A stretch of DNA of 64,000 nt from Lachnospiraceae bacterium. GTDB taxonomy: Bacteria; Bacillota; Clostridia; Lachnospirales; Lachnospiraceae. Positions 1-64,000 of the stretch are shown here, in pieces. A program made the translations under genes and the position numbers. The stretch lies in NCBI GenBank assembly GCA_015057035.1, contig SVFC01000004.1, positions 81,999 through 145,998 of the forward strand, written 5' to 3'. Positions within the stretch are counted from its first letter, which is position 1. Every line of letters begins with the position of its first letter. The notes beneath the pieces were generated by a model that worked only from the letters and a program-made list of their open reading frames with translations, made no database searches and was not told the DNA's origin.

Positions 1-149
1 ATTCTATACACCCGACCTTAACATTATTACAAATATATTTGGGTGTAGGCCTCATACATGTCTTCTCATACCCGCAAGACGAATTGCACACAAGGCGAAT
101 CCTGTACAAGCCCATTCTACACAGGACAAAATCCTGTACCAAACGAATC

Positions 150-1391
150 CTACGCCAGACGAATTCTTCCTACCAATTCAATCTTAGCTACTGCATTTTC
201 AAATTCCGCCTCTGTCATGGAAGAAGTTGTAAATCCTATTTCACCAGGAACTACACCCTCGATGTATTCCACAATTCTGCAAGAGCCTTCCATAACTCCA
301 TGAGCATCATCCGTAGCCACGCCACCAAACACAGCCTCAATTGCAGCCTTATCCGAAGTTGTTCTTACGAAAAATCGGTTAGAGCTCTCTTTGTAATCCA
401 CCAGTTCAATCTCTTCCGAAGACCAAATGGTTGGTACATTTACGTGGGTATGTTTTGCCATATCTACAACGTCAGCCACTACTGCACTGGCAGTTGGAAG
501 TTTGCCTGCTCCACTACCGTAAAACATCGCATCACCCAACATGTTTCCACGCACAAATACTGCGTTAAACACATCATTTACTCCACATAATGGATGCTCT
601 TTTGAAAGCATAAATGGAGCAACCATACCACAAAAACTCTCTCCAACACGTTTGCTGGAAGCAAGAAGTTTGATGGAACTGTCCATTTTCTTTGCATATG
701 CAAAATCAGCTTCTGTAATCTTGGTTATGCCCTCTGTATAAATCTCTTCGTAATTCACCTGTTTTCCGCAAACAAGAGACGACAAAATAGCAATCTTACG
801 ACAAGGATCAAAGCCTTCTACATCTGCAGTTGGGTCTGCCTCTGCATAGCCTTTTGCCTGCGCATCCTTAAGCACTGAGTCGAAGCTTACGCCCTCATTT
901 GCCATACGGGTTAACATATAGTTTGTGGTACCGTTTAAAATACCAGTGATTTCATCAATTCTATCTGCTGTTAAGCACTTGTTCAAAGCTCGTATGATTG
1001 GAATTCCACCACCAACACTAGCTTCAAACATAAAGTTCAAATTCTTCTCCTGGGCAAGGGCAATCAATTCCGCACCCTTGGCAGCCACAAGATTTTTATT
1101 AGATGTCGTTACATGTTTTCCTGCAAGAAGCATTGCCTTTACAAAAGTATATGCTGGCTCCACGCCGCCCATAGCTTCTACAACAATTTCTACTTCTTCG
1201 TCTTCTACAATTGTTTTGTAATCATGAACCACTTTGTCTTCGTATGGATCCCCTGGAAAATCCCTCAAATCCAGAATATACTTCACTTCAACGGATTTTC
1301 CCACACGACTTGTAATCAGGTCTTTATTCACTTCTAATACTTCTACCACACCTGATCCAATGGTGCCGTATCCCATTACTGCAACTTTCAT
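150..1391 (-). CDS. hom: homoserine dehydrogenase
   Basis: MKVAVMGYGTIGSGVVEVL NAD-binding start, GGGIPIIRAL and GILNGTTNYML motifs typical of homoserine dehydrogenase. Confidence 0.95.
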   Translation of the reverse strand: MKVAVMGYGTIGSGVVEVLEVNKDLITSRVGKSVEVKYILDLRDFPGDPYEDKVVHDYKTIVEDEEVEIVVEAMGGVEPAYTFVKAMLLAGKHVTTSNKNLVAAKGAELIALAQEKNLNFMFEASVGGGIPIIRALNKCLTADRIDEITGILNGTTNYMLTRMANEGVSFDSVLKDAQAKGYAEADPTADVEGFDPCRKIAILSSLVCGKQVNYEEIYTEGITKITEADFAYAKKMDSSIKLLASSKRVGESFCGMVAPFMLSKEHPLCGVNDVFNAVFVRGNMLGDAMFYGSGAGKLPTASAVVADVVDMAKHTHVNVPTIWSSEEIELVDYKESSNRFFVRTTSDKAAIEAVFGGVATDDAHGVMEGSCRIVEYIEGVVPGEIGFTTSSMTEAEFENAVAKIELVGRIRLA

Positions 1392-1396
1392 GTAAC

Positions 1397-1840
1397 TTAC
1401 TCCTTAGCGATAATTTTCACGTAATGTATACCATCTACTTTCTCAATGGTTGTCACGATATCATCCACGTCATTTGCTTTATTAAACACATCCACACTCA
1501 ATGTCAAAGAGGCAATTCCATTAATCGGAATACTCTGATGGATGGTTAAAATGTTGATTTTGAATGTTGCAATCGCTTGCAACACATTGGATAAAAGCCC
1601 TGGCTCATCATCTAGTTGAATTACCATTGTAATTGGCTTTCCTCTTTCATTATCATGAAATGGAAAAATATCATCCTTGTATTTATAAAAGGAACTACGA
1701 CTAATCCCTACCTCCTCTGTTGCTTCCTGCACAGAAGGCGCTTTTCCCGAATCAAGCAGTCTCTTTGCTTCCACAACTTTTAACAATACTTCCGGAACGG
1801 CCTTTTCCTTTAGCACATAATAAATTGTTTTTTCTGGCAT
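1397..1840 (-). CDS. ACT domain-containing protein (PheB-like)
   Basis: ORF 1397..1921; likely start at internal MPEKTIYYVLKEKAVPEVL; C-terminal ACT domain (ITMVIQLDDEPGLLSNVLQAIA); directly upstream of hom. Confidence 0.88.
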   Translation of the reverse strand: MPEKTIYYVLKEKAVPEVLLKVVEAKRLLDSGKAPSVQEATEEVGISRSSFYKYKDDIFPFHDNERGKPITMVIQLDDEPGLLSNVLQAIATFKINILTIHQSIPINGIASLTLSVDVFNKANDVDDIVTTIEKVDGIHYVKIIAKE

Positions 1841-1960
1841 TTCCTTTACTCCTTTGTTTGTCCCTCGCCGACAACTGTCTTTATGTGGAAGATAATAACA
1901 TAAAAGGGATTGCAAACGCAACCCCTTTTATTAGTACTTTTACTTATATCTTTTATAACT

Positions 1961-3205
1961 TTATGCTCTAGGCTTTCCACATTCTGGACAGAACTTTCCT
2001 GTGTTCACGGAACCGCATTCGCAAGTCCATTCTGCTGTTACTACTGGCATGGCCTTTCCGCACTCTGGACAGAACTTTCCTGTGTTTACTGAACCACATT
2101 CACATGTCCATCCTGCTGCCTGTGGTGCTGGATTAACTGGCGCCTGTGGCGTTACACCTGCTGCAACTCCTGCAACTGCCTGTGGTGCAACGTTAGGATT
2201 CTGCACACCTACACCTGCCTGTGCCATAGCCATATTGGTCTGGCTCATCTGATTTACCATATTTCCACCCATGTTCATTCCCATGCCCATGCCAAGGAAA
2301 CCATTCATTGCACCATTTGCATTAGAGCCTGCAGCTTCTAAGCCACGAGCCATATGTGCCTGTACATAGCCTTCACGAACAGTTGGGTCAGAAAGCATTG
2401 CACCTTCGTTACGAAGATTGATAAGTTCCTGAGATTTTTCATCGTAAGAAACACTGGCAATACCAACTGCCTGGATTTCCATACCACGCATCTTGTTCCA
2501 GTCTTCATCCAGAATAGATGCCATGTATTTGCCCAGTTCAAGAGCCTTGCTAGTTACATGAGAGATACGTGTTCCATCAGCAGATAACTGGTTGATTGCC
2601 GCCTGTAACGCCTGAAGGAATTCAGAAACGTACTGTTCGTTGATTTCTGAGATTTCCACATAGTCTTTATTTCTAGGAATTGCTTCTGCGTAGAACTGTA
2701 ATGGGTTAGTAATCTTGATAGAATATGTACCATGTGCTCTTAAGAACAGTTCTGCGTTATAGAAGCTGTCAAAATAGTTGATTGGATTACGTGTTCCAAA
2801 CTTGATGCCCTTGATTTCCTGAAGGTTGATATAGTAAACCTTCTGTTCTCTAGGATTTTCACCACCGAAACGAATACGGTTAAATGCATCCTTTAATGTA
2901 TCTCCAAATTCACCATTCAAAAGAGATGGAGATGAAGAATTATCTACTTTGTAATAACCTGGTTCTGCAGTGTAATCTACAACCTTACCTCCATCAACCA
3001 GCAACATAAACTGATTGTCGTATACACGAATCATAGAACCGTTAGATACTACATTGTCTGTGCCTTTTGTGTTTTCACCTTTACGAACCTTAATACCACG
3101 CACGAACACCGACTGATCGCCCATGTTGTCTGGTTCAATTACCTCCAGCCACTGATCTGGAAATGTGCCGCCAATTGCCTGGCCGATTGCTTTAATAATA
3201 CCCAT
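1961..3205 (-). CDS. SPFH domain protein with two C-terminal zinc ribbons (YdjI-like)
   Basis: MGIIKAIGQAIGGTFPDQWLEVIEPDNMGDQSVFVRG and SPFH-like body; C-terminus has two copies of EWTCECGSVNTGKFCPECGK. Confidence 0.85.
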   Translation of the reverse strand: MGIIKAIGQAIGGTFPDQWLEVIEPDNMGDQSVFVRGIKVRKGENTKGTDNVVSNGSMIRVYDNQFMLLVDGGKVVDYTAEPGYYKVDNSSSPSLLNGEFGDTLKDAFNRIRFGGENPREQKVYYINLQEIKGIKFGTRNPINYFDSFYNAELFLRAHGTYSIKITNPLQFYAEAIPRNKDYVEISEINEQYVSEFLQALQAAINQLSADGTRISHVTSKALELGKYMASILDEDWNKMRGMEIQAVGIASVSYDEKSQELINLRNEGAMLSDPTVREGYVQAHMARGLEAAGSNANGAMNGFLGMGMGMNMGGNMVNQMSQTNMAMAQAGVGVQNPNVAPQAVAGVAAGVTPQAPVNPAPQAAGWTCECGSVNTGKFCPECGKAMPVVTAEWTCECGSVNTGKFCPECGKPRA

Positions 3206-3252
3206 TTTTTCATCCTCCTATATATGTAAAAATGTTTACCTCTATTAATTTC

Positions 3253-4065
3253 CTAACTACGATTATAATCCACTTCATAGAATTTGTGAAGTGACCAAAC
3301 CTTAACATTTACTGGAGTTATCCTTAAACCACAGTATTCGCAGAACTTATGACCAAGACTTTTTACCGGCGCACCACAGTTTGGACATGTGGTTCCCACG
3401 GCATTATCTAAGGTGGTCAAATCAGAATCCTGAATATACACCAGTTCCATATTATACTTGGTCTGTGTCTTACGCTTCTTGTCACCATCCACCAGTTTTC
3501 CGTCTTGCATCTTGTAATGCAGATATCCCACAGCACTTTGAATGGTAATCACGCATTTCCCGTCTATTTTTTGATAGTTGGCGATTTCCGTCTGGTGAAT
3601 CTCAATGTCAGAATAGGTTTCTCCCACGCCATTTAATCGATTACTCTCGATGATGTTGGTCACTTGCTTCTTCACATCCTCTGATGCCTCCACTAGACGC
3701 CCAGGATTATTTGCCGAGATAGCAAGAAATGCCGACGTCAGCATATTTTCTGCTTTATGCTTGAATTCTTCCCAGGAAAATTCCGGGAAATCACGCATAA
3801 TCTGAGGCTCCATAATTCGCGTCATGGAAGACACAGACTTTGGCGTTTCTGCCAGCACGTCCGCCTGGCGATTCCAGCCATCCATCAGATTCGGAGTTCC
3901 AAAAAACGTCTGGGAAAACCTACGTATTTTGTTTGTAATATTTCTATATACCGTCATAACCGCAATGGCAACCCCTGCTATAGTGAGCAAAATAATCAAC
4001 AGTTTGATTATCTCATAAGTACTCATTCCAAGGGCACCACCTGCAAGTTTATGAGAAAAAATCAT
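3253..4065 (-). CDS. membrane-anchored Tim44-like domain protein with zinc ribbon
   Basis: N-terminal TM helix, Tim44-like middle (MRDFPEFSWEEFKHKAENMLTSAF), CPNCGAPVKSLGHKFCEYCG ribbon; strong RBS AGGGAGGAAG. Confidence 0.7.
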   Translation of the reverse strand: MIFSHKLAGGALGMSTYEIIKLLIILLTIAGVAIAVMTVYRNITNKIRRFSQTFFGTPNLMDGWNRQADVLAETPKSVSSMTRIMEPQIMRDFPEFSWEEFKHKAENMLTSAFLAISANNPGRLVEASEDVKKQVTNIIESNRLNGVGETYSDIEIHQTEIANYQKIDGKCVITIQSAVGYLHYKMQDGKLVDGDKKRKTQTKYNMELVYIQDSDLTTLDNAVGTTCPNCGAPVKSLGHKFCEYCGLRITPVNVKVWSLHKFYEVDYNRS

Positions 4066-4134
4066 ACGACTTCCTCCCTATTTCACTACATCTATCTCTC
4101 ACATACAGGTGCAATCACATATATGTCAGCCATT

Positions 4135-5272
4135 TTAATCTTCGTCACTTACCATATTTTCTGGACATCCAAGGCTTAACCACTTCAAATATCCATTTAT
4201 GAACATATCGATATCTCCGTCCATTACGTTGTCTACGTTGCCGCTTTCCACGCCAGTTCTTCTATCCTTAACCATGGTATATGGCTGCATAACATAAGAA
4301 CGAATCTGGTTACCCCAACCGATTTCTGTCACTTCTCCGCGGATGCCTGCTGCTTTTGCCATCTGCTCTTCCTGTTTCAACAGGTACAGTTTTGCCTTCA
4401 ACATCTGCATCGCCTTATCCTTGTTTTGGAACTGGGAACGCTCATTCTGACACTGTACTACAATTCCCGATGGAAAGTGAGTAATTCGGATCGCAGATGA
4501 AGTCTTGTTAATATGCTGTCCACCCGCACCACTGGAGCGGTAGGTATCAATTCGAATATCCTCGTCCTTGATTTCGATATCAATATTGTCTTCGATATCT
4601 GGCATTACATCACAAGACACAAAAGAGGTCTGTCTCTTTCCTGCCGCATTAAAAGGTGAGATACGCACGAGACGATGCACACCTTTTTCGGACTTCAAAT
4701 ATCCATAGGCATTTTCTCCATTCACTTCAAATGTAATGGATTTAATTCCTGCTTCTTCTCCATCCAGTGAGTCCAAAACAGTAAGAGAAAATCCCTTTTT
4801 ATCTGCCCATCTGGAGTACATACGGAACAACATAGATGCCCAGTCACAGGACTCGGTTCCACCAGCACCCGCATGAAGAGATACAATGGCATTATTTTTA
4901 TCATATTCTCCTGATAGCAGAGTCTTCATACGAATAGCCTCGTAAGTTGCCACGAAGTCATCTAGCATTTCCTGTATCTCCGGAATCAAAGAGGCATCGT
5001 TTTCTTCGTAACCCATTTCAATCATGGTTTCAATGTCTTCATAGCCACTTTCCAAACTCTTGTAAGTTGCCATGTCGTCCTTCATGCTCTTTAATTCCTG
5101 CATTTTTTTCTGAGAAACAGATGGGTCATTCCAGAATTCTGGCGCCTCCATTTCTCTCTCTAATTCCTGAATCCTTTGACTTTTATTAACTAAGTCAAAG
5201 TGAATCCCTCACTTCCTGTAGTGGGCTCTTATATGTGTTTAACACACTTTTAAAGTTGTCGAGTTCGACCAC
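4135..5272 (-). CDS. prfB: peptide chain release factor 2, expressed by programmed +1 frameshift
   Basis: ORF track shows only 4135..5151. Upstream GTG at 5272 gives VVELDNFKSVLNTYKSPLQEVRDSL-TGA; the +1 frame continues DLVNKSQRIQELEREMEAPEFW. GGQ motif present (SSGAGGQHINKTSSA). Confidence 0.93.
5195..5210 (-). promoter_or_regulatory. prfB programmed frameshift site (AGGGAT-TCA-CTT-TGA-C)
   Basis: Minus strand GAGGGATTCACTTTGAC: SD-like AGGGA 3 nt upstream of the CTT slip codon and in-frame TGA (5197..5195). Confidence 0.9.
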
Positions 5273-5330
5273 AGAATCACCTCTTTCTATATTAAAATCT
5301 TCAAATATTGATTTCAGATATTTGCATCAC

Positions 5331-5906
5331 TTACTGTTGTTTTCTGCAATTGGACTTACACACTTGTACAACACGCGGAATCCCCCACACTACCACCAGT
5401 GCCAAAAGGGCACCCGTAGCATCTACACACACGTCAAATCCATTGCCACTTCTATCTGGCACAAATAGCTGATGAATCTCATCTGTTGCTGCATAAATTA
5501 CCGTAAAAATCCATGCGCTTACATATCTTGTATGGACTGGAAACCATGTGCGTATTTTTTCTTCCATTCGCTGTCCCAATCCCCAGTACACTAGCATTGC
5601 CAAAATCCCAAACTCCGTCATGTGGGCAAGCTTGCGAATTGGATAATCCCAAAGTTCTGCCATGTGAAGCACTTCTACTTCGCCCCATCCCTGAAAAAAC
5701 ACCACATTCCAGATTTTCATAAACAGATGGCTAACACCACCGCTAATATCTCCCGATACATCCCCTGGCTGAGCAGACATATAGAAGATAAATATCATCC
5801 AGGCAAGGATTAACCCATACTTCAAAAAGGCGACTGCATTACCGTACTGCGCATGTGCGTGGCGCGTATCTTTTGTCTTTTCTATGTTTTTTCTATCTTT
5901 CATCAT
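5331..5906 (-). CDS. VanZ family protein
   Basis: Multi-TM protein with KLAHMTEFGILAMLVYW and ATDEIHQLFVPDRSG typical of VanZ-like domain. Confidence 0.85.
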   Translation of the reverse strand: MMKDRKNIEKTKDTRHAHAQYGNAVAFLKYGLILAWMIFIFYMSAQPGDVSGDISGGVSHLFMKIWNVVFFQGWGEVEVLHMAELWDYPIRKLAHMTEFGILAMLVYWGLGQRMEEKIRTWFPVHTRYVSAWIFTVIYAATDEIHQLFVPDRSGNGFDVCVDATGALLALVVVWGIPRVVQVCKSNCRKQQ

Positions 5907-5919
5907 TCACTCTAAAATA

Positions 5920-7302
5920 CTACTCTGCAGCCATGAGTTTTTTCAGTTCTTCTAATCCTTTTAAGAACTGGCTGTCATACTGTTTATCGTAATCCTGATC
6001 CAGCGGACCGGAGTATTCATAATCCACTTCTACATCTGGAGCTACACCCACTCCATGAATATAGTTTCCGTTTGGAGTGTAGTATCTGGCTGTAGTGAGC
6101 TTGATTGCATCTCCATGAGAAAGTGGAATGATGTTCTGAACAATACCTTTTCCAAAAGTAGTTTTACCAACTAATGTTGCATAATTATAATCCTTCATAG
6201 CTCCAGCAAAAATCTCTGATGCACTGGCACTGTTTTCATCCACCAAAATAACAATTGGCATATCCAGGCAACGCTTGTCAGAACGATATTCCTGTCGATT
6301 GCCATATTTATCTTCAATATAAGTAAGCATTCCTTCAGGAAGCACATAATCTAACATGTTTACAACAGAAGACAACAGTCCCCCTGGATTAGCACGAACG
6401 TCAACAAGAATCCCTTTCATGCCTTCTTTTTTCAACTGAAGAATCATTTCCTCGAACTGTTCATCTGTGTTGGTCTGGAATTCCAGAATCTGAATGTATC
6501 CGATTCCACCTTCTAACATCTCACCTTCGATGCTTGGAAGGATTACATTTCTACGTTCTGCAGTAATGTTCAATGTCTCACCTGTAGATTCACGGAAAAT
6601 CACCATATTTACTTTGGTGCCTTCTTCCCCACGAATGTGCTGAACCAACGCAGATACTTCCATACTTGTAGCATCAATACCTTCTACAGAAATCAGAATA
6701 TCTCCGTCTCTTAGTCCTGCCTCTTCTGCTGGAGTTCCACGATACACCTTGGTAATCGTAACCTTCATGGTGTCAGGATCCTGCTGTAACCCCGCACCAA
6801 TTCCATAATATTCTCCCGAGGTGGAAACCATCAGATCTTTGTACTCTTCCGCCGTATAATATACAGAATATGGATCATCCAATCCGCCAATCAATCCGTC
6901 AAACAAAGCACCCTGTATGTCGCTCTTGTCGAAATCTTCATAATAATAGATTTTCATCCATTCATAGATTTCATTCAGTTTATCTACCGTGGCATCATCT
7001 AAGATTGGAGTGTTATCAATCTCATGGAATCCTGTTCCACCGATGATAAAATACTGCCCTGTCATTTTAAGAAGCTGCATTCCACCCGCCAGAAGCAGAA
7101 ATACACATACCATACCTGTCAAAATACCAAAAGCAAATCTGTGTTTCTTCAGAAAGCCTTCTCTATTTTCGTGCATCTCTTTCCATGCTTCATTCTGTGG
7201 CTGACTTACGTAAGGATTCGCATATACGTTTTCCTGTTGCTCTTCGTGATTTAAGTCTTCTACGTTATTTACGTTGTTTTCATTATTCTCGTTGTAATTC
7301 AT
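5920..7302 (-). CDS. S41 family C-terminal processing peptidase
   Basis: PDZ domain, LVDVRANPGGLL, VDENSASASEIFAGAMKDYNYATLVGKTTFGKG catalytic motif; N-terminal TM. Confidence 0.93.
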   Translation of the reverse strand: MNYNENNENNVNNVEDLNHEEQQENVYANPYVSQPQNEAWKEMHENREGFLKKHRFAFGILTGMVCVFLLLAGGMQLLKMTGQYFIIGGTGFHEIDNTPILDDATVDKLNEIYEWMKIYYYEDFDKSDIQGALFDGLIGGLDDPYSVYYTAEEYKDLMVSTSGEYYGIGAGLQQDPDTMKVTITKVYRGTPAEEAGLRDGDILISVEGIDATSMEVSALVQHIRGEEGTKVNMVIFRESTGETLNITAERRNVILPSIEGEMLEGGIGYIQILEFQTNTDEQFEEMILQLKKEGMKGILVDVRANPGGLLSSVVNMLDYVLPEGMLTYIEDKYGNRQEYRSDKRCLDMPIVILVDENSASASEIFAGAMKDYNYATLVGKTTFGKGIVQNIIPLSHGDAIKLTTARYYTPNGNYIHGVGVAPDVEVDYEYSGPLDQDYDKQYDSQFLKGLEELKKLMAAE

Positions 7303-7416
7303 TCTTAGTACCTACACTTTTTCATATATTATGTTTCCTGTGCTTAAAAAAAGCACAAATTTTCACATATAAGATATTATATGCAAAAAGAGACCTTTCT
7401 ACAAGGTCTCTTTTAA

Positions 7417-8334
7417 TTATACCTTAAGATGTTTTCTAATGGTCCACACACTTCCAAAGAAGCCGATGCCTACACCAAGAACCAATGCTACAGGAACAAG
7501 GCCCTGGAATAAAATCTGTGGTTTTACAAAATCCATAAATGCTCCCACAAAGCTAAAGGTTTCTGCCACATAGATGACAATCTTGTCATAGAGCACAAAC
7601 AACAAGCCTAACGGAATTGCTGCCCCTACAAGACCAATGACGATACCTTCTACTACGAATGGGAAACGAACCAAAAAGTCGGTGGCACCGATCAGTTTCA
7701 TAATTCCGATTTCCTCTTTTCGTACCGAGATACCTACGGATACGGTATTGTTAATTAAGAATACTGCTACACAGAGCAGAATCAGAATAATACCACTGGA
7801 CACAAGACTCACTATCTTGTTGAACTGGGTTAATGTATCCGCCACAGCCTGTGACTGTTTTACCTCGCGAACACCTTCAATGTTCTTGATATAATTCACC
7901 AAGCCCGTCTGCTGGGACACATCGTTTAGATATACTTCAAGATTCGCAAAGTCTTCCAATGGGTTATCTGTAAATCCCGCTGCATAAGCTTCGTTGCCTT
8001 CAAAATAAACATCTTTGAAGTTTTCCCACGCTTCCTCCGCGGAAATATAAACAACTTCTCTTACTTCTGTTCTTTTTTCAATGTCTGGTTTAATCGTTTC
8101 AAGAATCTGCTGCTCTTCAACCCCAGAATCAAAAAACACTGTAATCGCAACCCCTTCTTCCACACTCTGTACCATAACGTTGATGTTGGCAATTAAGATA
8201 TAAAATATACCAAACATAAAGATACAAGCTGACATTGTTGCAATAGATGCAAGGGAGAACATTCCATTACGGAAAATGTTTTTAAACCCTTGTCCGATTG
8301 AATAGAAAAATGTATTAATTCTCATCCGCTTCAT
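7417..8334 (-). CDS. ftsX: cell division protein FtsX
   Basis: MRINTFFYSIGQGFKNIFRNGMFSLASIATMSACIF; four TM FtsX architecture; overlaps the ftsE end; exact start uncertain (8325-8364). Confidence 0.93.
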   Translation of the reverse strand: MKRMRINTFFYSIGQGFKNIFRNGMFSLASIATMSACIFMFGIFYILIANINVMVQSVEEGVAITVFFDSGVEEQQILETIKPDIEKRTEVREVVYISAEEAWENFKDVYFEGNEAYAAGFTDNPLEDFANLEVYLNDVSQQTGLVNYIKNIEGVREVKQSQAVADTLTQFNKIVSLVSSGIILILLCVAVFLINNTVSVGISVRKEEIGIMKLIGATDFLVRFPFVVEGIVIGLVGAAIPLGLLFVLYDKIVIYVAETFSFVGAFMDFVKPQILFQGLVPVALVLGVGIGFFGSVWTIRKHLKV

Positions 8335-9001
8335 CACCCGCATTGTTGTCACTAACGACAACACCTTTCTGTATAGTGATTACACGTTTTTTCATGACTT
8401 TGACAATGTCGAGGTTGTGAGTAACTACAATCACTGTAGTTCCACGTTCGTTGATTTCCTCTAACAATTTCATGATTTCCCATGCATTACTGCTGTCTAA
8501 GTTTCCTGTTGGTTCATCCGCCAAAAGAATACTTGGTTCATTTACCAAAGCTCTTGCTATAGCAACTCTCTGCTGCTCACCACCTGATAATTCCTTTGGA
8601 TAGGATTTATACTTTGCGGCAAGTCCTACCATAGACAACATGGCTGGCACTTTTTTCTTAATGTTCTTTGTTGGTTCTCCAACAACCTTCTGAGCGAAGG
8701 CGATGTTTTCATATACATTTCTGTCTTTTAACAAACGGAAATCCTGGAAAACACATCCAATATTTCTACGGAATTTTGGAATGTGTCTTCTTCTAATCTT
8801 ACGTAACTGTTTACCGTTAATCACAATAGAACCCTCTGTTGGTTCTAATTCCTTTAAAAGCAACTTAATCAAAGTTGATTTGCCGGAACCACTGCTACCA
8901 ACGATAAACACAAATTCTCCATCTTCAATTTCCAGGTTAACATCGTTCAGCGCAGGAATCCCTGCAGAATATGACTTGCTGACATGTTCCAGTTTAATCA
9001 T
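8315..9001 (-). CDS. ftsE: cell division ATP-binding protein FtsE
   Basis: Start at internal MIKLEHVSKSY; GSSGSGKSTLIK Walker A, LSGGEQQRVAIARAL signature. Confidence 0.95.
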   Translation of the reverse strand: MIKLEHVSKSYSAGIPALNDVNLEIEDGEFVFIVGSSGSGKSTLIKLLLKELEPTEGSIVINGKQLRKIRRRHIPKFRRNIGCVFQDFRLLKDRNVYENIAFAQKVVGEPTKNIKKKVPAMLSMVGLAAKYKSYPKELSGGEQQRVAIARALVNEPSILLADEPTGNLDSSNAWEIMKLLEEINERGTTVIVVTHNLDIVKVMKKRVITIQKGVVVSDNNAGDEADEN

Positions 9002-9032
9002 TACAATCTCCTTATGCTCGCTTAAGCGAAAT

Positions 9033-10121
9033 TTAATAATCAAGTGACTCCATATACTTCATGTACTTCACTACCATAAGTGCGATTCTAAATGTAATAG
9101 CATCTTCAAATACGCGAAGGTCTAAGCCTGTACTCTTCTGAAGCTTATCCAGTCTGTAAACAAGTGTATTGCGGTGGATATACAACTGTCTTGAAGTTTC
9201 AGATACGTTCAAGCTATTTTCAAAGAATTTATTAATTGTAGTAAGCATCTCTTCATCAAAATCATCTGGTGATTTTCCATCGAAGATTTCCTTAATGAAC
9301 ATCTTACAAAGCGGGATTGGAAGCTGATAAATCAGACGGCCAATACCAAGCTGCGAATATGCGATAATGTCCTTATCTTCGAAGAAAATCTTGCCTACGT
9401 CCAGAGCCATTCTGGCTTCTTTGTATGAACGAGATACTTCTTTTAATTCATTTACAATCGTACCATATGCAATGTGCACATTATTTTCCGCATCTCCACG
9501 GAACAGGTTAATGATTACTTCTGCAGTCTTGCCTAAATCATCATAGGTTTCGTTGTCGCTAAGTTCTTTGACAACAATAATGTTCTTCTCATCTACTGCT
9601 GTAACAAAATCCTTAGACTTGCCACCGAAAAGACCACGAATCTTCTCTAATTCGTTTCCATCCTTGTCGCGATTCGTCTCTACGATAAATACGACACGTT
9701 TTACTTCTGTTTCAATATGCAATTTCTTCGCACGGTTATAGATATCTACCAACAGCAGATTATCTAAGAGGAGATTCTTGATAAAGTTATCCTTATCAAA
9801 GCGCTCTTTATAAGCTACCAGCAAATTCTGAATCTGGAAGCTTGCAATCTTGCCAATCATATATACGTCTTCGCTGTCGCCATAAGCCAAGAGAATATAC
9901 TCCAACTGATGATCGTCAAAAACTTTGAAGAACTGACACCCTGCTACCACCTGACTGTCAGCCGGTGACCCCACAAAACTTCTGGCAGGCTGAGTGAATT
10001 TGTCTGCATCCTGAAATGTAGCTGCAAGAATCTTGCCCTCTACATCAATAACACAAAAATCTGTTCTTGTAATATTTTTTAATCCATCGATTGTATTTTG
10101 AAGTATTTGATTGGAAATCAT
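9033..10121 (-). CDS. PucR/CdaR-like transcriptional regulator
   Basis: C-terminal HTH FFENSLNVSETSRQLYIHRNTLVYRLDKLQKSTGLDLR. Confidence 0.88.
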   Translation of the reverse strand: MISNQILQNTIDGLKNITRTDFCVIDVEGKILAATFQDADKFTQPARSFVGSPADSQVVAGCQFFKVFDDHQLEYILLAYGDSEDVYMIGKIASFQIQNLLVAYKERFDKDNFIKNLLLDNLLLVDIYNRAKKLHIETEVKRVVFIVETNRDKDGNELEKIRGLFGGKSKDFVTAVDEKNIIVVKELSDNETYDDLGKTAEVIINLFRGDAENNVHIAYGTIVNELKEVSRSYKEARMALDVGKIFFEDKDIIAYSQLGIGRLIYQLPIPLCKMFIKEIFDGKSPDDFDEEMLTTINKFFENSLNVSETSRQLYIHRNTLVYRLDKLQKSTGLDLRVFEDAITFRIALMVVKYMKYMESLDY

Positions 10122-10193
10122 AGTTTTATCTCCTTGTCTCCTTTTTTGCGTTTTGCATAAATACCACTTATTATTTTAATGCATAAACACAAA

Positions 10194-10240
10194 AAAATAA
10201 AGAGCAAATGCACAATTTTTATGCATTTTCTCTTTATTTT
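10194..10240 (-). terminator. Rho-independent terminator of yitT-family gene
   Basis: 19-bp stem with one mismatch, AAAATAAAGAGCAAATGCA / TGCATTTTCTCTTTATTTT. Confidence 0.6.
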
Positions 10241-10264
10241 TATTGAAAATATAGTAATTTTTAA

Positions 10265-11170
10265 CTAAAACTCTTGTTTATACTCCTGGAAACCTTCTCC
10301 TAACACCTCTCTTACATCAGATACAATAACAAATGCGTTAGGGTCCACTTCATTCACCAGGTTCTTTAACGTCACTAATTCCTTCTGGGTAACAATACAC
10401 ATAAGAACTCTTTTCTCTGTTCCAGTGTACATACCACGCGCCTCTAATCCCGTGAGACCTCTGTCTAAATCCTTCAAAATCTTCTCTGCAACTATCTCAT
10501 GTTTATCTGAAATGATATATGCCGCTTTGGAATAATTGAAGCCTTCTACTATAAGGTCTGCCACCTTGGTCTGTACTACAATACCAATGATTGCATACAA
10601 AGTTGGCGTCATACCGAACACTGTAAAACCTATAACAACTACTGCACCATCAATTACCTGAAGAATCTGTACAATAGAATAATGGCGGATTTTGAGCTGT
10701 ACCAACGCAGATACCATATCCGTTCCTCCGGTTGTGGCTCCTACCTTAATAACAAAACCAATTCCTGCACCTGCACATACGCCACCAAAAATAGATGCGA
10801 TTAACATATCGCCCTCTACCATATCCCATGCCGGAATCACGTACAACCATGCAGACAACGCCAATGCTCCGTACAAAGTCTTGCCAATGAATTTAGCGCC
10901 CTTCAGGAAGTATGCCAAGATAAACACCGGAATATTAAGCGCCAGGTTTGTAAACCAAAGTGGTATTCCGCCTTCCTCAAACCAAAGCGGTATTCCAGTC
11001 TCTTGCAATTTAGAAGTTACTTCTTTTACAATAATTGCAAGTCCGCTAAAACCACCTGTAACCAGTCCGACTGGATCATAAAAACATTGAAGACCAAAAG
11101 CCAGAACTGCAGCTCCCAGAGTAATCATTGCATAACTATATAATTGTTTATGTTTTTGAACAAATGTCAT
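10265..11170 (-). CDS. YitT family membrane protein (DUF2179 C-terminus)
   Basis: Multi-TM; GVTTGGTDM-like motif (VGATTGGTDMVSALVQ); start MTFVQKHKQL preceded by GGGGAAG RBS. Confidence 0.9.
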   Translation of the reverse strand: MTFVQKHKQLYSYAMITLGAAVLAFGLQCFYDPVGLVTGGFSGLAIIVKEVTSKLQETGIPLWFEEGGIPLWFTNLALNIPVFILAYFLKGAKFIGKTLYGALALSAWLYVIPAWDMVEGDMLIASIFGGVCAGAGIGFVIKVGATTGGTDMVSALVQLKIRHYSIVQILQVIDGAVVVIGFTVFGMTPTLYAIIGIVVQTKVADLIVEGFNYSKAAYIISDKHEIVAEKILKDLDRGLTGLEARGMYTGTEKRVLMCIVTQKELVTLKNLVNEVDPNAFVIVSDVREVLGEGFQEYKQEF

Positions 11171-11402
11171 ATCTTCCCCCGTATAAGTTTTTTTTATTCG
11201 CGAATTCATCGTAACACAGATTTTCAATTTTCTCAAGTCTGCTAATTGTTTGACAATTTATGACAATTCGACATATTTTTTAACATTTGAAATGTCAATT
11301 GCAAATTTGAAATTTTCCATTTTTTGTCAAAGTTTATAACTTCTTCACAAAACAGTTGTTCGTTTTAATAAGTTTTAAATTCTCCAAAAAAGGGGCAATT
11401 TT

Positions 11403-11472
11403 TGTGGATAACGTGAATAACTTAGTGTATAACTCGATTTTTCGGGCTTTTTGGCCTCTAAATTGTGGATAA
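11403..11472. promoter_or_regulatory. DnaA-box-like cluster
   Basis: Two exact TGTGGATAA (11403, 11464) plus CGTGAATAA (11412) and AGTGTATAA (11424) in an AT-rich intergenic region. Confidence 0.45.
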
Positions 11473-11663
11473 CTTTTTGAGCCTTATCAAAAACCTTGTC
11501 TAGTCTTTTTTGTCAAATTTTGTCGATTTGTGCAACTTGCACATTTCGCATTTTTTTGCATTTTGCAAGAGTCAATTTTTCTCTTTCATTTGCGTGAGTT
11601 TTATATTATTTTTCTCCAAATAACAAAAAAACATCCAAGGAAACATGTTCCTTGGATGAAAAA

Positions 11664-12911
11664 TTACAATACTCGTCTAATTGCAAGAACCTTCTTGTAT
11701 TTATAATTGTTTGAAATCTTAATACCATCTTTTTTATTTGCTGCATGAACAATCTTGCCATTTCCAATGTAGAGAGCAACGTGTCCACTATAACAAATAA
11801 TATCACCAGGCTGAAGGTCTGACGCCTTAACTGCCTTACCAACTTTTCTTAGCTTGTAAGAACTGTGTGGAAGTTTGATACCAAACTTCTCATATACTTT
11901 CATAACGAAACCAGAACAGTCAACGCCTTTGGTTAAGCTTTCGCCGCCCCATACATATTTGTTACCAACAAACTGAAGGGCATAATCAATAACCGCCTGT
12001 CCGTCTTTACCTGTTGGATCTTTGTATTTGTCTTTTTCTGCCTGTTCCTGTTTCTTCTTTTCTTCTTCTGCTTTCTTCTTCGCTTCTTCTTCCTTCTTCA
12101 GGCGAGCCTTCTCTTCTGCTTTTGTTTCGCCATATTCATATGTGATGGTAATATCAGCATAGTCTGCAGAAATATACCCTGTATAAGATTTGTATTTTAC
12201 TTTTAACCAACCTTCTGTGCTGTCGTCTAATACAGTAACTTTAGCACCCTTACCAAGAATTGTATAGATTCCTGCACTTGTGGATGCTTTTTTACGAAGT
12301 CTTAATCCGTTAGTGGTGCTCTTTGCTGTGATTGTAGCAGCTTTTTTACATACGGCTGCATCACCTACAGTAACAAACTTCGCCGCAACATATCCTGTTA
12401 CATTACCCGAAGTTACTTTGTACCAGTCTCCAAGGTCTTCTAAAACAACTGCCGCATTATTCTTATACATTTTGCCAAGAACTTCACCATCGGCATTAGG
12501 TGCTTTTCTCACATAAGTATAATTGTTGATTTTATTTGCAATTGCAATGTTTGCAAATGGATTAACTGGAACAACTTCTTCCGGCTTCTCCTCTGGAATA
12601 TCTGGAGTTTCTTCTGGAGTTTCTGGAGTTTCTCCACCTTCCTCTGGTTCTGAAACCACTGGAGCATCGTTTTCTGTAACGCCAGTTTCTTTATCTGCTA
12701 AAATTGTATCGTCATCGTCTTTATCTAATACAACGGTTTCATTCATTGCTGAAACAGCACCTGCAGAGAAATAATACAATTCATCTGACATATATGTGAC
12801 AGTCTCGCTTGTATTGGTATCTTCTACCGCCAACCATTCTGCTGGTGTTGACGAAAAAAGAAGAATACCTGCTAAGAAACCTGCTGTAATTCTTAAATTA
12901 TTGTTAATCAT
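11664..12911 (-). CDS. NlpC/P60 peptidoglycan hydrolase with two SH3 domains
   Basis: SH3b repeats; YVWGGESLTKGVDCSGFVMKVYEKFGIKLPHSS and GHVALYIGNGKIVHAAN. Confidence 0.93.
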   Translation of the reverse strand: MINNNLRITAGFLAGILLFSSTPAEWLAVEDTNTSETVTYMSDELYYFSAGAVSAMNETVVLDKDDDDTILADKETGVTENDAPVVSEPEEGGETPETPEETPDIPEEKPEEVVPVNPFANIAIANKINNYTYVRKAPNADGEVLGKMYKNNAAVVLEDLGDWYKVTSGNVTGYVAAKFVTVGDAAVCKKAATITAKSTTNGLRLRKKASTSAGIYTILGKGAKVTVLDDSTEGWLKVKYKSYTGYISADYADITITYEYGETKAEEKARLKKEEEAKKKAEEEKKKQEQAEKDKYKDPTGKDGQAVIDYALQFVGNKYVWGGESLTKGVDCSGFVMKVYEKFGIKLPHSSYKLRKVGKAVKASDLQPGDIICYSGHVALYIGNGKIVHAANKKDGIKISNNYKYKKVLAIRRVL

Positions 12912-13031
12912 TTTTCCTCCATCGGAACAAATATTACAAAAATGTTACAAATGTTACGGTGACATTATAGCAAAGTAGTATACAAGTGTCAACCCCTTAA
13001 TATTTAGGAAACATTTGCCAATTTTTTCACA

Positions 13032-13406
13032 TTACTTCAAAGCAATTGCTTCGATTTCTAAGAGCACGTCTTTTGGCAATCTTGCCACTTCAACACAACT
13101 TCTAGCAGGGAATTCAGATGTGAAATATTCCTTGTAAACTTCATTAATTGTTCCAAATTCATTCATCTCTTTGATGAACACAGTTGTCTTGATAACATTA
13201 TTCATGCTTGTACCAGCTGCTTCTAACAGGTTCTTGAGATTGGAAAGCGCCTGATTTGCCTGAGCCACTGTTCCCTCAGGAATCTCGCCTGTTGCAGGAT
13301 TTACTGGAATCACACCTGAAGTATAAACCATGCCGTTTACTTCAATGGCCTGTGAGTATGGTCCAATTGCTGCTGGTGCTTTGTCTGTACTAATGATTTT
13401 TTTCAT
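13032..13406 (-). CDS. RidA family protein (reactive intermediate/imine deaminase)
   Basis: APAAIGPYSQAIEVNGMVYTSGVIPVNPATGE ... RSCVEVARLPKDVLLEIEAIA. Confidence 0.95.
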   Translation of the reverse strand: MKKIISTDKAPAAIGPYSQAIEVNGMVYTSGVIPVNPATGEIPEGTVAQANQALSNLKNLLEAAGTSMNNVIKTTVFIKEMNEFGTINEVYKEYFTSEFPARSCVEVARLPKDVLLEIEAIALK

Positions 13407-13466
13407 AAATTTATCCTTCTTTCTTATTATATATTTCTAATATGCCGTTCCTATTTATAAGTCATC

Positions 13467-14300
13467 CTATACAAGACGAATCTTGCCATCTGCGATGTCG
13501 ATTTTTCTTTCTTTATATAAATGTCCAACTGCACGTTTGAATGCATTTTTGCTAAGCCCTGTTTCACGTTTAATTACCTCTGGGCTGGCTTTTTCTGTAA
13601 ATGGAAGTACCCCTGCATAGTCCTCTAAAAGTTCTAGGATTTTTTCTGCATCAGCATCCATCTGAATATATGCCTTTTCGCGAAGAGTCAGATCCAACTT
13701 GCCATCTGGCTTGACGCTAACAACCTTTGCGTCAATGATATCACCTACGCGAAGGAAGCTATGGTCTTCATGATTTGGGATACGGGCAGAATATTTATCA
13801 TCTACTGCTACGAAGGTTCCAAAATTATCACTGAATTCATAAACTCGTCCAGTTACCATATCGTCCTTCTGATATGGCGAATCGGTAGACAATAGGTTGT
13901 ATAAACCTTTCATGCTGGCACAGAGACGTTCACTCTTGTCTATATATAAGGTAACAAGTACTTCGTCGTCTGCCTGCACTTTTTGTCTCATCTCTTTAAA
14001 AGGAAGGAATAAGTCTTTTTCCAGTCCCCAGTCAAGGAATGCACCGATTTTGCCGACTTCTTTGACTTTTAATACCGCAAAAGAGCCAAGGGTTAATTTT
14101 GGTTCATTTGTAGTTGCAATCATTCTATCTTTGGAATCTTTATATACAAAAACCTTGATTTTATCTCCCAGTTTGATTCCTTCTGGAATCTGCTTGAATG
14201 GAAGCAGGATTCTCTCGGCTGCCTCCTGGCTCTCCGCCAGATAGATTCCGAATTCTACTTTTTTTACATATATAAGTTCCTGGTATTCACCTAATCTCAT
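13467..14300 (-). CDS. S1 RNA-binding domain protein, CvfB-like
   Basis: Tandem S1 domains and C-terminal winged helix (TGLSKNAFKRAVGHLYKERKIDI). Confidence 0.88.
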   Translation of the reverse strand: MRLGEYQELIYVKKVEFGIYLAESQEAAERILLPFKQIPEGIKLGDKIKVFVYKDSKDRMIATTNEPKLTLGSFAVLKVKEVGKIGAFLDWGLEKDLFLPFKEMRQKVQADDEVLVTLYIDKSERLCASMKGLYNLLSTDSPYQKDDMVTGRVYEFSDNFGTFVAVDDKYSARIPNHEDHSFLRVGDIIDAKVVSVKPDGKLDLTLREKAYIQMDADAEKILELLEDYAGVLPFTEKASPEVIKRETGLSKNAFKRAVGHLYKERKIDIADGKIRLV

Positions 14301-14386
14301 ATTTTTCCTCTTTCTACTTATTATACTTGTGTGGGTTGGATATTATTCTTATGGAGTCCGTATCCACAAAACAACTGGCTTCAAAA

Positions 14387-15091
14387 TTACCTTATAAAAA
14401 GCACTGTCGCATATGTACTTCCCTTTTCGTCCACTAGCACAACCGTTACTTCATTTCCATCAACAGTCACTCGTGGATATAGCACGTCGTTCAACACCGC
14501 TGCCTTTTTGTATTCCACACGAATCTCTCGCACGTTAAAATCCTCAGGCAGATATTCTTCCGCCACCATAACATATTTCCCATTGTTCATGTGGTGGTTG
14601 GTGTCAATAAAATACCCCGCAACACGAACTGGTTCTTTTTCTTCATATTCAGATGGAATTGCAATCTTGCGCTCACAGTAATCCATTTCTATCTTTGGCT
14701 CATCTGGATATAAGGCAGAAACCTCTGCAGGAATCTTCATCGGACGACCTGTTTCTGTGTTAATCAGCACCCAGATAGAATTGGCATTGGCTAGTCTCTT
14801 ACCATCTGCGGTTTCCATACAGAAATTACGCATTCCAAAAAGTCCTTTGGTGTCATATGGCCATGTAGATACCACAATGTCCTCAGAAAGCTTAGGCATG
14901 TCCTCAATACAAATCTGCCAAAAGGATAAAATCCACGCCATATGGTTTTCATACAGGGACTGTCCACTTGCACCAAGTGTCTCTGAATGCAATGTGCTGC
15001 TGTCCTGGAAATAATTCAACAATGACGCATAAGTTAATCTTTCGCTGGAGTCAGCTTCGCTATATCTTACCTTGCTATTTAACTGATACAT
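14387..15091 (-). CDS. acyl-ACP thioesterase
   Basis: YQLNSKVRYSEADSSERLTYASLLNYFQDSSTLHSE and DTNHHMNNGKYV hotdog motifs; AGGAGGGCGAATATG start. Confidence 0.88.
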   Translation of the reverse strand: MYQLNSKVRYSEADSSERLTYASLLNYFQDSSTLHSETLGASGQSLYENHMAWILSFWQICIEDMPKLSEDIVVSTWPYDTKGLFGMRNFCMETADGKRLANANSIWVLINTETGRPMKIPAEVSALYPDEPKIEMDYCERKIAIPSEYEEKEPVRVAGYFIDTNHHMNNGKYVMVAEEYLPEDFNVREIRVEYKKAAVLNDVLYPRVTVDGNEVTVVLVDEKGSTYATVLFIR

Positions 15092-15127
15092 ATTCGCCCT
15101 CCTAAACCTCAAAGGCTTTCTTATGAT

Positions 15128-15156
15128 ATAAAAAAAGCACTACGCAATGTAGTGCT
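15128..15156 (-). terminator. Rho-independent terminator after tRNA-Gln
   Basis: AGCACTAC-gcaat-GTAGTGCT followed by T-run on minus strand. Confidence 0.75.
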
Positions 15157-15163
15157 TCCAGAG

Positions 15164-15234
15164 CTGGCCCACAAGGATTCGAACCTTGGATGACGGAGTC
15201 AGAGTCCGTTGCCTTACCGCTTGGCGATGGGCCA
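15164..15234 (-). tRNA. tRNA-Gln (anticodon CTG)
   Basis: Minus strand TGGCCCATCGCCAAGCGGTAAGGCAACGGACTCTGACTCCGT...GTTCGAATCC...TGGGCCAG; anticodon loop CTCTGAC. Confidence 0.92.
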
Positions 15235-15291
15235 ATATTGTCTCAACAAATGGTATTATACATACATTGAGACACAGTGTCAACACTTTTT

Positions 15292-15936
15292 TCAAAAAAT
15301 TTTTACCTGTTTTTCGATGACTGCATAGATGGTTTCATCTCCCCATTCCAGACCCGCTGTTCCATTTGTCTGTTCAATCACCGCTTTTTCTATTTCCTCT
15401 TTTCGCTCCAATGGAACTAGCACTGTCATACGCACGGCTGCACCATACTCACTTTCCATAATGGCAATCTCTTTTTGCCCGAAAAGATACTGCAGTTTTC
15501 CAATTCCATTATAGTCAGTATCTATATATAGAAGAAAGCCGTTTCTTTTTTCTATAATATTAGAGGCTGAAAGTCCTTCCTGAACTGCTTTCTGGTAAGC
15601 ACGCACCAGACCGCCTGTGCCGAGTAACACGCCACCAAAATATCTGGTCACCACCACTGCCACATTTGTTACGCCTTCTTTTAACAGAACATCTAACATT
15701 GGACGGCCCGCTGTCTGGGCTGGTTCCCCGTCATCTGAGCAACGAGTCAGCTCCTGATGCTCTCCTATAACAAATGCCGAACAATTATGTCTGGCATCCC
15801 AATATTTCTTTTTCATTTCATTAATGAAGGCAACTGCTTCCTCTTCACTTTCCACCGGCCTTACGGTTGCAATGAATCTGGATTTTTTCTCAACGATTTC
15901 TCCTTCGCCGCCTTCGTATACCACGCGGTATGCCAT
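15292..15936 (-). CDS. YigZ/IMPACT family protein
   Basis: MAYRVVYEGGEGEIVEKKSRFIATV; SDDGEPAQTAGRPMLDVL; VVVTRYFGGVLLGTGGLVRAY. Confidence 0.93.
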   Translation of the reverse strand: MAYRVVYEGGEGEIVEKKSRFIATVRPVESEEEAVAFINEMKKKYWDARHNCSAFVIGEHQELTRCSDDGEPAQTAGRPMLDVLLKEGVTNVAVVVTRYFGGVLLGTGGLVRAYQKAVQEGLSASNIIEKRNGFLLYIDTDYNGIGKLQYLFGQKEIAIMESEYGAAVRMTVLVPLERKEEIEKAVIEQTNGTAGLEWGDETIYAVIEKQVKIF

Positions 15937-16120
15937 ACAACGCCTCCTGCAACACACATAAATCATATTTTTACATACTTTCATATATGGTAACATAACC
16001 CAGTCTCTAATTTCAATTTTTTTCTTCCTATTATGTGGCTTTTTTGGTATAATAATGAATAACTATAACTTTAGTAGATTATAATCCTTTTTAGGAAGCT
16101 GTTTTTAGGAGGCATAAATT

Positions 16121-18778
16121 TTGAGTTATAACAAGAGTACTATTAAACGTAAAATCCAGACAACAGATTCAACACCTGCCAAGGTAAAGAATAAATTTAT
16201 CATTAGTTCCATCAAGGTGGTCATGACCTTCATTATCGTATTTGCAGTAATCGTAGGCAGTACAGGCCTTGGTGTTGCCAAGGGAATCATTGATTCTGCG
16301 CCTGATATCTCAGATATTAAAGTCACACCTACCGGTTATCAGACTACGGTATATGCCGCAGATGGAAAGACATCCATTGCAACACTGGTTGGTTCAGGTG
16401 CAAACCGAAAATACGTAACCATTGATGAGATTCCACTTCACACACAGCACGCCTTTGTAGCAATTGAAGATTCCCGTTTCTACGAACACAACGGTATTGA
16501 CCTGTATGGTATTGCCCGTGCTGCTGTTGTTGCAGTAAAAGACATTTTATCAGGAAGATCCCCATCTCAGGGTGCTAGTACCATTACCCAGCAGTTAATC
16601 AAGAACAACGTATTAATCACTTGGGTAGGTGAAGATACTTTCATCGAAAGTCTCCAGCGTAAGATTCAGGAGCAGTACCTGGCATTGAAATTGGAAGAAC
16701 AGTTGCAGGACAAGGACTTTATCCTGGAAAACTACTTAAATACCATTAACTTAGGACAAAACACTCTGGGTATCCAGGCAGCATCTCAGCGATACTTCGG
16801 CAAAGACGTATCAGAGCTTACCTTGTCTGAAAGTGCTGTTATTGCAGGTATCACCAAGATGCCATACAGCTACAACCCTATCACAAACCCTGAGAAAAAT
16901 GCAGAGCGTCGTGAGAAGGTCCTTCGCGATATGTTAGCGCAGGGATACATCACCCAGGAAGAACATGATGAAGCCCTTGCAGATAATGTATATGACCGTA
17001 TTGCTTTGTACAATTCCAATACCGAGACTTCTTATAACAGTTATTTCGTAGATGCTCTGATTGATGATGTCATTGATGACTTAGTAGAAATCAAGGGCTA
17101 CACGGAAACAGAAGCTTACAAGGCTTTGTACCGTGGCGGTTTGACCATCGTATCTACTCAGGACTTAGAGATTCAGAAGATTGTAGACGAAGAAGCAAAC
17201 AATCCTGACAATTATCCAAAGGACGTAGAATATTCCTTCATGCTGAACTTCCAGGTGAAGAAAGCAGACGGAACCTTTAAGACACATACCCATTACACTA
17301 TGTTGTCTTATTATAAAAAAGCCACAAATAACACCAACTTCACGATTAACTATGACTCAGAAGAAGCGTGTTACGAAGCTATTGAAAAATACAAAAAGGA
17401 TATCCTAGAGGAAGGTGACACCATCGTAGATGGTTCCGAATCCATTTACATCACCCTTCAGCCTCAGATTGCATTAACTGTCATTGACCAATATACAGGT
17501 CAGGTTAAGGCTTTGGTTGGCGGACGTGGTGAAAAAGAAGGTAACCGTACCTGGAACCGTGCAACAGATACTACCCGTCAGCCAGGCTCTACCTTTAAGA
17601 TTCTTGCTTGCTACGCTCCAGCCCTTGAAGTTGGCGGATACACGCTGGCAAGCGTACAGGATGACTGCGAATTAATCATCGGTGATAAAACTTATCGAAA
17701 TTCCGATGAGGAATACCATGGACTGACTACAATCCGCGAAGCCATTACGAAATCCTATAACATTGTAACCTTAAAGACATTGCAGGATATCGGCGCTGGC
17801 ACCGGTTTGGAATATGCTAAAAAATTTGGTTTTACCACACTGTCCGAGTCTGACCGAAGCTTAAGCCTTTGTCTTGGTGGTTTGACCAATGGTGTGAAAA
17901 ACATCGAACTTACTGCCGCTTATGCTGCAATTGCTAACGGCGGTGAATATATTGAACCAAGCTATTATACACAGATTTATGATCATGACGGAAACCTGAT
18001 TCTGGATAACAGCCAGAAGGAACGTCATACTGTTATCAGTCCACAGACTGCCTTCTTACTTACAGAGGCAATGCAGGACGTTATGACAAGTGGTACTGGT
18101 AAAAAAGCTTACTTCGGTAGCACAATGCCACAGGCTGGTAAAACTGGTACAACTACTGCAAGCCGTGACTCTCTATTTGCAGGATATACACCATATTATA
18201 CCTGTGCTGTTTGGGGTGGCTACGATGACAACTCAAAACAGAAGAGTTCCACTACGACTTACTGTAGAAACATTTGGCGTGCATCTATGAGTCGTATTCA
18301 TGCGGATTTACCTTACAAGGACTTCACCAGACCAAGTAAGATTACAACCGCTGTAGTATGTAAGGACTCAGGACTTGTTCCATTAGAAGGAATTTGTTCT
18401 ACTTGCATCAAAGGCAACTCTGTTTATACAGAATATTTTACCTTAGGAACCACTCCTGTTTCCACATGTAACCACCACATCAAATTAGACATTTGTTCCG
18501 CTACCGGTCAGCTGGCTTCTGCAAACTGTACACATACCACCAGCAAGGTTTATATCTATGATGCTGATCCAGAGACTAACGATAAGAAGTATATTGCTTC
18601 TGATGCATTCCTGATGACTCCTTGTACGTTGCATAGTGTTCAACTTCCAGAAGTTCCAACACCTGGACCAACAGATCCAACCGATCCAGGAACTTCCGAT
18701 GATCCAGGCAACAATGTTCCCGATGATCCATCTCAGGAAGCTCCTCTGGAAGATGCTCCAGACAACGGAACTAACTAA
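16121..18778 (+). CDS. class A penicillin-binding protein (PBP1A-type transglycosylase/transpeptidase)
   Basis: EDSRFYEHNGIDLYGIARA, GASTITQQLIKN, RQPGSTFKI, SYNIVTLK, GKTGTT motifs; TTG start with AGGAGG. Confidence 0.95.
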   Translation: MSYNKSTIKRKIQTTDSTPAKVKNKFIISSIKVVMTFIIVFAVIVGSTGLGVAKGIIDSAPDISDIKVTPTGYQTTVYAADGKTSIATLVGSGANRKYVTIDEIPLHTQHAFVAIEDSRFYEHNGIDLYGIARAAVVAVKDILSGRSPSQGASTITQQLIKNNVLITWVGEDTFIESLQRKIQEQYLALKLEEQLQDKDFILENYLNTINLGQNTLGIQAASQRYFGKDVSELTLSESAVIAGITKMPYSYNPITNPEKNAERREKVLRDMLAQGYITQEEHDEALADNVYDRIALYNSNTETSYNSYFVDALIDDVIDDLVEIKGYTETEAYKALYRGGLTIVSTQDLEIQKIVDEEANNPDNYPKDVEYSFMLNFQVKKADGTFKTHTHYTMLSYYKKATNNTNFTINYDSEEACYEAIEKYKKDILEEGDTIVDGSESIYITLQPQIALTVIDQYTGQVKALVGGRGEKEGNRTWNRATDTTRQPGSTFKILACYAPALEVGGYTLASVQDDCELIIGDKTYRNSDEEYHGLTTIREAITKSYNIVTLKTLQDIGAGTGLEYAKKFGFTTLSESDRSLSLCLGGLTNGVKNIELTAAYAAIANGGEYIEPSYYTQIYDHDGNLILDNSQKERHTVISPQTAFLLTEAMQDVMTSGTGKKAYFGSTMPQAGKTGTTTASRDSLFAGYTPYYTCAVWGGYDDNSKQKSSTTTYCRNIWRASMSRIHADLPYKDFTRPSKITTAVVCKDSGLVPLEGICSTCIKGNSVYTEYFTLGTTPVSTCNHHIKLDICSATGQLASANCTHTTSKVYIYDADPETNDKKYIASDAFLMTPCTLHSVQLPEVPTPGPTDPTDPGTSDDPGNNVPDDPSQEAPLEDAPDNGTN

Positions 18779-18779
18779 T

Positions 18780-19041
18780 GTCTTTTGAATGTCGGACATC
18801 CGTGGGCTGGCAGTATGCGCATCGGAGACTTCGTTGTAATTTTCAAGTACTTCTAGATATGCCTTAGAACAAAGTTGATATAAAAAACCGCTCTTGAGAA
18901 CTCGGCGCAAAAGTAGCGCCTCAAACATTCAAGAGCGGTTTTACATTTTGTTCTAATGGCATATCAAGAAGTACTAAGAAAACTCCAAATAGTCTCTGAT
19001 GCGCATACTGCCAGCCCACGGATGTTCGTCTATCAAAAGAC
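18780..19041. repeat. Long imperfect inverted repeat (arms ~115 bp, ~31-bp loop) in a convergent intergenic region
   Basis: Left arm 18780..18896 vs reverse complement of 18928..19041; shared 28-nt perfect block ACATCCGTGGGCTGGCAGTATGCGCATC; inner terminator-like AAAACCGCTCTTGA/TCAAGAGCGGTTTT. Confidence 0.9.
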
Positions 19042-19076
19042 ACGAAAACATCCATCAAAAAGCGATTCTTATTTTT

Positions 19077-21200
19077 CTATACTTCAAAAATCAGGTCGCC
19101 ATACGAAGGCATTGGCCACATAGATTTGTCTACAATCATTTCCAATTTGTCAACTGGCGCACGCAGGTTGCTCATAGCCACGGCAACTTCATCGTTATAG
19201 TAGTGAGCCTGGGCTTCACCACGCTCCATCTTAACAGCGATCTCCGTTACTTCCTGCAATCTGGTGAGTGCCGCTTTGGTCTCTGCCAACAAGTGGGATG
19301 TTTCTGTGAGAAGTTCTGCCTGTACATTAATAGGAATATCCGGACATGCCATTTTTACTGCATTGTAGCTTTCTGCCAATACAGTAGTATATCGAATAAC
19401 TGCAGGAATGATTTGCTTGGTGGCAATATCAATCATTGCACGAGCTTCAATATTCAAAGTCTTAGCATAGATTTCATATTCGATTTCCACGCGGGACTCT
19501 AATTCATTTCTGCTAAATACGTTGAAACGTTCGAATGCTGCAACAGATTCTGGCGCAATGTAGGCTGGAATTGCATCCACCATACATTTGTGGTTTGGAA
19601 GTCCTCGACGAGCCGCTTCTTCCACCCATTCCTCAGAATATCCATTTCCGTTAAAAATAATACGTTCATGTTCTTTTGCATATTCTGAGATTAATTCACG
19701 CACTGCTACGTCCACGTTGTCTGCTTTTTCTAATACATCGCAGGCATCTGCAAACGCTTCTGCCACAATCGTATTCAGGATAACGTTGGACTGTGCCACG
19801 GAATCCATGGATCCCACCATACGGAACTCAAACTTATTGCCCGTAAAAGCAAATGGTGAAGTACGGTTTCTATCTGCCGCATCCTTACGGAAGTCTGGCA
19901 GGGTTTTCACACCTGTAGAGAGACGTTCTCTCTTGATGCTGTGGGTTGCGCTACCTGTGGCAATAAACTGTGCCAAAACGTCTTCTAACTGTTCTCCAAG
20001 GTATACCGAAATAATCGCAGGTGGTGCTTCATTCGCTCCAAGACGATGGTCATTGCCTACGTCTGCCGCAGAAGCACGAAGAAGACTAGCATGCTTATCT
20101 ACTGCACGAAGCACACATGCTAACACTAACATAAACTGTGTGTTTTCATGTGGTTTAGAACCTGGATTCAAAAGATTGATACCATCATCGGTAGTCAGTG
20201 ACCAGTTATTGTGCTTACCAGAACCATTCACACCTGCAAATGGCTTCTCGTGAAGGAGACACTGTAAACCATGACGACCAGCAACCTTCTTCAAGGTTTC
20301 CATCACAAGCTGGTTGTGGTCTACCGCCACGTTACATGTGGCATAAATTGGTGCAAGCTCATGCTGCGCTGGTGCAGCTTCGTTGTGCTCTGTTTTGGCT
20401 GTTACACCCAGTTTCCACAACTCCACGTCCACATCCTTCATATATGCAGCAATACGTTCACGAATGGAGCCAAAATAATGGTCATCCATTTCCTGTCCCT
20501 TTGGTGGCATTGCTCCAAACAGAGTACGTCCTGTAAATACCAGGTCTTTTCTCTTTAGGTATTTCTCTCTATCTACAATAAAATATTCCTGCTCTGGACC
20601 AACAGATGGAATCACCTTCTTGGAAGTGGTATTGCCAAGCACTCTAAGTAGTCTTAAAGACTGTTCGTTGATGGCTTCCATAGAACGAAGAAGTGGTGTC
20701 TTCTGATCCAAGGCTTCTCCTGTATAAGAGCAGAAAGCGGTTGGAATACAAAGCGTAGCACCGCCTGCATCCTGTCTCACGAAGGCTGGAGAAGTACAAT
20801 CCCAAGCTGTATATCCTCTCGCCTCAAAGGTAGCGCGAAGACCACCTGAAGGGAAAGAAGATGCATCTGGCTCCCCTTTGATTAATTCTTTTCCTGAAAA
20901 ACTCATAAGTACTTTGCCATTTGCCATAGGCGCTGTGATAAATGAGTCATGCTTCTCTGCGGTTACCCCGGTCAGTGGCTGGAACCAGTGTGTATAATGA
21001 GTGGCACCTTTTTCAATGGCCCATTCCTTCATCTCGTGTGCGATTACGTCAGCGGTTTCAATATCCAGTTCAATTCCTTCTTCGATTACCTGGTGAAGTT
21101 TCTGGTAAATCTTCTTAGGAAGACGCGCCTGCATTGCAGCATCATCAAATACATTTTCACCAAAAATCTCAGCCACATTAATTCTAGTAATTTCGCTCAT
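19077..21200 (-). CDS. glnN: type III glutamine synthetase
   Basis: GSIII motifs ([52 protein letters not shown]); start [11 protein letters not shown]. Confidence 0.95.
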
Positions 21201-21360
21201 ACACTGTTCCCTTTCCAATAGTTATAGTATATTTCTATTTTACATATATCATTTATAAGTTTTTCTTATCCATCAATATTCATTGTTGCAGAAATCTTAT
21301 AAAAATTATGTAACTACTATACTCCACTTTGTCCCATTAGTAAAGAGAAATTTATAAACA

Positions 21361-21406
21361 AAAAAGTTCTTGTGTGATGTTATTTTCATCACGCAAGAAC
21401 TTTTTC
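21361..21406 (-). terminator. Rho-independent terminator downstream of fba
   Basis: AAAAAGTTCTTGtGTGATG ... CATCACgCAAGAACTTTTT stem. Confidence 0.8.
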
Positions 21407-21435
21407 TACTTAGTTACTTTCTATGCCTAATCTAA

Positions 21436-22305
21436 TTATGCATTAGCTTTTCCAGCAGAACCAAATAATGCGATTTTTTCGCGTACAGTTGCTTTGATTC
21501 CTTCTGCACCTGGAGCCAATAATTTACGTGGGTCAAATCCCTTGCCTTCAAGGTCTTTGCCAGCTTCGATATATTTACGTGTAGCTTCAGCAAATGCTAA
21601 CTGACATTCTGTGTTAACGTTGATTTTTGCAACGCCGAGGTCAATTGCTTTCTTAATCATATCTTCTGGGATACCTGTACCACCGTGAAGAACTAATGGC
21701 ATATCGCCTGTTTTTTCCTGGATAGCGTCTAATGTTTCGAAGCTAAGTCCAGCCCAGTTTGCTGGGTATTTTCCGTGGATGTTACCGATACCTGCTGCAA
21801 GCATATCTACACCAAGGTCTGCGATTGCTTTACATTCGTTAGGATCTGCACATTCACCAGCACCAACAACACCGTCTTCTTCTCCACCGATAGAACCAAC
21901 TTCTGCTTCGATAGATAATCCTGCTGCATGAGCTGCTGCTACTAATTCTGTTGTCTTAGCTACGTTTTCTTCGATTGAGTAGTGTGAACCGTCAAACATG
22001 ATTGATGTAAATCCTGCTTCGATACATTTCTTACATCCTTCGTATGAGCCGTGGTCTAAGTGAAGAGCAACTGGAACTGTGATTCCAAGTTCTTCGTCCA
22101 TAGCCTTAACCATAGCTGCTACTGTCTTAGGTCCAACCATGTATTTTGCAGCACCTTCTGACATACCAAGAATAACTGGTGACTGTAATTCCTGTGCTAC
22201 TAAAAGAATAGATTTTGTCCATTCTAAGTTGTTGATATTAAACTGACCTACTGCATAGTGGCCTGCTTTTGCTTTGTCGAGCATTTCTTTTGCTGATACT
22301 AACAT
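21436..22305 (-). CDS. fba: class II fructose-bisphosphate aldolase
   Basis: YAVGQFNINNLEWTKSIL; LHLDHGSYEGCKKCIEAGFTSIMFDGS; LVLHGGTGIPED. Confidence 0.95.
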   Translation of the reverse strand: MLVSAKEMLDKAKAGHYAVGQFNINNLEWTKSILLVAQELQSPVILGMSEGAAKYMVGPKTVAAMVKAMDEELGITVPVALHLDHGSYEGCKKCIEAGFTSIMFDGSHYSIEENVAKTTELVAAAHAAGLSIEAEVGSIGGEEDGVVGAGECADPNECKAIADLGVDMLAAGIGNIHGKYPANWAGLSFETLDAIQEKTGDMPLVLHGGTGIPEDMIKKAIDLGVAKINVNTECQLAFAEATRKYIEAGKDLEGKGFDPRKLLAPGAEGIKATVREKIALFGSAGKANA

Positions 22306-22385
22306 TTGATTTTCCTCCTGTAATCTTATAACTGTAATGATTATAGTACATTTATTACAAAAAATAAAGGTTAAAAACTTAACAA

Positions 22386-23285
22386 TTATTTTTTCTTATC
22401 TATGAGAATTTGCACTTTTTTGCATAAATTCTTGATGTCTACGGTGGCGTGTTTTCCACCAAACTCACCATCCAATGTCCAAGGAATCTCTTCTGTGGAA
22501 CAGATACGGATGTGGTCTGTTTTGAAGGTATATACCATTTTCGTCGGTGTCTCATCTCCCATAAGGTGGGCAATGATTTCTCCTAACTGGATAGCATCCA
22601 TCGGCGGACGCACAAGGGTTACTTCAAACTCACCGTCGCTAAGCTCTACATTTTTTCCAGTCATGCCTTTGAAGCCTGCCACAGAAGTGGAGTTTGTAAC
22701 CATTCCGTATATGAATCGGTCATCAATGATTTTGCCATTGGATTCCACATGCATGAGATAGTTTGGAATGGCAGCGAGGCTTTTAGCTGCAGACAGAATA
22801 TATGCCATATGGCCTAACACATTCTTAAGCTCCTGCGGTGTCTCATAAGAAATCTCCGTAAACATTCCAAAAGCGGCGATATATACAAACGTGTCATCAT
22901 TGAACTGACCCACATCAAACCTACCCTCTCTTTTGCCCACTGCAATACGAGCGGCTTTTACCATGTCATTTGGTATCCCAATAGAGCTGGCAAAGTCATT
23001 GGTACTTCCTGCAGGAATATACCCCAATGGAATCTCCAGTTCTGCTTCACGCATCCCTGTAACCACTTCATCTAAGGTTCCATCTCCGCCACAACATACG
23101 ATGCGGTCAAACAATGCACCTTCTTCTTTTACTTTACGCTTTGCATCCTCTTTTGCCTGGGTGGTGTAGATGGTCACGTCGAACTTCGCTTTGACCATAA
23201 CATCTACGATATCCACTAAATGATTGCGAATCAATCCCATTCCAGACTTTGGATTAAAAATAAATAATAACTTCTGATTCCCCAT
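22386..23285 (-). CDS. diacylglycerol kinase family lipid kinase (YegS/DgkB-like)
   Basis: LLFIFNPKSGMG; CCGGDGTLDEVVTGM; IPAGSTNDFASSIGIP. Confidence 0.92.
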   Translation of the reverse strand: MGNQKLLFIFNPKSGMGLIRNHLVDIVDVMVKAKFDVTIYTTQAKEDAKRKVKEEGALFDRIVCCGGDGTLDEVVTGMREAELEIPLGYIPAGSTNDFASSIGIPNDMVKAARIAVGKREGRFDVGQFNDDTFVYIAAFGMFTEISYETPQELKNVLGHMAYILSAAKSLAAIPNYLMHVESNGKIIDDRFIYGMVTNSTSVAGFKGMTGKNVELSDGEFEVTLVRPPMDAIQLGEIIAHLMGDETPTKMVYTFKTDHIRICSTEEIPWTLDGEFGGKHATVDIKNLCKKVQILIDKKK

Positions 23286-23308
23286 AACACCTATCCTGCA
23301 CGATTCAA

Positions 23309-23563
23309 TTAATTGCCAAGAAACTCTTCCAAAGCGGCAATTGCCACTTCTTCATCTGTTCCCTCTGCTTCAATTGTGATTATTTTTCCTTGGTCTAAGC
23401 CCAATCCCATAATGCCCATTATGCTTTTGGCATTAATACTGCGATTATCCATCACAAGTGTAATACGACTGGAGTAATTGTTTGCAATTCCAACTAATTC
23501 TGCCAAAGAACGAGCATCATACACAGATGCGCTTTTTACAGTAATCTCTTTTCTCATAAACAT
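23309..23563 (-). CDS. HPr-family protein, Crh-like (Asp at the His15 position)
   Basis: HPr fold with INAKSIMGIMGLGL Ser46 region, but SVYDARSLAEL where HPr has GIHARPA; located next to whiA/rapZ. Confidence 0.85.
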   Translation of the reverse strand: MFMRKEITVKSASVYDARSLAELVGIANNYSSRITLVMDNRSINAKSIMGIMGLGLDQGKIITIEAEGTDEEVAIAALEEFLGN

Positions 23564-23569
23564 TCTCCT

Positions 23570-24379
23570 TTATCTTAAATCCTCTGCGAGTGCTGCCAGC
23601 TTACGTAATCTATGGTTAATCCCTGATTTTCCTACTGGCGGATTTAAATACGCTCCCAAATCCTTCAGTGGAGCCTCTCTGTGCTCCAAACGAACCTGCG
23701 CCATCTCACGTAGGGGTGCCGGCAGGTTATCAAATCCAATCGTATCACGAATCAATTCAATATCTGCAATCTGCTTCACCGCTGCATTAACCGTTTTGTT
23801 AATATTGGCTGTTTCGCAGTTTACCTGGCGATTTACGGAATTACGCATCTCTTTTATGATACGAACATTTTCCAGGTTCATAAGAGATACATATGCTTCC
23901 ATGACATTTAACATGTCAACAATCTGAGAACCATCTTTTAAATACACCACATAGTGATTTTTACGTTCTACAATCTTTGGTTCGGTCTCAAACTCCGCCA
24001 TAAGTTCCTGCAAGCGCTGTGCCTGCTCTGGGGTACGACAAACAATCTCAAAATGATATGCCTTGTTTGGATCACTCATGGATCCTGACGCCAAAAACGC
24101 TCCACGAATGAAGGCTCTCTTACAGCACATTTTTTCTAAATAAAGGCTTTGAATCGCCTCCATGATGCGTTTTCGCTCCGCCTCATTCAAAGGCTTATCG
24201 ATATCAATTGCAAAAGCACGTTTCATAAGAGTCGCATACTTTTCCATTAACATTGGATTCTCTGACTCGAAATAAAGGCCTTCCTGCATAATCATTGCCG
24301 CTAACTCTGCCACCTGACAATGCTTACTCTTACTAAACTGCTTCACAAGTTCTACTTTAACATCACTTGAAAATGACAT
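23570..24379 (-). CDS. whiA: DNA-binding protein WhiA
   Basis: MSFSSDVKVELVKQ ... AFIRGAFLASGSMSDPNKAYHFEIV ... DLGAYLNPPVGKSGINHRLRKL. Confidence 0.95.
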   Translation of the reverse strand: MSFSSDVKVELVKQFSKSKHCQVAELAAMIMQEGLYFESENPMLMEKYATLMKRAFAIDIDKPLNEAERKRIMEAIQSLYLEKMCCKRAFIRGAFLASGSMSDPNKAYHFEIVCRTPEQAQRLQELMAEFETEPKIVERKNHYVVYLKDGSQIVDMLNVMEAYVSLMNLENVRIIKEMRNSVNRQVNCETANINKTVNAAVKQIADIELIRDTIGFDNLPAPLREMAQVRLEHREAPLKDLGAYLNPPVGKSGINHRLRKLAALAEDLR

Positions 24380-24380
24380 T

Positions 24381-25256
24381 TTATTTTCCTCTTAAAGCAT
24401 CCTTGGTAATATCTCTATGTTCTATCTTAAGTCCATATTCTCTATCGCCGTCTAAACGTTTGAATAATTCGTTGGCCAGTGTTACAGAACGATGTTTTCC
24501 ACCGGTACAGCCGATAGAAATTACCAACTGATTTTTTCCTTCTGAAATATACTGTGGAATCAAAAATTCCACCAAATCTTCTATCTTATCTACAAATTGT
24601 CCCGCTTCCGGACAATTCATAACAAACTGCTGAATCTCTGGGTCGTTGCCTGTCTTTGGGCGTAACTCCACGTCATAATATGGATTTGGAAGGAATCTCA
24701 CATCCAGCACAATATCCGAATCTGCTGGAATTCCATATTTAAATCCAAAGGACAGAATGGTAACGATCATGCTCTGATAATCTTCATTGTGTACAAAGAT
24801 TTTCTCCAGTTCTGTTTTCAGTTCTCTGGTAAGAAGGTTACTGGTATCAATAATGTAGTCTGCACGCTTTTTCAGGAAATCAATCTTCTCTCGTTCTTTT
24901 TCGATTCCTTTGTCTACACGCTCTCCCTTAGCAAGGGGATGGCTTCGACGGGTTTCTTTGTAACGTTTTACCAACACTGCATCAGAAGCATCCAGGAACA
25001 GAATATCATAAGAGATATGCCCCTCTTCCATGCTATCCAGCACACCTTTCAGTTCATCCAGGTCCTGACCACTTCGCACGTCCATCCCAATGGCCACATT
25101 ACTCTGGGTCATTTTGGCTCCGCTGAATAATTCTACAAATTTTTCAAAAAATGATACCGGAAGATTATCTACGCAAAAATACCCTATATCTTCCATCATT
25201 TTCATTGCTGTACTTTTTCCAGCCCCTGACATTCCCGTTACAATTACAAGCTTCAC
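24381..25256 (-). CDS. rapZ: RNase adapter protein / nucleotide-binding RapZ (YvcJ)
   Basis: MKLVIVTGMSGAGKSTAMKMMEDIGYFCVDNLP; SIGCTGGKHRSVTLAN. Confidence 0.95.
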   Translation of the reverse strand: MKLVIVTGMSGAGKSTAMKMMEDIGYFCVDNLPVSFFEKFVELFSGAKMTQSNVAIGMDVRSGQDLDELKGVLDSMEEGHISYDILFLDASDAVLVKRYKETRRSHPLAKGERVDKGIEKEREKIDFLKKRADYIIDTSNLLTRELKTELEKIFVHNEDYQSMIVTILSFGFKYGIPADSDIVLDVRFLPNPYYDVELRPKTGNDPEIQQFVMNCPEAGQFVDKIEDLVEFLIPQYISEGKNQLVISIGCTGGKHRSVTLANELFKRLDGDREYGLKIEHRDITKDALRGK

Positions 25257-26185
25257 TAGAATTCTCCCATCATCTTGACTTCAGGTTCAAGTTCTACCTG
25301 AAATTCTTCGTATACCTTCTTCTTAACATCTTCTATCAGTGTCAGCACATCCTGTGCTGTTGCATTATCTGCATTAATCACGAAGCCACAATGTTTCTCA
25401 GAAACCTGCGCTCCGCCTACACGGTAACCTCTCAAGTCTGCATCCTGAATCAGTTTTCCTGCAAAATACCCCTCTGGACGCTTAAAGGTACTTCCAGCAC
25501 TTGGATACTCCAATGGCTGTTTCTCGATTCTGCGACCTTTATAGTCCTCCATGGCTGCACGAATCTGGGGTTCATCCCCTTTTACCAGTTCTAACACAGC
25601 GTCTAACACAATGTATTCCTTTTCTGGAATACAGCTATGACGATAGGATAAATCTAATTCGTCTCTAGTCAGTGTGAGAATCTCTCCATTTGGAGTTAAT
25701 ACGCGAGCAGACACCAGCACATCTTTGATTTCTCCTCCATAGGCACCTGCGTTCATTACTACTGCTCCACCTATGGTTCCAGGAATCCCTGCAGCGAATT
25801 CAAACCCTGTGAGACTGTTTCTTAAGGCTTCTGCTGCCACCTTGGACAACAGGGCTCCCGCACCCACGGATAGACGAACTTTTCCTTCCACGGTTTTGTC
25901 CACTGGAGAAACCTCTACAGCGTCCGCTCCCTTGCCGATGGATAACACAAGTCCTCGAATTCCCTTGTCTCCCACTAGAAGATTGCTGCCGTTTCCGATA
26001 ATGGTGACCGGGATGTTATGAGACTTTGCCAACGCCACGATTTCTGGTATTTGTTCAATAGCCGGAGAAACAAACATATCCGCATTGCCTCCAATGCGGA
26101 ATGTCGTGTGTTTCTTCATAGGTTCATCTAACAATATAGAATTCTTTGATATAATTTTCGCTAATTCATCATAGAATCTCTTCAA
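25256..26185 (-). CDS. murB: UDP-N-acetylmuramate dehydrogenase
   Basis: TFRIGGNADMFVSP; GSNLLVGDKGIRGLV; EFAAGIPGTIGGAVVMNAGAYGGE; SAGSTFKRPEGYFAGKLI. Confidence 0.96.
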   Translation of the reverse strand: MKRFYDELAKIISKNSILLDEPMKKHTTFRIGGNADMFVSPAIEQIPEIVALAKSHNIPVTIIGNGSNLLVGDKGIRGLVLSIGKGADAVEVSPVDKTVEGKVRLSVGAGALLSKVAAEALRNSLTGFEFAAGIPGTIGGAVVMNAGAYGGEIKDVLVSARVLTPNGEILTLTRDELDLSYRHSCIPEKEYIVLDAVLELVKGDEPQIRAAMEDYKGRRIEKQPLEYPSAGSTFKRPEGYFAGKLIQDADLRGYRVGGAQVSEKHCGFVINADNATAQDVLTLIEDVKKKVYEEFQVELEPEVKMMGEF

Positions 26186-26195
26186 AATGTCACCT

Positions 26196-27611
26196 CTAAG
26201 CTTCTTTTAAGAATGCAACGTATCCTTTATAAGCTTCATATAAGTCTACCTTGCTGATGATTTCCCATGGTGCATGCATGTTAAGTACTGCAACACCACT
26301 GTCGATTACGTTCATGTCGTAATTTGCCAGGATATATGCGATTGTTCCGCCGCCACCCTGGTCTACTTTACCAAGTTCTGATGTCTGGAATGAAACTTCG
26401 TTCTTATCCATAATATTGCGAAGTTTTGCAACATATTCTGCGTTTGCATCGTTAGAACCGGATTTACCTCTAGAGCCTGTGTATTTGTTAAATACAAGGC
26501 CTTTTCCAAAATATGCACAGTTTTTCTTCTCCATAACAGATGGGAAGTTTGGATCAAATGCAGCAGATACGTCGGAAGACAGAACTTTGGAGTTCTTCAT
26601 AGCACGGCGAACTGCAAGTTCAGAATAGGTTCCTGCAAGGTTCATAACCTCTGCTACACAGTTTTCGAAGAACTTAGACTGCATACCAGATGCACCAACG
26701 CTTCCGATTTCTTCTTTATCAACCAAAAGACATACACTTGTGTATTCTGGTGTACCAATTTCTAACATTGCACGATAAGATGGATAAGCACATACTCTGT
26801 CGTCATGTCCATATCCCATAATCATACTACGGTCAAGACCATAATCTCTTGCTTCGCCTGCTGGTACTACTTCGATTTCTGCTGAAAGGAAATCGTCTTC
26901 TTCTACACCATAGGTTTCTTCTAAAATACGAAGGATATTGCCTTTTACTTTATCTTTTACTTTTTCTTCAGAATCTTCCTCCTCTGTCATTGGAATGCTT
27001 CCAATGAGAAGGTCAAGGCTTTCGCCCTCAATTACTTTCGCACCTTTTTTCTCAAGCTGTTCTGCAGAGAGATGAATTAATAAATCTGTGATACCTACTA
27101 CTGGGTCTCCTGGTTTGTCACCAATGTTTACTTCTACCGTTGAGCCATCTTTCTTGCAGATTACACCATGAAGTGCCAGAGGAAGTGTTACCCACTGGTA
27201 TTTTTTGATACCACCATAGTAGTGGGTATCTAACATAGCCATTTCTGTATCTTCAAATAATGGTACCTGTTTTAAATCGATACGTGGTGAGTCAATATGA
27301 GCACCTAAGATGTTCATACCTGCTTCTAAGTTCTTTTCACCTAAAATGAAAAGTGCAAGACCTTTGCCCATATTATTTGCAATAATTCTATCTCCTGCTT
27401 TTACAGTTTTCCCAGCTGCGATTAATTCATCTAAATCCTGGAATCCTGCAGCCTTTGCCTGAGCGTAAAGTTCTGTAGTACATTCACGTTCTGTTTTGCA
27501 GTCGCTGATAAATCTACGATAGTCTTCCGCAAAAGCGAACACTGCTTCTCTTTTTTCTCCTGCTGGGTATTTTTCCCATGCGTTTGTCTTAGCCATTTTT
27601 GTTATCTCCAT
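26196..27611 (-). CDS. M18 family aminopeptidase
   Basis: GAHIDSPRIDLKQVPL; DTHYYGGIKKYQW; LVDKEEIGSVGASGMQS. Confidence 0.93.
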   Translation of the reverse strand: MEITKMAKTNAWEKYPAGEKREAVFAFAEDYRRFISDCKTERECTTELYAQAKAAGFQDLDELIAAGKTVKAGDRIIANNMGKGLALFILGEKNLEAGMNILGAHIDSPRIDLKQVPLFEDTEMAMLDTHYYGGIKKYQWVTLPLALHGVICKKDGSTVEVNIGDKPGDPVVGITDLLIHLSAEQLEKKGAKVIEGESLDLLIGSIPMTEEEDSEEKVKDKVKGNILRILEETYGVEEDDFLSAEIEVVPAGEARDYGLDRSMIMGYGHDDRVCAYPSYRAMLEIGTPEYTSVCLLVDKEEIGSVGASGMQSKFFENCVAEVMNLAGTYSELAVRRAMKNSKVLSSDVSAAFDPNFPSVMEKKNCAYFGKGLVFNKYTGSRGKSGSNDANAEYVAKLRNIMDKNEVSFQTSELGKVDQGGGGTIAYILANYDMNVIDSGVAVLNMHAPWEIISKVDLYEAYKGYVAFLKEA

Positions 27612-27630
27612 TCTGTTTTATTTGGACGAA

Positions 27631-28593
27631 TTATTCCTCGTCCTCTTCGTTACGATTTTTTACAATATTGGCCTGTACACGGCGGTACAGTTCCTGTGCT
27701 GCATTATAGCCCATCTTCTTCTGACGATGGTTCACTGCTGCAGACTCTAAGATTACGGCCAGGTTACGACCTGGACGAATTGGAAGGGAATGACATACTA
27801 CCTTATTGCCAAGGTACTCAATATATTCCTCTTCAAGACCCATACGGTCGTATTCCGCTTCTTTCTTCCAGTCAGACAACTTGATTACCAGGTCAATCTG
27901 CTGTTTTTCCTTAACACATTCTACACCATACAGTGTCTTAATATCTACTATTCCGATACCACGGATTTCGATAAAATGTCTGGTAATTTCTGGCGCAGTT
28001 CCGATTAAGGTATGTTCATTAATCTTGCTGATTTCTACTACGTCATCGGATACCAGACGGTGTCCACGGCGAATCAATTCCAGAGCCGCCTCACTCTTAC
28101 CGATTCCACTCTCGCCGGTGATTAACACACCTTCGCCATAGATATCAACTAATACACCATGAATCGTAATACAAGGAGCCAGTTGCTCACCTAATTCATA
28201 AATCAGCTCCGCAGTAAATTCTGAGGTAGAACGGTTTGTTCCAAGAACTGGAATACCACGTTCCTCTGCCATCTTGATGAAACTGTCATGTGGCACTAAA
28301 CTACGGCTGTAAATAATACAAGGAATATCATAAGTTAAAAGTTCTTGGAATCGCGCCAGCTTGATTTCTTCCTCTAACTGCTGTGTATAAAAATATTCTA
28401 CATTTCCTACCACCTGAACTCGAGAGCTTTCAAAGTGGTCAAAAAATCCTGCCAACTGTAAAGCTGGACGATTAATATCTGCAGATTGTATTTTACGTTT
28501 TTTCAAATCGATGTTATCTGTAAACACCTTCAAGTCCATAAGTTCTACAATTTTGGAAACACTTACTCCGCCTTTGTTCATGCTAACCTCCAT
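27631..28593 (-). CDS. hprK: HPr kinase/phosphorylase
   Basis: GVLVDIYGEGVLITGESGIGKSEAALELIRRGHRLVSDDVV; IEIRGIGIVDI. Confidence 0.96.
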   Translation of the reverse strand: MEVSMNKGGVSVSKIVELMDLKVFTDNIDLKKRKIQSADINRPALQLAGFFDHFESSRVQVVGNVEYFYTQQLEEEIKLARFQELLTYDIPCIIYSRSLVPHDSFIKMAEERGIPVLGTNRSTSEFTAELIYELGEQLAPCITIHGVLVDIYGEGVLITGESGIGKSEAALELIRRGHRLVSDDVVEISKINEHTLIGTAPEITRHFIEIRGIGIVDIKTLYGVECVKEKQQIDLVIKLSDWKKEAEYDRMGLEEEYIEYLGNKVVCHSLPIRPGRNLAVILESAAVNHRQKKMGYNAAQELYRRVQANIVKNRNEEDEE

Positions 28594-28679
28594 TTTCTGC
28601 CCTATGCGATCTGCATATCCGCTCCCTTGATTTTATCATACTCGAGGGCTTAGTTCAATTCCCTAACCCACCGAAAAAT

Positions 28680-30551
28680 CTAGAATTCAGTCGCATTTTT
28701 AAAAAACTGATAAACCGCCTCTGCCACCGTCTGATTCATACCATCCACTTGCATCAGTTCTTCTACTGATGCATTTCTGATATTCTCTAGGGATTGAAAC
28801 TTACGCATCAGCGCTTTACGACGAGCTGGACCAATGCCTGGAATATCATCTAAGACAGATTTCACCTGAGCCTTGCTTCTAAGACTTCTATGATATTCAA
28901 TTGCAAATCTATGAGCTTCATCCTGAATTCTCGTAATTAATTTAAAGGCCTCACTATGACGGTCGATAGGAATCTCAATGTTGTTATAATACAAACCTCT
29001 GGTGCGGTGATTGTCATCTTTTACCATGCCACACACTGGAATATCTAATCCCAGTTCCTCCAATACCTGAAGACAGATATTCACCTGTCCACGACCACCG
29101 TCCATCATAATAATATCAGGAAAACGGTTGAAACTTCCGTACTCTTCGGAGAGTTCTCTCTCTTTCATCTGCTCTCGCTCTTCCATACCATGAAGAAAAC
29201 GTCTTGTCAGAACCTCATGCATAGAAGCATAATCATCCGGCCCTGTAATCGTACGCAGTTTGAATTTGCGATAGTCACTACGCTTTGGTTTCCCCTTTTC
29301 GTAAACTACCATTGATCCAACAGTTTCAAAGCCATTAGTATTGGAGATGTCAAAGGCTTCCATTCGATTTAAGCCTTTCATTCCAAGAAGCTCTTCGATT
29401 TCTTTTACAGCACCGATGGTACGGCCTTCTTCTCGTTTTATTTTTTCCTTATCCTGATTTAAAATCATTTCCGCATTGCGGGCCGCCAGGTCTACCAGTT
29501 TGTTCTTCATACCTTTCTGTGGAGTATGAAGTGTCACCTTGGTACCACGCTTATTTCCAAGCCAGGCTTCTAAAACTGACGCTTCTTCAATAACTTCCTG
29601 TACAATGATTTCCCTTGGGATAAACGGTGTTCCAGAATAAAACTGTTTCATAAAGGTTGCCAGAATATCGTTTCTGGTTTCGTCCGTTCCCACTCGAACA
29701 TGGAAATGATCTCGTCCAATAATCTTGCCTCCACGCACAAAAAACACCTGCACCACTGCATCCACATCATCTGCCGCAAGGGCAATAATGTCTTTATCCT
29801 CGCCGTCGGTGTTGGTAATCTTCTGTTTCTGGGCAATCTGTTTTACACTGTTTAACAGTTCTCTGTATTCAATGGCTTTCTCAAACTCCATCTCCATAGA
29901 AGCGTTGTTCATTTTGTCTTCTAAATCTCTCAAAACAGGTCCATAATTGCCACCAAGGAACTCTAGTACCCCATTAATTTTTTCTGCATATTCTTCTTTG
30001 CTAATATAGCCCTGACATGGAGCCTCACACTGATGAATATGATAATTCAGGCATGGTCTGTCCATACCAATATCTCTTGGCAAATTGCGGTTACAGGTGC
30101 GCAGTCTGTAGATTTTGTTAATCAAATCAATGGTGTCTTTTACTGCACCTGCACTGGTATACGGGCCAAAATAACGGGACTTATCCTTTTTCATCTGACG
30201 GGCAAAGAGCACCCTGGGGTAAGTCTCTCCCACTGTCACTCGAATGTATGGATAACTCTTGTCGTCTCGGAGCATGGTATTGTATTTTGGACAATGCTCT
30301 TTGATCAGATTACATTCTAATACCAGGGCTTCTAATTCAGAGTCTGTGATAATGTACTCAAAACGGGCAATATGCTCCACCATCTGTTTTTTCTTAATGC
30401 CCTCATTGTGACTTGGCTGAAAGTATTGACGCACACGTTTGCGAAGACTGACTGCCTTGCCCACGTAGATAATGGCATCTGATTTGTCATGCATAATATA
30501 AACTCCCGGTAAATCCGGGAGTTTTTTTAATTCATCCTGTAAATCAAACAT
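28680..30551 (-). CDS. uvrC: excinuclease ABC subunit C
   Basis: [40 protein letters not shown] domain; C-terminal Hh[29 protein letters not shown] before ATGTTTGAT. Confidence 0.96.
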
Positions 30552-30575
30552 ATGAATCCTCTTATTCAACTAAGG

Positions 30576-32657
30576 TTAGTCTTCTTCGAAGTAATCTTCG
30601 TCCTGAACCTCTAATTCTGTACCAGATACTGTCGATGCTTCGTTCTCTTCTGGAACTACAACACCTTCATCCACAAACAAGTTGTCGTTATCTTTTTCTT
30701 CTTCTGGTTCAGGAAGTCCCTTCATCTCGCGGAACATCTTCATGAATTCTTTACCTGTAATGGTTTCTTTCTCAAATAAGTATTCAGAGATGCGGTCTAA
30801 GATGTCTTTGTTTTCTTCTAAGAGACGATAAGCTTCGTTATAGCAACCACTAATCAATGCAAGAACTTCTTCGTCAATATGACTAGCTGTGTCTTCCCCA
30901 CAGATAAGTCCTGCGCCGCCGCCAAGATACTGATGCTCCACTGTTGCAAGACACATCATACCGAATCGGTCTGACATACCATACATGGTAATCATAGCAC
31001 GAGCAATCTTGGTTGCATTTTCTATATCATTTGCAGCACCACTTGTAGCTGAATTGAACTGTACCATTTCTGCAGCACGACCAGCCATATATGTGGTGAT
31101 TTTTGAGATAAGTTCTTCCTTGGTTTCTAAGTACTTCTCTTCTTCTGGCGTCTGAAGTGTATATCCAAGTGCACCCATAGTACGTGGCACAATAGTAATC
31201 TTCTGAACTGGTTCTGTTTCCTTCTGGAGAGCAGACACAAGAGCGTGACCAACTTCGTGGTAAGCAACAATCTTGCGTTCCTTTTCACTCATAACACGGT
31301 CTTTCTTCTCTTTACCGCCTACTGCTACCAATTCAAAGGCTTCAAAAAGGTCTGCCTGATTTACGAATTTTCTGCCAGCTTTTACAGCGAGAATTGCTGC
31401 TTCGTTAATCATATTGGCCAAGTCAGAACCTACCAGTCCTGCCGTTGCCAATGCCAACGCATCTAAGTCTACGGATTCATCCATTGGCACATTCTTGGAA
31501 TGTACCTTTAATGTTTCAAGACGTCCCTTTAAGTCTGGTTTGTCTACAATAATTCTTCTGTCGAAACGACCTGGACGCAGAAGTGCCTTATCCAGTACTT
31601 CTGGTCGGTTGGTTGCTGCAAGAATCAGTAAACCTTTGGATGTGTCAAAACCATCCATCTCGGCCAACAACTGGTTCAATGTCTGTTCACGTTCATCGTT
31701 GCCACCGCCATAACGACTGTCACGGCTCTTACCAATAGCATCAATCTCATCAATGAAAATGATACAAGGTGCCATCTTCTGTGCTTCCTTGAATAAGTCT
31801 CTTACACGGGACGCACCAACACCTACGAACATTTCTACGAAGTCAGAACCTGCTAATGAGAAGAATGGTACATCTGCCTCACCAGCAACTGCTTTTGCAA
31901 GAAGGGTTTTACCTGTTCCTGGAGGTCCTACAAGGAGAGCTCCCTTAGGAAGTTTTGCACCCATTTCTCTATACTTCTCAGGATTGTGCAAGAAATCTAC
32001 TACTTCCTGTAAGGATTCCTTGGCTTCATCCTGCCCTGCTACATCTTTAAAGGTAACTCCAGTCGTTTTTTCTACATATACCTTGGCAGTTGTTTTGCCA
32101 ACGCCCATAGCGCCGCCACCCATACGTTTCATCAGGAATCCTAACAGAATCCACATCAGTACTAATGGGAGCACAAAACTTACAAGAATATTCAACAACC
32201 ATGCAGAAGTATCATCCGGAACTGCTGCGGATACATCAATCGGTTTTCCTTCTTTCGTTGTCATAGTCTTCAGTTTTTCAATTAACTCTGGATCTTCAAT
32301 ATACCCGGTGTAATATGTTACCTCATTCTTGGCGGTGTCAGTCACTAATTTGTAGTCAATTTCATATGAATCGTATACATATACTACACTAGCAACATTA
32401 CCGGCTTCTAACTGAGTCAGGAACTCCGTATACGTAGTCTCCTTTGAACTCATGTTGTTGAAATAGTTATTAAAGAACGACATTACAAGAAGGGCGAACA
32501 ACGTAAACAACGCAAAAACTAAAATTGTCTGCCCTGTGCCTTTCTTGCCTGGTCCATTGCCATTGCCATTATTATTGTTATTATTTCCATTTCCATTCCC
32601 GTTGCCGTTGTTTTCTGGCCCGTGTTCTGGATTATTATAATCGTTAAGGTTACTCAT
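30576..32657 (-). CDS. ftsH: ATP-dependent zinc metalloprotease FtsH
   Basis: [35 protein letters not shown] zinc site; Asn/Gly-rich N-terminus. Confidence 0.97.
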
Positions 32658-32759
32658 ATTTCCTCCATTTTTTCCTAATCATACAATTCCCTATTATATC
32701 TGCAAAACCCCGTAAAATCAACATTTAAGAAATGTTTTTATAATCTTTTAAGGCTTTTT

Positions 32760-32936
32760 TTACATCTGATGGCGAACCACCTGATATTCGTCCCCGGATT
32801 TGTAGTATGGGCAGTTTTTATAGTCGCTCTGAATGAAGCGAGCCATATCGTCTTCATCCATATTGATAGAGCAGTAATAGCAATCATCTTCTTCGTCGTA
32901 TTCGTTGTATGCACAAAAATCACAATTTGTCTGCAT
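32760..32936 (-). CDS. small Cys-rich protein (DUF6472-like)
   Basis: MQTNCDFCAYNEYDEEDDCYYCSINMDEDDMARF; AGGAGGAAGAAATATG start context. Confidence 0.75.
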   Translation of the reverse strand: MQTNCDFCAYNEYDEEDDCYYCSINMDEDDMARFIQSDYKNCPYYKSGDEYQVVRHQM

Positions 32937-32976
32937 ATTTCTTCCTCCTAATACCATTCCTGAAGTAGGAATCGGT

Positions 32977-33156
32977 TTATTTGAACTGGTTTAATTCTTC
33001 GTTGTATTCATAGTTTATTGTTTTCAGCATATCCTGTATTTCCGAAGGAGAAACACCATAATCATCCGCCAGTGCTTCTAAACTGGAAAAACGGTCACGT
33101 AGCTGTGTATTTACTACGCTAAGTAACATTACTGGGTCTTTTGGTAAGCTCATTTT
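32977..33156 (-). CDS. DUF4250-like small protein
   Basis: MSLPKDPVMLLSVVNTQLRDRFSSLEALADDYGVS. Confidence 0.75.
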   Translation of the reverse strand, partial: KMSLPKDPVMLLSVVNTQLRDRFSSLEALADDYGVSPSEIQDMLKTINYEYNEELNQFK

Positions 33157-33289
33157 ATATCCTCTTTTCATTATATCTTAGATAATCGATTTATTTTACC
33201 ACAAAGCGCACCTTTTGGCAAAGTTGTTATTGCTCCATAATAAACTAGAGTGGTATAATTTCAGTAATAAAATTGGGAGGAGTACAGTT

Positions 33290-34723
33290 ATGTATGATGT
33301 AGCAATTATCGGTGCTGGCGTCATCGGCAGCGCTGTTGCCCGTGAATTGTCCAAGTACAATGTGAATGCCTGCGTAATTGAACGTGAAGAAGATGTTTGC
33401 TGTGGTACCTCCAAAGCAAACAGTGCTATTATTCATGCAGGTTTCGACGCTAAGCCTGGAACCCTTAAAGCAAAATTAAATGTTCGCGGCAATGAAATGA
33501 TGGACCAGTTATCAAAGGATTTGGATATTCCATTCAAACGCAATGGTTCTCTTGTTGTTCGTACGAAGGACCAGGACCCAGCAGGTCTTGTAGAATTATT
33601 AGAAAAAGCAAAGGCGAATGGTGTTCCGCGAGTTCGCATTTTAAATCGCGAAGAGTTAATCGCCATGGAACCAAACTTAAGCGATGATGTTGTAGAAGCA
33701 CTTCATGCTCCAACAGGTGCAATTGTATGTCCATTCCATATGACAATAGCTTTTGCAGAAAACGCTTATGAAAATGGCGTAGAATTTTTCTTGAACACCA
33801 AGGTGGAGAATATCGAAAAAATTCAGGATGGATATAAGATTTCTACCAACAAACAGGTAATTGAAGCAAAAGTTGTAGTAAATGCGGCCGGAGTTTATTC
33901 AGACGTATTCAACAATATGGTAAGCTCCCGCAAATTACAGGTAATCGCCCGCAAAGGGGAATATATGCTGTTAGATAAAGCCGCAGGTTGCCATGTGAAC
34001 CAGACGATTTTCCAGCTACCTAGCAAAATGGGTAAAGGCGTTCTGGTTTCCCCAACCGTACACGGCAATTTAATCGTTGGTCCTACAGCTTGTGATATCG
34101 ATGACAAAGAAGGTACCAATACCACCCAGAAATATCTGGATTCCATTGGTCCTGCTGCAGCACTTTCCGTTAAGAATGTACCGCTTCGTCAGGTAATTAC
34201 CAGTTTCGCTGGTCTTCGTGCTCACGAAGTAGATGGCGATTTTGTAATCGGTGAAGCAGAAGGTGCAGAAGGCTTTTTCAATGCTGCTGGCGTAGAATCT
34301 CCTGGCCTTTCTTCCGCTCCTGCTATCGGCGAATTACTGGCCGGACAGATTGCAGAAAAGCTTTCTCTCAGCAAAAAAGATAACTTCAAGGCAACTCGTA
34401 AAGGAATCTTGAATCCTGAGAAACTCACTATGGAAGAACGCAATGCTTTGATTAAAGAACAACCAGCTTACGGCAATATCATCTGCCGTTGTGAAATGAT
34501 TTCCGAAGGTGAAATCTTAGATGCGATTCATCGTCCACTAGGAGCTCGCTCTCTGGATGGCGTGAAACGTCGTACCCGTGCCGGTATGGGACGTTGTCAG
34601 TCTGGTTTCTGTTCTCCAAGAACCATGGAAATCCTAGCTCGCGAAGTTCCTATGGCTATGTCAGACATCTCCAAGAGTGGCGGTAAATCTACCTACATTG
34701 TTGGTACGAACAAGAATATTTAA
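33290..34723 (+). CDS. FAD-dependent glycerol-3-phosphate dehydrogenase-like oxidoreductase (GlpA-like) with BFD-like C-terminus
   Basis: MYDVAIIGAGVIGSAVARELS; ICRCEMISEGEILDAIHRPLGARSLDGVKRRTRAGMGRCQSGFC; GGGAGG RBS. Confidence 0.88.
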   Translation: MYDVAIIGAGVIGSAVARELSKYNVNACVIEREEDVCCGTSKANSAIIHAGFDAKPGTLKAKLNVRGNEMMDQLSKDLDIPFKRNGSLVVRTKDQDPAGLVELLEKAKANGVPRVRILNREELIAMEPNLSDDVVEALHAPTGAIVCPFHMTIAFAENAYENGVEFFLNTKVENIEKIQDGYKISTNKQVIEAKVVVNAAGVYSDVFNNMVSSRKLQVIARKGEYMLLDKAAGCHVNQTIFQLPSKMGKGVLVSPTVHGNLIVGPTACDIDDKEGTNTTQKYLDSIGPAAALSVKNVPLRQVITSFAGLRAHEVDGDFVIGEAEGAEGFFNAAGVESPGLSSAPAIGELLAGQIAEKLSLSKKDNFKATRKGILNPEKLTMEERNALIKEQPAYGNIICRCEMISEGEILDAIHRPLGARSLDGVKRRTRAGMGRCQSGFCSPRTMEILAREVPMAMSDISKSGGKSTYIVGTNKNI

Positions 34724-34735
34724 GGAGGACGCATC

Positions 34736-35998
34736 ATGAAAACATATGATCTTGTAATCGTTGGTGGCGGTCCTGCTGGTCTTGCCGCTGCTGTATCTGC
34801 CAGAGATAATGGCATCGAAAGCATTTTAATTATTGAGCGCGATCGCGAACTTGGTGGTATTTTAAACCAGTGTATTCACAATGGCTTCGGTCTCCACACT
34901 TTTAAGGAAGAACTAACCGGTCCTGAATACGCAGCACGCTTTGCAGCCCAGGTTTACGAACGTGGAATTGAATACAAACTTAACACTATGGTTATGGACA
35001 TTACCGACGATAAAGTGGTAACAGCCATGAACCGCACAGATGGTTTATTCGAGATTCAGGCCAAGGCCATCATTCTGGCTATGGGCTGTCGTGAAAGAAG
35101 CCGTGGTGCATTGAATATCCCAGGCTACCGTCCAGCAGGTATCTATTCTGCCGGTACCGCCCAGAGACTTGTGAATATGGAAGGCTTTATGCCTGGTAAA
35201 CGAGTTGTAATCTTAGGTTCAGGTGACATCGGTCTCATTATGGCCCGTCGTATGACTTTTGAAGGCGCTAAAGTTTTAGTTGTGGCAGAACTGATGCCAT
35301 ATTCAGGCGGATTAAAGCGAAATATCGTTCAGTGTTTGGACGACTTTGATATTCCATTAAAGTTAAGTCATACTGTTGTGGATATTGAGGGTAAAGAACG
35401 TGTAGAAGCGGTTGTAATCGCAGAAGTTGGACCAGATCGTCGTCCAATTCCTGGAACCGAGATTCGCTATGAATGTGATACACTACTGCTCTCTTGTGGT
35501 CTGCTTCCGGAAAACGAATTATCAAGAAGTGCTGGTGTTACACTATCTCCAATCACTTCAGGTCCAGTAGTAAATGACAGCTTAGAAACCAACATTGACG
35601 GTGTGTTTGCTTGTGGCAATGTGCTTCACGTACATGATTTAGTAGACTATGTATCCCAGGAAGCAGCCGCTGCAGGCAAGAACGCTGCAAAATACATTTT
35701 GAGTGGCAAAAACTCTGAAGCAAAAGAAGTTCAGATTTTTCCTGAAGGTGGGGTTCGTTACACAGTACCTGCAACGGTTCGCCCAACTGAAATGGACGAT
35801 ACTCTTACCGTTCGTTTCCGTGTTGCAGATGTTTACAAAAACCGCGCAATTGTAACATATTTCGACAATGTAGAAATCAGCAGAAGAAAACGCCCAGTTA
35901 TGGCACCAGGCGAAATGGAACAAGTGATTCTGACCAAAGCAAAACTGGCAGAATTCCCTGATTTAGAACGTATTACAATTACATTGGAGGAGGCTTAA
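34736..35998 (+). CDS. NAD(P)/FAD-dependent oxidoreductase
   Basis: YDLVIVGGGPAGLAAAVSARDNGI; VVILGSGDIGLIMARRM; DGVFACGNVLHVHDLVD. Confidence 0.92.
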   Translation: MKTYDLVIVGGGPAGLAAAVSARDNGIESILIIERDRELGGILNQCIHNGFGLHTFKEELTGPEYAARFAAQVYERGIEYKLNTMVMDITDDKVVTAMNRTDGLFEIQAKAIILAMGCRERSRGALNIPGYRPAGIYSAGTAQRLVNMEGFMPGKRVVILGSGDIGLIMARRMTFEGAKVLVVAELMPYSGGLKRNIVQCLDDFDIPLKLSHTVVDIEGKERVEAVVIAEVGPDRRPIPGTEIRYECDTLLLSCGLLPENELSRSAGVTLSPITSGPVVNDSLETNIDGVFACGNVLHVHDLVDYVSQEAAAAGKNAAKYILSGKNSEAKEVQIFPEGGVRYTVPATVRPTEMDDTLTVRFRVADVYKNRAIVTYFDNVEISRRKRPVMAPGEMEQVILTKAKLAEFPDLERITITLEEA

Positions 35999-36001
35999 AT
36001 T

Positions 36002-36367
36002 ATGGAAACTAGAGAATTAATCTGTATTGGCTGTCCTCTTGGCTGCCCATTAACCGTAACTGTAGAGAACAATGAAGTCACCTCGGTAACTGGTAACACC
36101 TGCCCTCGTGGTGACGCATATGCCCGCAAGGAAGTCACCAACCCAACCCGTATCGTAACTTCGACGGTACGTGTAAGTGGCGGTGTATCTCCTATGGTAT
36201 CCTGCAAAACTGCCAGTGATATTCCAAAGGGAAAAATCTTCGCTGTAACAGAAAGTTTAAAAGAAGTATGCGTAAAAGCTCCTGTTGCCATTGGCGATGT
36301 GGTCCTGGCTAATGCAGCAGGAACAGGTGTTGATGTAATCGCAACAAAAAATATAGAAAAAGCTTAA
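36002..36367 (+). CDS. DUF1667 domain protein, third gene of glpA-like operon
   Basis: CIGCPLGCPLTVTVENNEVTSVTGNTCPRGDAYARKEVTNPTRIVTSTV. Confidence 0.9.
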   Translation: METRELICIGCPLGCPLTVTVENNEVTSVTGNTCPRGDAYARKEVTNPTRIVTSTVRVSGGVSPMVSCKTASDIPKGKIFAVTESLKEVCVKAPVAIGDVVLANAAGTGVDVIATKNIEKA

Positions 36368-36387
36368 CATCATAGTCAACAACACAT

Positions 36388-36420
36388 GAAAAAGGCCTGT
36401 CATCTGACAGGCCTTTTTCG
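36388..36420 (+). terminator. Rho-independent terminator
   Basis: AAAAAGGCCTGTCA-tc-TGACAGGCCTTTTT. Confidence 0.9.
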
Positions 36421-36597
36421 AGGAGTTTAGTTATGAAAATGTTTATAATAAAAAGGGAATGTTTGTGTAAAGGATTGCTCGTCCTTTACAATGATTAGTA
36501 TATACACTAATTGTGTCAAGAATGTGTCCGTTTTCAAAAACATTTCTAAAAAACGCACTTATTATTTTATACAATTTTTATATTTATAAATTATTGT

Positions 36598-37371
36598 CTA
36601 CATCTGTAGCAATTGTTGGCACAATTGTATTTTTTTCTCATCTTCTAAGCTGTTTTGAAATTCTACTTTTCCGTTCTCGGTTGATGGATTTAATAAATCT
36701 GCTTCCGCAAGTCTGCGTTTCATTTCTCTGGCAGTTCCTTCTCCTCCATCAAAAATCACAACATCTTTTCCAAGGATTTCCTGAATCATATCCTTTGCAA
36801 ATGGATAGTGAGTGCATCCCAATACTGCCGCATCTACTGGATGCTTACGATATTCATACAGCAATTCTTCTAAATACTTTTTAAAATCGTCACTGTGCAA
36901 ATCTCCACGTTCCACAAAGTCCATAAGGCCAGGACAAGGTAGTGGCAGTATCTCTGCATCATCGGAATACTGAGCCATCAAATTCCTAAACTTTTCCTCA
37001 CGAATAGTCATAGGTGTGGCCATTACCAGAACTCTTCCGCCTGGTTTTAAAGTTGCAGCTGGTTTTACCGCAGGCTCAATTCCCACCAGTGGAATCTCTG
37101 GATATTTTTCACGAAGAGCACGAACTCCTGCACTAGTTGCTGTATTACAGGCAACAACAAGCCCCTTTGCTCCCTGGGCGAACAAATACTCTGCTGCCGC
37201 AATAGTAAGTTCTTTTACCTGCTCCTTATCTTTCATTCCATAAGGTGCATTTTTGGAATCTCCATAATATATATAATCTTCGTTTGGAAGGATTTTTACT
37301 AATTCTCTTAATACACTGATTCCACCTACTCCAGAATCAAAAACTGCGATAGGCTTTGTTTGTTTTGACAT
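36598..37371 (-). CDS. murI: glutamate racemase
   Basis: PIAVFDSGVGGISVLREL; YYGDSKNAPYG; VVACNTATSAGV; LGCTHYPF. Confidence 0.96.
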   Translation of the reverse strand: MSKQTKPIAVFDSGVGGISVLRELVKILPNEDYIYYGDSKNAPYGMKDKEQVKELTIAAAEYLFAQGAKGLVVACNTATSAGVRALREKYPEIPLVGIEPAVKPAATLKPGGRVLVMATPMTIREEKFRNLMAQYSDDAEILPLPCPGLMDFVERGDLHSDDFKKYLEELLYEYRKHPVDAAVLGCTHYPFAKDMIQEILGKDVVIFDGGEGTAREMKRRLAEADLLNPSTENGKVEFQNSLEDEKKIQLCQQLLQM

Positions 37372-37423
37372 AAGGCTCTCCTATTATGTATAATAAGAAT
37401 ATCTATAGGTTACGGAGGTTGCT

Positions 37424-37873
37424 ATGAGTTCTGACAATACTGTTGAAACACCGAATTTTGATCGACAAAACACATTGAATTATAAATATTGTACATTCTG
37501 CGGGAAGGCGATTCCACGTTCATCGGAATACGTATGCTGTCCTGATTGTCAGGAACTAATTCTGTTTCGTGCCGTCCGTGAGTATATCCGTGCCAATGAC
37601 GTCAACGAATTTCAGGTTGCAGAACATTTCGACATCCCACTGCGTCTGGTAAAACGCTGGATTAAAGAAGGACGTATCGAATATAAAACTGCTGGCGACG
37701 GCAAATATATTAACAGCATTCGATGCAGTCGTTGTGGCGCACCTGCCACTTTTGGAACCGTCTGCAGCGCTTGTCTAAAACTATTAAACAACAACGTCCA
37801 TGGTTATGGTACTCAGGTTGTCCACGAGGACGACAAAATGCGTTACCTCGACATCGTAGACAAACAAGATTAG
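37424..37873 (+). CDS. zinc-ribbon/HTH protein (YvyF-like)
   Basis: CTFCGKAIPRSSEYVCCPDCQ; AEHFDIPLRLVKRWIKEGRIEY; second CxxC pairs near C-terminus. Confidence 0.6.
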   Translation: MSSDNTVETPNFDRQNTLNYKYCTFCGKAIPRSSEYVCCPDCQELILFRAVREYIRANDVNEFQVAEHFDIPLRLVKRWIKEGRIEYKTAGDGKYINSIRCSRCGAPATFGTVCSACLKLLNNNVHGYGTQVVHEDDKMRYLDIVDKQD

Positions 37874-37890
37874 TATTCTTACAGACAAAC

Positions 37891-37925
37891 AACGGCTTCT
37901 TTTCATAGAAGCCGTTCTTTTTATT
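37891..37925. terminator. Rho-independent terminator between convergent genes
   Basis: AACGGCTTCT-tttcat-AGAAGCCGTT followed by CTTTTTATT. Confidence 0.8.
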
Positions 37926-38415
37926 ATCTTCTTACTTTGTAGCCGAATCGTGTACAAACAGCATCTAAGAATCTGTCATCTGGCTCAAAATAAGTCAACT
38001 CCACCCCGTCCGCGCTGTTTGCAACTATTACATAGACTTTTGCATCCTGCTGACCGGATGTTAATCTTCTAACTTGTGCCGCCTTGTTATTTTCATACTG
38101 ATGCACACTTGGATCATTCATTGGTGCAATAGCAACAACTTCTGCCATTTTGTACCCTTTAATTTTTTTTCTCTTACTCTTGTTAATAATTTTAGCAAAT
38201 CTGATTTCATCATCAAAGAAAGAATATTCAAACTCATAATTTCTAGTGTGTAAAAAATATCCCAGTAAAAGGCCTAAAATTGCTGTTGGCAAAAAAATAA
38301 ACAACCCCAGCATAAGCGCTAACAACGAAATTCCGCCCATAACCAACGAAAAAACTGTAAAAATTGATAAAAACATTGGTTTCTTCTTTTCAACTAATAC
38401 ATAAACTTCAAACAT
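37924..38415 (-). CDS. two-TM membrane protein (DUF6106-like)
   Basis: MFEVYVLVEKKKPMFLSIFTVFSLVMGGISLLALMLGLF; conserved-looking soluble tail. Confidence 0.6.
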   Translation of the reverse strand: MFEVYVLVEKKKPMFLSIFTVFSLVMGGISLLALMLGLFIFLPTAILGLLLGYFLHTRNYEFEYSFFDDEIRFAKIINKSKRKKIKGYKMAEVVAIAPMNDPSVHQYENNKAAQVRRLTSGQQDAKVYVIVANSADGVELTYFEPDDRFLDAVCTRFGYKVRR

Positions 38416-38561
38416 ATCTATAAGCTCCTATCTATTTCACCCACTATCATAAACTTCATAAAAGTTCCTGGGCATGCAAGGATTATATCATATATCTATA
38501 GATTTTTCCACCATCTTCCGTTACAATAAGATTAAAGTTTAGTAAAATTTCGAGGTGAGTT

Positions 38562-40730
38562 ATGAATTTTCATTTTTCCCAACACGAATTAGCAAATTTC
38601 AAGGATAATGCCAAACGCGAATGGGCATTAACAAATGGCATTGGAGGATACGCAGGCGGCTCTGTTATCGGCAGTCTCGGCAGAACCCATCAGGGATACC
38701 TCATTGCAAGTTTTCATCCTCCAGTAGAACGCTATCTGGTTTTTAGCAAAACCAATGAGTCCTTTCTGTGCGACGGACAGATTTTTGATTTGGAAGCTGC
38801 CCAACACGCTGGGGAAGAAATGGACATTACGCTGGTGAATTCTGATGATGTGCCAGATGTATATAAGGCTCCAGATACAGTCTCTGTTGCTTCTGACTTC
38901 GTTCCACGCAAGCCAGTTTATACCGAAGGGCAACGCTATCAAACCGGTTTTGATTATGATGGCAACGTGCATTTTACTTATTCCTGTGGCGATATCCTTA
39001 TGGAAAAACACATTGCTCTTGTTCAGGGAGAAAACAAAGTCGCCATTGCATACAGCATTAAAAACGCCGGAGAGTCCAATGCGACTATGATAATTACACC
39101 TCTTATGAATTATCGCGAGCACAACGACAGTAGTACTTGTGACAGTTTAAAGTTCAACAACCTGACCTTACAGGATGCATGCGGATTTATGCTGATTCCA
39201 GAAGCCAATCCAAATGTAGGCATCGTGCTTACCACCAGTGAAGGAGAACTGATGCCGTCAGATAAGCTCTATGACGAAGATTTACAGTTTGCTACAGAAG
39301 TAGAAAACGAAGTCCCAGGCTTGGACACCTGCTATACCCCTTATGAGATTCACGTGGATATTCCGGCTGGCACCATCAAAGAGCTTTCTTTAATCTGCTA
39401 TGTTGATACAGACACGGTTGATGCAGAACAAGAATCCCTTTCCTTGGTTCCAATCGCTTCTCGTGAAGCTTTTGATGTGATCAAAGATAACGAAACTTTC
39501 TTCGCAGAATTAGTTAAAACTGCTGACTGTCAGGATGAGTTTTCTGAAATCCTCACCATTGCAGCCAACCAGTTCTTGTCCCATCGTGAATCCACTGGAC
39601 TTACCACCGTGCTGGCAGGTCTTCCTTGGTTTACTGACTGGGGTAGAGATACCATGATTGCTTTTACAGGTCTGGTATTATCCACAGGTCGCTTTGACAA
39701 GGCGGAAGAGATTCTTCTTACCTTTGCAAAATATGTAGACCATGGAATGGTTCCAAATATGTTCCCAGACAACGGACAGGACCCTCTTTATAACACTGTA
39801 GATGCCTCTCTTTGGTACTTCTACGCGGTAGATAAATATTTGGAGTACAATAACACGTCAGCAGCATATGGCTTTATTCAGGACAACATCTACCCTGCTT
39901 TAAAGGAAATCATAGCCGCATACAAGAATGGAACTCTTTTCTCCATTTATATGGAAGAGGACGGCCTCATTCATGCAGGAAGTGGCACTGACCAGGTTAC
40001 CTGGATGGATGTTCGTGTGGGAGACTGGGTTGTTACACCTCGTCACGGAAAACCGGTAGAGATTAACGCATTGTGGTATAACGCATTGAAGGTTATGGAA
40101 AAATTGGCTGCACATTATGGTGATTCGCCAGAGATCAATGTTCCATCTGTGACCTACGGCTCACTTGCAGAACAAGTAAAATCTTCTTTCTGCGAAAAGT
40201 TCTGGAACGAAAAAGGCAACTGCCTGTATGATGTTATTGACGATGGCAATGGTGCAAATGAAAAGGACGCTTCTATCCGTCCAAACCAGATCTATGCGGT
40301 AGCTCTTCCATATACTATGCTAGACGAAGACAAAGCTCGCGCCGTAGTAGATACTGTAACAGAAAAATTATTTGTCGGTGTAGGACTTCGTTCCTTGGAC
40401 CCAGCCCACAAGGATTACCATCCGATTTATATTGGTTCCCTTCCTAAGCGTGATGCAGCATATCATCAGGGAACCGCATGGGGCTTTATTCTCGGTGGCT
40501 TTATCACCGCCTACACCAAGGTATACGGTCCATCCAAAGAGACTGCAGAAAAATGCCTGGAAATGATTGCCCCTGTCAAAGAACACCTTCGTAACAACTG
40601 TGTTGGTTCTATCTGTGAAATCTTTGATGGAGACGCACCACATAATGGACGCGGCTGTTACGCCCAGGCTTGGAGCGTTGGAGAAACCCTCCGCTGCTAT
40701 ACAGAAGATATTCTTCCATATCTAAAATAA
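38562..40730 (+). CDS. amylo-alpha-1,6-glucosidase / glycogen debranching enzyme
   Basis: REWALTNGIGGYAGGSVIGS; GLPWFTDWGRDTMIAFTGL; YNTVDASLWYFYAV; AWSVGETLR. Confidence 0.93.
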   Translation: MNFHFSQHELANFKDNAKREWALTNGIGGYAGGSVIGSLGRTHQGYLIASFHPPVERYLVFSKTNESFLCDGQIFDLEAAQHAGEEMDITLVNSDDVPDVYKAPDTVSVASDFVPRKPVYTEGQRYQTGFDYDGNVHFTYSCGDILMEKHIALVQGENKVAIAYSIKNAGESNATMIITPLMNYREHNDSSTCDSLKFNNLTLQDACGFMLIPEANPNVGIVLTTSEGELMPSDKLYDEDLQFATEVENEVPGLDTCYTPYEIHVDIPAGTIKELSLICYVDTDTVDAEQESLSLVPIASREAFDVIKDNETFFAELVKTADCQDEFSEILTIAANQFLSHRESTGLTTVLAGLPWFTDWGRDTMIAFTGLVLSTGRFDKAEEILLTFAKYVDHGMVPNMFPDNGQDPLYNTVDASLWYFYAVDKYLEYNNTSAAYGFIQDNIYPALKEIIAAYKNGTLFSIYMEEDGLIHAGSGTDQVTWMDVRVGDWVVTPRHGKPVEINALWYNALKVMEKLAAHYGDSPEINVPSVTYGSLAEQVKSSFCEKFWNEKGNCLYDVIDDGNGANEKDASIRPNQIYAVALPYTMLDEDKARAVVDTVTEKLFVGVGLRSLDPAHKDYHPIYIGSLPKRDAAYHQGTAWGFILGGFITAYTKVYGPSKETAEKCLEMIAPVKEHLRNNCVGSICEIFDGDAPHNGRGCYAQAWSVGETLRCYTEDILPYLK

Positions 40731-40736
40731 ACGTCA

Positions 40737-40774
40737 AAAGGGATGTGCAAAAATTCTTGACACATCCCTTTTCA
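40737..40774 (+). terminator. Rho-independent terminator
   Basis: AAAAGGGATGTG ... CACATCCCTTTTC. Confidence 0.8.
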
Positions 40775-40808
40775 TAATGTAGAATAACTTTTGTTGCGAA
40801 AGCAATAG

Positions 40809-40881
<73 letters not shown>

Positions 40882-40946
40882 TACGGAACTGGTGCTAACA
40901 CACCAGTTCCGAAGAGAATTTCTTCGAAATTCTCTACCAAAAACGT

Positions 40947-41017
40947 GCGGGTGTAGTTCAATGGTAGAACACTAGCCTTCCAAGCTAGATACGTGGGTTC
41001 GATTCCCATCACCCGCT
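40947..41017 (+). tRNA. tRNA-Gly (anticodon TCC)
   Basis: GCGGGTGTAGTTCAATGGTAGAACACTAGCCTTCCAAGCTAG...GGTTCGATTCCCATCACCCGCT. Confidence 0.96.
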
Positions 41018-41032
41018 TTTTTTATTACCCTT

Positions 41033-41062
41033 AGGTCCAAGTATCCACTTGGACTTTTTTTA
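41033..41062 (+). terminator. Rho-independent terminator after tRNA-Gly
   Basis: GTCCAAG-tatcca-CTTGGAC-TTTTTTT. Confidence 0.85.
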
Positions 41063-41150
41063 TTGGAAATATTGTCTGACAATTCATTTAGTGCTATATT
41101 ATAATTAATAACCCACATTTGGATTTATCATATGAAGGGAGTAAGTACTT

Positions 41151-42869
41151 ATGAACAAAAGACGTAAAACACGAAAACTTGGCTTAGTCGCCAAACAGAT
41201 GATTATGATTGGCTTCGTAGTTTGGATTTCCATTTCAATCATTATTGCTATCGTAACCAACACTCGCAGAGACGATATGGTAGAACTGGCTGGAGAAGAA
41301 TGTGTTGCTGTTTCTACACTTCTTAGTTCCTATGTAGATGCTGATGCTGTTGCATCCGCCGGTGAAAACGAAGACATCTACAACGCTTTAAAAGCACAAC
41401 TTTCCCAAGCAATGATGGATGCCCATATGGAATACGTGTACACGCTCTGGACAGATGGGACCACCATTTACTATGGTATTGACGGAAGCACAGAAGACGC
41501 TGCAGAATATGGAGAAGAATCAGAAGAAGATTATGATTTTCTTGCACCAGCCTTTGCTGGAACTCCAGTCGTAGAAAATTCCCTTGTACAGAACGCAGAT
41601 GGTAATTATTATATTACCGCATATGTTCCATTAACTGGCGAAGACGGTACTGTTACCTCATTGCTGGCTTGTGATTTTAATGCTAATCATGTACATGCCA
41701 AGGTAGTAAAAGCCTGGACCTGGCTCTTTCTCTGGGCAACTATGGGAACACTTCTTGCGAGTGGAAGTGTATTGATTATTTTGTCTAGAACAGTAAAAAA
41801 CATCACTACTGTAAATGATAAGGTAGACGAACTCATCTATAGCAATGGCGATTTAACCAAAGAAATTGTCGTAAAATCAGGAGATGAGATTGAGAACCTA
41901 ACCAATGCCATTAATAGTCTGATGCAATATATCCGCGAGATTGTTGTAAATATTTCTAACAACTCCACTCAGGTAAATGAAGCATCTTGCGTCATGGCCG
42001 AAGACTTAAACAACGCCCAGACTTCTATCTCTGATGTATCCGCAACGATGGAAGAAATGAGTGCTGGCATGGAAGAAACCAATGCAAGTCTAACAGAAAT
42101 TACAAACAGTGTTAATTCTATATATGATGAAATTGTTATCATTAGTGAAAAAACCGAACAGAGCGCAACTTACTGTAATGATGTGATGAACAAAGCGGAG
42201 GACATCTCCCAAAACAGTATTAAGACACAAACAATTGCCCTTGCAAAAACAAATCAGTTTGCAGAAACCATTGAAGAGAAGATACAGAACTCCAAACGCG
42301 TTGCAGAAATCTCTGAACTGGTAGATGCCATTATGCAGATTTCAAACCAGACCAATCTTCTTTCCTTAAATGCAAGCATTGAAGCTGCTCGTGCTGGAGA
42401 ATCTGGAAGAGGCTTTGCCGTTGTTGCAGATGAAATTGCAAAATTAGCAAATGAATGTAAAGAGTCTGCCTCCCGTATTAATGATGTTAGTAATTATGTC
42501 ATTACCATTGTAAATGAACTGGCTGAAGAGGCTGAACGTATGGTAGCCTTTGCTCGTCACGAAATCTCTTATAGTTGTGACCAACTCAAAGAAACCAGTG
42601 AAAACTACAAAAATGACGTGCACGAAATTGGTGTTCTGATGCAAAACTTCACAGCGTCCTGTGAAGAGCTGAAAAATGTCATGGATGGCATTAAAGAATC
42701 CATTGGAGCAACGAATGTTGCCATTGAAGAAACCACAAGAGGAATTTCCAACACCGCAGAAACAATGGTTATCCTTTCTGCTTCTACAGAAAATATTATG
42801 ACTAAGGCAAATGAGAATGTTACAACATCTGGAGCCTTAGATAACGAAGTAAACAAGTTTACTTTCTAA
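41151..42869 (+). CDS. methyl-accepting chemotaxis protein
   Basis: Two TM helices flanking a sensor domain; signaling tip region [36 protein letters not shown]. Confidence 0.95.
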
Positions 42870-42884
42870 TCAAAAAACAACAAG

Positions 42885-42926
42885 AAAAAACCACCGATTT
42901 GATATTCAAATCGGTGGTTTTATTTT
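42885..42926. terminator. Bidirectional Rho-independent terminator
   Basis: AAACCACCGATTT-gatattc-AAATCGGTGGTTT flanked by A and T runs. Confidence 0.9.
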
Positions 42927-42941
42927 TACTGTTTCATTCAA

Positions 42942-43298
42942 TTAGAATAAATAAACACGTCCTGTGAATTCGTCATTGATTACGTAGTAAGCTGCGTATT
43001 CTTCTGGTTTCACATAGATGTTTAATGTTTTGATTGTAGAAGCTTTATGTCCGTCTGCAACGAATGCTGCTTTAACCTTTTCTTCTACTGAAGCTACAGT
43101 GATTTCATTTCCCTGATGCTGAATTGTGATAACTGTTTCTTTCTTTACAGTTTCTTTCTTAGCTGTTGTAGCTTTCTTTGTTGTTGTAGCAGCCTTCTTA
43201 GCTGGAGCTTTCTTTTCAGCCTTTGGAGCTTCTACTTTAACTTCTTTAACTTCTTTTACTTCTGTTGCTTTTGTTGTTGCCTTCTTAGCTGTTGCCAT
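42942..43298 (-). CDS. Lys/Ala-rich histone-like N-terminus with small C-terminal domain (DUF6465-like)
   Basis: MATAKKATTKATEVKEVK...KKAPAKKAATTTKKATTAKKETVKKET then NIYVKPEEYAAYYVINDEFTGRVYLF. Confidence 0.8.
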   Translation of the reverse strand: MATAKKATTKATEVKEVKEVKVEAPKAEKKAPAKKAATTTKKATTAKKETVKKETVITIQHQGNEITVASVEEKVKAAFVADGHKASTIKTLNIYVKPEEYAAYYVINDEFTGRVYLF

Positions 43299-43321
43299 GT
43301 TAGTTTTCCTCCTATGAATTA

Positions 43322-43576
43322 CTATTCACAAACTAAAAATCTTTCGATTGCTAATAATGCTTCCTGTTCATCGGAACCTTCTGTCACAATACTAACCGAC
43401 ATACCTTCTGATGGATTGAAAGCCATAATACCCATAATGCTCTTTGCATTAATTCTACGGTTATTGCTCTCTAATGTAATTTCGCTATCAAATCTGCATG
43501 CTACCTGAACGAGCTCTGCGATTGGATTATCGTGTCCTTCTGACACATTAGAAACAATTACGTTTTTTCTGCTCAT
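43322..43576 (-). CDS. second HPr-family protein
   Basis: SEGHDNPIAELVQVACRFDSEITLESNNRRINAKSIMGIMAFNPSEG; His aligned with His15 but Arg17 is Asn. Confidence 0.88.
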   Translation of the reverse strand: MSRKNVIVSNVSEGHDNPIAELVQVACRFDSEITLESNNRRINAKSIMGIMAFNPSEGMSVSIVTEGSDEQEALLAIERFLVCE

Positions 43577-43729
43577 AACGCGCTCCTTATCCCAATCATA
43601 AATAGATACAAATCAAAATATATCCCAAAACCTTACGTTTTGCAAGAAGGGAAAAAATTTCTGTTAAACTTATACGAAGGATTAGAAAAACGCCATTGGT
43701 AATTGTTCATTTTCACAAGGTTTTTTTAC

Positions 43730-46258
43730 CTATTTTAAATAAACTATAAAATAATTTCCACCTTTGTAAAGGATTTCATCCATCTCTTCATAAGACATAT
43801 TCTTAGTCTTTTCCGTTTTTGGATCATAATAATAAATCTTTGTGGAAGAGTATCCAGTTAATAAAATCGCATCATTATCTCCCGTTTTTGCCAAAACCGG
43901 ATTGCCCTGATCGATATAATATAGCAACTCATCCACTCCACATCCAGATAATTCCAGAATCAATTCTTCTTTCAATGTTGTGTTCAAGATGTAGTAAGGT
44001 GTCTGTCCCGCTTGCATAAGTTCATTTACACTAAGTCCAGCCTCTTCAAACTCTAGTATTGCGCTAATACATTTTGCCATCCCGCTAGCATTTTTATCTG
44101 CACTATTTGCCACAAGGTTCTTAATGTAACTCTGGCTAGTGCTTCTCGCACGTTTATAAATGTATCTCTGATTCTGGTCTACCACAACGCCATATCTGCT
44201 GTTTGCAGTAATAATAGCTTCAGAAATATTAGACGTTGCCAACAGAATATCGCCCTTGAGATATACATAATACATCTCGCCTTCTTTATTCAAATCCAGC
44301 GACATAGTCTTATCCTTATCCAAAATAACATGTTTTGGAGTAATAATTTTTACTGCATTGGTACCATTAATGGCTTTCATCGTAATCGACACCTGGGTCT
44401 GTTTCAAATCCGATACCGTCTTATTAATCGCAATCTGATTTTTCACTTCAGTCTCTCGATTCATAATTGTGTCTGCACCGCTTACCACCAGTCTGCCATC
44501 TACCTCTGTCAGCAGTTCCACGTGAATATTCATATCTGCCACAGAAACTTTTCCTATAAACCGGCCTTCTGGAGTATAAGTTTTAATAATGTTATATTTT
44601 CCCTCAGATGGGTTCAAAATCTCAATTGACTTCATTGGGAAAATAGTATTACCTACGGAGTCTAGTTTAACATCTGCAATATTTGCAATGCCATACACAA
44701 AATCTTCTCCGATGAATTCAATCGGTTTCAAATAGGTATCTGTTCCAGCAGACCAATCTGTGATAACTCCAGTTTTTAAATCCATCATATGGATAACAGA
44801 ACTATTGTACAGCTTGTCCGCATCCACCCAGGCAACATATCTGTCGCTTTCAGAAATAGCATAGCCCTCACCGTTACTATTTTCTGCAATACACTGCACA
44901 TGGTATGAATTAAGGTCTACTTTATATATATTTTCATTCATCATCAGGAACAACTGCTTTTGCTCATTTACATACATCAGTTCCCCTAATTCTGCTTTTA
45001 ATTTCTCATAATTCTTATTGGAAGTGATGAATATTTCCTCTTCTACCGTGTGGGCAATTCCATCGTAATGGTATACTCCAATTCCCACTTCTCCCTCATG
45101 TTTTCCGCGGTTCATGTATCCATATACAATAAAATCAATACTTCCCGCTTCATCCACTCTTACAATTTTGATGTCATGCTGATCCCAGTTTTCTCTCTGA
45201 TCAACACCTTCTATACCACGGAAATCGAACACCTCTGACATAGAGTTCTCTCTTCTGTTATAGCACCATAATGCGCCTTCCTGTACAAAAGCAATATGGT
45301 CTCCTGAATCGTTCGCTTTATACTCTACTGCATCATCACGAATGCCCAGTTGAATCGCAGAATTACCCAGAATAAAATCATTCTCACTGCGGAAAATCTG
45401 ATTCATTCTACGCTCAAAATTTAACACATAAATTCGCGTTGGGGTCTGACGCAGACGATAATATTCTTCTACATTATAAAACTCTGTTTCATTGGCTTCG
45501 TTAATATTCGTCATAACATAAGTAAGAGTGATTACATTAAACGAATCTGAAATCTCTTTGAACGATGCCACTGGTGTCGTAAGCTTTACTCCTCGGAATT
45601 TGGCCCAGGTAATCTGACGAAGTGTACAGGTCAAATCCACATAATTAAGCGTTGTTGGATCGCCTGTTGCTGGATCCATATAAGTTGGAATAAAAGTAGC
45701 TGCATCATCACGGAACGTGTATTCATGGAACTGCATGGCAAAGGCCAGAGTTTCATCCACAAAGCATTGGGAGGCTCGCATTAAACGAGTATAATAATGT
45801 ATATTCTTACCATCCACGGTAAGTGTAATTCTCATATTATACTCTTCCTGTTCTTCAAAAAGACTTGGAAGTACAATCTCGCAAGCTAGCTTGTCCCCTG
45901 CTTCTATAATCTCAGCCTGATCTTCTTCCATTAGAAGTCTGGTTCCATCCAGACTTCTAATCTCAAAAGAAACATTTTCTATATTTCGCCCAAAGGTCAA
46001 TATGTTCAAATGTAATACACGGTCCTCGCCAATTGGTAATACACTATCCCTCATAGACAACAAATCCATTTCTCTCACATAACCATGGAGCTCGTTCACT
46101 ACAACATCATTATGGACAAAATTAACAACCGGAAGGGTTGCCTCTTCCATATTTGCTGTTAAGTCAATATTAACTTTGTTTGTCGTCATACTAAAAACAA
46201 CCATTGCACATATGAAAATAATCAAAAGCACAATTGGCTTTACCGCATTTTTGTTCAT
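43730..46258 (-). CDS. membrane-anchored propeller-like protein with degenerate C39-like C-terminal domain
   Basis: N-terminal TM (MNKNAVKPIVLLIIFICAMVVFS); repeated blade-like segments; C-terminus ELLYYIDQGNPVLAKTGDNDAILLTGYSSTKIYYYDPKT resembles C39-like peptidase fold. ORF open to 46294. Confidence 0.65.
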   Translation of the reverse strand: MNKNAVKPIVLLIIFICAMVVFSMTTNKVNIDLTANMEEATLPVVNFVHNDVVVNELHGYVREMDLLSMRDSVLPIGEDRVLHLNILTFGRNIENVSFEIRSLDGTRLLMEEDQAEIIEAGDKLACEIVLPSLFEEQEEYNMRITLTVDGKNIHYYTRLMRASQCFVDETLAFAMQFHEYTFRDDAATFIPTYMDPATGDPTTLNYVDLTCTLRQITWAKFRGVKLTTPVASFKEISDSFNVITLTYVMTNINEANETEFYNVEEYYRLRQTPTRIYVLNFERRMNQIFRSENDFILGNSAIQLGIRDDAVEYKANDSGDHIAFVQEGALWCYNRRENSMSEVFDFRGIEGVDQRENWDQHDIKIVRVDEAGSIDFIVYGYMNRGKHEGEVGIGVYHYDGIAHTVEEEIFITSNKNYEKLKAELGELMYVNEQKQLFLMMNENIYKVDLNSYHVQCIAENSNGEGYAISESDRYVAWVDADKLYNSSVIHMMDLKTGVITDWSAGTDTYLKPIEFIGEDFVYGIANIADVKLDSVGNTIFPMKSIEILNPSEGKYNIIKTYTPEGRFIGKVSVADMNIHVELLTEVDGRLVVSGADTIMNRETEVKNQIAINKTVSDLKQTQVSITMKAINGTNAVKIITPKHVILDKDKTMSLDLNKEGEMYYVYLKGDILLATSNISEAIITANSRYGVVVDQNQRYIYKRARSTSQSYIKNLVANSADKNASGMAKCISAILEFEEAGLSVNELMQAGQTPYYILNTTLKEELILELSGCGVDELLYYIDQGNPVLAKTGDNDAILLTGYSSTKIYYYDPKTEKTKNMSYEEMDEILYKGGNYFIVYLK

Positions 46259-46272
46259 TCTTATCGCTCTTT

Positions 46273-46905
46273 CTACATCGACCAACGTCTGCATCTTCTG
46301 TTTCTACATCTACGTCGGTATACTTCATTATTAAATAATACCCCTATCAAACTACATAACCAAGAATCTCTGCAACCGCCTCTCTGCTGCATCTGAATAT
46401 GGTCTGGACCTGCCATCTGACCAGGATATGGTCTCGGCACTGGCTCCTGTCTTGGTGGAACCATATCGCGATATTCTTCAGGCGGTGTGATTGGAAAACG
46501 ATTCGGTCTTGGTGCTGGCATAGGGCGTGGTCCCGGTATCGGCTCTGGGCCAGGCACAGGAACAGGACGAGGTGGTAGTGGTGTCACTGGCTGAGATGGT
46601 CTTGTTAGTTCTGGATTTTCTCGAAGGAATCGTTCGTACAAATCACAAGCCTCTTTTTCCATCATAAAACGGTCAGGATTCTCGTCATACATTCGACTGC
46701 CCTCTTCCTCTAACTCATCACAACGTCTCTCCACCAATCGCAACAACTGCTGCACCTCTCTGGGATACAACTCCCTCATGCGTTCGATATCTCTCTCGTA
46801 TTCCATTTCCGCTACATACAAATTTTGTAATGGATATGTCATGTAAAAGGGTGTTTTGTCATATAGGCTTTCTTTATTCTCCACACAAATCTCTCCACTT
46901 TTCAT
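46273..46905 (-). CDS. Pro-rich protein with Cys/Arg-rich C-terminus, unknown function
   Basis: LPPRPVPVPGPEPIPGPRPMPAPRPNRFP linker; tail RRRCRNRRCRRWSM; just upstream of the 43730 gene. Confidence 0.65.
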   Translation of the reverse strand: MKSGEICVENKESLYDKTPFYMTYPLQNLYVAEMEYERDIERMRELYPREVQQLLRLVERRCDELEEEGSRMYDENPDRFMMEKEACDLYERFLRENPELTRPSQPVTPLPPRPVPVPGPEPIPGPRPMPAPRPNRFPITPPEEYRDMVPPRQEPVPRPYPGQMAGPDHIQMQQRGGCRDSWLCSLIGVLFNNEVYRRRCRNRRCRRWSM

Positions 46906-46949
46906 TCACTATAGCATATGAAAAATGAAGAAGAAGTGTGCATTTTTAT

Positions 46950-49211
46950 TTATTTTCCAATCCATTGGATTGTGATTTCTTCATATGGCGTATATCCCTT
47001 GTGAATCATATTGGTATGAAGTTTTTCACTCTCATCCACTACAAACTCATAGAGATTATATGCTCCTTCTTGATACGCATAGTCTTCCCCGTTATCCTGG
47101 AAATGAGTATATCTAGCCTCTCCCGGAGTTGCCAAAAGTGTTACTCTGTCATATGGTTTTTCGCCCACATACTGTACTACATCGTAGGTTGGAATCAAGC
47201 TTCCTGCTTTGATATATATTGGGCACACATCAATTGGCGCTTCGCGTAAAATGTATTGCTTTCCTTCTACACGTTCTCCTGTCCAATAATCATACCATAC
47301 GCCCTCTGGAAGATATACCATACGTCTTGTTACTCCCTGTTCCAGCACTGGTGCCACCAATATGGCTTCTCCCACCAGATATTCGCTATTTAAATCACGA
47401 ACCTCTGGATCATTTGGATAATGAAGTACCAATGGTCTCATTACTGGAAGACCTGTAGTTTCTCCCTGGTAAAACAGGTCGTAAATATATGGAAGGAACT
47501 TATATCGAAGTTCAATGTACTTTCTATTAATATCCACAACTTCTTGGCCAAAACGCCATGGCTCCTGCTTCTTGGTTCCTTTTGCAGAATGATTACGGAA
47601 TAATGGTGAAAAACATCCCGCTTCTATCCAACGGCACAATAATTCTGGCGTACAGTCAGCGCCAAAACCACCTACATCGGTACCACAGAATGCAAATCCA
47701 CTTAAACCTAAATTACAAAGCTGCGGAATCATCATCTGCAAATGATGCCACAGGCTCTGGTTGTCCCCAGTCCAAACAGTGGAATACTTTTGTGTTCCAG
47801 CATAGCAAGCGCGGGTAATAACAAATGGACGTTTTCCTGTCTGTGCCTTTAATCCTTCAAATGTGGATTTACTCATAAGATGTCCATACAGATTGTGCAT
47901 TTCTGCATGAGTAGTTTTTCTGTCTTCATCATAGAACACCACATCCTGTGGAAGTTCTCCATGGAAGCTGGCCGGTTCGTTCATATCATTCCACACACCT
48001 GCAACTCCCATATCCACCAGAATCTGATGTTTATCAGCCCACCAGTTTCTTACTTCTTCCCTTCCAAAATCCGGGAAATTAGAATCCCCTGGCCATACTG
48101 CATTTACATAGATATCTCCATCTTTGTCTGTGGCAAAATAACCTTTTTCTGTGCCTTCATCACACATAAAATAGCCTTTTTCTAATTTGGTTCCTGGGTC
48201 AATGATGGTAACCGGTTTTACTCCACGGGCACGTAGAGAATCAAACAGTTCTCCCTTTGGACCATAATTTTTCTCATCCCAGGTAAACACCTTGTAATGC
48301 TCCATATAATCAATGTCAAAATGGATAACATCCAATGGAATCTGTTCCTTGCGGTAATTGTCAACTACATAGTTAATATCATCCGCACATTCATAACCCC
48401 ATCTAGACTGCTGATATCCCAGGGTCCACATCTGTGGAAGTGGTGTGGTGCCTGTAAGATATGTATATCCAGACACAATATCTCTCAAATCTGTTCCCGC
48501 AATAAAATAATAATCCAGATTGCCTTCTTCTGCTGTATAGAAATAATATTCAGGATTTTCTTTTCCGAGATTGATTTTGCTACGGAAGGTATTGTCAAAG
48601 AAAATACCATATGCCGCAGACTTTTTCAAACACATAAGAATCGGAACAGATTTATAAAGGGCCTTAAAGTCCTCATTGTGCGCCTGAGGCAAATCAGAAT
48701 TCCAATTCTCATATTCGTAGTGCTTTTTGTTCATAAACCCGGATTTGTCTCCAAGTCCATAGAAATCATCACCATCTTCGATGGTTTTTACAATCTGGAA
48801 ACGAATCTGGTCTTCCTGTAAATTAGAAGTATCATGGCCTTCTGCCTCTAACATCTCCATGGTTTCCCAACTAACACGTTTTTCCACAGTTCTGTCTCCA
48901 CAATAATCCCTTACCAGAAGTTGTCCATCTGCACTATAAAACTCGGTTGTAAAATTATCTGCAATTACAAGCTGTAGTTTACTAGTAACAATAGCAACCT
49001 TCTCTGCGCTTTTTTGAACAGAAAATTCTGCATCCTGGCTCTTATCCTGTTCCATAGCCTTTGATATATAATCCTTACAAAAATATGGCACCGTCACACG
49101 AATAATATCATCTTTTACTACCGTAAAAAATACTTCACCATTTGCATATGTAACCTTTATCTGATTTTTATTCTGTTCGTAACTTATCAGTTTTCCAAAT
49201 CTATTATCCAT
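46950..49211 (-). CDS. GH31 family alpha-glucosidase
   Basis: GVWNDMNEPASFHGELP catalytic motif; GFAFCGTDVGGFGADCTPELLCRWIEAGCFSPLFRNHS. Confidence 0.95.
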   Translation of the reverse strand: MDNRFGKLISYEQNKNQIKVTYANGEVFFTVVKDDIIRVTVPYFCKDYISKAMEQDKSQDAEFSVQKSAEKVAIVTSKLQLVIADNFTTEFYSADGQLLVRDYCGDRTVEKRVSWETMEMLEAEGHDTSNLQEDQIRFQIVKTIEDGDDFYGLGDKSGFMNKKHYEYENWNSDLPQAHNEDFKALYKSVPILMCLKKSAAYGIFFDNTFRSKINLGKENPEYYFYTAEEGNLDYYFIAGTDLRDIVSGYTYLTGTTPLPQMWTLGYQQSRWGYECADDINYVVDNYRKEQIPLDVIHFDIDYMEHYKVFTWDEKNYGPKGELFDSLRARGVKPVTIIDPGTKLEKGYFMCDEGTEKGYFATDKDGDIYVNAVWPGDSNFPDFGREEVRNWWADKHQILVDMGVAGVWNDMNEPASFHGELPQDVVFYDEDRKTTHAEMHNLYGHLMSKSTFEGLKAQTGKRPFVITRACYAGTQKYSTVWTGDNQSLWHHLQMMIPQLCNLGLSGFAFCGTDVGGFGADCTPELLCRWIEAGCFSPLFRNHSAKGTKKQEPWRFGQEVVDINRKYIELRYKFLPYIYDLFYQGETTGLPVMRPLVLHYPNDPEVRDLNSEYLVGEAILVAPVLEQGVTRRMVYLPEGVWYDYWTGERVEGKQYILREAPIDVCPIYIKAGSLIPTYDVVQYVGEKPYDRVTLLATPGEARYTHFQDNGEDYAYQEGAYNLYEFVVDESEKLHTNMIHKGYTPYEEITIQWIGK

Positions 49212-49233
49212 ATCTTTCCTCTAATCAATCTTT

Positions 49234-50112
49234 TTAAAACGGAATCACTGGTATATCCATAAGCATTAGGATAAATCCCAGCATCATCAGTATCATACCA
49301 AACACACTTCGGAGTGTTGTTCGTTCTCTCATAAACACACATCCCAACATCACAGCTGCTACCAGGTCAAAACATTCAATAATCTCGACGGTCGAATTTT
49401 TACCCAGTAAATACGCATAAAAGAAACAATACCACGCTCCTCCTGTGCACAGGCCAGACAAACAGAGATATACACCATCTAAAAATGACATAGACCGTAA
49501 TCCTTTATAACCACCTGTTGCAAAGGTAATAATCCACACCACAACCATGGCTATTCCATACTGAATCAAACGCTCTCCATAGGAATTCACTCCTACAATA
49601 CCAATACGGTCCAAGGCAACCGTTACCGAAGTCAGAATCATAGCCGCAAGACCATAACCAATCCAATTACCGCGTTTTCCACCTCTTCCAGAATTGCGCA
49701 ATGCCATCATGACTACTCCCGCAGTCAAAATAATGATAAATATAATCTTATTCCAGGTAATTGCATCACGGAATACCACCATTCCAACCACCAGGTCTAA
49801 AATGATGCTTCCTTCCAAAACTGGAACCACTTTGATTACATCCCCCAGTTGTAATGCGCGCAGCAAACAAACCCACACAATGCCAGTAGCAATACCAGCA
49901 AAAATAAGGTATAAGAACGTGGTCTTACCCAATTTATCCAAAGGAACTCCACTTTTCGTGATTCCCGCCATAAACCATGCTGCGAAAAACAAAATGGTTC
50001 CACGAAGTGCTGCAGCTAAATGGGCATTCGACTTGCGCATTCCGCTTTTTGCAAATACAGGAGAGGCCCCCGCAAGAACCACCCCCAAAATTGCATAAAC
50101 CAGCCAATTCAT
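49234..50112 (-). CDS. EamA/DMT family transporter
   Basis: Ten hydrophobic segments in two repeats; VVPVLEGSIILDLVVGMVVFRD. Confidence 0.88.
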   Translation of the reverse strand: MNWLVYAILGVVLAGASPVFAKSGMRKSNAHLAAALRGTILFFAAWFMAGITKSGVPLDKLGKTTFLYLIFAGIATGIVWVCLLRALQLGDVIKVVPVLEGSIILDLVVGMVVFRDAITWNKIIFIIILTAGVVMMALRNSGRGGKRGNWIGYGLAAMILTSVTVALDRIGIVGVNSYGERLIQYGIAMVVVWIITFATGGYKGLRSMSFLDGVYLCLSGLCTGGAWYCFFYAYLLGKNSTVEIIECFDLVAAVMLGCVFMRERTTLRSVFGMILMMLGFILMLMDIPVIPF

Positions 50113-50115
50113 ATC

Positions 50116-50592
50116 TTATTCCTCCACAACCCTTACATAATCACCACTGACATATCCGGTGTGGCCTTTATAACTTACTTTGTACCAGCCATCCACTTCC
50201 TCGATAACCTCAACCTTTGTTCCCTTTGGCAATGAAGTAAGAACCGTACTGGTTGTATTTGGTTCTTTGCGAAGATTCAGATTACGATTTGAAGTAACCA
50301 CGATGTAATACTTGGTTGGTTCTTCTGTTGGAGTCTGGGTTTCAGGTTCTGTTTCAGGTTCTGACTCTGGCTCGCTTTCTGGTTCGCTGTCTGGTTCTGA
50401 TTCGAACTCAGAATCTTCTGTATACTGTGAGCTTCCACTCTCAGAAGGATTTGGACCTGGTCCATCCTTTGGTCCGAACACAAGGGATACTAACCAAACA
50501 ACTCCAGCTATTACCAATGCACATAAAGCCAGAAAAATCACTCTGGCAATAATCACATCTTTACGAAAATGCTTACTTTTTATCATATGCAT
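50116..50592 (-). CDS. membrane-anchored SH3 domain protein with acidic Ser/Glu/Pro repeat linker
   Basis: TM helix, ESEPDSEPESEPESEPETEPETQ linker, SH3b NLNLRKEPNTTSTVLTSLPKGTKVEVIEEVDGWYKVSYKGHTGYVSGDYV. Confidence 0.88.
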   Translation of the reverse strand: MHMIKSKHFRKDVIIARVIFLALCALVIAGVVWLVSLVFGPKDGPGPNPSESGSSQYTEDSEFESEPDSEPESEPESEPETEPETQTPTEEPTKYYIVVTSNRNLNLRKEPNTTSTVLTSLPKGTKVEVIEEVDGWYKVSYKGHTGYVSGDYVRVVEE

Positions 50593-50600
50593 ACCTCCTA

Positions 50601-52037
50601 TTAATCTACAGTTACAATTCTCATCATATTACTTACGCCATAATCAAATCCACCAACATGTGGGGAAGGAATACCTGCAGTAAGAATCACTGTATCTCCT
50701 GCTTCTACACCAGTTTTTGCTTTTACAATTTCCAATGCATTTTCACAGATTTCTTCTGTACTGTTGGCCATAACAGAACGGTAAGCACGTACACCCCAGA
50801 AAATCTGCATTCTTCTTAAACTTCTCTCATTTGGGCTTACTGCAATCAATTCTGTCTTAGGATGGAACTTAGACAAAATACGCGCTGTTGCGCCTGACCC
50901 TGTTGGAGCAATAATACATTTTGCATTTAAATTATTTGCAGTAGATACTGTTGCATAACCTAATGCACTGGACGCGTCTTTCATACGATGACTTGCCATT
51001 TTTCCAAGCAACGCATCGTAATCAAGATGCTGTTCTGTATTTTCACAAATCTGCACCATCATACGAAGTGCCTCAATCGGATATTTCCCCTGAGCAGTTT
51101 CTCCCGATAACATGACAGCATCTGTTCCATCATATACCGCATTCGCAACGTCCGTTACCTCCGCACGCGTTGGACGTGGATTACGAATCATAGAATCCAA
51201 CATCTGAGTTGCAGTAATAACTGGCTTAAAGGCATCTTTGCATTTGTTAATCATCATTTTCTGAATATACGGAACTTCTTCTGCTGGAATTTCTACACCC
51301 AGATCACCACGGGCAACCATAATACCATCTGCCACACGAAGAATCTCATCCAGATTCTGAATACCTTCTGCATTCTCAATCTTAGCAATAACAGGTGTAT
51401 ATGGTGCTCCACATTCTCTAAGAAGGGCTTTGATCTGAATGATACATTCTGCGTTGCGCACAAAAGATGCCGCAATGAAATCCACATCCTGCTCTACACC
51501 AAAACGGATATCATCCTTATCCTTATCTGTAATTGCAGGAAGACGAATTGGCACATTTGGTACATTCACACCTTTTCTCTCGCCCAGTTCGCCACCATTG
51601 ATAACTTTACAGATAATATCTGTCTGATTTTTCTCTACAACTTCCAATTCGATTAATCCATCATCAATAAGAATTTTTCCGCCGATAGCAACATCTTCTA
51701 CCAACCCTTTGTAAGTAATGCTAACTCGATTTTCATCACCTACAATCTCTTCTGTTGTGAGGACAAAATCACTGCCTTCCACTAACTGAACCTTTTTTCC
51801 ATCTTTTAAAACACTTGTACGAATTTCTGGTCCCTTAGTATCCAAAAGAATAGCAATATGTTTTCCTTCTTCTTCACGGATTTTTTTCAGTTTATTCATG
51901 CGTTCCTTCTGTTCTTCATGGGTTCCATGAGAGAAGTTAAAACGGGCAATATCCATTCCGCCCTTTACAAGGGCACGCATTACATTTTCATTGTCAGAAT
52001 TTGGTCCCATTGTACATACAATCTTGGTTTTTTTCAT
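50601..52037 (-). CDS. pyk: pyruvate kinase
   Basis: MKKTKIVCTMGPNSDN; ARFNFSHGTHEEQ; MVARGDLGVEIPAEEVP; TRAEVTDVANAVYDGTDAVMLSGETA. Confidence 0.96.
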   Translation of the reverse strand: MKKTKIVCTMGPNSDNENVMRALVKGGMDIARFNFSHGTHEEQKERMNKLKKIREEEGKHIAILLDTKGPEIRTSVLKDGKKVQLVEGSDFVLTTEEIVGDENRVSITYKGLVEDVAIGGKILIDDGLIELEVVEKNQTDIICKVINGGELGERKGVNVPNVPIRLPAITDKDKDDIRFGVEQDVDFIAASFVRNAECIIQIKALLRECGAPYTPVIAKIENAEGIQNLDEILRVADGIMVARGDLGVEIPAEEVPYIQKMMINKCKDAFKPVITATQMLDSMIRNPRPTRAEVTDVANAVYDGTDAVMLSGETAQGKYPIEALRMMVQICENTEQHLDYDALLGKMASHRMKDASSALGYATVSTANNLNAKCIIAPTGSGATARILSKFHPKTELIAVSPNERSLRRMQIFWGVRAYRSVMANSTEEICENALEIVKAKTGVEAGDTVILTAGIPSPHVGGFDYGVSNMMRIVTVD

Positions 52038-52057
52038 AATTGTCTCTCTTTCTATTC

Positions 52058-54391
52058 TTATTGATTTGCTTTTAGTATTTGCTTAATTGTCTCAAATAAA
52101 ACAGGTACGTTGATTGGTTTTGCAATATGTCCATTCATACCACAGGACAGTGCCTGTTTCTTTTCTTCTTCAAAAGCATTTGCCGTCATAGCAAGGATAG
52201 GCACATTTGCTACCAGTTTATTTGGAAGACGACGAATCGTTTTCGTCGCTTCATATCCATCCATTACAGGCATCTGAATATCCATTAGTACCAGATCGTA
52301 ATAACCTGGGGTTGACTGTTCTATCTTGTCTACCGCAATCTGACCATCTTCAGCCTCTTCGATTACAAAGCCTTCTTCCGAAAGAATCATTCGGGCAATT
52401 TCACGGTTTAAGTCGTTGTCTTCTACAAGAAGAATTCTCTTGCCCGCAAAAAGGGCTTTCATCTTTTCTAGTTCTTCTAAACGGGCTTGTTCTCTCTGCT
52501 CTTCTAATTCCTGGATGGATGTTGTGTCTTCTTCCACATCCTGAAGCATAAATACCAGTTTTACCACAAATTCCGTTCCCTGACCCACTTCACTGGATAC
52601 GGAAATTTTACCGCCCATCATCTCAACGATGCTCTTTGTGATTGCCAAACCTAGGCCCGTTCCCTGAATTCCGCTGAGAGTAGATGTCTTTTCTCGTTCA
52701 AAAGCCTGGAACACTTTATCCAGAAATTCCGGTGCGATTCCCACACCTGTATCTTTTACTTTGAAAATATATACACCATATCCATCTGGCGCATTGATTT
52801 CCTGTTTAATATCTAACAGAATCTTTCCTCCCGCAGGAGTAAATTTAACTGCATTCCCCAGAAGATTTATAAGCACCTGATTCAGGCGCAATTTATCTGC
52901 ATATACATAATTATTTACAATATTCGTTTGAAGCTCGAACTGCTGCTTCGCTTCTTCCGCCATCGGTTGAATCATATTCTGAACTTCATATACCACATCC
53001 GATAACTTCATCTCGTCTTCTTCAATCTGAATCTTACCACTTTCGATACGGCTCATATCCAGAATATCATTAATCAGACTAAGCAAATGTCCACTGGCAG
53101 AATGAATCTTGCTTAAGTATCCTGCAACCTGTTCCTTGCTGTCCATATGAGACTGTGCTAGGTTTGTAAAACCGATGATGGCATTCATTGGTGTACGGAT
53201 GTCATGAGACATATTAGACAGGAAATTACTCTTGGCTTTGTTCGCCTTTTCTGCCTGAATCAATGCCTGTTCAATCGCTTCCTTCTGACTAATTTCATTT
53301 CTAACCTGCTTGTCCACATCCATAACTGCAAATACCACATGAGACACTTCTTCATCTGCGTTAAAAGAAGCCGCAATCACATGGGTTAGATACCATTTTT
53401 CCACGCCATTAACCACCTGACGATAGTTAAAGAAGTAGAATAAATTATCCGGATTCAGATGCTGTTTCATATATTCTCGATTACACATAGTGCGATATGT
53501 TTTTCTATCTTCTAGGTGCACGTATCTGTCGATATATAGCTGGACCGCATCCTCATGCGTCTGAGGTGCCTCCTTGTAAAAATCTCCAGTCAAAAACAAC
53601 TTGCCTGTCTCTTCTTCATCACTGAGATATTCTCTAGTTCCCGTCAATATATCCATATAATACGAACTAATGAAAAGACGGGTCAAACTCTGAATCTTGC
53701 TGGTACTACGCTCACGTTCTCGTTCAAAATTAACATTAAACAAATATGTCTGCAAAGTTGCCAGGGCAATACCAATACATAAATATGGCATATCGTAATA
53801 CGTCATCTGCAAAATACCGAAAACTACAGGGAACATAAAGTATGACAGCATAATCAGATATGTATTCTGTGTTTCAAAACTTCTTGTGGTAAACATACGA
53901 ATCACAACTTTGATTGCTGAGAATATAATATATCCATATGTAAAAACCAACTGTGGAACATACCATGGACCACGCATATATCCCATTTCAGGATCTACTG
54001 TAAAAAACCAATCTGTCCAGATAGAAGCATAAGCAAATATCACAACAAAATACATTGGGACTTTTGAAATCTGATGCACGATATTATTCCTGTAAAAAAC
54101 AGAATCCTGCATATATTCTACATAAGCAAACCATCGATAAGACAGCACTGCGGACCCAGAATAATACGCTGCATATATTACCTTCTGAAGCATCAATGGA
54201 ATTGGAATTAATTCATCATAGATAATTCCCCACATCATATCCAAGGCAAGATACGCCATTCCCGCTGTCATAAGGCTGATATAGATATCACGTTTTTCAC
54301 TTCTCTCAACGCCCTTTAACATACGTAAATACAAGATAAACATAACTAAAAGGCATAAACCACATATGAGTGAATATAATCCTGTTTCCAT
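52058..54391 (-). CDS. membrane hybrid sensor histidine kinase with receiver domain
   Basis: Multi-TM N-terminus; NFLSNMSHDIRTPMNAIIGF; GTGLGLAITKSIVEMMGG; RILLVEDNDLNREIA...VLMDIQMPVMDGYEAT. Confidence 0.95.
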   Translation of the reverse strand: METGLYSLICGLCLLVMFILYLRMLKGVERSEKRDIYISLMTAGMAYLALDMMWGIIYDELIPIPLMLQKVIYAAYYSGSAVLSYRWFAYVEYMQDSVFYRNNIVHQISKVPMYFVVIFAYASIWTDWFFTVDPEMGYMRGPWYVPQLVFTYGYIIFSAIKVVIRMFTTRSFETQNTYLIMLSYFMFPVVFGILQMTYYDMPYLCIGIALATLQTYLFNVNFERERERSTSKIQSLTRLFISSYYMDILTGTREYLSDEEETGKLFLTGDFYKEAPQTHEDAVQLYIDRYVHLEDRKTYRTMCNREYMKQHLNPDNLFYFFNYRQVVNGVEKWYLTHVIAASFNADEEVSHVVFAVMDVDKQVRNEISQKEAIEQALIQAEKANKAKSNFLSNMSHDIRTPMNAIIGFTNLAQSHMDSKEQVAGYLSKIHSASGHLLSLINDILDMSRIESGKIQIEEDEMKLSDVVYEVQNMIQPMAEEAKQQFELQTNIVNNYVYADKLRLNQVLINLLGNAVKFTPAGGKILLDIKQEINAPDGYGVYIFKVKDTGVGIAPEFLDKVFQAFEREKTSTLSGIQGTGLGLAITKSIVEMMGGKISVSSEVGQGTEFVVKLVFMLQDVEEDTTSIQELEEQREQARLEELEKMKALFAGKRILLVEDNDLNREIARMILSEEGFVIEEAEDGQIAVDKIEQSTPGYYDLVLMDIQMPVMDGYEATKTIRRLPNKLVANVPILAMTANAFEEEKKQALSCGMNGHIAKPINVPVLFETIKQILKANQ

Positions 54392-54481
54392 AAATGTACT
54401 CCCTTGTTATTAACATTCTAATCCACCTTGTATTGTACCACGAAATGCACCTTCTGTCATTATAGGAATTTCCTATAAAGC

Positions 54482-54513
54482 AAAAAAGGAAGGAGCTTTC
54501 GCTCCTTCCCTAT
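54482..54513. terminator. Rho-independent terminator
   Basis: GGAAGGAGC-tttc-GCTCCTTCC with flanking A-run. Confidence 0.85.
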
Positions 54514-54531
54514 TTGTAAAACTCCCCATAG

Positions 54532-55221
54532 TTAGAATTTCATATCAAAATGCTGACCAACCATTTTTTCCTGTTCGGTTATAACATTGTCCGCCTTAGC
54601 TTCATAAGCAACATCCTGAATCTTCTTGATCAATTCTTCGATGCTGGATGCTGACACCACCTTGCCCGTCTTATAGGATTTGTATGGCTCTTTTTTGTCT
54701 ACCTTGTCTGTCTTCTCCGCTTTCTCTGCACGCTGGTTCTCAATACGTTCCTTCTGCGCTTCAGAGAATTTGTCTAATACAGCAAAATAAGACACGGTTC
54801 CGTCGTCGTTAAATTCCATGCCAAAAGACTTCACCTCAACTCCAGCCTTCTCTAACTGTTCTTTCATCTCAGGCATCTTGCCGATTGCATCTGCAATAAG
54901 CTGCTCGTTCTTTGTACGAGTTGCTTCATCTGTGGCCATTGCTTCTAGTTCACTTTCACTAACAAGAACGATTAAGCTTTTATCGCTATTAACATTACTT
55001 GCAAGCTGTTTTGCATTGCCGATCTGTTCGTCCTCTACCAGAACAAATTCCACATCTTTAAATTTAGCCTTCAACTGTTCATAATACTCAGCTGTTGATT
55101 TGCTAATCTCGGGTTTTCCAATTGTGTTTTTTACATTTTCTGCTTTTTCTGTTTTTCTGCTATTGGTGCTCTCTGCGCGGTTCACCAATGAAGAAAAATC
55201 CATACCAAATAACTGGCTCAT
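54532..55221 (-). CDS. uncharacterized protein (DUF6033-like)
   Basis: MSQLFGMDFSSLVNRAES...; Lys/Glu-rich; intact RBS-like GGAGGG upstream. Confidence 0.7.
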   Translation of the reverse strand: MSQLFGMDFSSLVNRAESTNSRKTEKAENVKNTIGKPEISKSTAEYYEQLKAKFKDVEFVLVEDEQIGNAKQLASNVNSDKSLIVLVSESELEAMATDEATRTKNEQLIADAIGKMPEMKEQLEKAGVEVKSFGMEFNDDGTVSYFAVLDKFSEAQKERIENQRAEKAEKTDKVDKKEPYKSYKTGKVVSASSIEELIKKIQDVAYEAKADNVITEQEKMVGQHFDMKF

Positions 55222-55307
55222 ATTAGACCCTCCTTGTCTGTTTAGACGCAAATCCATTTGCGTAGTTTACGTGTTATCTATAATATCGGCAGTTTCCCGC
55301 GGAAACT

Positions 55308-55970
55308 TTAGTCCTCTTTTACGTTTTTGTATGGGACATAGACCCAGCAAGGAATCGATGGCTTACCCGCTTCCTTGACAATTTCTCCACGGATATAACC
55401 TTTGCTTCCCGTATATGCAATACGATTACTTACTTCTATTCTCGTATGAAGATGACCTAATGCAGCATAATCAAAGCCCGCTTTTTCCACGGCTTCCTGA
55501 TGAATTGGAATACTTTTGTCCTCTCCGCGGATATTGCCATGGGCCAGAAGAATATTGATTCTTCCTCCATCATTAATCTTTAGCTTATCATAGCGTGCAT
55601 CTTCGATCTCCGGCATCTCATAGCTCAGTCCGAACACCTCTACGTTCATATCTGAAAAAATCACACTATCTCCATTTGCATTCACCAAAAAAGTCACATT
55701 TTCTGGGAACACTAAGTCAAAGTAATGAGACGTTCTCTTTAAATAATCGTGATTGCCAGCAATCATAACCACCCTGGTCTTGCTTAGCTTTCCAAAAGCC
55801 ACATCCACTTTTTTCAAACTTTCCATATCAGGAAGATTATCGAATAGGTCTCCTGCAATTAAAAGCAGATCTGTCTTTTCTTCCTCACACAGATTCATTA
55901 CTTCATAAAATTCATCCCATTTCTCTGGTGCTTCCCCCAAATGCACATCCGCCATATGTATGAATCGCAT
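55308..55970 (-). CDS. metallophosphoesterase (SbcD/YhaO-like)
   Basis: MRFIHMADVHLGEAPE; IAGDLFDN; IAGNHDY; LLAHGNIRG; ALGHLHTR. Confidence 0.93.
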   Translation of the reverse strand: MRFIHMADVHLGEAPEKWDEFYEVMNLCEEEKTDLLLIAGDLFDNLPDMESLKKVDVAFGKLSKTRVVMIAGNHDYLKRTSHYFDLVFPENVTFLVNANGDSVIFSDMNVEVFGLSYEMPEIEDARYDKLKINDGGRINILLAHGNIRGEDKSIPIHQEAVEKAGFDYAALGHLHTRIEVSNRIAYTGSKGYIRGEIVKEAGKPSIPCWVYVPYKNVKED

Positions 55971-56111
55971 GGTCCTTCTCCTTTGTACCTTTTGATATTT
56001 TTACTATAACAAACACCACCGCAAGTGTAAAGTCTTACCCCGTCTTATTTTTCTGTACTTTTCCTATCACTCGTGCTAGAATGGTAAAAAAATACAGGGA
56101 GATAAATTATT

Positions 56112-57101
56112 ATGAAAAAAGGGAAGAAAATATTACTTATCACTCTAGGCATTTTGCTTGTTTTGGCAGCCACAGTTTTGATTATTATGAAAGTGTCTGG
56201 AAGCCATCGTTCCAATCCGGAAGATATCATTTCTTATGAAACCAACAATCCATTTATCACAGGACGCACAGAACTCATCGCTCACCGCTTGGGTGCAGGC
56301 ATTGCTCCTGAAGAATCTATGCTTGCCCTAAATACTTGTCTCGAGAATGACAACATCTCCATGGACATCTATGAATTTGATGTGCGCATGACTGCGGACA
56401 ATCAGCTCATTCTATTTCATAACAAAACTTTAGACGAAACTACCGATGCCGCTTCCGTATTTGGTGTGGAAGGCTTATTAGTCCATGATAAAACCTTGGA
56501 AGAACTTCGTCAGTTAAATATGGGTGCGCAGTTCGTAAACGAAAAAGGTGAAAAACCATATGCAAACACCTCAGAAATTCCAGAAGGATTACAAATCTGG
56601 ACACTTGCCGAAGCCTTAGATTATATGACAGAAAAAGGACTCTCTCGTTTTAGCATCGAAGCAAAAGACTCTGGCGAACTTGGTATGAAAGCAGTCGATT
56701 TGATATATGCAGAATTAAAAGAACGCAACCTTTTAAGTACAACTATTTTCAGTTCCTTCAAAACAGACGTTTCTGCTTATGCCCAGGAAAAATATCCTGA
56801 TTTAATTCGCAGCAATACAGATGCACAGGCAATTGAATTCTACATTGCAGCAATCACTGGTGACAAAAACTATGTGCCACCTTGCACCGTATTTCAGTTG
56901 CCATTCAACGACAAATACTTAAATATGGGTGTTAACTTCGCCACTGCACAGGTAATCAATTTTGCACATAGTCATAACGTCGCAGTACATTATTGGGTTG
57001 TGGATGACCCTGAACGGATGGAATATCTCAAGAGTGTAAAAGCTGATGGAATTATGACAGATTACCCTGATTTATTATGTGACACTTTAAGTTCTAACTA
57101 A
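56112..57101 (+). CDS. glycerophosphodiester phosphodiesterase family protein
   Basis: ELIAHRLGAGIAPEESMLAL; YEFDVRMTADNQLILFHNKTLDETT; VKADGIMTDYPDLL; N-terminal TM. Confidence 0.93.
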   Translation: MKKGKKILLITLGILLVLAATVLIIMKVSGSHRSNPEDIISYETNNPFITGRTELIAHRLGAGIAPEESMLALNTCLENDNISMDIYEFDVRMTADNQLILFHNKTLDETTDAASVFGVEGLLVHDKTLEELRQLNMGAQFVNEKGEKPYANTSEIPEGLQIWTLAEALDYMTEKGLSRFSIEAKDSGELGMKAVDLIYAELKERNLLSTTIFSSFKTDVSAYAQEKYPDLIRSNTDAQAIEFYIAAITGDKNYVPPCTVFQLPFNDKYLNMGVNFATAQVINFAHSHNVAVHYWVVDDPERMEYLKSVKADGIMTDYPDLLCDTLSSN

Positions 57102-57108
57102 AATTAGC

Positions 57109-57152
57109 AAGAGGATGTGCTTATCTTTATGACTAGCACATCCTCTTATTTC
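57109..57152. terminator. Rho-independent terminator
   Basis: AAGAGGATGTGCT ... AGCACATCCTCTT then ATTTCTT. Confidence 0.85.
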
Positions 57153-57155
57153 TTG

Positions 57156-58574
57156 TTAATTCATTCTTGTGTTTTCAATAACTTTTTCAATATTTCCCTT
57201 GTAGATATCCATCGCCTCTACAATAGCACCAACTGACTTCTGATTGTCTTCTGAATACTTCTGCATCTCAGCCACTCTGCCCTGTAAATGATTGAAAATA
57301 TTTCCAACCTCATTTACATTCAGATTCTGTGTTTCAATATTTTCATATAGTTTTCCAAACTGATCTGTCAAACGTTTAAAACTTTCCTGAAGTTCGTTCA
57401 TGGATGCCTTAGATTCTTCCAGAGCCTTCGTACTATCCGCAAACTGCTGCGCGGTCTCTCCAACCTCTGTCATAAGCGCCTTAACTACCTCTGATACCTG
57501 TTCAGAGAACACATTACTATTGTTAGAAAGCTGGCGCATCTCTGTAGCAACCACTTCAAAACCAGCACCACTTTCGCCTGCTCTAGCCGCCTCGATAGAG
57601 GCATTAAGAGATAAGATACTGGTGTTAAAAGAGATATCTCCCAACTGGTCCGCAATGTCTGCAACCTCACCCATCTTCTGTTCCATCGCGTGGAACACAT
57701 CATTCGCTTCGTTCACTGTGGTCGTTACGACTGCTAATTGTTTTTCCATATTTGCCATATTCGCCTGGTTTTCACGAAGGGCGATTTCAAAACGGGTAAC
57801 TTCTTCATTCAATTCAACAATGGACTGCTGGGATATGATGATTCTATCCTGTACATCATCACAGCTACCCTGCATATTCGAAGCACTGGCAACGATGGAA
57901 GACGAACCTTTTTGTAATTCATCCGTATTATTGTTAATACGTTCCGAAGATTGAGCAAAATCATGCTCTAATTCTTCTCCCATATGCTTCATGGAATCAA
58001 CCAAACCTTCTGCCTCTTTTGCACGATCCTCACCAATTCCAATAAACGCTTTTCCGCGTTTGATGGTCTGGATAAATAACACCCCTGTTAATACGAACTC
58101 TCCAAGGCACTGCACGTACTGTCCTAATGGGTCTGCCTTTTCAGGATGCAGTACATACATCACCGCAAGGAAAATGGTTGCAAGTATAAGCTGGGCGATA
58201 GAATATTTTGGCTCCAAATATAACCCCGTCAAAGCAATAACCGCCAAAAACATAATAAAGTCATCACTATAATATCCACCACTATTTAAAGCAATCACGA
58301 AGACTAACACCATCATCCCGATGGAGATAAACATACGCATTACGCTTTCTGTCGCTTTCGCCATTTTAAGAACCAAAAAGACAAGACCAAAAACTACAAT
58401 GGTTGCGCCAATCATCAACGCCTCCTGTATTGCACTACCCAGTAGATTTTTCAGGAAGAATACCGCTGCGATTACAATCGTCAGAATAAACATTATCTTA
58501 AAAATTCGCTCCTGGGTAATAGGTGCCTTTCTGTCTTGTCTATTATTTTTCTTATGTTGAGTAGACATTTTCAA
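57156..58574 (-). CDS. methyl-accepting chemotaxis protein with polytopic N-terminal domain
   Basis: About six TM segments; [40 protein letters not shown]. Confidence 0.93.
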   Translation of the reverse strand: MKMSTQHKKNNRQDRKAPITQERIFKIMFILTIVIAAVFFLKNLLGSAIQEALMIGATIVVFGLVFLVLKMAKATESVMRMFISIGMMVLVFVIALNSGGYYSDDFIMFLAVIALTGLYLEPKYSIAQLILATIFLAVMYVLHPEKADPLGQYVQCLGEFVLTGVLFIQTIKRGKAFIGIGEDRAKEAEGLVDSMKHMGEELEHDFAQSSERINNNTDELQKGSSSIVASASNMQGSCDDVQDRIIISQQSIVELNEEVTRFEIALRENQANMANMEKQLAVVTTTVNEANDVFHAMEQKMGEVADIADQLGDISFNTSILSLNASIEAARAGESGAGFEVVATEMRQLSNNSNVFSEQVSEVVKALMTEVGETAQQFADSTKALEESKASMNELQESFKRLTDQFGKLYENIETQNLNVNEVGNIFNHLQGRVAEMQKYSEDNQKSVGAIVEAMDIYKGNIEKVIENTRMN

Positions 58575-58607
58575 AACTCCCCCATGTTTACAAAAATCTT
58601 TCCCATA

Positions 58608-58638
58608 ATTATATCACATATATCATCTTTTGTCTCAA
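58608..58638 (-). promoter_or_regulatory. putative promoter for the MCP gene
   Basis: Minus strand TTGAGA-N19-TATAAT upstream of 58574. Confidence 0.4.
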
Positions 58639-58731
58639 GATTTATCTCAGAATCGTAATTTTCGTGCCCAAAGAACAATAATCAAATAGCACAACTGTAA
58701 AAAAACGTCTCATCATATTTCTCCATCATAT

Positions 58732-58932
58732 TCACAAATTTGGGACGTTTAGCCATTGTTTGCCATTATCATTCTTCTCTCCAAAAGCACTGCACTTTCT
58801 ACATGTGTCGATACTCTCTGATGAACACATTTCCATCGCCCCGTCACACGCTGATGAGCACATTTCTCTGTCCTCGTTTTTTGTAGTTACTTCTTCATTA
58901 TTATCAACAATCACTGCCAGCTTTCTCTCCAT
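58732..58932 (-). CDS. small Cys-rich protein downstream of the recombinase
   Basis: MERKLAVIVDNNEEVTTKNEDREMCSSACDGAMEMCSSESIDTCRKCSAFGEK; start immediately after the recombinase stop. Confidence 0.55.
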   Translation of the reverse strand: MERKLAVIVDNNEEVTTKNEDREMCSSACDGAMEMCSSESIDTCRKCSAFGEKNDNGKQWLNVPNL

Positions 58933-58933
58933 C

Positions 58934-60634
58934 TTATGACACCATCTTACCTTTCTCTAATTTCTTCTGCTCTTTAAAGTGCTCTTTTGCATTTGGTACA
59001 ACACACGTCTGATTTCCTTTTAATACAAAGGTCAGTTTATATGGGTCTGCTGTTCCATCTTCGTTAAAGCCACCGACCAATACTCTGTCGATGATACTTT
59101 CAAAGACCACCCTATCAAATTCATCCAAAATCTCTTCGTTTTCCAGTGTCTGACGAAGCTCCGCCATGCGCTTTCCTACATCTTTTTGCTTGTCGATACT
59201 CTCTTCCAATAACTTTTTCTTTCCATCGAGGGTATGAAGCTTTCGATTAAATTCAATCATCTTGTCATCATAGACCTCTTTGGTTATTGTACCATCAATC
59301 AGCATATCTGTCATTCGGCTTTTTTTACTATTTAAAGCTGAAATATCTTTGTCTAACTGCTGTCGTTTACGGATATCCTCATCATTTGTTAAGGAACTTT
59401 CCACCGCATCCATTACCACATCTAATACATCCTCAAAATTTCCTGCCAATAATCCGAATGCTTCAATAAATGCTCCCTCTAAAATAGATTCATCAATTGC
59501 CTTACAGTGAGGACAATTCTTAATTCCATTCTTGGTAGCATTCATGCACTGCCATACCGGTTTCTCATAAATGGAACTGCTGTGTCTGGTACGTCTCGTC
59601 AACTTATGCCCACAGAAAGCACATTCACACATGCTGCTAAAGGCATATTGCCTTGTGTAGCGTTCTCTGTTCCCCGTTGTTTCCACCACTTTATTTGTGG
59701 CTCGTTTTAATCTGATTCTTTCTGCTTCATCCCAGACCTCTCTGGAAACAATAGCTTCGTGATGGTCACGGATATAATACTGCTCCTCTTCCCCCATATT
59801 TGCCAATCTTCGTTTGGAAATCGGGTCAGTGGTAAATGTTTTTCCAAGAAGAATATCACCCTTGTACTTTTCATTTTTTATAATTCCCATTACACCATGA
59901 GTATGCCAGCTGACTTCACCTTTTTTATTCTTCTTTCCCATCTCTGTCAGGCGTTTTGCAATGGTTGTGGTCCCATACCCCTGCAAATACATATCGTAGA
60001 TAAAACGTACAATTTCTGCTTCTTCCTCATTTACTGTTAACGTTTTATCTTCTGGGTGATAATCATATCCCAGACAACCATTAAAACCTATCAGCTCTCC
60101 ACGCTTCATTTTCATCTTAAGCCCCATCTTCACATTTTGCGAAAGTGACTCTACTTCCTGCTGTGCAAGGGAACTCATAATCGTAAGAAGCAATTCTCCG
60201 TTCATATCCAGCGTATTGATATTTTCCTTTTCAAAGAAAATCGCTATATTCCGTTCTCTAAGCATTCTTACATATTGAAGCGTGTCCAACGTATTTCTTG
60301 CAAATCGGGAAATAGATTTTGTCAGTATCATATCAATTTCCCCATTCTGACACTTCTGTATCATCGCTTGGAAACCGTCTCTTTTATCTACCTTGGTTCC
60401 CGTTATGGCTTCATCAGCGAAAATACCTGCATTGACCCAATCCGGATTCGCTCGAATCTTTTCTTCATAATATAATTTTTGAGATTCAAAACTACCCAAC
60501 TGGTCATCATCGTCCGTGGACACTCTGCAATATGCCGCCACACGGATTCTGTTTACTTTAATTGCTTCTCTTCTTGTTCTGCCCCTGCTATTTGGAGCAA
60601 TTCTTGTTGCTTCTAAAATTTTTACTTTACTCAT
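58934..60634 (-). CDS. large serine recombinase
   Basis: VAAYCRVSTDDDDQLGSFESQK; ISRFARNTLDTLQYVRML; recombinase domain; zinc ribbon CAFCGHKLTRRTRHSS; coiled coil. Confidence 0.96.
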   Translation of the reverse strand: MSKVKILEATRIAPNSRGRTRREAIKVNRIRVAAYCRVSTDDDDQLGSFESQKLYYEEKIRANPDWVNAGIFADEAITGTKVDKRDGFQAMIQKCQNGEIDMILTKSISRFARNTLDTLQYVRMLRERNIAIFFEKENINTLDMNGELLLTIMSSLAQQEVESLSQNVKMGLKMKMKRGELIGFNGCLGYDYHPEDKTLTVNEEEAEIVRFIYDMYLQGYGTTTIAKRLTEMGKKNKKGEVSWHTHGVMGIIKNEKYKGDILLGKTFTTDPISKRRLANMGEEEQYYIRDHHEAIVSREVWDEAERIRLKRATNKVVETTGNRERYTRQYAFSSMCECAFCGHKLTRRTRHSSSIYEKPVWQCMNATKNGIKNCPHCKAIDESILEGAFIEAFGLLAGNFEDVLDVVMDAVESSLTNDEDIRKRQQLDKDISALNSKKSRMTDMLIDGTITKEVYDDKMIEFNRKLHTLDGKKKLLEESIDKQKDVGKRMAELRQTLENEEILDEFDRVVFESIIDRVLVGGFNEDGTADPYKLTFVLKGNQTCVVPNAKEHFKEQKKLEKGKMVS

Positions 60635-60745
60635 ACATAACCTCCATCAAATCTTTATAATGTAAAATGTCAGCTTCACAAGTTTCCCTGTGTCTGCTGA
60701 CATTGTATCTTCTTTTTTAATTGTGAACGAATGTGTAACCTCTGG

Positions 60746-60945
60746 CTCGAATTATTCATAGCAGCAAAGTGAAATCTATAATTCTGGCTTCAAGCTTGCT
60801 TGCAAGACAAATTATAGATTTTACTTGCTATGTGAATAGAATTCACCCACCACACAGCCACAGACAAAAGCTGCAACGCAGCGACAGATGTGCTTTGCGC
60901 AGATGGTCTGTGGCTTGTTTGTGTGGTGGCTGTGAATAATTCGAG
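60746..60945. repeat. Nested inverted-repeat element with cloverleaf-like (four-way junction) fold
   Basis: P1 CTCGAATTATTCA/TGAATAATTCGAG; P2 60758-60783 with 60810-60831; P3 60832-60837 with 60841-60846; P4 60847-60865 with 60906-60929. Confidence 0.85.
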
Positions 60946-60950
60946 TGTTC

Positions 60951-61181
60951 CTATGCCGCTGACTGACTTGTTTCTACAACCAGATATTTATTCATAATCT
61001 TGTTTCTTGCAATCGTGTATTCTGCTTCGGAAATCAATCCCATTCGGAAAATCTTTCTTAACACCGCAATACATTTCGCATACTCCAGTTCTCTTCCCAT
61101 AATCTTTAACCTCCTCTTCTTTGCTATCACCTTCTTTCGTTGGTGTCTTTTCCGCTGGCTCGTGATTGCTTTAGCTTCCAT
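60951..61181 (-). CDS. SHOCT-like small basic protein
   Basis: MEAKAITSQRKRHQRKKVIAKKRRLKIMGRELEYAKCIAVLRKIFRMGLISEAEYTIARNKIMNKY; RBS AGAGGGG upstream. Confidence 0.7.
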   Translation of the reverse strand: MEAKAITSQRKRHQRKKVIAKKRRLKIMGRELEYAKCIAVLRKIFRMGLISEAEYTIARNKIMNKYLVVETSQSAA

Positions 61182-61499
61182 TCGTATCCCCTCTGTCAAC
61201 GTTCCAGTTGACCTTTAGCTATTCTTAGCCTGTACGCCTCTCCTGCGCGAGATCCTCTCGTACCCTTTCGGAAGTGTCTTTCTTCGCTCCGTCTTTCGAC
61301 ATCCTGGCAAATCCTGTTCCAAGGGAGATACAGCTTATTCAATTTTCAAGGTACATATGTTATAATCTTTTGTAGCCATTTCTTTGGTTTTTTGACTTCC
61401 GATGGCTACCTTTGTCAAGAGTAAAAATAGCAAAAAAAGTTTAAAAATATCATTGACGGCGACTTGACCAAAAGTTGCCAAAAAATTTTAGGAGGACGT

Positions 61500-63851
61500 G
61501 TGAAGAACCAGATTACCTTCTCCAATGTAATTGGAGTGTTATTAGAAAACAGAAAGAAAACTTATACGCAGTATCAGATGGTGCAGAGCATCTTTTCCGA
61601 ATATTTGGATGACACCTTAAAGAATGCGGATTTGTATCCGGAAGACCACACACAGATTAGTAAATGGTGTAGCGGCGAGCGTGCCATTCCACATAAAATC
61701 ATTAGCGTGTATGATGAGGAAAATCTATGGGATGAAATGAAGGAATCCTTTTCTACAAAAATCATTCCGAACCTGCTGAACGAAGCACAGGCTCGCACTC
61801 AGTTGGAAGCTCTTCTATCCGCAAGTGTTGATGTTATTGGAACAGACATGGTAAATGAGATAAGAAATCTTACGGATAACGCAGCCTTTTTTACTGCCAT
61901 GGTTCGCTATGCCATTTTGAATGACCACAAACAGGATGTGGTATATTCTCCTGATTTATCAGAACGCCTGCTATCCGGACGCACACCATCCTGTGCGAAG
62001 GAATTTCTGGGCAGAAAAAAAGAATTGTCCGAAGCTGCATCAAAGCTGAAAGACAATCCTCTGCTTTTTGTTACCGGTATTGCCGGAATCGGAAAAAGTG
62101 AATTTGCAAAGCAGTTTGCAAAAAAGAATGAAAAGAAATATACAAATATTATTTACCTGTATTACACAGGCAGCTTAAAGAAATGTATTGCCGAACTGGA
62201 ATTTCATTCGGATACCGCTGAAATGACAGAAGCAGAATTATTTGAATCCCACTATGCCGTACTGAAGGCATTGCATCCCGACAGCCTTATTATCCTTGAT
62301 AACTTTAACGTACAGCCCAAAGACGATGATTTCTTCCGTGAATTTATCAAAAACAAGTTCCAGCTTCTCATAACTACCCGCTGTAAGATTACAGCATTTG
62401 AAACCTTAGAACTGAAAGAACTGGATAAAGAAAAAGAACTCACAGAACTGTTCTTCCGTCACTGCCCATCTGCAAAATCAGACGTAGAAACTGTATCGGA
62501 GATTATAGATGTGCTAAATGCCCACACGCTCACCGTGTGCCTTTCTGCACTGACCTTAGAAGCCAGCGGCATGGATATTTCAGAGCTATTGTATGAGTTA
62601 AAAACCTCCAGTATCTGTACCAATATTTCCGAGGAAGTGGAGCTTTATAAAGACGAAACCTTTACCAATGCAAGAATGGCAGAGCATTTACGGAAATTAT
62701 TGCAGCTGAATAAGTTAAACGAAAACCAACTGGATATGTTACGTAACCTATCCCTTCTTCCTATATCCGGTATAAACAAAGCATATTTCAGACAATGGCT
62801 ACACTTGGAGAATCTGAATGATGTAAACCACCTCATCCGCTATGGATTTATTACCGAAGATACAGAAAACAAAAAAATCAGCCTGCATCCAATGATACAG
62901 GAAATTTCCTTTGCAGAAACCCTACCAACCGTATCTGCCTGCTACACCTTATTAAACAGTTTACATGCTCTATGTCTGGTACATGGATTGGAAGTGCGAA
63001 GACCAGAAATGATAATTCAATCCCTTCTCAGTGTTACCGAACGAATTGTAGTAGATGAACCGAGGGATTATTTAAACTTTTTGCAGGATATGTTCCCATA
63101 TTTGGAAAAGTATCTGGTTACGGATTATCTGCCAAAACTGGCAGAACGTATTTCTTATATGATGGAAAAATATCAGTTGGATACACCTTGTGATAAGGCA
63201 CTGATTTTAGACTACAAAGCAGAACTCTTTGTATTAAAGAAAGATTTTAATAATGCCCTAAAGAAACGCCAAAAAGCCATTCAAATCATGGAGAAATTGC
63301 ATACTCCTGAAGCAGATATATCTACTGCAAGCCTGCTATCCAACCTGTATAACAATCTTTCCAACACTTATCTTTATCTGCATAAAGGAAAAGAGGCAGC
63401 CGAAGCACTCCGCATGGCATTTCAAATACGAATGGAATATGCACATCTTGGGCTGATAGAATCCCACGATACTCTCCAGCAGATTATGAACCTGACAAAT
63501 ATGCTGCTGTTAGCAAAAGAATGGGAACAGGCAAGACAAATTTTATCCCTGTACGAATCTCTTGTATTGGAATATGAAAGCACCGAATGTCTGGACTATG
63601 GTATCTGTCAGATGATGTATGGAATTTTAGCTTTAAACGAAAAAATTCCATCCAAAGCAGAACAACATCTCTTACAAGCGGAACAGATTATTTCTACTGT
63701 GATGGGTATAGAGAATGACTATGCTAAAACTGTTTACCGCCACTTGTATAGTTTATATGCCAGATGGAATAAGCCGGAATTGGCAAAGAAATATAAAGAA
63801 AAACTTTTTCAGAAAAATACGAATAGTGCACCATATCGGTGCATACAATAA
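61500..63851 (+). CDS. NB-ARC/STAND ATPase with N-terminal HTH-like region and C-terminal TPR-like repeats
   Basis: GTG start after AGGAGG; GIAGIGKSEFAKQF Walker A; DSLIILDNF Walker B; FQLLITTRCKI; TPR-like C-terminus. Confidence 0.88.
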   Translation: MKNQITFSNVIGVLLENRKKTYTQYQMVQSIFSEYLDDTLKNADLYPEDHTQISKWCSGERAIPHKIISVYDEENLWDEMKESFSTKIIPNLLNEAQARTQLEALLSASVDVIGTDMVNEIRNLTDNAAFFTAMVRYAILNDHKQDVVYSPDLSERLLSGRTPSCAKEFLGRKKELSEAASKLKDNPLLFVTGIAGIGKSEFAKQFAKKNEKKYTNIIYLYYTGSLKKCIAELEFHSDTAEMTEAELFESHYAVLKALHPDSLIILDNFNVQPKDDDFFREFIKNKFQLLITTRCKITAFETLELKELDKEKELTELFFRHCPSAKSDVETVSEIIDVLNAHTLTVCLSALTLEASGMDISELLYELKTSSICTNISEEVELYKDETFTNARMAEHLRKLLQLNKLNENQLDMLRNLSLLPISGINKAYFRQWLHLENLNDVNHLIRYGFITEDTENKKISLHPMIQEISFAETLPTVSACYTLLNSLHALCLVHGLEVRRPEMIIQSLLSVTERIVVDEPRDYLNFLQDMFPYLEKYLVTDYLPKLAERISYMMEKYQLDTPCDKALILDYKAELFVLKKDFNNALKKRQKAIQIMEKLHTPEADISTASLLSNLYNNLSNTYLYLHKGKEAAEALRMAFQIRMEYAHLGLIESHDTLQQIMNLTNMLLLAKEWEQARQILSLYESLVLEYESTECLDYGICQMMYGILALNEKIPSKAEQHLLQAEQIISTVMGIENDYAKTVYRHLYSLYARWNKPELAKKYKEKLFQKNTNSAPYRCIQ

Positions 63852-63874
63852 TAGCACCACTTACGAAAAACCGA

Positions 63875-63903
63875 TTGACAATTACGTTGTCATAGGGTAT
63901 ATT
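63875..63903 (+). promoter_or_regulatory. consensus sigma-A promoter overlapped by an operator-like dyad
   Basis: TTGACA-N17-TATATT; TGACAA-ttacg-TTGTCA at 63876..63892. Confidence 0.75.
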
Positions 63904-63933
63904 ATCGGTAGTGGTTGTGCTGTGGATGCTCGA

Positions 63934-63976
63934 GGGGCCCACAGCCGGAGGAGCTCATGCGTGGGCTCCTTTTTTA
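63934..63976 (+). terminator. leader terminator/attenuator-like hairpin
   Basis: GGGGCCCAC (63934-63942) pairs with GTGGGCTCC (63961-63969), then T-run; alternative GCTGTGG/CCACAGC (63919-63925/63939-63945). Confidence 0.7.
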
Positions 63977-64000
63977 CTATAACGACAAAGCGAGGTTTTC
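63957..64000 (+). CDS. possible partial ORF or leader peptide starting MRGLLFYYNDKARF
   Basis: GGAGGAG RBS 3 nt upstream of ATG at 63957; open to window end. Confidence 0.35.
   Translation, partial: MRGLLFYYNDKARF

Follow-up and report, generated by a model that had tools for sequence, protein, structure and literature searches.

The long hairpin between the PBP1A-like and glnN-like genes of the window (the whole 64-kb stretch of DNA that was analyzed) is best read as a truncated and core-inverted copy of a non-coding mobile hairpin, a reading that takes in spread of the unit, upkeep by template switching and co-option as a terminator and to which we give a probability of roughly 0.7. In the mechanism proposed, copies would spread as a unit by trans-acting machinery that recognizes the folded core, probably in single-stranded or cruciform form, and polymerase template switching between the arms would restore their complementarity and flip the core. 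Between convergent genes the outer arms would terminate both neighbors, and a copy lost by deletion would leave one terminator hairpin behind. At the junction of PBP1A and glnN the element would take over the position of an ordinary bidirectional terminator.

The inverted repeat, read directly from the sequence, covers positions 18779–19042 (264 bp, no strand assigned) and is by far the longest in the window. The first-pass annotation had recognized a real hairpin at 18780–19041, but its limits were one base short on each side, and the feature extends past 19041 because a remnant of the right outer arm common to full-length copies, CGAAAACATCCATCAAAAAGCGATTC (19043–19068, + strand), runs on to 19068. 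The element had also been placed 2 nt past the PBP1A stop, while it actually begins at the first base after it. Both neighboring genes, named as in that annotation, are convergent: the PBP1A-like gene (885 aa; 16121–18778, + strand), the stop of which abuts the element, and the glnN-like glutamine synthetase gene (713 aa; 19077–21218, − strand). The outer 85 nt of the arms are 81% complementary without gaps, in agreement with the earlier estimate of about 80%. The + strand folds as RNA to −163.8 kcal/mol, compared with −60.7 ± 5.3 kcal/mol in dinucleotide shuffles (z = −19.4; 0 of 200 as good), and the − strand fold reaches z = −18.5.

The 28-nt perfect block, the central stem AAAACCGCTCTTGA/TCAAGAGCGGTTTT (18884–18942, no strand assigned) and the GGCGC/GCGCC tip described earlier were all found again by direct reading. 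The central stem is flanked by A/T runs and looks terminator-like by eye, but the consensus terminator scan called none in the window copy. The conserved apical motif, TGTTTGAGGCGC-TACTTTT-GCGCCGAGTT, lies at 18899–18927 and is read on the − strand. One strand of the conserved asymmetric internal loop is at 18874–18881 (ATATCAAC on the − strand, GTTGATAT on the + strand) and the opposite strand at 18943–18947 (AATGT on the − strand, ACATT on the + strand). Comparison with another host copy, L002, revealed the composite nature of the window copy. The left outer stretch (18779–18823, + strand) is oriented as in the other copies; the two outer stretches match L002 at 44 of 45 (left) and 43 of 45 positions in one orientation, and the core between them (18824–18997, − strand) matches the reverse complement of L002 at 173 of 174, so that core and outer arms of this one copy face opposite ways. 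The outer left arm of full-length copies has been lost, which makes the window copy a truncated one. An open reading frame, MFEALLLRRVLKSGFLYQLCSKAYLEVLENYNEVSDA..., recurs within the hairpin (18485–18928 on the − strand in the window, with matching frames in other copies), and could be annotated in error as a family of conserved proteins.

In the host genome (G000), the gene content of which suggests a gut member of the Clostridia, a BLAST search with the 264 bp recovered 13 core copies that are complete or nearly so, most of them 93–97% identical. It also recovered fragments at the ends of contigs, evidently because the assembly had broken on the repeat there; a covariance model counted 19 copies. 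The lack of any second copy, which was to speak against the feature, is thus contradicted by many further copies in the same genome. Eight host contigs (C7, C9, C15, C22, C27, C32, C39 and C40) end inside element copies, and the element is a systematic assembly breaker also in the genomes G007 and G067. Full copies are near-perfect hairpins of about 510–660 nt with arms of about 280 nt. Most host copies are hairpins of 506–603 nt, the arms of which extend through GAATCGCTTTTTGATG...CATCAAAAAGCGATTC and then GGGGCTGTTGCAAAATACC...GGTATTTTGCAACAGCCCC. Shorter forms are found between convergent host genes: L106 is a 215-bp form with the two outer layers only, and L108, L109 and L112 are single short terminators of the outer type. 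Three copies (L105, L107 and L012) keep the core and have different middle or outer layers. In L012 (C39:50043–50266), between tandem genes and downstream of a sugar-hydrolase-like gene, the core is enclosed by another perfect outer stem, GAAAAAGTTGCACAC/GTGTGCAACTTTTTC, and the copy either is chimeric or has inserted into the loop of a terminator. At L116 (C32:27043) the left outer arm is of one subtype and the right of another, and the two pair badly; recombination between two copies would give such a picture. Rfam matches above threshold, a TwoAYGGAY RNA and a SAM riboswitch, were present near two loci (L230, 5816–5982; L106, 1346–1444).

At full length the element had no BLAST match in 59 relatives. 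Two weak matches, in G007 and G067, led to hairpins with the same architecture and almost unrelated stems. The shared core consists of an apical TGTTTGAGRYGC-TGYTTTT-GCRYCGAGTT, an internal loop AATGT/AATATCAAC and a fixed T·T mismatch. A covariance model of this core, searched in 62 genomes of the genus, was positive in 12, with 31 copies in G007, 26 in G067, 19 in G000, 18 in G013 and one to seven in each of eight others; the closest sampled relative by glnN, G011, had none. A second model reached, more weakly, three more genera within the family and two in a different one. Of 391 genomes of the class, 31 contained the exact apical pattern, in up to 49 copies; the reversed pattern occurred once each in two genomes. 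Some of these class genomes as well as some viral contigs were also scored by the second model, and the family membership of distant genomes and viral contigs is provisional, as it depends on weaker model scores. Hairpins with the same apical motif are present in the viral contigs L308, L340 and L333. L308, which carries phage structural genes, has them at 3818–3908, 7324–7427 and 8814–8917, and two of the three flank a pair of small genes in inverted orientation. The searches of phage and plasmid DNA gave no match to the element, and Rfam no relevant match. An exact stem pattern, searched in a collection of genome contigs, gave 32 hits that lacked a second arm and were put down to chance. A literature search by motif string and keywords found no description of the family; most subscription journals lay outside its scope, and an earlier description is possible.

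The covariation analysis proposed in the first-pass annotation covered 56 distinct core sequences. Among them, 44 of the 46 core pairs had changed on both sides, and 91.4% of the cells were paired, compared with 59.0% after shuffling. Double-changed cells numbered 834 against 253, and the covariation score was 0.784 against 0.196 in shuffled and at most 0.153 in slid structures; the counts lean towards structure because the sequences had been aligned to the model itself, but both kinds of control were far lower. In the same sequences the apical and internal-loop sequences are kept while the stems co-vary freely. Conservation sits in the center: the apical core persists from genus to genus, and the ends differ between copies and species. 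Unpaired columns, too, vary within the host (13 of 50), which counts against the preferred reading.

The mismatches between the arms point to DNA as the level at which pairing is kept. An RNA selected on one strand is expected to show more G·U than A·C mismatches on that strand. Over 52 copies, with 11,532 Watson–Crick pairs, there were 394 G·T and 356 A·C mismatches (p = 0.18), in the core alone 49 and 34, and in the host core copies 14 double-changed pair types stood against single changes of five G·T and six A·C. The two arm differences earlier noted as G-U pairs are correctly described, but the window copy has also two A·C mismatches and the two kinds are equally common overall. Because the mismatches lack a G-U preference, arm pairing appears to be upheld at the DNA level and not as RNA. 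Judged from the substitution pattern, copying from arm to arm by polymerase template switching would be the simplest account, and gene conversion between copies could contribute to the likeness of the arms. Template switching homogenizes arms and inverts spacers (PMC8604942, PMC8794818), and the element shows both compensatory changes without wobble intermediates and core inversion: the inverted core of the window copy is the outcome it predicts, and at an orthologous locus of G007 and G067 (L178/L200) the core is reversed between the two species. Published template-switch quasipalindromes (PMC8794818, PMC8604942, PMC7202029) are alike in their compensatory arm changes and in the inversion of spacer or core; their stems, however, are short and fixed in place, whereas the present arms are about 280 nt long and the unit is dispersed in many copies. 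The conserved loops need another keeper, presumably recognition of the folded core.

Occupancy of sites was compared between alleles of G007, G067 and G024. One site, between divergent genes (L186, empty allele L233), has a clean insertion: the filled allele is flanked by TTCAA left and right, the empty allele has a single TTCAA, and the repeat is a candidate 5-bp target duplication. The site is empty in the relative also at L183, L197, L199 and L176, the last of these just past a terminator T-tract. At the convergent sites L173, L193 and L184, and also at L177, the empty allele carries an ordinary terminator. The orthologous PBP1A/glnN junction of G067, the locus at which a comparison with relatives had been proposed, has a short terminator-like stem of 23 bp. 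At L187 the filled allele has one terminator hairpin at each end and the empty allele (L345) a single such hairpin, GAGGCTGCCGCAAAATAAATTTGCGACAGCCTC. The left hairpin of the filled allele matches the reverse complement of the empty-allele hairpin at 32 of 34 positions and its direct sequence at 27 of 34; either insertion into a terminator was followed by homogenization of the arms, or a deletion left the solo hairpin. The length of the duplication appears to vary by site, being 5 bp at L186, about 2–9 bp and ambiguous at L183, and 30 bp, largely an inverted copy, at L187. This inconsistency weighs against the mobile reading, as does the absence of a transposase or recombinase linked to the copies.

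By ORF calling, 25 of the 56 loci lie between convergent, 27 between tandem and four between divergent genes, and in the host, the window included, 11 of 13 are convergent. Convergent copies have terminator-like outer stems, whereas the non-convergent copies of G007 and G067 mostly end in AATTCG... without such stems. This distribution suggests that gene ends are favored, by selection or by choice of target, and that the element has been co-opted as a putative bidirectional terminator. Intrinsic bidirectional terminators resemble the element in their convergent position and in the terminator-like outer and central stems, and relatives have one at this junction; the element differs in its dispersed mobile copies, its conserved core loops and its presence at non-terminator sites too. 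An ordinary bidirectional terminator lengthened in place by template switching, without mobility, would agree with the terminator hairpins of relatives at PBP1A/glnN and other convergent junctions and with the single short forms between convergent host genes. As a complete account it is refuted by the dispersed near-identical core, common to unrelated loci, and the copies between divergent and tandem genes and the clean insertion at the divergent site L186 also speak against it, which leaves it highly improbable.

The first-pass annotation had further suggested a MITE, a long structured 3′UTR or sRNA, or an RNase III substrate formed by convergent transcripts. Neither RNA candidate is supported, as wobble is favored on neither strand and copies occur also between tandem and divergent genes, while the dispersed repeat was right in kind, given about 19 host copies, 11 other species of the genus with copies and empty sites in relatives. 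A multi-copy structured RNA with protein-binding loops and stems maintained by selection on the RNA would explain the asymmetric loops that are conserved as read on one strand, the massive covariation and possibly the tandem G·A steps of the apical motif, which recall kink-turns. Covariation alone, however, does not prove a functional RNA, since here enormous covariation carries no wobble signature; the window copy has no promoter-like site, Rfam gave no match, the loci are of all three gene arrangements, and we regard this explanation as unlikely. Similarly unlikely is a classical MITE, a deletion derivative of a DDE insertion sequence that is mobilized by the transposase of that sequence and the terminal inverted repeats of which have grown to fill the element. 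The inverted-repeat architecture, the many non-coding copies at unrelated loci, the empty sites and the 5-bp duplication at L186 fit it. Conserved terminal inverted repeats in common with a parent insertion sequence were not found: the ends differ between copies and species, and the host BLAST matches, all of them known hairpin copies or contig-end pieces, included no parent or half-element. Duplication length does not appear constant, and conservation lies in the center and not at the ends. The recurrent neighbors of the copies were restricted to housekeeping families and to hairpin sequence read as protein; no transposase or recombinase was linked to the copies.

The folded core with its conserved mismatches and its intergenic position at gene ends would also be expected of a REP/BIME-like single-stranded DNA hairpin moved by a Y1 (HUH) RAYT transposase, as would a strand bias of the core. 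Such a bias was seen, with 37 of 56 cores on the negative-GC-skew strand (p = 0.02), but its weakness also speaks against the idea. REPs (PMC2817692, PMC3733652) share with the element that they are extragenic palindromes at gene ends with conserved mismatches in the hairpin, but they are described as 20–40 bp long (PMC3733652), in contrast to about 600 nt here. Copies of 510–660 nt showed no GTAG/CGTC tag at their ends by eye, and the Y1/RAYT family (PF01797) is absent from the three copy-richest genomes, G000, G007 and G067; we consider this explanation quite improbable. The small mobile sequences RU-1/ERIC, RU-2 and RUP (PMC2759123, PMC2229807) are likewise non-coding, intergenic, palindromic and dispersed and have no transposase of their own, but the present hairpin is four to five times longer, keeps its asymmetric core loops across genera and has no parent insertion sequence among the matches found. 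The dispersed hairpin is a non-coding palindrome like a MITE or a REP, yet it lacks features by which membership in either is judged.

Integron attC sites are defined by paired R and L boxes and a linked integrase; no such box-like ends were seen on the element. Returning to the mobile hairpin as the preferred reading, it is conceivable, and put forward tentatively, that it represents a new class of mobile element, a folded DNA hairpin in which CTGTYTGAG-stem-CGAGTTT and the asymmetric internal loops are the sole conserved part and are recognized by the machinery, spread through the class and perhaps beyond it. The element offers a natural setting where stems hundreds of base pairs long stay complementary across dozens of copies while their sequence diverges almost freely. 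Three matters become directly testable with it: repair of palindromes by template switching, how stable very long palindromes are in bacteria, and spread in the absence of any known transposase.

Elsewhere in the window, two direct repeats of 65 nt, 88% identical and 81 nt apart, lie at 1973–2118; they probably stem from duplication of a zinc-ribbon segment of the − strand.

Follow-up and report, generated by a model that had tools for sequence, protein, structure and literature searches.

The stretch of DNA analysed here (the window, 64,000 nucleotides of a Lachnospiraceae contig) carries, between a large serine recombinase gene and a small SHOCT-like open reading frame (ORF), an element of 200 bp with 16-bp terminal repeats and no gene. 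The first-pass annotation placed it in a mobile element, a setting that is putative: a large serine recombinase is encoded at 58934-60634, and the end of the window is also the end of the contig. In agreement with that annotation, no ORF of at least 60 aa covers 60746-60945. The features of the locus are the following:

58934..60634, minus strand: large serine recombinase (Resolvase, Recombinase, Zn_ribbon_recom), outside the element
60746..60945, plus strand: full-length cloverleaf MITE of class B, present once in its genome (fold z; intergenic copies of G055, 82-87% identical; family alignment)
60746..60761, plus strand: left terminal inverted repeat CTCGAATTATTCATAG, class consensus CCCGAATTATTCACAG
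60762..60831, plus strand: long arm; its apical hairpin CAAGC-TTG-CTTG lies at about 60791-60803 and is flanked by an internal loop (fold; covariation in relatives)
60832..60846, plus strand: short arm GTGAAT-AGA-ATTCAC (fold, alignments)
60847..60929, plus strand: forked arm (fold; core motif conserved across all classes)
within 60847..60929, plus strand: basal stem of the forked arm, CCACCACACA/TGTGTGGTGG
within 60847..60929, plus strand: core stem of the forked arm, AGCCACAGAC/GTCTGTGGC
60870..60882, plus strand: fork hairpin 1, GCTGC-AAC-GCAGC, nearly invariant family-wide (alignment)
60889..60901, plus strand: fork hairpin 2, TGTGC-TTT-GCGCA (fold)
60915-60919, plus strand: forked-arm bulge TTGTT
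60930..60945, minus strand: right terminal inverted repeat, read on the minus strand as CTCGAATTATTCACAG
60951..61199, minus strand: SHOCT-like ORF, its stop codon 5 bp from the element, a position typical of the family

Near the SHOCT-like ORF and the recombinase, at 61464-63851, the window also encodes a 795-aa protein resembling STAND NTPases, with a TPR-like match (nSTAND6), which may be the product of a defence-type gene.

Single-strand folding of 60736-60955 results, for both strands, in one closed structure with several branches, in which the terminal inverted repeat is the closing stem of a cloverleaf and encloses the long, short and forked arms. The folding energy is -60.1 kcal/mol with DNA parameters (z -11.1), -99.4 for the plus-strand RNA (z -10.2) and -87.6 for the minus-strand RNA (z -8.4), and in each case 0 of 200 shuffles were as low. 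The closed structure proposed in the first-pass annotation is thus borne out, with z of about -10 to -11 for DNA and plus-strand RNA, as is its formation by both strands, and every stem named there was found in its place. What had been described as a 19-bp arm has the proposed stem and the hairpin GCTGC-AAC-GCAGC, and is forked, the second hairpin having been missed.

The fold is not confined to this locus; it is one copy of a dispersed family. Four copies lie at unrelated intergenic sites of a genome of the same genus (G055), with 82-87% identity, and the core motif AGCCNNAGACANRAGCTRCN{3,4}GYAGC has 9 matches in that genome and 22 in one of another genus (G112), while its backwards control has 0 matches in any genome. 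Roseburia hominis An869 carries about 30 family copies. Scanning one genome per species with the core motif yielded at least 118 stretches, and among the matches listed the record titles are nearly all Lachnospiraceae, Roseburia or Eubacterium. A search with a forked-arm covariance model (R1, the fork minus one hairpin) recovered the arm in 19 of the 397 Lachnospiraceae genomes sampled and in 18 of 334 genera; since at most 13 candidates were scored per genome, the copy counts of this census are lower bounds. The distribution is patchy, as expected of a mobile element. No core motif was found in viral contigs, and scans of these contigs with end patterns of 14-15 bases returned unrelated matches, apparently by chance. 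Searches of plasmids and phages did not find the element, the recombinase gene alone being matched, in phages.

The copies are mainly intergenic, 57 of 67 overlapping no ORF of at least 100 aa, and both orientations with respect to neighbouring genes are equally common (21 versus 20). Their median distance is 13 bp to stop codons and 93 bp to starts, and in tandem gene pairs the copy lies closer to the 3' end in 27 of 39 cases (p 0.024). In the Lachnospiraceae MAGs of four related species (L051, L070, L086 and L116), the element is situated exactly 5 bp after the stop codon of one orthologous gene, whose product ends in ...RPTPVPEM; the upstream DNA is 80-85% identical, the downstream gene is also common to two of them, and the long arm remains paired despite differing letters. 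These four copies are most simply read as inherited vertically, with the compensatory changes arising on the spot, and repeated targeted insertion may be an alternative. The same arrangement is seen behind a second gene, ending in ...ERM, in L075 and L157. In L070, a class-C element is partly duplicated in tandem downstream of the element at 5079-5281 (minus strand), the duplicate lying directly behind the first copy.

Broadly, the family can be divided according to its ends. Class-A copies end in GTAACAGTTCAGCC, and 14 of the 40 are flanked by an exact 8-bp target duplication (shuffle mean 0.38). Class B, the class of the window copy, ends in CCCGAATTATTCACAG with the tip CCCGAAT, and exact 5-bp duplications flank 12 of its 28 copies (shuffle 0.92), no other duplication length standing out. 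Class D ends in GTTACTATTCACRG, and exact 8-bp duplications flank two copies, L686 and L687, in the latter case only on the assumption of a mutated right end. Taking together all pairs with GTWACWRTTCA tips, an exact 8-bp duplication is present in 17 of 50 (shuffle mean 0.36). Class C, with ends CAGTTTTGCCATGCAT and without duplications, appears to consist of old class-A copies. Class D has its inner TATTCACAGCC in common with class B and its tip in common with class A; classes B and D share their entire interior as well as the inner terminal repeat, and differ in the tip. Given the 5-bp duplications and the distinct tip of the window's class, one body is found with at least two kinds of ends. 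In R. hominis An869, class-B copies of 200, 100, 81, 68 and 37 bp occur, most of them with an exact and usually A+T-rich 5-bp duplication. The short derivatives retain the terminal repeats and one arm, or the repeats alone, and the interior is therefore dispensable for at least some transposition.

Class-A ends are also seen around unrelated folded interiors, of 142 bp in L250:3380-3521, L252:3410-3551 and L257:3525-3666 and of 93 bp in L176:1501-1593, two of these four elements being flanked by exact 8-bp duplications. A further element with class-A ends, L269:3244-3543 (G112:C258), contains another MITE nested inside, with ends GTTACTGCTCATGGGGTGGGGAAATT that resemble those of the IS66-like element described below.

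Terminal inverted repeats, the lack of a gene, an intergenic location and dispersed relatives flanked by target-site duplications mark the family as one of MITEs, and the window copy is a single old copy of this family of gut Lachnospiraceae mini-transposons. No second copy was found in the source genome (84.7% complete) and no target duplication at the window copy; an empty site was sought as well, the flanking DNA being absent from all relatives searched. Copies in both orientations and target-site duplications are the mark of a transposable element. They do not fit an oriT or a regulator tied to one gene, and hence two suggestions of the first-pass annotation, namely an oriT and a regulatory element between the two genes. 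A role as a cruciform or in the 3' UTR may still apply to the element.

Candidate movers can be proposed for part of the family. A complete, divergent IS66-like element of 2308 bp, L322:304-2611 (G112:C149), encodes a 581-aa transposase together with a 100-aa ORF, and has perfect 23-bp terminal repeats GTTACTTTTCACGGGGTGGGGAA beginning with GTTACTTTTCACGG, a tip that equals class D at 13 of 14 positions. A relationship of its transposase to IS66 is indicated by Pfam (E 1.5e-17) and by the NCBIfam IS66 model (E 7.8e-40, under the cut-off), and no 8-bp duplication was found around the element. A human-gut sequence whose transposase is 46% identical to that of L322 ends in GTTACTGTTCAGAG, as does a truncated relative in G195. 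Furthermore, plasmid-borne elements annotated as ISGka4 and ISGst1, as well as an IS66-like element of Planococcus, have ends equal or close to GTAACTATTCAGCC, which is the end of L250/L252, and are flanked by exact 8-bp duplications. The name ISGka4 has been applied to an ISLre2-family element in one paper (PMC8024623), and is used here as in the plasmid annotation. ISDge4, an active element of the ISBst12 group, has ends GTGACTACTCAGCA/GTAACTGCTCAGCA and an 8-bp repeat (PMC12898284). Since classes A and D match the ends and the duplication length of ISBst12-group IS66 elements, such transposases are likely their movers, in trans. Class B lacks both the 8-bp duplication and the GTWAC tip that mark an ISBst12-group origin, and hunts starting from terminal repeats or from transposases in R. 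hominis An869 and G055 did not reveal any autonomous element that ends like class B.

The fold itself has been conserved. In class A2, 27 of 63 pairs have changed on both sides with pairing kept, as have 30 of 53 in A1 and C taken together; in both sets 0 of 500 shuffles reach the observed score, and slid controls fall far below it. In class B, 18 of 70 pairs show compensatory change. Far-diverged members (e.g., L646, L651, L658 and L659) keep the closing stem and the long, short and forked arms with few stem letters in common, and the forked arm has near-invariant letters across all classes. The first-pass annotation had staked its proposal on conservation among relatives and on covariation: related copies with the fold kept were found, and compensatory changes are abundant. 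Judging from the alignments, the three-armed fold appears to be retained by matched mutations even after an exchange of ends. Some non-canonical positions, G.A in the long arm and T.T in the forked arm, are conserved and always on the same strand. Isolated stem mismatches, counted with strict neighbours, are G.T 25, A.C 13, A.G 5 and C.T 5, whereas tRNAs from the same loci have 12 G.T and 0 A.C; by this comparison the stems of the element do not seem to behave like those of a strongly selected RNA. An earlier count that seemed strand-symmetric (G.T 56, A.C 41) was partly alignment noise. A strand-neutral count gave an excess of G.A over C.T, which comes mostly from recurring conserved positions and is thus not used as proof of an RNA.

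Taken together, we favour, with a probability of about 0.88, the reading of 60746-60945 as a non-autonomous MITE whose class-A and class-D relatives are moved by ISBst12-group transposases, class B being the same body with exchanged ends. Under this proposal, IS66-type transposases of the ISBst12 group would act in trans on class-A and class-D elements, and the body would have exchanged its ends and thereby its transposase. The window copy would be an old insertion after the stop codon of the SHOCT-like ORF, and would since have lost its duplication. The three-armed fold would be kept because a paired single strand matters: it may serve the transposition cycle, or it may be tolerated as a structure at 3' ends, and palindrome copying may help to restore its pairing.

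Different explanations of the element and of its fold have to be weighed against this reading. The oriT, or replication cruciform, of an element carrying the serine recombinase would account for a large cruciform-capable palindrome adjoining the recombinase, but close copies sit in unrelated intergenic sites, no relaxase was found among the six neighbouring genes tested within the contig, and the element was not found in the plasmids and phages searched, which makes this explanation scarcely credible. A REP/REPIN-type palindrome mobilised by a RAYT (HUH) transposase is also very improbable: the palindromic character, the intergenic location, the many copies and the frequent position after stop codons would fit, but the 8-bp or 5-bp target duplications, the DDE-type terminal repeats, the size of 170-200 bp and the ends matching IS66-type transposons do not. 

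Two other explanations bear on the upkeep of the fold, and the weight given to them does not concern the identity of the element as a MITE. One proposes a structured ncRNA or 3' UTR spread by transposition, with a functional plus-strand transcript and a fold kept by selection on the RNA. Compensatory changes in most helices, a forked arm nearly invariant in every class, non-canonical pairs always on the same strand, copies shortly after stop codons and the orthologous copies of four species with their pairing retained all speak for it; the A.C mismatches that the tRNAs lack and the equal orientations speak against it, as do the Rfam search of three family members, which gave no match, and the window, in which no conserved promoter or terminator was seen. 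The structured ncRNA suggested in the first-pass annotation is accordingly a poor fit, and we regard this account as unlikely. The other explanation considers ordinary MITEs whose fold is kept without selection, the palindrome halves being re-matched by template switching during replication. It agrees with the near-symmetric sporadic mismatches and with short derivatives that lose whole arms cleanly, as slippage across hairpins predicts, but it leaves unexplained the near-invariant letters of the forked arm, the arm order and internal loops kept even where members share hardly any stem letters, and the retention in four species. As a full account it is possible, at somewhat less than even odds. 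Selection at a transposition stage, palindrome copying and a 3'-end role are each possible contributors, and the reading given most weight combines palindrome copying with selection that acts on the forked arm. A bolder and rather doubtful extension is that the cloverleaf is a functional folded strand (RNA or single-stranded DNA) that swaps tips between at least two transposase systems and in some lineages has become a fixed 3'-end element for certain genes.

From the genomic point of view, gut Lachnospiraceae gain a deep family of structured mini-transposons, two of whose end classes are given a likely source in ISBst12-group IS66 transposases. A single folded body with differing tips and duplication lengths provides a natural experiment, and it can now be asked whether the folded interiors of bacterial MITEs are carried as cargo, arise as by-products when palindromes are copied, or are needed by transposition or by mRNA 3' ends. 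The family is also a warning that a strong fold with covariation is insufficient on its own for calling an ncRNA gene. The open-access literature gave no match for the end sequence, for MITEs of Roseburia or for a structured RNA of this kind in Lachnospiraceae, and the family is undescribed so far in Rfam 15 and in the open-access papers searched.

Among known systems, the ISBst12 group of the IS66 family (ISBst12, ISGka4, ISGst1, ISDge4) is alike in its GTAACTATTCAGCC-like ends and in the 8-bp duplications of classes A and D; the MITE family differs in having a folded interior and no transposase, and class B in its other tip and 5-bp duplications. REP/REPIN sequences with their RAYT are likewise palindromic, intergenic and near stop codons (PMC3733652), but they measure 20-40 bp and bear GTAG or CGTC tags, whereas the cloverleaf family has DDE-type repeats and duplications. 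QMITE2, Correia/NEMIS, ERIC/RU-1, RUP and BOX/SPRITE are similar in their approximately 100-200 bp, terminal repeats, lack of proteins, intergenic location and stable folds. Bacterial MITEs of this size are highly paired, intergenic and sometimes found in 3' UTRs, as QMITE2 mostly is, and some structured MITEs are nested (PMC10969869; PMC2229807). The CIR repeats of Caulobacter and Brucella are intergenic, with phylogenetically conserved multi-arm RNA models (PMC2229807); compared by their description alone, they differ in having two arms and a linker, no closing stem of terminal repeats and a partly MITE-like character. Bacterial MITEs other than CIR form a long stem-loop by pairing of their ends, with no arms (PMC2229807). 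Unlike them, the cloverleaf family combines a closing stem with three arms, one of them forked, covarying across genera, and by that comparison it represents a new structural variant.
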